A DNA stretch of 37,337 nt, from positions 1 through 37,337 of the forward strand of contig CAXIUT010000218.1 of NCBI GenBank assembly GCA_964035545.1. Reading direction: 5' to 3'. A program made the translations under genes and the position numbers. The stretch's first letter is position 1; each line of letters opens with the position of its first letter. The stretch is from Bugula neritina. Lineage: Eukaryota > Bryozoa > Gymnolaemata > Cheilostomatida > Bugulidae. Shown one piece after another: positions 1-37,337 of the stretch. Below the pieces are notes generated by a model, which was not told the DNA's origin, did not search any database, and saw only the letters and a list, made by a program, of their open reading frames with translations.

Positions 1-87
1 CCCAACCCCAACCCCAACCCCAACCCCAACCCCAACCCCAACCCCAACCCCAACCCCAACCCCAACCCCAACCCCAACCCCAACCCC
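1..87. repeat. Left terminal telomere, C4A2 repeats
   Basis: CCC followed by 14 perfect AACCCC units (87 bp) opens the window. This is the C-strand of a G4T2 telomere, the repeat type of oligohymenophorean ciliates. Read on the other strand the array joins unique sequence as TCA|GGGG. The first gene on this side ends only 78 bp inward, so the subtelomere is very short. Confidence 0.98.
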
Positions 88-165
88 TGATACATCTTTA
101 ATAAAGTAAATATTATTATTCAATGAATATTATAAGAATTAAGTAAAATAATTGACTCAAATCAT

Positions 166-1359
166 TCAACAACTCATATTGCACTTTGATGGGCAACTTC
201 TCTCCAAAAGAGGTAAAAATTCACTCAGTTTGCAATAGATTAAAGGACCAAATACCTCAGCAGTAATATCAGCCCATATTGTATCTGCATTTTATTAGGG
301 ATCTTTATTCTCAGCACTTAAATCTTCATTGTAAGCATAGTGGATCTTTCCATCAAAGACTAATTTTTAATACATCTCCATTACCTAGTCACTATAGATA
401 CTTGGATCTTGTGGACCTCTTTTTTCAAGAGATACAGTATAAGCCTTTGCTTTCTCAGCACTAGTAGTTTCTACTGAAAGCATTCTTGTAAATTAGCTAG
501 GATCAATGAGTTATTGGCACTAGATAGGAGTTTCAATGGTATCAAAATAGCTTTTAGAATTTTTTGGGTTTGAAGTTGATCTTTGATTTACTTTCAGATC
601 GAAAGGACTTTCGATAATTTCATATTCAAGAGGGAAGTTATTATACTATGGACCTTCATATTTTTATCCACCCTATTTGAATTTTTTATTAAGTTCTTTA
701 AAACAAGATTGAACTTTAGCTTGAGTTCTAAACTTCACATCATTCAAGAGACCAGAAACCAGACCCATACCAAAAATTCTTTGAATTCTACTTTGATAAG
801 TAACTTCCTACAATCCTGGATTAAATTAGTTACTGGGATCACTTTGTATGTTTTCTAGGGCCCCATCATAGAAAGATTTAAGTGTCTGAATGTAGGCAGA
901 TGATTTTTATTTGTTATATTTTTCAAGTATTTTTTCATCAATATTATTATTGATAATATCACTCTTTAGAGTTTTTCTTTTCATAACTTTAAGTGTTAAG
1001 TCAAAATAAGCATTCAAAGTTGTGTTTGAGACAGTTGAATATGTTTTTTAATTAAAAACCATTCCTCCACAAGATGCATACCCTTGCGAGACTCTATTCC
1101 TAAATTAATCTAAATATTCATATAATGCTCTAGTGTAAGGAAAAGGAAGTCTTTTAAGTCTCATAACAGCGTAATAAGATGGAATTTTACCTTTTATGCT
1201 GTCCAACATAAAAACTTTGTACATTGTTGGAGTCATCCAGTGAGATCTTGCTCTATTCTCCCTACATGAAGAACAACAAGTTTATCTGAAAGATAACACT
1301 ATTCCAAGGCATAGTGTCATCAAAACCAAGCATTTCAACAAAAAAGAAGTGCTATTCAT
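166..1359 (-). CDS. Secreted protein of unknown function
   Basis: An intronless frame of 397 aa opens with ATG at 1359 and closes with TGA at 166-168, using TAA/TAG as Glu. The N-terminus (MNSTSFLLKCLVLMTLCLG) is a clear signal peptide, followed by a Cys cluster (TCCSSC) and ending in a Cys-rich tail (RSCPSKCNMSC). The body is soluble, with no further membrane segment, so a secreted or lumenal protein held by disulphides is likely. I do not recognise the family. It is the terminal gene, with its stop 78 bp from the telomere. The start is supported because the signal peptide begins right at this Met; an in-frame TGA lies further upstream. Confidence 0.8.
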
Positions 1360-2356
1360 GGTGGCTGGAATTTCAATTATAAAAAGTATTGAAAAAGGGT
1401 TTCCATTTATATCCCAAAAGACCCTTTTCGAGTTAAAATATGTTACTTTGAAAATCTCTGTAATATATTATTTCGATGTAAATAGTAGGTTGCTAGAGTT
1501 CTAGTTGTTTATCGTTTATATTTTCATCAAGAGTCAATCATATTTTGGAGTTGTTTATATTTTTTTTCTATTTTAAATAGTCCAAATCTAAATATAAGGT
1601 TTTTTTCATTCAAGATCACGATGTTTTAGCTAAATTAGGTGTTTAAATTTGTCTAAAATTATTTTTAGACTGTACTTTTTTGAATAATAATAAATTCGAA
1701 AGCTTTTTCGTCCGTTGTTTTTTAAAATAGCCTTATTCAGATGATAATAGTCTCAGTACTTCAATGATAGATTTTTTTAATCTCGTGAATTTATTTTTTA
1801 AAACGGTTCTTTCTGGTAAATAAATTCTAGAGTTTGAACGATAATAAGAATGATTCTTTTATTAAAAATAAGATTATTTTAAGGAAGTATAATTAGAAAT
1901 GAGTCTCATCATATGAAAAATTTATATTTTTACTTGATTTTGGGATCTAATTGAATACATTCAAACATTATTTTCTTCGATTATCAATTCTGAGAATAAT
2001 AGAACCTCTAAGAGCAAGAAAAATCAATGATTTCTCATCATATAATTCTAAAATTAGAGAATATTGCTTATTTTAGGTGACAGAAATTATACTAAATGAA
2101 AAATCCCTTCAAAAAATAAATTCAAAAAAATATCTAATCAAATTTTAAGGAAAGGAAAGAACTTATTGATTTTTTATTATGATTTTTATCATCTAATATT
2201 ATTCACACATTCTCAAAACGATTTAATCAAATAAGAATATTTTATATAGTTCTGATATATTCATTTCTGATCAAAATAATTTTTTATAAGAAACTATCAA
2301 GTGGGAGTGCTTTAAATATTCAGCAAAAAAATATTCTTTAAAATAAATTTGATTCA
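1360..2356. other. Long divergent intergenic region
   Basis: About 1 kb of very AT-rich sequence lies between two divergent gene starts. TGA stops are frequent in the frames examined and no conserved protein or RNA fold is visible. It presumably carries promoters for the secreted-protein gene and for ubiquitin, but no defined motif can be named. Confidence 0.6.
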
Positions 2357-2587
2357 ATGCAGATATTTGTAAAGACTTTGACAGGAAAAACCATTACTCT
2401 TGATGTTGAACACACTGATACTATTGAACAAGTCAAGGGAAAAATTCAAGATAAAGAAGGAATTCCTCCTGATCAACAGAGACTCATCTTCGCAGGAAAA
2501 GGTCTTGAAGACCATAGAACTCTCAGTGATTATAATGTTCAAAAATAAAGCACATTACATCTTGTCCTCAGACTAAGAGGAGGTTGA
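2357..2587 (+). CDS. Ubiquitin, single unit
   Basis: A 76-aa ubiquitin ends exactly at RLRGG followed by TGA, with neither a second unit nor a ribosomal-protein fusion. All seven lysines (K6, K11, K27, K29, K33, K48, K63) and the L8/I44/H68/V70 surface are kept. TAA at 2546-2548 encodes residue 64, which is Glu in standard ubiquitin; this is one of the tests that fix UAR as Glu. With that reading there are about eight substitutions against the usual sequence (E16D, P19H, S20T, N25Q, A28G, Q49G, G53H, I61V), many for so conserved a protein. It could be a normal ubiquitin gene of a diverged lineage or a specialised paralogue. It is intronless and converges with the TPR gene, 81 bp apart. Confidence 0.97.
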
Positions 2588-2668
2588 TCATACATAAATT
2601 CAATATTTAATCATAATTATCTATAAAATGGTTTAACTAAAGATAATATTAATTATTAAGTTTATTTA

Positions 2669-5600
2669 TCAAGGTTTGAAAATATCTGAAGATTTTTTTC
2701 TTTTGAAAAGTGAAAGAGGTGACTCTAAAATACTTGCTTGAAGTTTTTTATCTAAGTTTTCGAAGATTTGAAAGAAAGTAGTTGAAGAATTTTTTTTTAT
2801 TGAAAATAAAGCAAAGGATAAAAGTAGTATTTGATTACTCAAGTCATAAATTTGAACTTTTATTTGAAAATTGTTGAACCATAGTTTAAAAAATTCTGAT
2901 GATTCTTCGCTTTATTCTGCTTTAGTAAGTTGCTTAAAAGATTTTGTAGCTTTTTATTATATTTCAATCAAATAATAAACCATAATTTTTATTATCAAGA
3001 ACATTTATTTGATTTCTTAATTTTTGCTTAAGTTTAATGCTTTTGTTATTGAGGGAAGTATTTTTTTAACCTTTTTAATTTATGCTGTTGTAATTATTGT
3101 TTGAAAATAGCTCAATAGAGTGTTAATTTAAATTTTAGAAATTAGTTTATCACAAATAAAGAACCATTAGTACATAACGTTAGATTTATTTTTGTAAAGA
3201 TCAATCGTTTTAAACATCTTCTATAATTCTGAAAATTCTTTTATGTTAAATTATTTTACATATCTAAAGAATAGAAGACAAAATTATTCTATCTCATTTT
3301 ATTCAGAACATTCTCTTTATTTAAACAAATATTTTATATTTTATTATTATTCTTTTATATCCAAAAGTAACTTTATTAGTTTATTTAAAGATCTTTAAGA
3401 AGAAAATTATAAATAGTTTTTTATTTACTTCATTGCTATTTTTAAATATTAATTTTGATTTTTCAAATATATCTTTTTGATATGTGAGATATTTTTATCG
3501 CTGATTCCTATCTCTTGCAAACTATTCAAGAAATGCTTCATTCCTTCCTTATATTTTTACTGTTAAATATATAAAATTCCCAGTTTCTGTTCATAGTAAG
3601 GTTCTTTTCTGTAATTAAAGACTATGAGTTCAAGATATTAAAGCATTTTTTTGTCATTATTTTAAAACTAATGAATTTAAAATAAACCTTTAAAAATTTA
3701 TAAACCCATATTTTTTTAATTTTTTATTTATTTTATCTTTTTTTTCACTTTTTATTTTTTATTTTATTGACTCTTAAGTATATAGTGGGCTTTTGTAAAA
3801 GCTTGAGCAGCTTTCCGCAACCTTTCTTGACTTTGACACTGTTTAAATAGAGATAATTCACAATATCCTATTTTAGTCCATAATAATTCATCTTATTCTT
3901 GAGATTCTATTTGAAGTAAAAAATCAAAAGAGTTTAAAGCAAGTTAATATTGATTCATTTTTACTAATTAATATCCAGATTTCATTAGTGATAATGCTTT
4001 AAATCCAAGACTTAATCTAAAACTATCCCTTATTTCATTAAGTTTATTTTAAATATCTTTTTCAAATTTAATTTTTTTAAAAAAATTAATTTAAAATTAT
4101 CTTGAACTTATTTCTTTATTTAAATTTTTTATTCTTTTCTGTAATTATTATAATTATAATTCATCTTTCTTCTTTTGATTAACTTGTTTATTTTAATTCT
4201 AATTTCTATCCTAATTCTAATTTCTATTCTAATTCTAATTCTAATTTCTATTCTAATATTGATTTTAATTCTAAATTTAACTTTTAATTTAATTCTATTT
4301 TTTATTTTATTTTTAATCCATTGATTTGATATTTTATTCCAATTAAATTAAATATGATTTTTTATTTTATAACTATTTTTATGATTCATTGATCTATTCT
4401 TCAATGCCTTCGAAAAGTTAACTTTTTTTTTATTTACATTTATTTAAAAATATTCCCATCTATTCACAAACATCAATAATTCTAAAATTCTAATCTTTTT
4501 ATTTTAATTTTTAAAACCAACACATAAACTATTTTAATTTTTTTACCATCTTCTTCATTTCTTTTTTTTCCTCATATATGATTCCCAAGTAAACAATAGT
4601 ATAAATATTCGATCTATTGAAATACTAATGAGATTTTTCTAAAAAATATATTGCCCTTTTTATTTTACCTGTTTTATAGCAGTATTTTCCAGATTATAAA
4701 TAATGATCTTTAAGATCAATATTGTCGTTGGTTTTGAAATTATTTTTAAAATTAAAATTTTAATTGCAGTATTCAAGAGAGGATTCGAAATATTTTGATG
4801 CTTACATTTATTGTTTTAATTATCCAGAAATGCATCCAAGTAGATTGAGCAAAATGGATTTTCTTTCAGAATTTAAATTATTAAAAATTTATACGTTATT
4901 ATTTATTGAATTCTAAGCTATGTTTTTTGCTTCTTAGTATAATTTTACTTGATACAGGCAATATATTTATTGAAAAATAGCATTTGGATCATCAGGTTTC
5001 ATCTTGCGACATTATCTGAAATAATAAATAGCCTAGAAATATCTAAAAAGAAATAGATTTAAGCTTCCTAATTCGAAATAGTGATAAAATGATTTTTAGC
5101 TATTTAATCTTAATTTTTAAAGAATATCTTCTAATTTGTTAGATTTTTATTATAAATTTTAACCATTTGAATATGCTTTAGATAAGTTAAAATATCTAAC
5201 TTTTTCATCAGTTATAAGTTAAAATTATTTCATTCCTTTCTAGAGTTGACCTTACTGGATATAGTATTATCCTAAATTAATGATATTTTAATCAGAAAAT
5301 GATAATTTCTTTTTTAACAGTAGAAGAATCAAATAATATTCAGTTAGTTATTCTTTCTTTAATGTGATGGCAACAACTGGAATAATACTTGAATACTAAT
5401 CTTCTGAAAATTATAGTAATTATTATTAACTAATAACAAATTACTATTTAGATGAATTACTTATTTATTAAATTGATTATTATGAGTTACTTTCTTATTA
5501 TTCAGAGTTATACTCCTAAAGATCATGATTTGATTTTTATTTATGATAAAAAATAATAAAACAAAGGATATTAAGCAATCTAAATATTTGAGATTGATTG

Positions 5601-5848
5601 TTTTTGATGAATATTTTATTCAGATATAAGTTTTTATAAATATTCTTATCTTTCTTTATTGCTTTTATTACTAATTTAACTTTTTACTCATTAATGTTTA
5701 TTTTTACTTGATCACTTAGTTCTTAGATTTATTGATATTAACCATTTTATTCATAGTTAACCATTTTTTAAAGAAATTCTTCTAGCTACAGACCATCATT
5801 CTCTTCTAACTATTGAGCCTGATTGAAAATATTGAATCCTAAATCCAT
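2669..5848 (-). CDS. Large TPR-repeat protein
   Basis: One uninterrupted TGA-free frame of 1059 codons runs from ATG 5848 to TGA 2669-2671, with an in-frame TGA just upstream of the start. It is easy to miss because TAA/TAG codons are dense. The protein is built of helix-turn-helix units with TPR-like signatures such as NLGEYYIQQGELEKGMKEF, YFEAIYYFRECRKMKPDDP and GKIKRAIYFLEKSHQYF. A short Asn/Glu/Arg tract encoded by ATTCTA-type hexamers lies near residues 530-550 (4196-4260). TPR proteins act as scaffolds; no specific partner or ciliary family can be assigned. No introns are needed, unlike most multi-exon genes in the window. Confidence 0.8.
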
Positions 5849-5909
5849 AATATTACAATAAATGATAAAATTAATAATATTTCATGTATATCAAGGATTT
5901 GTGAATATA

Positions 5910-6584
5910 TCACTTTAGCTCTGAGACTACAGTGCCTTTAGCATATTTTATAACTGTATCATGACCATGTTGTAAAACAAATTGACTCATGTTGTTCCCT
6001 TTCAAATCATAACATTTGGAAAATAAGTTACTATTCACCTTAAGAAGAGCAAAACAATATATGCAAATACATACTTGAGGCAAATTCCATCCTAATAAAT
6101 TCAGTATAATTAGAACAAACCATATTATCAAAAAGATATATATTGTCCACCAAAAAACAGTCTGATTTGTACTTGATATTATCCTTTAATCGACTCTTGA
6201 TTAAAATCTCCATTGTTCTCCTCCATCTTATGAATACTAAACCCACCATCTGAGTCCGACAAGCAACCTACCAACGATATTTTTAGTAACCCAAAAATCA
6301 ACTGCAGCAGCTACAATCATAAATGCGAGCACATTAAACGTGCATGTGATGGTAGGCAGCATAAGATAAACGAAAACAACTCCTATTTTAACTACAATAT
6401 GAAGAAGAGCGCTAATGGGATTACTAGCCATAGCGCACATTGATGGCAAAACTGAATCTCCCTAAGGTTTAAAACTTATTCTTTAAACTTCTGTTTCCTT
6501 ATTTGTGTCATTTTGTTCATCCTTAAGTTCTATCTCATCTTTCTGATCTATCTTGTCATAGTAATGAGGTTTTTCTTATTGCAT
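5910..6584 (-). CDS. TVP23/FAM18 Golgi membrane protein, copy 1
   Basis: A complete intronless 224-aa member of the TVP23 family (four-pass Golgi/endosome proteins linked to vesicle traffic). The hallmark is visible: VDFWVTKNIVGRLLVGLRWW followed by a segment matching the family WNEVDEDG...WVFESR block. There TAG/TAA fall exactly on the conserved acidic positions (WVEYSEDGGEQWRFESR), supporting UAR = Glu. A charged N-terminal leader (MQEEKPHYYDKIDQKDEIEL) precedes the first membrane segment. The start at 6584 lies 69 bp from the interstitial telomere array. A second TVP23 copy lies directly on the other side of that array. Confidence 0.95.
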
Positions 6585-6653
6585 TGATTATTGCTTTATA
6601 ATTTTTATTTAATCATATAAAATGTTAAATAGTTGATTGAGAATGATATGATG

Positions 6654-6734
6654 GGGGTTGGGGTTGGGGTTGGGGTTGGGGTTGGGGTTGGGGTTGGGGT
6701 TGGGGTTGGGGTTGGGGTTGGGGTTGGGGTTGGG
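6654..6734. repeat. Interstitial telomere array 1
   Basis: (GGGGTT)13-GGG, 81 bp, with no mismatch; one extra G at 6653 precedes it (GAT|GGGGGTT). It ends in the phase of the real chromosome end, TTGGG, and is followed at once by A and the C-terminal coding part of TVP23 copy 2. There is no C4A2 block, so this is not a head-to-head telomere fusion. Confidence 0.97.
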
Positions 6735-7272
6735 AGTTTTATTTTTGAACTTTGCTACATTTATAGTAAGAGTATGTGTTGAAGATTAGTAGTACTGCAC
6801 AGAATACACAGATTGTAATATGAGTCAGATTAATCTTCAAAACATTTATAACTGATAGTACTACCCAAATCAAACAAAAAAGAATTAAAGTCCACCAAAA
6901 TGCCTTATCACTAGCTCCAGAATTCTCTTTTTAATCCACTTTACACTCAAATTTCCAATGTTCTTCTCCTTCTTCGTTAAAATCAATCCACCATCTGAGT
7001 CCAACCAATAACCTTCCTGACACATTCTTGACAAACCAGAAATCCATAGCAGCTAAAATGACAACTATCACTAATACATCAAAGCTTCCAGTGATGAAAG
7101 GTAAGACTAAGTAAAGGAAAACTATTCCTATTTTAAGCAAGACATGTATTGCTGCTACTCCAGGACTAGAAGAATGGGATATAAAAGAAGGCATAGCACT
7201 ACTTTGGTTTACAGATGATCTCTAATTATCCTTAAGGATAAGGTTTTAGCCTTTTTTTTCTCTTTCGTTCAT
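6735..7272 (-). CDS. TVP23/FAM18 copy 2, C-terminus cut by telomere array
   Basis: The frame starts at ATG 7272 (MNEREKKGENLILKDNERSS) and contains the TVP23 core AAMDFWFVKNVSGRLLVGLR and the WKFE block, here with normal GAG for Glu. The last native residues are ...YKCSKVQKEN at the junction, about 25 residues short of copy 1. The frame then reads through the array as Gln-Pro repeats and meets TGA only at 6613-6615, giving a hypothetical 219-aa product. The stop of the ubiquitin-like-domain gene lies 30 bp upstream of this start. Either the native C-terminus was lost at the junction or the join is an assembly artefact. Confidence 0.9.
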
Positions 7273-7302
7273 TAACAATTTATTTTAAATTATACAAAGG
7301 AA

Positions 7303-9255
7303 TCACTTGGATTTAGGATAGAACTTACTGTGTTCGAAAGAAGCCATCATTTTAACATCTTTTCCACCTTCTTCTATCTGCTTAAGTAGTTCTGCTTCGC
7401 TATGAGCCTCTTCTTCACTCATTTATCTCTTCCTATCCATAAGTTCTTCATATTCTCTGTATACTCTTTTCAAATCTTTTTCGATGATTCCATAAAAAAG
7501 CATAGAAAGTCCACTTGCATATTTATCAAGAATTTTGATAGTATTGACTTTAAGATGTTAGAATACAACTTCTGAATAAGCAGATAGTTACCTTTATTTT
7601 AAGTGAACTTGATCATTTATTCGACTGATTGAGCATATGACAGTTTCATCTCATCTAGAACTTATATTTAAATATTAGTTCCTTCAGAAGAATCCAAAAA
7701 TAAAGCAATTATTTTTTATATATGATTTAGATTAATATTCTTTATTCTCTTGATACATTGTTCCTTATTTTTAATTTCAATATCAGGAACAAATAAACTT
7801 GTTAATTCACTTGAATATCTGTTTATTAGATTTTCTCTTGATCCTGCAACGGTAACAGCTTGTAAAAGAGCTTCCTTAAACTGATTACGTTTAGTTGTTA
7901 TGAATGAGAAGTTTTTCTGAGTGAAGATGCCAATAATCTAACTACCACTGATAACTTGAAAGATATTACGATAAATTGGATCCATCTATCCTTATTCAAC
8001 CATATCACCTAAAGACATAGATAGTAATTCTCCCATACCACCACTTTGTTGAACACTGTTGAATAAACCCATTAAGTTAATACCTCCTCCACTATTTTGT
8101 TATCCTTATTGTCCTGGTTGATTGTTAGGAACTGGAATAACAATTGAGTTTAACTGTTGACTAAGATTTGCTGAATTTAATTAATTTTGACTTGAAGGTT
8201 GTGGGGGATTTGAAACTTTTTAAGGTTATTATTTTTTTTAGATATTAGATTTCGGTACATTATTTTGTGTTTAAAGAGGATTTGTGGGAATATTTTTTGT
8301 CTATGATTCAGGTTTTGATACTGGATTTGATTCTGATTGAGATGATGTAAATTGGGAAGGTTGTTGAGGTTGAGTTGGATTTGGCTGCATATTTGCTCCA
8401 GTAAAAATATTTGAAAAACTAAACATGGCGTTGGGAGCCATCATCCCTCCAGGTTGGAGAAATTGATTTGCCAAATTTTGTAAATTAGGAATGTTCATTT
8501 GTGGAGGTTGCTGTTGTTGTTGAGATTGGGATTCAGACTGACTTTGTTGTTGTTGAGGCTGAGGCGGGAAAAATTGGCCTACCAAATTTTGTAAATTTGG
8601 AATATTCATTTGTGGAGGTTGTTGTGGTTGTGGTTGAGATTGAGATTCAGACTGACTTTGTTGTTGTTGAGGCTGAGGCGGGAAAAATTGGCCTACCAAA
8701 TTTTGTAAATTAGGGATATTCATTTGTGGAGGTTGTTGTGGTTGAGATTGGGATTCAGACTGACTTTGTTGTTGAGGTTGAGGTTGGAAAAATTGGTTTA
8801 CCAAATTTTGTAAATTAGGGATATTCATTTGTGGAGGTTGCTGTGGTTGTTGTGGTTGCTGTGGTTGCTGTGGCTGTTGTGGTTGTTGTGGCTGTTGTGA
8901 TTGTTGTGGTTGCTGTTGAGGTTGTTGGGGCTACTGTTGAGGCTGAGAAGGTTGTAATTTAGCGATTAGATGAATAGTGAGTCCAGATTATTTAACTATT
9001 TTAGCCTAAAATTACCATATTGCCCAATAGGCATATTGTCTAATAGTTGTTTTCCTGAATAGACAAGTCTTTGTTTCTAAATGGGTACTTTGATTTTCTA
9101 TTCAATTTTTATTTTAAGATCTCCAACAATCATCTGCATTGCTTCAATAGTACCTCAGGGTTAGTTTAAATGTCAAAAACTTCATTGCTCAATAGTTTAA
9201 CTTTGATATAGAAGTTGGATTCTTAAATAACTGGCTGGTTAAGATCTTCTGCCAT
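7303..9255 (-). CDS. Ubiquitin-like-domain protein with P/Q/S-rich repeats
   Basis: ATG 9255 to TGA 7303 with three 20-nt introns (9134-9153, 8996-9015, 7572-7591) gives 630 aa. Residues about 17-87 form a ubiquitin-like domain: VKLLSNEVFDIETNPE, then KIEEKIKVPIEKQRLVYSGK, then VKESGLTIHLIAKL, which line up with ubiquitin only after the introns are removed. A Gln/Pro stretch leads into four 35-38-aa repeats (MNIPNLQNLV...QFF...PQQQ...SQSESQSQ; ATG codons near 8828, 8723, 8609, 8498). The C-terminal 280 residues are helical (ENLINRYSSELTSLF, DLKRVYREYEELMDRKREM). The layout resembles BAG6/ubiquilin chaperones, but no UBA or BAG domain is certain, so only the N-terminal domain is firm. Confidence 0.8.
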
Positions 9256-9444
9256 TATGATTATGTATTTAATATCTTTTTAATCCTTTATTAGGTAAGC
9301 TACATGTGGATGAATAATATGAAATATTTGTAAAATTAATTAAGATCGTTATTAGTCTTATTGAATATAATATTAATTAATTGAATATGAATTCTTTTTA
9401 TTTTTTAAGAGTTTATTAAAGTTTCATTATTTCTAATAATTTTC

Positions 9445-10962
9445 ATGGGACTGTTAGGTAAGACATTGAAGGGAAGAAGCGCTAGACCAGGAGGTCTACC
9501 TCCTAAGAAAAACATTAAAATCCGACAAATAGCTAAAACCCAGGAAGAGTTCGATCAGCTTAAAAAACTTGCCAAGATGAAAAAAGATATTCTTCGATCT
9601 AAAATTTAAAGTTAGCACAAAATTGTTAATTTTAACAAGAAGAAATTACTTACTTATTGGAGAAAGATCATGAGAATAGCTAAAACAGAGTAGCTTAGAA
9701 ATTAAATTGATATTTACTCACAAAACAATCAAAGATAACTTGACTCCAAAGAGGCTTTTATACAGATGCTTGATAAAAACCTTGATTAATCAAACAATCA
9801 ATATCAGATAGCCATAAGAAATCATCTCATTCATATTGATACTCTTCTTTCTGTTCAAAATTCAAGAGTTCAAGGTTTAATGGAATAGTTCAGAAGAGAT
9901 GTAAATATACTTGAGCAGGAGTATCTTACTTAAAGACAGGAAATGGAACAAACTCATCATGATCATCTTAAAGAACTCAATGATATGATTGATACAGTTA
10001 AAGAATAAGATCGCAGAAAAGCTGAAGAAATAAGAACTGAGGAACAAGCTTTTCGTGAAGAAATCAAAAATAAAAATCTTGAAGAACTTCAACATATGAA
10101 ATTTAATCTTGAGGCTAAACAAACCAAGCATTATACAGAACTTTAACAAATGCATCAAAAATATTCATCTGATACTGGTAAAAAAACATAAGAGCATAGC
10201 AAAAATTTTGAAGACAATAAAAATATGACTATTAAGATCAATTAACTTGATAGAAATATCATTAGAAAAAGATCAAAAATAGATCTTCTAAAACTTAAAA
10301 TTTTACAACATAAAAAATAAAGTGGAGCTCGAAATAATGCTCTCAGAAAAGAAAAAGATAATATTTCGAAAAATTATCAAGAACTTAAAGAAAAAATGAA
10401 TAGATTCAGAGAAGAATAAGATCGTAGACTTAAATAACTAACCAACAATTCAAGAAATGCTGTTGAAAAACTTAAAGAGTATCTTTAAATGGGTGATAAA
10501 ATTCTAAAAACAGCTTAATTATGCAGAAGACTCTAAACTTAAAAAGAAAAGGTACTTCCTTTCTATGAATCAACAGTTGATGAAAGTTAAATTTCTTAAT
10601 AGTTGAAAAATCAATTCCAAGAACTATCTGCATAGGAGTATGAAGAATTCAAATATTTGAACAATTTCTTTAAAAGACATAACAAAGTTCTCCTGGATCT
10701 ATTGGCCATTAAAAAGCAAAAAGAAACTCTTGGAAAGGATAACACAATGTTGAAATCACTATTGAAACAATATTTGGATGGAATTTCTCTTAATGATTAA
10801 GTCTTAAGAACAAACAACCCTCTTTTCATTGTGAATAATCGCATTCAAATCAGTCAAGAACCAGTAGAAGAAACTCAAGGTCCAACCATTGTCAATGCTA
10901 ACTTTGTTCATACCAACAATATCAATCAACTTGGCAGAATGGCTCCTCAACGCTTCCAGTGA
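9445..10962 (+). CDS. Nexin-dynein regulatory complex subunit 2 (DRC2/CCDC65)
   Basis: An intronless 505-aa coiled-coil protein. After a short basic N-terminus it is almost wholly helical. The diagnostic DRC2 features are the NKNLEELQHMKFNLEAK segment and, near residue 350, MGDKILKTAELCRRLETE followed by KEKVLPFYESTV, matching the conserved LCRKLETEREKVLPFY block. DRC2 pairs with DRC1 to form the base plate of the nexin-DRC on axonemal doublets. Length matches the family (about 480-510 aa). It is divergent from the ubiquitin-like-domain gene (189 bp between starts) and converges with the next gene (59 bp between stops). Confidence 0.88.
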
Positions 10963-11021
10963 TAACCCCATAAATTTATAAATTATAACTATCTTTATAT
11001 TTTAGTATAATACCATACAAA

Positions 11022-11765
11022 TCAAAATTAACATTTTCTTTTCTTTTCCTTTTTTAGTCTAGAACGGTAATACTCTTTCTATTAATTCAATTGTTTCACT
11101 TTTTTTTCATATTTATTTAAAACGCATTTGAGTTTTTAGATTATTTATTCATATCTATTATCTTATCTCAATTTAGACTGTTCTGATTATCTTTTAGTTA
11201 GCATAGTAGAATTTAATAAACTTTTCATAGCTTTCAGTCTATCTCCTGATAAATTCTATCTTTTATTATTATTGCTCTAACAGCTTTTACCACCTGTTAT
11301 CTCGTGTTTTGTTTCTAATCTATCAGAAATATTGATCTTTGAACTATAGTCATATTTTAATTTAGTAAAGTTTTTTCTTTTATCTTTTTTATCCCCTTGT
11401 TTGCCGAACTAACTCCAATTTCTTCTAACTTTTCTTCCTTTCATTTTTTAATCCTTCTTCACAGATTTACCTGATTTTCCTCTCCAATAATATCTAATAT
11501 TGACATGATTATCATGACCTTTGCTATTTTTATTTATACCTCCTTTACTACTTCTCCAATTCTTAGAACCAAAGGTAACATCTTCTATATTGTCTATTAA
11601 TGAACTTTTGTCTTTATTCTGTGATGGTCGAGAATCAAGACTGTGTCGTTTAGACAAAGTGTGAGGTTTTGTTTGAAAATATAGATGACTTGCTTTCAAA
11701 CTATTAAATTTGTGTTGAGGTTGAGGGAGAAGAAGTAAATGATATCGCTTCGAATGACTGCTCAT
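11022..11765 (-). CDS. Basic Ser/Lys-rich protein with C-terminal coiled coil
   Basis: A continuous 247-codon frame from ATG 11765 to TGA 11022. The N-terminal two thirds is basic and disordered (RSSKGGINKNSKGH, DEKMKGRKVRRNWSEF); the last 60 residues form a charged coiled coil (IIEKLKCVLNKYEKKVKQLN, then EEKEYYRSRLKKEKKR). I do not recognise the family. The start lies 70 bp from interstitial array 2, the same spacing as genes beside the true chromosome ends. Confidence 0.72.
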
Positions 11766-11835
11766 ACAATTATATCTATCGGTTATTATTTAAATTTTAA
11801 TATGACACTTTAAATAGATCTCATAATATTTTTTA

Positions 11836-11916
11836 GGGGTTGGGGTTGGGGTTGGGGTTGGGGTTGGGGTTGGGGTTGGGGTTGGGGTTGGGGTTGGGGT
11901 TGGGGTTGGGGTTGGG
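11836..11916. repeat. Interstitial telomere array 2
   Basis: (GGGGTT)13-GGG, 81 bp, perfect; left junction TAG|GGGTT. The right flank begins with A and continues in frame with the MORN-repeat gene, so the array sits where the 5' end of that gene should be. Across the junction the frame is Leu-Gly repeats. Confidence 0.97.
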
Positions 11917-14050
11917 ATCTACTTCATCTCAAGATAGCTAGATTTATGGAAAATGTCTCAATGGACCTGGAAAAGTAACCTTTAAAAATGGCAATACCTA
12001 TGATGGTAACTTTTTCAATGGATTACTTAATGGCTAGGGCACATTTACTTGGGCAAATGGAATAGTTTATTCTGGCTAGTTTACATAAAACAGGATTACT
12101 GGAAAAGGACACTATAAATGGCCTGATGGTAGTAATTATGAAGGATAAGTTAAAGATGGTCTCAGGCATGGTTTTGGAAAATATACTGTTGATGAGGCAA
12201 CCTACTAAGGAGATTGGGTTGAGGGTAAAAAAGAAGGAAAAGGTAAAATTGTATTCAAAAGTGGAAGTATTTTCTAAGGATATTTTAAAAGTGACAATAA
12301 GCAAGGATATGGAAAAATGTATTACTATCCTTCAGGAAATTTCTTTTAAGGATAATGGAAAAATGATTCTAAAAATGGAATGGGAACTATGAATTGGACA
12401 GACATCAGATAAAAATATGTTGGAAATTGGAAAAATAATCAACAAGAAGGTTGGGGCATTCATATCTGGTTGTAATCTAAAGGCTAAGGAAAATATATGA
12501 GAAATAGATATGAAGGAAATTGGAAATGTGGAGTAAGATAAGGATATGGAGTCTTTTATTATGCCAATGGTTCTAAGTATGAAGGTTATTGGAAAGATAA
12601 TATGAAAGAAGGATATTCTTTCTATACTGATTAAAATGGAAAAAACTCATTAATCCTCTTTTGTAAAGACAGAATGATAAAAGGAAATAAGCCAGATATT
12701 ATTGAAGGATAGGCTGTCAAAAAAATACCAAGTAAAAAATAGGTTTAACCTAATCTTTATTCTCTTTCTATGAACATCAATCATTTTTATGAACCAGAAA
12801 CTCCTAATCTGGAATATATTTTCAATTATTTGTTGAGAAATAATACCCAACTTAAAACCTGGTATAGAAATGCAGCTTCTTTTTATGATCAGCAATCTGA
12901 GTTTAGTTTTTGTTTGAATTTGGAAGGAGTATGGAAGATGATTAGAAGTTTAAAAATACTTGGAGATTTTAGTCTAGCTCAGTTTAATCGAGGAGTCCCT
13001 CAAAGTAATCCAGATATTGAACATATTTTAAAAATCACTCCTCAAGTACCTGAAGATAAAACAAATTATGAAAATATTTATTACCAAAGTCTTGGAAAAT
13101 AAATATAATCAGACCTTTAATCACTGAAAAATCGTAAAGTCCTAAAAGCCTAGATGCCTTTCAAAGAATACTTGGTTAATAACAGATAAAATAATATCCT
13201 TTTCAGGTAATTTGTTCATCTTTTAGTTTGGATGGCACATCATCTCGAGCCAACTCTTTAAAAACCTCAAAAATCAATTGAAAAGCTAATCACTAAAATA
13301 GCTCCTTTCTTAGATTCTCTCAATAAAGTTATCAAAGTATCAGGAAGTTAAAATATGAGTTAAAATAAATCATCTATAAGTAAAACTTAAAAAAATCTGT
13401 CTCCCTTTTATAGAAGTTTAAATAATGATATTTTTAAGACTTTGATAAAAGGAAAAGATGCTTCGCTACTAAACCTTAAAGATTAAGTAATTAGAGTTCG
13501 TTAATTATTGGGTTATGGCTTAATAAACAACTGTATAGGTTAACACGAATGGAGTTTACTTGAAAAAATTCTTTAAAAGTACTTTGATAATTAAATTTTA
13601 AATCGATAGAAAAATAAAAATTTGGAAAAATCAGTAATTTCAAATAAAATATTAAATGTAATGAACTATGAATTGATATAGTATGAGTTTGTAGAAATTA
13701 TTTATATCCTCTTTATCAAAAAGCTTCCCAGCACAAAAGAAACAGAGTAAAACAAGAAAAAATATCAAGAAGTAGTCCAAAATCTTTACACAGCTAAAAC
13801 TTAGCATGAAAAGCAAACATCTGCTAAAAAAGACTTTGTCAATGAAGTCAGATATATATCATCAGAAAGATCAAAGATTAAAGTAGCAATGAAATAAAAA
13901 AGAAAAGTTTTATAGGCTAAAAAAGCTGAATCCTAGGCTCTTGCTAAAGAGAAAGAAAGGTAGCATTGGTAATAGTTGATGATGGGAAAAGAAGACTTTG
14001 ATATAAAGGACCAGGAATTATAAGAGGATTAAAGCTAATTTTAAATATGA
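11917..14050 (+). CDS. Radial spoke head 10 homologue B-like MORN protein, N-terminus missing
   Basis: The frame is open from the array edge to TGA 14048-14050 (about 710 aa), without introns. Some ten MORN repeats fill the first 245 residues (YDGNFFNGLLNGEGTFTWAN, YEGDWVEGKKEGKGKI, YEGNWKCGVREGYGVFYYAN); several TAG/TAA codons fall on the Glu of YxGEW or GEG. After them comes a segment with NLEYIFNYLLRNNTQLKTWY and a basic coiled-coil C-terminus. MORN repeats followed by this block and a coiled coil is the RSPH10B layout, a protein of the radial spoke head. No start codon is visible: the first native codons (GSTSSEDSEIYG, counting the junction codon) abut the telomere repeat, so the 5' end is lost. 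The stop lies 14 bp from the convergent PP2C stop. Confidence 0.78.
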
Positions 14051-14064
14051 TTGATTGGTCTTTA

Positions 14065-14988
14065 TCATTTCTTAAATTCAACTAATATTGCAGTCATATT
14101 GTCTCTTCCATAAGGGTCAGTCTTTTCTGTTCCTGGATTCAAATTCTTGTCAAAAAAACTCTTTAAAACCTAACTACTATTTGATGTTTTAAGATTTTCA
14201 ACAAATAATTTTGTTAATTTAGCAGTATCGTTTTCATATTTTTACCAAATACCATCACAACCGATTATTAAAATCTCTTCTTTACCATTTCTAGGTGCTT
14301 CTATAATATCAGGCATGCAGGTAATTGGTTGTTGATTAAAAGGAATTCCTTCGATCTTTTTATGACTGAAATCACCAATTGATCTTGTGAGATTGAGTCC
14401 ATTAACTCTTCCTTGTATGATTGGTACACCAGCTTTTTCAATTCTCTTTTTTTCAATTGGATTTTCAGGTTTATGATCGAAAGAAAGAGGAACACATTTA
14501 TTATCCTGCCATAAAGCTGCTCTAGAGTCTCCAGCATTAGCACAGATAAATTTATCTTTTGTGACAAGAACAACAACAGCAGTAGCTCCAGATTGCAGTT
14601 ATCCTTCCTATGCTTTTCTATTTAATTATTCGTCTTTATATTTCAATAGTTCAGCTATTCCTGGTTTTAGTTTCATCATGAGTTCTACATGAATAAATGT
14701 TTCGGTAAGTGCTTGTCCATAGTTGCCTTCTTGAAGAGTTTTTCTTTTCAAAAAAACATCTAAAAAGTGAGCTGCGATATATTTAGAAGTTTAAGCTCCT
14801 CCATGACCATCAAAGACTCCAAATAGGCTGAAATCCTCGTAACCAGGTATTTATTTGTAAGCGATATAGGCATCTTCCATATTTTTACGCCATCCTTGCA
14901 TTTAGCAAGTTGCATATTTAATTAGCTTGTTCTCCTACCAACTTTGCTTTTTGGCTGTTATAGGTTTCTCCAAAAAATTGTTTCCCAT
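14065..14988 (-). CDS. PP2C-type Ser/Thr phosphatase
   Basis: An intronless 307-aa PPM-family phosphatase, the size of a bare catalytic domain. The metal-binding and core motifs are all present: QGWRKNMEDAYIAY, SLFGVFDGHGGAETSKYIAA, ANAGDSRAALW, SIGDFSHKK, CDGIWEKYEND and GRDNMTAIL. TAA encodes the Glu of GGAE and of DGIWE, both conserved acidic positions. It starts with MGN, so N-myristoylation is possible. It dephosphorylates Ser/Thr with Mg/Mn; no substrate can be inferred. The start lies 74 bp left of interstitial array 3. Confidence 0.97.
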
Positions 14989-15062
14989 TTATAATTTCTT
15001 GCTAACACTACAATATCAAATATCAACAAATATATTCTAAATAATAATATTATTTTTAAATA

Positions 15063-15149
15063 GGGGTTGGGGTTGGGGTTGGGGTTGGGGTTGGGGTTGG
15101 GGTTGGGGTTGGGGTTGGGGTTGGGGTTGGGGTTGGGGTTGGGGTTGGG
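15063..15149. repeat. Interstitial telomere array 3
   Basis: (GGGGTT)14-GGG, 87 bp, perfect, exactly the length of the left terminal telomere; left junction TAG|GGGTT. The right flank begins AAAGG and is the interior of the calpain-like gene, whose minus-strand frame runs into the array as Thr-Pro repeats. Confidence 0.97.
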
Positions 15150-16928
15150 AAAGGTGGTAGAGAGTTAAATCCTTTTTTGAGTTAATGTGATAAACATTAT
15201 AAATTTTTTATTTCTGGAAAGTTAGCTTCTACATGAACAGTTTGCCTGTGATTGATTGTATTTCTTATGTAGAGAAGCATAATATCTCCAATCCATTTAA
15301 CGATATGTGAGATATCATTATTTTATATTTAACCAATTTATCTAAGTTCTCTATAAGCTATGTCTTTCAGCAACAGTTCAAAATGTTCTTTTACTGAATT
15401 AATTACTAATTTACATTGATTTGATTGGGAATATTAAAACTTGATATCTTCATTAGCACTTACTATGAGGACATCTTTGTTACCTGCTGTTGCTTAGAGA
15501 ATCAATTTTGTTGAACCTGCTACTTTGTATTATTTTCTTTTTAATTTTAATAGATAGTTTCCTGGCATTAGAGTTTGATGAGAACCATTTAATAAATCTA
15601 AATTATAGTGATAATACTTGTTTATTCTACACCGAAACATCCTTAGTCATTATGTTATCCAGAAACTATAGTTTTTCTATCAGCATCTAAAAGAAGGTAA
15701 GTTATTGGATAAAAAGTATTAAATTTATTCATTTGATGTAAAAACATACCGACATTTCCTGATTTTTTAAGTTGAAACTTCAAATAAATTTCTTGTTTTT
15801 AATCACTTCCAAAACGGATCATTTATTAACTGACTATTGGAGAGTGAGATGAATATGAAACAATAAAAAATGATCTTATTTGTTCTTAAAATTATTGTTA
15901 AGTTAGTAAGAAGTTACCAGGAGCTATTGCTTATCCAGTTCCTTTAATAATAAGTTGTTCTAGGCTATAAGATAATTCTTTAAGAGTTCCTCTAAATTTG
16001 AATTAACCACAAGGATTTCTCAAATAAAAATATACTTTTCCTTAAAAATAAAAGATTGATATTAAATAAAAATGATACCCAGTTAAACCTAAAGAGTTAT
16101 TAGGGTTTTATCGAGAATATACAGGACAACCAAAATTTGGATTATTCATGTATTTATCAATAAGATGAGTTTTTACTAATTGTCTGTTTTCTTATGTTGA
16201 TTTATCAAGGTTAAATACTTTGATAGGGTACATGAGAAAGGTTTTAAAGACTTAAAAAGGATGTGTTTTTTATATTTTAGAAGTGTAGAATTGTTTAAGT
16301 TTGAACCAAGCTTTTTCCAAGAGACATGGCCACATATCAGTGTCTTTGATTGGTTTAGAAAAGACAGGTCCCTGTTATTTTATCGTTAAAATGTAGTCAT
16401 CAATGTAAATAACTTATCTTTTGCCTTCGCAGACAAAATAAATCGCAGCTATTCCATAGCTATTGGATTATGTAAGGATAATTCTTTCAATTAGTTGCGG
16501 ATATCGAGATAGAAAGCACAAAAAGACACCAAAATATTGCATAATTTAATCTATATTTATTGATTCATACCTCCAATAACGATGTTATTAGGGTGACAGT
16601 TTTAACGATTTACTATTTTGTACATTCGATTTCTTAAATTGGCATCTCTCTTTAGAAAAGCTTAGGGTCGATCGAATTTACAGTGTAATTATTTTTTTAT
16701 GCCTTTTAGCTTTAAAGGTTATATACTCAATGAATAATCTCGATATCTTCTTTAAGATTTCTTTAATCTATTTTCACAATCTTCTAAATCAGATCTGATT
16801 GAAGCTACTGGAGATCTGATACTATCTAAATGTTGAAATTTTCCCTCTTTTTAATCTTCTCCAAAACGGTATTAATAATGATTATATTTTTTTTAATCTT
16901 AGTCAGGTCCACAAAGATTCTGTCCCAT
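15150..16928 (-). CDS. Calpain-like protein without catalytic Cys, C-terminus cut by array
   Basis: ATG 16928 (MGQNLCGPDEDEKK, a possible myristoylation site), with 20-nt introns at 16551-16570 and 15598-15617; at least 579 aa. The CysPc fold is clear: RYPQLIERIILTE, GIAAIYFVCEG, VIYIDDYI, PVFSKPIKDTDMWPCLLEKA (the WPxLLEKAW block), then GLTGYHFYLIS and FYLRNPCG, which keep the His and Asn positions. The catalytic Cys block (GDCWFLxALA) reads GDEIMQYFGVFLCFL, with no Cys in place, so a pseudoprotease is likely. A beta-rich domain follows (LLNGSHQTLMPGNYLLKLKR). The frame is still open, ending ...FNSLPPF, where it meets the telomere array. Confidence 0.85.
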
Positions 16929-16968
16929 TTATATTTTATATAATAATCATAAAGGTTGATAACTCTAA

Positions 16969-17464
16969 TCATGACAGTTTCCGGGAGTCTAAAAACTAGT
17001 TCTCGATAATCCTACCATTGCGCTAACCAGAAGTGCCAAATTTATCAATCTGAAAGCTTAATTTTATAAAATCTACATGTTTTTAGCCATTTTGTTTAGG
17101 ATTACCATTTATAAAGACGTACTTAATATACTAACCTTAATAAGAAAAATAAGGTAGTTAGAAATAATTAAAATCCAAATGGAGAAAAAGTCATGACAAA
17201 ACCAACTGATATCACATGATCTCCAAATGATAGTAAAAATTAATTTTCCCATTTCTCTTTATAAATCTAAATATACCTGAAATGATCTTTCCATCATATC
17301 TATTTTAGGCAAATTACTTTATTTGTCCTATAGTTTTAAACTGTTTATATCTTTCTTCATCAGAAAAGCCACTAAGTTATATACAAAATAGAGTAGAAGT
17401 AAATCTATTCCAAATAAAATTCTTAGAACTCGTAAGTTGATGCTTCCATCTTGCATTTCGTCAT
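16969..17464 (-). CDS. Small gene with jacalin-like features, exon model uncertain
   Basis: Coding character is evident but the frame changes. My best model starts at 17464 (MTKCKMEASTYEF), has introns at 17405-17429 (25 nt), 17257-17276 (20 nt) and 17136-17202 (67 nt), and ends at TGA 16969-16971: 127 aa. The second half, VISVGEYIKYVFINGN then VDFIKLSFQIDKFGTSGERN, resembles the last strands of a jacalin-type beta-prism lectin. The 67-nt intron is out of line with the others. A single unspliced frame also stays open from ATG 17498 to about 16949 but looks less protein-like. The product is therefore a weak suggestion; only the presence of a minus-strand gene is reasonably supported. Confidence 0.42.
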
Positions 17465-17573
17465 AAATTGGAGAGCAAAGGTTGATTTCGTAGGCCATTT
17501 TTATTCTAAATCTTTCAAATATTATAGTTCAAATATTCATAGTTTATAAAGAAAAGAATTTTGACATGAATAA

Positions 17574-19939
17574 TCACATATTTTTCTAGATTTACTTTCT
17601 GATTTCAATCGGTTGAGATTTCTTAATAACAGCCATTGCTTGTTCAATGTTGTATGCTTCAGAGGCTTTCAAAAATTTCGTACAAAGTTCGTTGCTCCAT
17701 TCTTATGATAAGTAAGGAAGAGTGTTCTTTTTACCACTTTCAACATATCTGTTATAATAGAATAGAGCCAGTTAAATAGGTTCAGGCTTTTTAAGATACT
17801 TTTCGATGAAGTTTAACAAATATTTACATCCTGAAAACAAAACAGTCACTTTATTTACTTTAAAAAGTTCAAGAGCAATATCTTCCCATATTCTTCCATT
17901 AACAGTATAAAAAGGTCTCAAAGTTTGAGGATTAAATTCAACATCACTTGTATCAGGATTCAAGCCATAACACCAATTTATCTAAGCCTTAGGTAATTTG
18001 TCAACTTTAATATTGTAGTCTAAAAAGATATCAGAAGCAGATTTTTGTGCATCTAAGAGAGTTGTAATATGATACAATTCTTCAGGAGGCAATTATTGAG
18101 AGTAGTTTGGGAATTTCGAAATGATTTTTTAAAGTTGTTGAGGTTCAGGTTCACCATCAACAGGAATAAAAGAAGTACAAATTTCAAGTTCTTTAAACTT
18201 TTATGAAACCTTTGTTGCATCAACAAAAAATCCTCTTTGATAGAATCCTTTGCACCAAGCCTTAAATTCCTTCTTTTCATGAGTTGTATATTTTTTAAAT
18301 CTAGACAACATGACCATAAGTGTTTTAGTTCTAACGAAGTGTCCTTTTAATCCTTTATCAAGAGGATATCCTAAAGCTTTAGTCATTTTGATCATAGGTT
18401 CTATATTAGGGAAATGAAATCTGAAGGTATCTCTATCTGTAGGTTGATTTAAATATCCACTATTGACACAATACCAAATGGCAACATCAGTTGGAATTTG
18501 AGTGGTAACAAACTGAGCCAATCCACACATACTTGCCATTGTATAGCTGCTTTTTAATCGATAAATCAAATGTTCTGTTGCATTGGCTTGAATAGCATTT
18601 AAATATTGAATTTATCCTTCAGAAATCAAATACCAAATAACTGCATAATACATGTTCAAGTTACCAAGAATCTTTCCACCTGCAATCAATTTAGCTATAG
18701 TAAAGTTACCAACAGTCACATGAGATTTATGTGTACCTAAAGGAATAGCTCCTAGCAATCTATTTTGCGTAAATGGGTTTTTCAATAATTTATCTGAATA
18801 TTTTACACCTGTGAAAGTTGATAATGAGGCCTTGAATTTAGCTCTTAGTTAAGGATAATTTAAAATTCTTAAAGGGCATGCAGCAATATCATCTACAATA
18901 TATTTTTAAACATTTAAAAGGAAAGGCTAGCATTAATCAACTAGAATTTGAGGAATATCTTCATCTAAAATAATAGGGCATTAGATCAAATTTTTAGATA
19001 AATCGTTTATTTATACTTATTTATCTATTTTTCCTTCTTGAGCAGTTTGGGCAGTAGCCATTTTATTTGATTTGATTTGACCAATGCTATACTTTCCTCT
19101 TAAATCACCACATAAATTAATTAAATGGCTAATCTTCTTTTAGAGATCAGTTGTTAAATCATCTGAAAAATATTTTTTACTCATAACTCCTGCTATCTAG
19201 ATAGCTCCATCAAAGTTATTATTTTATAAATGTTTTCTCATTTACAATCCATAATCAGTTTCTTTATTCATATTTTTTGATAACTCCTTCACTAATCTAG
19301 TTTTCATTGTGACTATTTGATTCTTCAAAGGAATATTACCTTCCTTACCCATATTGAGAGCAATGATTAGCCCCTAAATTAGATCATATTTTGATTCAAA
19401 ATTATCCAAAGTTATATCTTCAAGTGAATCCAATATCTTGTAATCTTCTGTAGTATAAGCAACAATAGCCTTTAGATCTTAATCTCTTTTCTTGGTAAAG
19501 ACTTGACTTTCACAATATCTAGAAAAAGGGCAAGTAACAGACATATTGACTTATCCATACCCTGTGCTAATGATATAACAAATAGATTTAGTAATCTTGA
19601 AACCAGTTTCCTTAAAAGTATTTTAGATAGTTTTATCACAGGCTTGAACATTAGTATCTCCAACTTAGCCATCAGTAACCAAAATAATATGAGAAAATTT
19701 CTTATGAACCACAGTACTGGCTACAAATTGAGGTTGTGTTCCCCAGTAGCTTTTCTTCCTTTAATCCATTATTCAAGTTCTTTTTTATTTGATTCTTTAA
19801 TGCTAGAGTTCCAAAGATAGTAATGAGATATATCTTTAGCATATTTGGTAAGAATGGTGTCAACTGTATCCCAATAGTTAGCAGATCCTCCTACTGATCC
19901 AGAATTATCAACAAATAAGGCGTAAGAATCTTTCTCCAT
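17574..19939 (-). CDS. von Willebrand factor A domain protein, one apparent frameshift
   Basis: ATG 19939 to TGA 17574, about 788 aa once a one-base shift is allowed. The N-terminus has a vWA MIDAS: SYALFVDNSGSVGG (DxSxS), later HIILVTDGEVGDTN with the conserved Asp. The large C-terminal half is helical and soluble (MASMCGLAQFVTTQIPTDVA, ALGYPLDKGLKGHFVRTKTL) and unrecognised. The frame changes at the C4 run 19741-19744: upstream reads ...EEWIKGRKATG, downstream ...TQPQFVASTVVHKK, and a fifth C would join them. No GT...AG intron of usual length fits there, so a sequencing error, a real lesion or frameshifting are the options. The start is 55 bp from array 4. Confidence 0.78.
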
Positions 19940-19994
19940 TAATTTATATTATTAGATATGTATTCCTATTCTTTTATATTATTATTAATCTGAG

Positions 19995-20069
19995 GGGGTT
20001 GGGGTTGGGGTTGGGGTTGGGGTTGGGGTTGGGGTTGGGGTTGGGGTTGGGGTTGGGGTTGGGGTTGGG
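19995..20069. repeat. Interstitial telomere array 4
   Basis: (GGGGTT)12-GGG, 75 bp, perfect, preceded by one extra G (GAG|GGGGTT). The right flank begins AGCTAAAG. Same orientation and terminal phase as the other three arrays and the right chromosome end. Confidence 0.97.
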
Positions 20070-20171
20070 AGCTAAAGAAAAAATTGATAGCAGAATTATT
20101 TTATTTGATTGTCTCTGATATTAATAGATATTTAAAGTTATTAATTTAAGTTGAGATGATGAAAGTTTCAT
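20070..20171 (-). CDS. Possible N-terminal fragment of a gene cut by array 4
   Basis: From ATG 20171 a minus-strand frame gives 34 residues (MKLSSSQLKLITLNIYEYQR, then a hydrophobic stretch NKIILLSIFSLA) before entering the array as Pro-Asn repeats. It would be divergent from IFT56 with 51 bp between the starts, a normal spacing here. It is too short to identify and could be plain intergenic sequence. Confidence 0.25.
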
Positions 20172-20222
20172 TTTAATTAAGAAATGATTAAAATAATTTG
20201 ATTTAAATTTGATATTTTTAAA

Positions 20223-21975
20223 ATGTATCGTCCAGGAACATCCATTTCAAAGGCAAAAGTCAAGAGTTCAACGAACTAAGATAACGCCTATAACAAAATA
20301 CAAGCTGAGAAGATGCCTACTCTCCAAGATTACATCAAAAAAAGAGATTGGATTGGAGCAGTTACTATTTTATAAAGTGAAGGAAATGTCAACATCCAAG
20401 TTGAAAACAGTCTCTGGCTAGCCTACTGCTACTTTCACATGGGCTAATACAGGTATTTATAGTCTCAATTAGAAAAGCTATCAATAAATATGATGAACTT
20501 CTGAGAAAAACATAAGACAAAGATTTTCATATATTCAAAGCTTGCTGCTACTATGCTCTTTGTCTTTATGATGATGCCAGAAGAGAAGCTTTAAAGGGGT
20601 CTTAAACTCCTTTACAGACTAGATTGCTGTTTCATTTAGCTCATAAAAAAAATGACGAAAAGAACTTGATGCATTATCATCAAAAGTTAGATTAAAGTGC
20701 AGAAGTATTTTTAAAAATATTCAGGATCAACTAACTTTGGCAGCTATCCATTATCTGCGAGGTCATTATGAAGAAGCAACATAAATATATAAAAAGTTAT
20801 TGCTCTAAAGTAGAAAATATGAAGCTATTAATGTTTATATTGCTCTTTGCTATTACAAAATGGAATATTTTGATGTTTCTCTTGAAATACTTTCAGGATA
20901 CTAAACTTTTGATCCTGAAAGCATCTTTGCCTCAAACTTAAAAGCATGCAATAATTATCAGGTTTATTCTGGTAAAAATGCAGAAGAAGCTTTAAGACCG
21001 ATTCAACAAAAATTCAAAGGAGGAGATCTCTTCAAAGAAAATGATCTGCTTAGGCATAACTTAGTTGTTTTCAGAAATGGATAAAATGCTATGCAATTTC
21101 TTCCTCCTTTATTAGAACTCTTTCCTGAAACAAGACTTAATATGGTTATTTATAATCTGAAAAATGACTCTGTCTAAGAGGCTTTCAATCTAGTTAAAGA
21201 CCTTTAACCTACTAATCCAAGAGAATATATCATTAAAGCAGTTTCATATTTAATGTATGGACATAAGAAAGATTCAAAAGAGCATTTAAAAACCTCTCAG
21301 CAACTCTTTCAATTAGTTGGAGCATCTGCTACAGAATGCGATACTATCCCTGGTCGTCAATGCATGGCTAGTTGTTTCTTTTTGTTAAAACAGTTTGATG
21401 ATGTGCTTGTTTATCTCAACAGTATCAAGAGTTACTTCCAGACTGATGATGATTTCCACTGGAATTATGCTTTAGCTAACGCCTCTACTGGAGACTATAA
21501 AGAAGCTTAAGGCAGTTTTTTGGCTATTAGAAATGAAAAGTATAAAAGCTAGTAAACTTACATTAAGTGGCTTATTAGAACCTACATAATGAATGGAAAA
21601 CCTAAGAATGCCTGGGATGTTTATATTTCTACTGAAACATCTACAGATTCATACAACCTTCTTCAATTAATTGGAAATGATAGCTACAAAATGGGACATT
21701 TCTACTATGCAGTCAAAGCTTTTGAAGCTCTTTAAAAAATTGATTCAGAAAATGATTATGAAGATGCTTTAAGAGGAAGTGTTCTTGGAGTTTTCCAGAT
21801 GGTAGTAGCTGGTAAAGAATCAGTTGAACATTTAATCGAAGCAGCAGCTATTTTGAAATCAGCTGAAGGATCACCACAAGTACTATTTTGATAAATATAG
21901 AATGATCGTGTGATAAAGGCAATTAAGAAATGGGGTAAAGAAAATAATTTAGATTTCGATGAAATTGGTCTCTGA
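20223..21975 (+). CDS. IFT56: Intraflagellar transport protein 56 (TTC26)
   Basis: 563 aa after removing introns 20453-20472 (20 nt), 20705-20724 (20 nt) and 21880-21900 (21 nt). The TPR superhelix of IFT56/TTC26/DYF-13 is recognisable throughout: [98 protein letters not shown] and [12 protein letters not shown] at the C-terminus. It is an IFT-B subunit needed for ciliary transport of a subset of axonemal cargo. Length fits the family (about 550 aa). Several TAA codons fall on conserved Glu (DESAEDQL, DLEPTNP). The 21-nt intron contains an in-frame TGA if retained. Confidence 0.97.
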
Positions 21976-22047
21976 TTTCTATACGTAGATAGAATACAAT
22001 AATTAATTAAAGTTATTATTTTATTATAGTTAATTTTTTGAATTTGA

Positions 22048-23025
22048 ATGTACCATCCTTTGCACCAATATCAAAGTGAAAGTATCGAACAGCCTACAGT
22101 AACTCTTGGAAATTAATTTTAAAACAAAAATATGAGAATAGGAGGCAATCATTTTGGAAAATAACAAACTCAACCCAACATTATGGCAGAAGAACATTCA
22201 CAAAATTTGAGAAACCAGTATGAAAGAGAACTACATAACTGTCACTCTGATATATAAACCTTAAAAGAACAAATTTAACTTGAAGAAAAAGAAAAAGCTC
22301 TACTCGAGGATACTATCATCAATCTTAAAAAAGATAGAGCAGCAGTAGACTCAGAAAATAGAAGACTTTATCAAGAGAATTAGAAAAATAAGCAACTAGT
22401 TTAAAGATTATTGATTGATAATAAGTCTATGGAAATGTAAATGGTCAAATTTAAAGGATAAAAAACTGTAATTCGCAATAATCTGAACGATATTGAGTCA
22501 TTAAAGAACTAGATAACTGAACAATTATCATAGAAAAAGGAAGCTATAAATTAGCTAAGCAAACAGCTTCGAAGGTCAGAGAGAGTTATTTCATAGTACA
22601 AATTAAAGGTTGAATAGATCTAAAGAATGTTGAAATAAAGTGATATTTAAAGAGAAGAAATAAAGTAGTAGTTAAAGAGAACTTTATAACAAAAGCTTTT
22701 CAATGATAAAATAATAAATAAAATAGAATATCAGCTTAAAGAGGTGAACTAGATAAATAATAGTATGAAAGATAGAATTTATGATTTAGAGAAGTAAAGA
22801 AGTGACCTTTTGACTAAATTAGGATATGATTTAAATTCTTCAAGAGATATGATATCAGATTCAAGAAGATCAAATTTCGTTCAGAAAAACTAGATGATAT
22901 AAATTCAGAGTTTTATGAGAGAAATATAAAACAAGTTTGAGTCAAATAAATAAAATATTGATCAAAAAAGAATGGGTTACTAGCAACTTAAAGCATCTAT
23001 TAAAGGTCTATAAGCTAATCTTTGA
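22048..23025 (+). CDS. Coiled-coil protein, unassigned
   Basis: A continuous 325-aa frame with no introns. After a 50-residue disordered start (MYHPLHQYQSESIEQPTVTL) it is charged coiled coil (EENRKLYQENEKNKQLVE-type heptads, DLEKERSDLLTKLGYDL) with a short break around SSRDMISDSRRSN. No family signature is recognised; a cytoskeletal or ciliary structural role is only a guess from the fold. It follows IFT56 on the same strand after 72 bp and precedes the ERD2-like gene by 58 bp. Confidence 0.75.
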
Positions 23026-23083
23026 TTGATTTTATTATTTTAATTAAATAGCCAATATTTGTATTTGACATAAATTATAAATT

Positions 23084-23927
23084 ATGATTGGATTTAAAAA
23101 AGAGGACGGATTGTCTTGGACTATTCTAGTTATCGTAATTACCATTCTCTATTTTGTCTTTAGTGATGGAAAATTCTCAATTATCTTCACTCTTGCAGGT
23201 ACTGTTCAGACATTTGGATTCGCTCTTATTACCATCAAAATAAAAAGATCGAGAACAGTAACTGGTCTTTCTCGTTAAACTTTCATCTGCTATACTATTA
23301 TATTTGGCGTAAGAGCTCTATTATTCATGTTTTATCGAGTAATTTATCAATTATTTAGGGATATCTACCTGATGATACAACTGGAGATCTCATCTTTAGG
23401 ATACAATAATTGGCAGCAACAGCTCTATCAGCCTTTATTCTTTATTGTATCATGGTCACTTACAAATCCAGCTATAATCAAGAATTAGATGTCATCAAAT
23501 CATATTATCTCATTGCAATCGCTTTTGTCTTAGCTATTTTTTTCCATTCCAATCTTAACCGATCACTTATTGGTGATTTCTTCTGGGCTTTTAGTCAATA
23601 TCTTTAAACAATTGCCATCCTCAGTCAATTTGTTCTTTTCAGAAACAAAGTAATTCCTTTATTATGCAGCAAGGAGATATCTAAACTTATACTTCTCACT
23701 TTGTTGCAGCTCAAGCTATCTCTCGTGTACTATTTATCATTTTCTGGGTCTTTACCTATGCAGAGCTCAACACAGATAAAGCAAGTAGTCTCTTATCAGA
23801 GTATGTGGGCTATTGGTTCATGCTTAGTCAAATTATACATTTATTCATCATGGCAGACTTCATGTATTACTGGTTTAAAGCAATGAAAAGCGGATCTGGA
23901 GTCATACAGCTGCCAGTTTATATCTGA
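23084..23927 (+). CDS. ERD2/KDEL-receptor family membrane protein
   Basis: 267 aa with 20-nt introns at 23339-23358 and 23650-23669. Seven hydrophobic segments and family landmarks are visible: TGLSRETFICYTIIFGVRAL, LFMFYRGYLPDD, LIGDFFWAFSQYLETIAIL (the family ...WTFSIYLESVAILPQ block), VAAQAISRVLFIIFWVFTY and ADFMYYWFKAMKSG. ERD2 proteins retrieve HDEL/KDEL-bearing proteins from Golgi to ER. It has about 50 extra N-terminal residues with an added membrane segment compared with the classic 212-aa receptor, as in ERD2-like paralogues of plants and protists, so canonical ligand binding is not assured. Confidence 0.87.
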
Positions 23928-24001
23928 TCATCTATTCATATCACTATTTTCATATTCTAAAGATATTCAAGTCATTTGAAAACTGTCTATAAATATTAAT
24001 A

Positions 24002-25163
24002 ATGGAGAATTCAGGAAGCATCGGACAGGAGGTCATCAATTCAGTTAGTTTCAATGAAGACAGATCTTTTATCGCTCTAGCAACCTCAACAGGTTTTAAA
24101 GTCTATAGTACATAGCCTTTCGCATTGAGACATAGTCGGGATTTCGGAACACCACTTCAGTTTGTTGAATTAGTAGGAAAAACTAACTTAATAGGAATTG
24201 TGGGATCTAATTAGACTCCATTTACGCCTCCGAATCGTCTTGCTTTATTTGATGATAGTAAGTATCTCTATATTTTTTAAAGAAACACAAAAGATTATTG
24301 CTGACCTATCTTTCTGTTCCCATATCAAACAAATCAAAATAAGACTAAATAAAATAGTTGTGGCTCTTTTCAACAAAGTTTTTCTTATCGATTTATTTAC
24401 TCTATAAATTGAACATGTAATTGAAACTTCGGAATTCTAAGAAAATTAAGTCTATAACATGATATCTCTTTCAAGTTAAGAATCTAACTTTATTTTAGCT
24501 GCTCCTAGTATATAAATTGGGCATGTTTCTCTCATATATCTGTCAAGAAATACATAGAGAAAAGTAAAAGCTCATCAATCTAGTAATTAGCTGACTATTT
24601 TTAGTTCTTAGCGCTGTTCTTTTGACATAAAATGGATAAAAACTAGCTACAACATCAGAAAAAGGAATTCAAGTTAGAGTATTCGATACAAGAAATGGAC
24701 ATATGATCCATGAAGTACGAAGAGGAAATTAATTTGCTACTATTTACTCTCTGACATTTAGTCAAGGAGGTACTTGGCTTGCTGTGAGTAGTGATTCCAA
24801 TAATCTTCACATTTTTGCAGTTAAGCCAACTGATACTGAAGTAGATGTTTGATTATATAGAAACTAAGATAGTATAAAAAAAATAGTGAAGAAGAAATAC
24901 AAAATCCAAAAAGTGCACTTTATTTTCTAAAGGGTATTTTCCCTTTTTTCGATGCTTAGTATAGTTTTTGTCAACATAAATATGAAGAGTATAATCCTGA
25001 GATGAAAACTTGGCTAACATTTGGAAATAACAATGATAATCTAATATCAATCAGTAATTTTGAATCATACTAAAAAGTAGAGTTAAATCAGAAGGGCGGA
25101 AAGTGCAGAATAATAGAAAAAAGTTCGTAAATACTCAGCAAAGATATTTTGCCAAAAAAATGA
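24002..25163 (+). CDS. PROPPIN (ATG18/WIPI family)
   Basis: 364 aa after introns 24258-24282 (25 nt), 24583-24604 (22 nt) and 24841-24860 (20 nt); the blade sequences become continuous only with these removed. It is a seven-blade beta-propeller: VNSVSFNEDRSFIALATSTG at the start, LAAPSIEIGHVSLIYL, GEKLATTSEKGIQVRVFDTR, the lipid-binding motif HEVRRGNE in place of FRRG/LRRG, then YSLTFSQGGTWLAVSSDSNN. PROPPINs bind PI3P/PI(3,5)P2 and act in autophagosome formation and vacuole dynamics. Both arginines of the FRRG core are kept; the preceding residue is Val instead of Phe/Leu. Confidence 0.92.
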
Positions 25164-25460
25164 TTCAATGTTGAAAAAAAAATAGTTTAAGAAGTTCATA
25201 ATATTTAAAATTGATTTAAATTTAATATATTGAGTCTTGAAATCGATTTTGACAATAGTTTTAATCGAATAAATGAATAAATATCGTTAAAATAAAAGTT
25301 ATTAATCAGAGAAAATCATAACAAATTGGTTTTAATTTGTTGTTTAGGAAAATTGCAATTTTTGAATACAATTCTTTTAATATTCTTTTCAGGTAAACGC
25401 CGTTTAAATTAGGATTGTTGTTAATTATAATTCATTTAAAACTCTTCCAAAGATTCAAAA
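25164..25460 (+). other. Intergenic, no feature seen
   Basis: About 300 bp of AT-rich sequence between the PROPPIN stop and the MYB start, both on this strand. No conserved coding frame, RNA fold or repeat is visible. It probably holds the 3' end of one gene and the promoter of the next. Confidence 0.5.
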
Positions 25461-26004
25461 ATGTAGGATTTCATGAAGTTTGATTTAAAAACTAACGGAA
25501 GATGGACCAAAGAAGAACATCTTAAGTTCCTTGAAGGTATCTCTCTTTTTACCCTTAGGACTTCGTATTTATGGTAAAAACTGGAAGAAAATCGAACAGT
25601 TATTGCAAACAAGAACTGGCTCCCAGATACGTTCCCATGCCCAAAAGTTCTTCCTGAAGACCAAGACCGACTAGTTAGGAGAATCCAACGACCTCTGCCC
25701 TGGAAGCGGTGATTTTCAGGAATAGCATTAATAGATCACACAGAATTCAAAATCTCTAAGTGATGCTGGAATAAAAAAATCGAGTCTCTCTTACTACCTA
25801 GTTCGAATGTAAGATTTTAATTTATTTAGTGTTGACTATTCAAGCAAGAGAAGTGATTTAGACTTCTGGGAAGGCCTTGTTGACTTTAAGGGAGTAACTG
25901 ATAGTTCGAATCAACAAGCTTCTAAAAATTCATTCATTAACTTTGGAGATACGGAATAAAGTTCTCTGATAGATGGACAACCAAAGAAAAAGATCAAAAT
26001 CTGA
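25461..26004 (+). CDS. SHAQKYF-class single-MYB protein
   Basis: 173 aa with one 22-nt intron (25537-25558) inside the MYB domain. Residues about 12-65 form one MYB repeat: NGRWTKEEHLKFLEG, LRIYGKNWKKIEQLLQTRTG, SQIRSHAQKFFLKTK. The SHAQKFF third helix defines the plant- and protist-type 1R-MYB/REVEILLE class of DNA-binding proteins. The rest is acidic and Ser-rich, ending in a basic GQPKKKIKI that could be a nuclear localisation signal. GC content of the MYB helices is somewhat above the surroundings, probably reflecting constraint. Targets cannot be told from sequence. Confidence 0.92.
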
Positions 26005-26135
26005 ACTTTCCTGATCATATTTTTCCATTTAGCCCTTCTTAATTTTATTGCCCTTTTATTAAGATCTTCAATAACTCTACTATAAATCTTATTGATGAAA
26101 GTAAATCATAGTTAATCAGTAGCTGATAGTAAAAA

Positions 26136-27632
26136 TCAAAGACTGCTTCCAAGAGCGATCAAAAATTCTTCATAGCTGATTTATCCGTCTTTATCAAGAT
26201 CTGCTTCTTTCATAATATCTGTCGCAACTCTCATAGGTAATTCAAGTCCCATCTTTTCTATCTGTTGATATAGCTCTTGCCTGCTGATTTTTCCACTTTT
26301 ATCTTGATCGAAATATTTGAATATATAGTCTAAATAATCTTTTTTGAGGCAATAGTCTTCATGTAGCATTGAAGCAACAAATTAATTATAATTTATTTTA
26401 CCATTTTTATCCATATCCATGCTTTTGAGAACATAATGCAGTTCATTGTATGTAGGCTTCACTCCCTGCTTCTTCAATGTTCTCTCTATTTCATCCACTG
26501 AAAGGTATCCATCATTGTTTGAATCGACTTGACTGAAAAGTAAACTTAAGTTTTAAATTTCTTTTGATGGAAGTTGTGAAGCAATAAAAGCTAATACAAC
26601 AGCTTTTAATCTTGAAAAAGTTGAAAATTTCTTCATTTTTGAATAATCTAATTCTATTGATAAACCTTTAAACTGTTCTTCTTGTTGAACCCAAGGATGT
26701 CGAAGGATTTAATCAAGGGTAAGTCTCTTTTCAACTGGTACCAAAATTTTAGCAATTAACTCTCTCAAAAGAGGACTAAGGTTTTGAACTTAAGGGTCTA
26801 AATAGTGAATGAAATACTTTAGACATATGACTAGTGTTTAACTTTATGCAAGATATCTTGGTCATTTTATCCAGGAAAAGGAGCAGTTGCAGTTGTTATG
26901 ACGTGTAAGAGTACTCCAAGTGCCCATATGTCACACCTTTCATCATAATCTTTTTTGAGAATTTAAGGTGAAACATAATATGAAGTTCCAACTATTTTAT
27001 TGCTGCCAGATTATTCCATTTCACTTTTCATATCATTCTTCCAATGAAAAGACAATCCAAAATCAATCATCGTTATTTAGTTATCTTCAGCTCTTTTGAA
27101 TAAGAAGTTCTAAGCTTTTAGATCTCGATGACATATTTTTTGAAGGTGTAAATATTTAACTGCCTTAACCATCTGAATAAAAATATATCGAGCCTTATCT
27201 TCAGAAAAACATCCATATTAATCAATTCTATCAAATAGCTATCCTCCTTCACACAAACTAAATCAAAATAGTTATACTCAGCAACAAGGTAGAGGTAGTT
27301 TTAATCCTCGTAAGTTTCATAGAGTCTGATCACATAAGGATGATCCAGTAAACTCAAGATATTGATTTAGTTTTTAAGTACTTAAGGGTTTTTAATGAAT
27401 TTCTTATTGATTACTTTGACACATCTCTCAGAGTAGGGAGGTTATTTAAGAGTTGCTTGATAAACTGTGCCATAACCACCACGACCAATTGGCTAAATAA
27501 TTGAAGAGATACCTTATGATGAAACTTATAGATGGTTTTAATGTTCTCTTTTCTGGATTGTATGAAATAATCCTTTTTGATCGCTGTTTTTGTTGAGATG
27601 GGGGTATAAGGGGACAAACACTCTACTTACAT
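26136..27632 (-). CDS. Calcium-dependent protein kinase (CDPK), copy A
   Basis: 476 aa from ATG 27632 with introns 27493-27512 (20 nt), 27258-27277 (20 nt) and 26817-26842 (26 nt, less certain). Kinase domain: GRGGYGTVY (Gly loop), CVKVINKK (Lys), LCEGGELFDRID, CHRDLKAENFLF, MIDFGLS and GTSYYVSPEILKKDYDERCD. Four EF hands follow: DSNNDGYLSVDE, DMDKNGKINYNE, DQDKSGKISRQE and DLDKDGEISYEE. This is the standard CDPK layout, so activation by calcium is expected. TAG/TAA supply the Glu of GGELF, KAEN and PGEND, giving three independent tests of the code. A paralogue lies directly upstream on the same strand. Confidence 0.96.
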
Positions 27633-27799
27633 TGCCAATATAATTTGATTATCAATCTTCCAATAATAGCTTAATAAATTATTTTGTAATAATTGATCAG
27701 AAATACTGATTTTAAACCAACTACTAAGTATTTAAATATTTTAAAATATCTAAATCTTACAATAGTAACTATTTATATGATAAAGATAGACACATCATA

Positions 27800-29311
<1,512 letters not shown>

Positions 29312-29482
29312 TATCTTTTTTATAATACAAATGCCTATAGTTGAATTAATTTTAATATTATGAAACAGTTTAGAAGCAATATCGATTGAAATTAAAAATA
29401 AACCAATTAAATGAAGCATAAATATAATGAATTATTGATTGTTCCAGCATAGCTTTTGAAAAAGCAAAACAAAGTAAAAAAG

Positions 29483-29553
29483 CGAGCACACTGGGAATCG
29501 AACCCAGGTCTTAGGACCCGAAATCCCATGCACTACCACTATGCTATGCGCCC
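29483..29553 (-). tRNA. tRNA-Arg (anticodon UCG)
   Basis: The minus strand folds as a cloverleaf: acceptor GGGCGCA/UGUGCUC with discriminator G, D stem GCAU/GUGC with GGTAGT in the loop, anticodon stem UGGGA/UCCUA around UUUCGGG, and T arm CUGGG-UUCGAUU-CCCAG. Positions 34-36 read UCG, decoding CGA (Arg). The internal promoter boxes are in place (TAGCATAGTGG and GGTTCGATTCC), and a T6 run follows the 3' end as a Pol III terminator. No intron, no encoded CCA. Confidence 0.9.
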
Positions 29554-29599
29554 TGTTCAGTAATAGAATACTCATTCTTTATTATCTTCTATATTAATA

Positions 29600-30502
29600 T
29601 CAAAAATCACTTTCTTTACTATTAAATCCTTTCTCAACTTTATTGTTATTTTCATCTTTATCTTTATTTTTATTTCGATAAACAAAATCTTTTATGATAT
29701 CTCCATCGAATTCGGTAAGATTTTCTTATTTATCTGAATCTTTAAACCCTATTTTATTACTTACTTTAGCTCTCCTCTTTTTTCGATGAATTGTCTCAAT
29801 TTCCTTTAAATGGTTTTTTACTTCATAATCATAATGAATTTCTTCTTTATTTGTTAAACCATGACTTTGTGATCTATTCTTGATATGGTGACCAAAGTTG
29901 TTCGGTAACTCTTAAACTTTACGATGTTTTCCAGCGAACATTTTTTCACCATATTTTGTTCTTAAAGAACTCAGACCATGATGTTTATTTGCTATTTTTG
30001 AAACAGAACTTTCTTTAGGACTGCTTAACTATTTTTTATCGTAAAGAGTACCCATTGTTTGCATTTATTGATCTATCATTATATCCCTTTTTGATGGTTT
30101 CTTTTCGACCCAAAGTGATTACTTCTTTTTCTTTGATGTATTAGTTTATTGAAACTGTCTACTATCAACTTTAGGAAGAAGTTAATGAGTTGCTGGATAT
30201 TAAAGTTAATAGTCATACCCTTTAAACTTATCAAAATGAACATGATTTTTCTGATAGATTGTCATAGCTTTAACTAGTTAAGTGACTGTACATGATGATT
30301 TTGGTTAAAGATATTTACTACTTTCCATTGACTTCAGTTGATGATGAATTTTGATTACAAGAGAAACAAATTTTTATTCATCAGCTTCTTAGTTTTTATA
30401 AAATTTGATTATTCTCTTCTGAAGAATATAAAGAAGAGAGTCAATGCATTGATCATAAGTCTCTTATTGTGCCCTTGTTGCAAATCCTGAATATATTGAC
30501 AT
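29600..30502 (-). CDS. Basic Lys/Ser-rich protein of unknown function
   Basis: An intronless 300-aa frame from ATG 30502 (MSIYSGFATRAQEETYDQCI) to TGA 29600. The first 90 residues look folded and helical (SLLYILQKRIIKFYKNEEAD, KFVSLVIKIHHQLKSME); the rest is low-complexity and strongly charged (TIHRKKRRAKVSNKIGF, NKNKDKDENNNKVEKG). I do not recognise a family. The PACRG stop lies 41 bp upstream on the same strand, and the tRNA gene 46 bp downstream. Confidence 0.72.
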
Positions 30503-30543
30503 ATTATAAATAACATTTAAATAAAACTATAACTTTAGATGAA

Positions 30544-31406
30544 TCAAAACATACAGCTTTCATAGGTGGGAATCATATACTTGATATTGATGTAAGCATC
30601 TTCTCCTCCATGCTTTTATAAAATCTACAAGGTTTCCTGAATCAAATCTGCCAAATTTTCATTCTTCTTTTGAGCATAATCGATTTTATCACCAATATTC
30701 ACTACTTTAAAAGATAACTACATCTCTTGTTCTTGAACATGTTGAATACAGGTAAAATTTGTCTGTAGTAAGGGACCAATGCCTCTCCTATCATCTCACC
30801 TGATAACACTAATCTTTGAATTTTCTTTAATGTTGCACACATAATTCCATGATCTTTTGTTGACAAAGCCTCTAAATTAAAGAATATTAACTCTTAATAG
30901 GAATAATAAGTTGAGGCAAAACTGGAAGTAATTTATTGGGACTTTTTTCAATCAATTAGTCAATTCCTTGACAAGCCAAAAATTTATATGGATCTTGAGT
31001 TTCTCTGAGTCCTTCAAAAAAGATAGGAAGATGCAAATGATAGTCCAAGTGTTCAGGTTCCATTTTCCATGTTAGCTAAATAAAAATATATTTACTTTTC
31101 TGAGAGCTCCATGGAAAGAAACTCCTACGGGTAGGTCTCCACGATCATAATATTTTTTGAAAAGAGTTGTTTCTCCTAATTTTCTATGCTAAAAATAGAA
31201 ATACGAATCACAAGCAAATATCCCTGACTTTGGGGCTTTTTAAAGTGATTTTGCTTTTTTTGGTGCAAGAGATGAACAGTCTGATTATTAAGATTTTTAC
31301 TTCCTCCACTACCTGTAAATTTGTGATTAATGTTCATAAGATTAGCGAGATCTTTTGTTTTTTTCTGTTCTGGAGAGTATGCTCTTTTTTTTGCTGGGTA
31401 CAACAT
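30544..31406 (-). CDS. PACRG: Parkin co-regulated gene protein (PACRG)
   Basis: 253 aa with five introns (31281-31300, 31184-31204, 31076-31095, 30872-30891, 30702-30721: 20, 21, 20, 20, 20 nt), the most intron-rich gene here. The family blocks appear once spliced: [120 protein letters not shown] and [25 protein letters not shown] is a microtubule inner protein at the A-B junction of ciliary doublets. Family length matches. The 21-nt intron carries no in-frame TGA, so its retention would add seven residues and keep the frame. Confidence 0.97.
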
Positions 31407-31731
31407 TTATAAGTTTCAATAAGTAATATTAGATATAGATTAATAAAATATCGATTTAAAAGCTTAAAAAAATTATCAATATAACTTTGCTAAGAATATT
31501 ATTTTGAAATAAGTTCTTCATTTTAATAAAAATGGCAATATCTAAAAATTTATGATATTTATCGCTTGAATAGATCTCCATATCATTTCCTAGCATCTAA
31601 ATGACAGATATTTCTTTTATAATTCATATGATATCTGTTTAAGATGATAAAAAAGAAAATATTTATTCTTTTTTTACCTAAATTAATATTTTTGATTAAA
31701 AATATATTTTATATTTCATCATAAATCTTGG
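31407..31731. other. Divergent intergenic region, PACRG/eS17
   Basis: A 325-bp AT-rich stretch between two divergent starts. No coding frame or RNA structure is apparent. It must hold both promoters; no motif can be named with confidence. Confidence 0.5.
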
Positions 31732-32330
31732 ATGGGCAGAGTTAGAACTAAAACAGTCAAAAGAGCAGCTAAAGTTCTTCTAGAAAAACACTACCAAAAA
31801 CTTACCAATGACTTCCATATAAATAAAAAAATTCTTTCAGAGGTTGCAAAGGTGCCAACTAAGAGTCTCAGAAACAAAATCGCTGGATTTGCCACACATC
31901 TTGTGAAACGTATCCAAAAAGGCCCTGTTAAAGGAATCTCTCTTAAAGTTCAATAAGAGTAAAGATAAAGAAGACTTGACTGGGTTCCTAAATAATCTTA
32001 AATCAATATCGATAAGGTAAATAATGATTTATTTAGGTCTCTATTGATTCAGAAACTAATGATATGATCAAGAGACGATGTGGAGAAGATTTTGCAGCTA
32101 AATTGAGTCAAAATATTGAAATTAAGACTTTTGAGACTGCTAGAAAAGGATAAAACAGAGGAAAAAGAAGACCTAGAGAATAAAAAAGAGGATAAAGAAA
32201 GCAAAGAGAGCCTAAAGAATAGAAAAAAGAAGAAAAAAGTCAATAAGCTCCTAAATAATAAAAAGTAGAAGAAAAGAATGCTCCTAAACGTGAAGGTAGA
32301 AGAAGAGGAGCCCGTGAAGGACAAGAATGA
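31732..32330 (+). CDS. RPS17: 40S ribosomal protein eS17 with long charged tail
   Basis: 192 aa with a 20-nt intron at 32017-32036. [60 protein letters not shown] and [16 protein letters not shown] are eS17. In the last block the Glu residues are TAA, GAG, TAA and (in RER) TAA; this conserved EEERERR motif is the cleanest proof in the window that UAA is Glu. The usual protein is about 135 aa; here about 60 extra Arg/Glu/Lys-rich residues follow, with [18 protein letters not shown]-like repeats, ending REGQE. The tail is in frame with the conserved part and has no intron. Confidence 0.98.
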
Positions 32331-32394
32331 TTTGTACTTAGAGGATAAATAACAGTAAGGTTTTTTTTATTACAAATTTTCTAAAATAATAAGA

Positions 32395-32859
32395 TCATCC
32401 AGGTATTCTTCGAGAAAAGGAAGAACTCAAAAGTTTATTTTGCTTTTTTATTTTTTGGAATAGACCTTATTTCTTTAATATCTTACCAACTTTATTTTTG
32501 CTTCTTTTTTCCAGATCTTAAATAACTCTTTTTATTCTTTAATTTTCTTCTTTAAATTAAGATCCCAACCTTTAAAGTTCTTTTGATAGACTACCTTGAT
32601 AACTAGATTTAGAAAAGTGACAAGAAGTTTTATCTAGAGTAGACATTCCATCTTATCGAACTTTATATTGAGGCTTTTAAATATCTTGAGTCGATTGATG
32701 ATCTAGGATGTATCGATCAAGCCCATCTGTCATTATTTTTCGATGCTTGCTTTTTTTCATAACTTGAGTATCTTTTAGTTGAGGAGAACTAGCTATTTTA
32801 GGATGAGATCGGCTACTTCGAGAACTATCCTTTCTTTTTCTTTCTTTCTTTTTTTCCAT
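32395..32859 (-). CDS. Small basic Ser/Lys-rich protein
   Basis: An intronless 154-aa frame from ATG 32859 to TGA 32395. It opens with a Lys/Arg/Ser-rich stretch (MEKKKERKRKDSSRSSRSHP), passes through a less biased middle (IMTDGLDRYILDHQSTQDIE) and ends in a short coiled coil (EFKEENERIKRVIEDLEKRS) and a basic tail. No family is recognised. It converges with eS17 (64 bp between stops). The composition suggests a nuclear or microtubule-associated protein, but that is a guess. Confidence 0.65.
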
Positions 32860-33014
32860 TAAATTATATTCTATGAAAGAAGGAATATTGCCAACATCTT
32901 TTTTAAAAATAAAGTAACATCTGAATTAAGTTTAATTTACTTAGAAAATTGAAATTACCTTATGTTTTTGAGAGGTCGATATTTTGTATAAGATAATAAA
33001 TTTCAAGATTAGTT

Positions 33015-33506
33015 ATGTAGGCTCTTGCGGCTCATTTGAAGCGTCGAAATCATAAAATGCTTGAAGAAGAGCTCTCACTTCCAAAAATTCCAGAATATAC
33101 AAACAATCAATTTCAGAAAACTTCAGTAAGGATCAAAAAATCAAAACCTGTTATTAAATATGTTTCATAAACTACTTTTAGTCCTCAATAATAACAAGTT
33201 CATGATCAAGTAAGACTTGTCCTTCAAAAGAAGTAGCCAATAATTTCATAATAAAACTAAAGAATATTGTAGCTTTTAAGAGGAAGAGAACCTATCAAGT
33301 AGAAAAAGTTTTTTCCTAAAATTAGATAAAATAACACTTCAACAGAGTAAAAAAGAGTTTCTAACCATAAAATAAGTCGAAATTTATCTTCAAGAAAAAA
33401 AACTAAAAGTGCATACATGAAAGGTAATCTTGATACAATTTTTCAAGACCCAAATTAATTTATGAAAAATTATTTTGCAGATATAAACGATAAAATGAAA
33501 AGATGA
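33015..33506 (+). CDS. Small basic protein, unassigned
   Basis: An intronless 163-aa frame from ATG 33015 (MEALAAHLKRRNHKMLEEEL) to TGA 33504-33506. It is basic, with a short helix (ISEENERILELLRGREPIKE) in the middle and a C-terminal DPNEFMKNYFADINDKMKR. TAA/TAG as Glu gives sensible charge patterns. No family is recognised. It converges with the Aurora-like kinase gene, 102 bp between stops. Confidence 0.65.
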
Positions 33507-33608
33507 ATTATTTAAAGCTTTCTAATACAATTTTTTCATGATTTAAATAAATTATTTGATAAATATTGAAATATGAACAAATTAAACTAACTGATATCAT
33601 GTAAAATT

Positions 33609-35557
33609 TCAAATAGTATTTTCTGAAGCAATAGTTAAAAAGGGATGTTTCAAAATATTTTATCCGTTCATTCTCTACTCAGGATTCTTTTTTATCAAGG
33701 CTTAGATAAAAGAGATAGCATTTTGAGACAAATAAGAAGGAAAATCTATTTTTTACACCTTCATAAATATAAGATTACGTTCATTATTTTTTTCATTGTC
33801 TATTTTCTACTAATATGATAAAAAGGAGCCTTTCCAACTAGTAACTCATAAGCAAGGACTCCTAAACACCAAAGATCAACTGTTGCATCATACTAGCTTC
33901 CTTCTAAAATTTCAGGAGCTACATAGTCAAACGTACCACAATATGTCTTTCTTCTATCAGTGCAGATTGTAGCCCAACCAAAATCACATAATTTACCAAC
34001 TCCGTTAGACATAACAATGTTTTCAGGTTTGATATCACGATGAGCAATACCTTAGGAGTGAAGATAAACTACAGCTGAAACAATATCTTTTAGTTTAGTT
34101 GCGGCATCTTTTTCTTTAAGTGTTTTATTTATTTTCAGATGAGAAAACAATGTACCTTCTTCCATATACTACAATATAAGATAAATGTATTCTGAATCAT
34201 CGAAAAACCCAAATATTTTCAAGACATTTTAGTGATTACAAAAACTTTGTATTTTTATTTCTTGACTTAATTGACTTTACATCATATGCGACTTTATTAC
34301 TTGCTTAGGAATCTTTTTAATAGCAAAAAGAAGGTTTGTTTCTTTATGAAAAGCCTGATAAACAACTCCAAATTTACCTTATCCAAGATTTTTCTTTAAA
34401 TCAAAGTCATAAATGCTAAGTTTTTTCTTTCCTAAACTACTACTATTTTTGATATTTTTTGTTTAAGCAATCTGTCTTAGATCTTTAATATTTTTGTAAT
34501 CTTTAGGTTCTTAAAACTATTTAGTTTTTCTTCCTTTTATCGGTGATTCTATTGAATAATCAGGAATATTTTTAGATGAATGATTTTTAATTTTGGCCCA
34601 GAAAGATTCAGTGCTTTCCAAGGTTTAAACATTCTTGAAATTATTGTTATTTCCTTTTAAATTTGTTTGTTTGTACTCGAAATCAGTTGATCTTTTAGTT
34701 TCTTTGGGAGTGTTATATCCTGAACTGATTTTTTTATACAGATCTCTTGGTTTTTATTTTTCTTCTGGATTTTTATTTGGAAAAGATCCATCGCTTTGTT
34801 TTCTAGATGACTTTATTTATTATTTTTTCTTTAAATAGGTTGGTGAGCCTACATCATATTTAGAAAAGTCAGATGATTTATGTAATTAAAGTTTAAACGT
34901 AGAAGGAGTTTAAAGTGTATTTTTATCTTGAGTTTGTTCACCATAACTTGTTCCATATAGTCTTTTTCTTACTGGAGATTCGACTTCATTTTTATCTTTT
35001 TCATAAGCATAAGATTTTCTAACATTATCAGATACTTTAGTTTCACATATTTTTTGAAGTTACTGGATGATTTGTTCCTTTTTAGATAATCTTTAAATTA
35101 TTTTGGAATAATTATCACCAGTATCGTTTAAAATATGACTTGATTCATACATTTTTGAGTTAGTTTATTTTTTATTTTAATATTTAAAAGATTCTTTTTT
35201 ATCTGGTTCATGGACACTAACTCTCTCAGTTGATATTTGGTACTTTGAGGCTGATTTACATTGATTTAAAGGAATATCGAAAAGATTACCTGTAACGTTG
35301 TCTTTTTTCTCTTTATAGTCAATATTATTGTTTCCTCTTACAGTTGAAACGGTAAGCCTAAACATATTATCATTATTCTTAACTTATAGGTTATTATTGA
35401 AAGAAGGAGGTATTAATAGATTCGGGCTTGGTGCTAATTATAAAGTTTAATTTTGGGTTCTTTTTTGATACATGGAGGAAGATTGTTTACGGGTATCAGC
35501 TACACTAGAAGTATACAGTCTAGAGGATGTATTGCTATCAATTCTTGAGCTAATCAT
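33609..35557 (-). CDS. Aurora-like Ser/Thr kinase with long N-terminal extension
   Basis: 642 aa with one 20-nt intron (33759-33778). The kinase domain fills the last 255 residues: [84 protein letters not shown] and [22 protein letters not shown] and the [11 protein letters not shown] activation loop, with the Thr that Aurora kinases autophosphorylate, place it near Aurora. TAA gives the Glu of GEGKFG. The 380-residue N-terminus is Ser/Lys/Asn-rich and disordered, much longer than in animal Aurora, and has no clear KEN or D-box. Mitotic or ciliary disassembly roles are known for the family; which applies here is unknown. Confidence 0.88.
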
Positions 35558-35868
35558 CTACTTAATTCTTATTAATAAATATAAACTTTCCTAAAAATAT
35601 CAATTTTGGGATAAAAAGAAGACCGTTTTTATATTCCGTAGACTGAAAAAGAATTCTCTTCCTTCAAACATACTAATTTCAAGCAATTATATTTCAATAA
35701 TGCCTATTATTCTTTTAAATGATATACTGATTTTATTGATATAATTTTAAATAAAAACTTATTACTTCTCTAATGAACCCTATAATATATCTAATATAGT
35801 TGTTACAAGAATTAAATTATTAAGTGAATTGATTTTAATAATTTAAAAATACAAAATTAATAATCCAA
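35558..35868. other. Divergent intergenic region, Aurora/AP-4 mu
   Basis: A 311-bp AT-rich stretch between divergent starts. No coding frame, RNA or repeat is evident; it presumably carries the two promoters. Confidence 0.5.
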
Positions 35869-37187
35869 ATGATATCACAGATATTTTTCCTGTCTGCTCG
35901 AGGAGATAGCATAATCAACCGTGATTTTCGTTCTGACCTTATCAAGAACACTCCTGAACTCTTCTATAGGAAAGTTAAACTATCTAAAGGTGATTCTGAA
36001 CCTATCTTCAACATTGAAGGAATCAATTTCGCATATCTTAAAAAATCATCAATCTATGTAGTAGCAACTACTAGATTCAATGTATCTCCTTCTTACCTTC
36101 TTGAATTGCTTAATAGAATTACAATGGTCATCAAAGATTTTTGTGGAGTAATCAATTAATAAACCATCAGAAAGAATTTTGTGTTAGTCTATGAAATATT
36201 AGATGAGATCATTGATTTCGGACATCCACAACTAACCAATACTTCACATATCAAGCCTCTTATTGCAAGTTAAGTGGTCAGTTAGACCAAAAATACAAGT
36301 ATCTTGGACATCAAAAAAATAAGTAATTTCTCTCTTTTCAGTCCTAGCACCATCAATTCTTCAGCTTCTTCAGTCTCAGTCAGTAAAAATAACTCAAACG
36401 ACATCTTTATCGATATTTACTAAAAAATAAACATCTTATTCAACTCATCAGGTTATGTTATTAACTCTTCAATTGATGGTTGTATTCAAATGAAAAGTTA
36501 CCTGATAGGTAACCCATCACTTAAACTTATTCTTAATGATGATCTTACTATTGCAGATACTAATACGCCTGGAAGTATTGTTTTGGATGATTGTAATTTC
36601 CATGAATCTGTTCAGCATAATGAGTTTCTAACTAATAAGGCATTAAAAATTATGCCTCCAGAAGGAGAGTTTATTGTTATGAATTACAGAATTACTACAG
36701 ATTTTAATGCTCCTTTCAAAATATTTCCTTTCTTCGAGACTGAATCTCCTTACAAAGTCATTCTTAAAATCAATGTACTATCTTGATAATATAGTTAAAA
36801 TCAACATATCCCAAAAATACTATTGCATCTTTTATAACAGCCAAGTTTAATGTGCCTAAAAAGGTTTCTAGTATCAATTCTTAAGTAGTTAAGAATCAGG
36901 GTAATCAAAAGGTTGATTACAATGAATCAACGAATTCAGTTGAATGGAATATAAGAAAGATGCCTGGAGATACTGAATATACAATGATGACTAAAATAAC
37001 ATTGCCTCAAGCGACTTCTACTCAGGCTATGAAAGAGACAGGTCCAATAAATATTTCATTTGAAATACCAAATTACAACATATCAGGACTGCAAATAAAA
37101 TCTTTAAAGAGTTTAATGAGTGAAGAAAATCCTAATAAATGGGTGAGGTATATAACAAAAACAAGTTCATATGTATGCAGAATATGA
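35869..37187 (+). CDS. AP4M1: AP-4 adaptor complex mu subunit
   Basis: 432 aa with one 20-nt intron at 36775-36794. MISQIFFLSARGDSIINRDF with R/K-FYRK following is the longin domain start typical of mu4. The mu homology domain includes KINILFNSSGYVINSSIDGC, MKSYLIGNPSLKLILNDDL, MPPEGEFIVMNYRITTDFNA and the C-terminal NPNKWVRYITKTSSYVCRI. AP-4 sorts cargo at the trans-Golgi network; mu binds Tyr-based signals. AP-4 is missing from many protists, so its presence is informative. At 36320-36340 a GT...AG stretch looks like an intron but the protein is continuous without removing it. The stop lies 57 bp from the right telomere. Confidence 0.92.
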
Positions 37188-37244
37188 TTCATTGAGATTA
37201 TTATCTATATACTAATGATATACTATTGACATATTAAAATTATA

Positions 37245-37337
37245 GGGGTTGGGGTTGGGGTTGGGGTTGGGGTTGGGGTTGGGGTTGGGGTTGGGGTTGG
37301 GGTTGGGGTTGGGGTTGGGGTTGGGGTTGGGGTTGGG
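37245..37337. repeat. Right terminal telomere, G4T2 repeats
   Basis: (GGGGTT)15-GGG, 93 bp, perfect, reaching the last base of the window; junction TAG|GGGTT. Together with the left C4A2 block this marks a chromosome capped at both ends. Confidence 0.98.

What the first reader, a model, noticed from the sequence alone, without database searches (positions are those of the whole stretch)
6654..20069. Four perfect interstitial telomere arrays, all in one orientation and in chromosome-end phase
Seen: arrays of 81, 81, 87 and 75 bp, against 87 and 93 bp at the true ends; all end exactly ...TTGGG, all point the same way, none has a mismatch, none is paired with C4A2. Known: ciliate somatic telomeres are short and phase-defined, while interstitial telomeric repeats in other genomes are usually degenerate. 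Inference: each array was once a real capped end. Either the somatic genome holds chained chromosome pieces (telomere addition at a break, then joining to another broken end), or telomeric 3' ends primed on other templates during DNA amplification or were mis-joined in assembly. If real, this is an unusual chromosome architecture.
Basis: partly seen in the sequence, partly recalled or inferred. Interest (0 to 1): 0.9.

Follow-up and report, generated by a model that had tools for sequence, protein, structure and literature searches.

The report
Overlaid alternative chromosome ends, ciliate contaminant
The telomere runs inside this contig are best read as genuine alternative ends of small chromosomes of a ciliate living on a sequenced sea-mat (bryozoan), which the genome assembler laid on top of longer copies of the same region; they are probably not chromosomes chained together.

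Summary
In detail: four perfect (GGGGTT)n arrays of 81, 81, 87 and 75 bp, all on the + strand, all ending TTGGG like the two true ends. The window is a ciliate contig inside the Bugula neritina reference tzBugNeri2.1. Small contigs of that assembly carry hundreds of such arrays.

Where tested, the two sides belong together. Array 1 lies between two co-oriented TVP23 paralogues; the right copy lacks 26 residues plus stop (81 bp; array 81 bp) by 16 of 18 aligned sequences. At array 2 an RSPH10B-like gene lacks 23 codons (69 bp; array 81 bp) by its closest homologue. In contig C11 both sides are versions of one minisatellite locus. So an array replaces about its own length of a continuous sequence.

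In one fully listed sample 39 of 46 contigs share one polarity, although contig strand is arbitrary. Best explanation: alternative telomere addition sites, as in Paramecium bursaria and Blepharisma, with each capped HiFi read laid down whole before the longer read continues. Chained chromosomes and amplification are not supported. Raw reads, not available here, would settle it.

The parts
1..87 (-). Left terminal telomere, C4A2 read on +
6654..6734 (+). Internal array 1 (81 bp); alternative telomere site between two TVP23 paralogues
11836..11916 (+). Internal array 2 (81 bp); stands where the first 23 codons of the RSPH10B-like gene should be
15063..15149 (+). Internal array 3 (87 bp); between a PP2C gene (left, - strand) and a calpain-like gene (right, - strand); loss not measured
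19995..20069 (+). Internal array 4 (75 bp); between two divergent genes
37245..37337 (+). Right terminal telomere (93 bp)
5913..6653 (-). TVP23-family gene, copy 1, left of array 1 (open frame, table 6; the frame runs on through the array to 6824)
   Evidence: PF05832 E 6.3e-33
6736..7302 (-). TVP23-family gene, copy 2, right of array 1; C-terminus cut at the array
   Evidence: PF05832 E 4.9e-40
11918..14047 (+). RSPH10B/FAP266-like MORN-repeat gene; begins at residue 24 of homologue P0001
14068..15015 (-). PP2C phosphatase gene left of array 3
   Evidence: PF00481 E 2.2e-55
15505..16773 (-). Calpain-like gene right of array 3 (a further open frame reaches the array)
   Evidence: PF00648 E 3.6e-15
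17577..19772 (-). Open frame left of array 4 without a Pfam match; its apparent start lies just left of the array in another frame (19328-20167)
20223..21888 (+). IFT56-like gene right of array 4; the ATG 153 bp from the array and the introns are read by eye
   Evidence: 8bd7 E 1e-144 for 20656-21888

Best explanation
The window is somatic (macronuclear) DNA of a ciliate that was present on the sequenced bryozoan colony. Its small chromosomes end at variable positions: telomerase caps the same region at different, mostly intergenic sites in different copies (alternative telomere addition sites). Shorter, capped molecules and longer molecules that run on through the same site were sequenced as HiFi reads. 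The assembler tolerated the non-matching telomere tail of the shorter read, wrote that read out to its end, and then went on with the longer read from the same offset. Each internal array is therefore a real chromosome end, but probably no single molecule holds the array followed by the next segment; the sequence right of it is the natural continuation minus about one array length. Shown here: arrays, ciliate code and telomere, origin of the assembly, related flanks at array 1 and in C11, loss of about one array length at arrays 1 and 2, one polarity in the gapless contigs read. Inferred: the macronuclear origin, the read-level picture and the assembler's layout rule.
For: Array 1 separates two TVP23 paralogues in the same orientation (PF05832 in both; 44% identity over 155 residues, E 2e-41). 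In 16 of 18 aligned sequences (17 of the 120 listed relatives, and copy 1) exactly 26 residues follow the point where copy 2 stops; with the stop codon that is 81 bp, the length of the array. At array 2 the gene resumes at residue 24 of a 71% identical homologue: 69 bp missing, array 81 bp; five named ciliate homologues have 28-36 residues before that point. Four N-terminal and four C-terminal pieces were not found in the 1 kb left of arrays 2 and 1 (best E 0.07). An aldehyde dehydrogenase gene in L017 starts late, after 178 bp of array: 35 of 41 listed solved chains aligned from its first residue put it at residue 23-45 (66-132 bp missing), 6 at 51-68. In C11, about three minisatellite units and their flank lead into the array, and 77 units of the same satellite with the same flank, uncapped, follow it. 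Nucleotide similarity between the two sides of one junction: 2 of 28 junctions, against 2 of 756 mixed pairs (one is the same stretch, one is 33 bp; hits of 97% or more were dropped from the mixed pairs) (Fisher p 0.001 without those two, 0.007 with them). The last 90 bp before an array are non-coding (score 0.013 against background 0.066, n = 31 of 33). Polarity follows contig strand: 39 of 46 contigs, p 1.8e-6; 35 of 41 without the contigs known to be mixed, p 4.9e-6. Some arrays are parted by only 1, 2 or 96 bp (L019, L023, C53), as clustered telomere sites would be. The process is known: PMC7702705 (C4A2, 8-16 kb minichromosomes, variable ends; passages) and PMC9942806 (46,705 potential sites; passages).
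Against: No read was seen. The polarity found is the opposite of what I recall of the miniasm/hifiasm layout rule, which keeps read starts and would give C4A2 arrays; the sign is unexplained. Seven of 46 sampled contigs show the other polarity, among them gapless C249. The reading-frame test across arrays gave 3 of 24 in the same frame, about chance. The coding score of the first 90 bp right of arrays (0.045 +/- 0.012) is only slightly under background. At protein level 1 of 27 junctions has similar sides and so do 3 of 702 mixed pairs, two of them within one contig. No uninterrupted copy of junctions 1, 2 and 4 was found elsewhere in the assembly.
Confidence: 0.86

Rival explanations
1. Ligation or sequencing chimeras: blunt telomere ends of one molecule were joined to broken ends of unrelated molecules during library preparation and then assembled.
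For: Arrays stop in the phase of contig ends, which a join after end repair would give.
Against: Flanks are not unrelated at array 1 and in C11. In the measured cases right-hand genes are cut by about one array length or less (arrays 1 and 2; L017 by 35 of 41 chains), whereas random breaks would cut anywhere. Pieces of 1, 2 and 96 bp between arrays would not survive the removal of short fragments described. Random joins would mix polarities within a contig; C207, C10, C11, C14 and C249, as far as read, do not, but seven larger contigs do.
Confidence: 0.06
2. Real chained chromosomes: in the living macronucleus a capped end was joined to a broken end, so molecules with internal arrays exist and are replicated.
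For: Perfect arrays with true-end phase; in Paramecium, ends left by DNA elimination are joined or capped (PMC7702705, passages).
Against: A physical insertion has no reason to follow the arbitrary strand of a contig (39 of 46) or to remove just its own length. In C11 the capped side and the continuing side are two versions of one locus, not neighbours.
Confidence: 0.04
3. Germline interstitial telomeric repeats or telomere-bearing transposons retained in the assembly.
For: Such elements exist in other ciliates (telomere-bearing elements of Oxytricha are mentioned in PMC9942806, passage).
Against: No element shared between junctions (2 of 756 mixed pairs below E 1e-5, one trivial); array length and phase match ends; no transposon domain among the ten window frames scanned with Pfam.
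Confidence: 0.02

Closest known systems
Alternative telomere addition sites of Paramecium bursaria minichromosomes (PMC7702705; passages seen)
   Same: C4A2/T2G4 telomeres, full-length minichromosomes mostly 8-16 kb, highly variable ends for similar gene content; the authors tiled overlapping minichromosomes into artificial long contigs
   Different: There the tiling was deliberate; here capped reads seem to have been laid down inside contigs by a standard pipeline. About 30% of sites are in coding regions there; here the 90 bp before arrays score as non-coding on average. Species here not identified.
ATASs of Blepharisma stoltei (PMC9942806; passages seen)
   Same: Telomere-bearing HiFi reads map throughout contigs, typically a minority of reads at each site
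   Different: Other telomere repeat (CCCTAACA) and genetic code; assembled with Flye; sites were found by mapping reads
Alternative fragmentation isoforms of Oxytricha trifallax (PMC6937825; passages seen)
   Same: Internal telomere addition sites give nested chromosome isoforms that complicate assembly
   Different: Nanochromosomes of about 3.2 kb on average; isoforms reported as separate molecules
Interstitial telomeric sequences of animal and plant chromosomes (recalled, no call)
   Same: Telomere repeats inside a contig
   Different: Those are physical and usually degenerate; these are perfect, end in true-end phase and follow contig strand

Membership tests
Alternative telomere addition sites (ciliate macronucleus) | Organism is a ciliate with G4T2 telomeres and reassigned stops | tested here: met
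   26 frames of 250 or more codons under table 6 (and table 29), 0 under tables 1, 4 and 10; telomeres at both ends; named ciliates among the best homologues: Tetrahymena, Pseudocohnilembus, Paramecium
Alternative telomere addition sites (ciliate macronucleus) | Array at the site has the length and end phase of true ends | tested here: met
   Internal mean 86.8 bp (n 34, sd 28.9), contig starts mean 90.0 bp (n 38, sd 13.1); 33 of 34 and 36 of 38 end TTGGG. Most internal ones were found with a pattern that asks for that phase; the window's four were not
Alternative telomere addition sites (ciliate macronucleus) | Other molecules continue through the same site | tested here: inconclusive
   Indirect: related flanks at array 1 and in C11, short losses at arrays 1, 2 and in L017; no read-level view
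Alternative telomere addition sites (ciliate macronucleus) | Only part of the reads at a site bear telomere | not testable with these tools
   Reads ERR12085103 not available
Tetrahymena Cbs-type programmed breakage | 15-bp Cbs (sequence recalled) next to the telomere sites | tested here: not met
   No exact Cbs and no 8-bp core in the window; variants not tested
Physical interstitial telomeric sequence | Array present in the chromosome independent of how the contig is written | tested here: not met
   Polarity follows contig strand, 39 of 46 contigs, p 1.8e-6; 7 of 41 contigs in another list are mixed

The most novel reading that the evidence does not exclude
The arrays are physical: this ciliate joins capped ends back to the adjoining broken end after trimming, so that its somatic chromosomes carry a telomere scar of fixed phase at former break sites, in one orientation along each molecule.
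Probability: 0.04. Interest if true: 0.9.

Novelty: new member of a known kind. Interest (0 to 1): 0.33.

Why it matters
It removes a tempting false claim (chained somatic chromosomes) and gives a simple signature for spotting the same overlay elsewhere: perfect terminal-phase arrays, one polarity per gapless contig, and loss of about one array length from the following gene. It also shows that a published bryozoan reference holds ciliate DNA: 286 of 295 held contigs, 15.6 Mb, are not the nine chromosomes, and at least the 38 of 40 array-bearing contigs sampled begin with a ciliate-type telomere. That matters for anyone who uses the unplaced scaffolds or their gene annotation.

Tried and rejected
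A search with 20 kb of the window did not even return the window itself, so it was not used as evidence; 1.2-1.6 kb queries did. The reading-frame continuity test was uninformative. A coding profile right of arrays did not separate continuous from random joins. A universal 18S motif recalled from memory gave no match in the assembly, so the species was not identified. The first, short ALDH query found nothing. Considered and dropped: amplification priming (no such step in the Methods seen), hairpin/palindrome collapse (no C4A2 partner at the window's arrays), Cbs breakage.
Full report
WHAT WAS CHECKED. Frames of 250 or more codons exist only when TAA and TAG are not stops: 26 under table 6 (and table 29), none under tables 1, 4 and 10. 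The DNA is that of a ciliate.

WHERE IT COMES FROM. The window is contig C207 of an assembly of 215,847,546 bases in 295 contigs. HiFi reads (2.82 million, 27.37 Gb) came from DNA sheared to 12-20 kb, assembled with hifiasm, purge_dups and YaHS; no amplification is named for that library. The word ciliate does not occur in its main text. The other 286 held contigs sum to 15.6 Mb. Of 40 small contigs whose start was fetched, all chosen from lists of array-bearing contigs, 38 begin with C4A2.

HOW COMMON, AND WHICH WAY ROUND. Arrays ending TTGGG and followed by another base occur 381 times forward and 77 times reverse (only the first places are listed). Reverse ones include contig starts and arrays next to 200-bp N gaps, as Hi-C scaffold joins leave (L016 and L027). 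In the listed part (C10 to C61), contig starts left out, 32 contigs are + only, 2 - only and 7 mixed; the mixed ones are all over 72 kb, two of them have N gaps next to the reverse array, and five were not read. A subset that could be listed completely, arrays followed by C, has 41 forward and 9 reverse in 39 and 7 contigs (two-sided p 1.8e-6 for contigs); without the five contigs of it known to be mixed it is 35 and 6 (p 4.9e-6). Contig strand is arbitrary, so a physical feature should not prefer one. The gapless contigs read in full or in large part (C207, C10, C11, C14, C249) have one polarity each; C249 is the mirror image of the others.

THE FLANKS BELONG TOGETHER. Array 1: left and right genes, both on the - strand, are TVP23-family (PF05832, E 6.3e-33 and 4.9e-40), 44% identical over 155 residues (E 2e-41). 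The right copy runs into the array. In 16 of 18 aligned sequences (17 of the 120 relatives listed, and the window's own copy 1) exactly 26 residues follow that point; one relative has 10 and one none. Twenty-six codons and a stop are 81 bp, and the array is 81 bp. Array 2: the MORN gene starts with STSSQDSQIYGKCLNG; the 71% identical homologue P0001 has 23 residues before STSSQDSEIYGKCLNG, and five named ciliate homologues have 28 to 36; four shorter database proteins start later and one mollusc protein has 77. That is at least 69 bp lost, against an array of 81 bp, if P0001 is the measure. Pieces of four homologues each were not found in the 1 kb left of the arrays (best E 0.07). So the array stands in place of about its own length rather than being inserted. 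L017: an aldehyde dehydrogenase gene begins after 178 bp of array; of 41 listed solved chains that align from its first residue, 35 put that residue at 23-45 and 6 at 51-68 (leaders and tags included), that is 66-132 or 150-201 bp missing. Array 4 and the junctions in L014, L031 and C53: the right-hand gene has an ATG close behind the array and looks whole, by reading only; IFT56 is confirmed for 20656-21888. Array 3 was not measured.

THE SAME LOCUS TWICE. In C11 the left side has about three units of a 29-bp minisatellite, then ATTAAATACTATTAAATTATCAGATATTG, then the array. The right side starts within the same minisatellite, about 77 units, followed by CTAAATACTATCAAATTATCAGATATTG without a telomere. 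A capped short version and an uncapped long version of one locus have been written one after the other. Across 28 junctions, 2 show nucleotide similarity between their own sides (array 1 and C11); among 756 mixed pairs, hits of 97% or more dropped, there are 2 below E 1e-5, one trivial (same stretch) and one of 33 bp. At protein level it is 1 of 27 against 3 of 702, two of the three within one contig.

MECHANISM. Telomerase caps the same region at different sites in different copies. The 90 bp before arrays are non-coding on average (score 0.013 +/- 0.008, n = 31, against a background of 0.066), so sites are mostly intergenic. A shorter capped read overlaps a longer one, its telomere tail does not match, and the layout keeps the tail and then continues with the longer read at the same offset. 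This gives one array per read end, one polarity per gapless contig, loss of one array length, true-end phase, and close clusters of arrays (parted by 1 bp in L019, TA in L023, 96 bp in C53). The layout step is inferred. From memory, miniasm-type layout keeps read starts and would give the opposite sign; this is not resolved. The reading-frame test (3 of 24, chance level) and the coding profile to the right of arrays neither help nor hurt.

WHAT IS KNOWN. Paramecium bursaria has variable telomere addition sites throughout its macronuclear genome and minichromosomes of 8-16 kb (PMC7702705; passages). Blepharisma has 46,705 potential sites, most of them seen in one read (PMC9942806; passages). 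Oxytricha has alternative fragmentation isoforms (PMC6937825; passages). A search for papers holding hifiasm, macronuclear and telomere together found none in the library; that does not show that the artefact is undescribed.

VERDICT. Observation confirmed; the arrays are real ends; their interstitial position is very probably an overlay made by assembly. Ordinary for ciliates, useful as a caution and as a marker of an overlooked ciliate in a reference genome.

Noticed in passing
Whole assembly G000 (Bugula neritina tzBugNeri2.1), contigs other than C1-C9: 286 held contigs, 15.6 Mb, are outside the nine chromosomes; 38 of 40 array-bearing ones sampled start with a ciliate-type telomere, so a bryozoan reference carries ciliate DNA. 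The genome note's main text does not use the word ciliate.
   Followed up: partly
L016 (C15 near 50330), L027 (C20 near 47559): Telomere ends face each other across 200-bp N gaps, as Hi-C scaffolding would leave. Hi-C came from another colony collected two years earlier, so the same or a similar ciliate may have been on both colonies.
   Followed up: no
L017 from 1525: A well conserved aldehyde dehydrogenase frame has one in-frame TGA near its start; a sequence error, an intron or a reassigned codon cannot be told apart here.
   Followed up: no
L045 5310-7542 (contig C11): Minisatellite of about 77 units of 29 bp, against about three units in the capped version of the locus.
   Followed up: partly
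window 8471-8942: Tandem 114-bp and 9/18/27-bp repeats that encode a Q/P-rich low-complexity protein region.
   Followed up: no
window 26284-29239: Two tandem stretches of about 1.3 kb, 67% identical, probably a gene duplication.
   Followed up: no
C53 12350-12555 and L023, L024: Arrays with shortened units inside or split by a few bases (2 bp in L023, 31 bp in C53), as if several capped ends close together had been written one after the other.
   Followed up: partly
   Followed up: no
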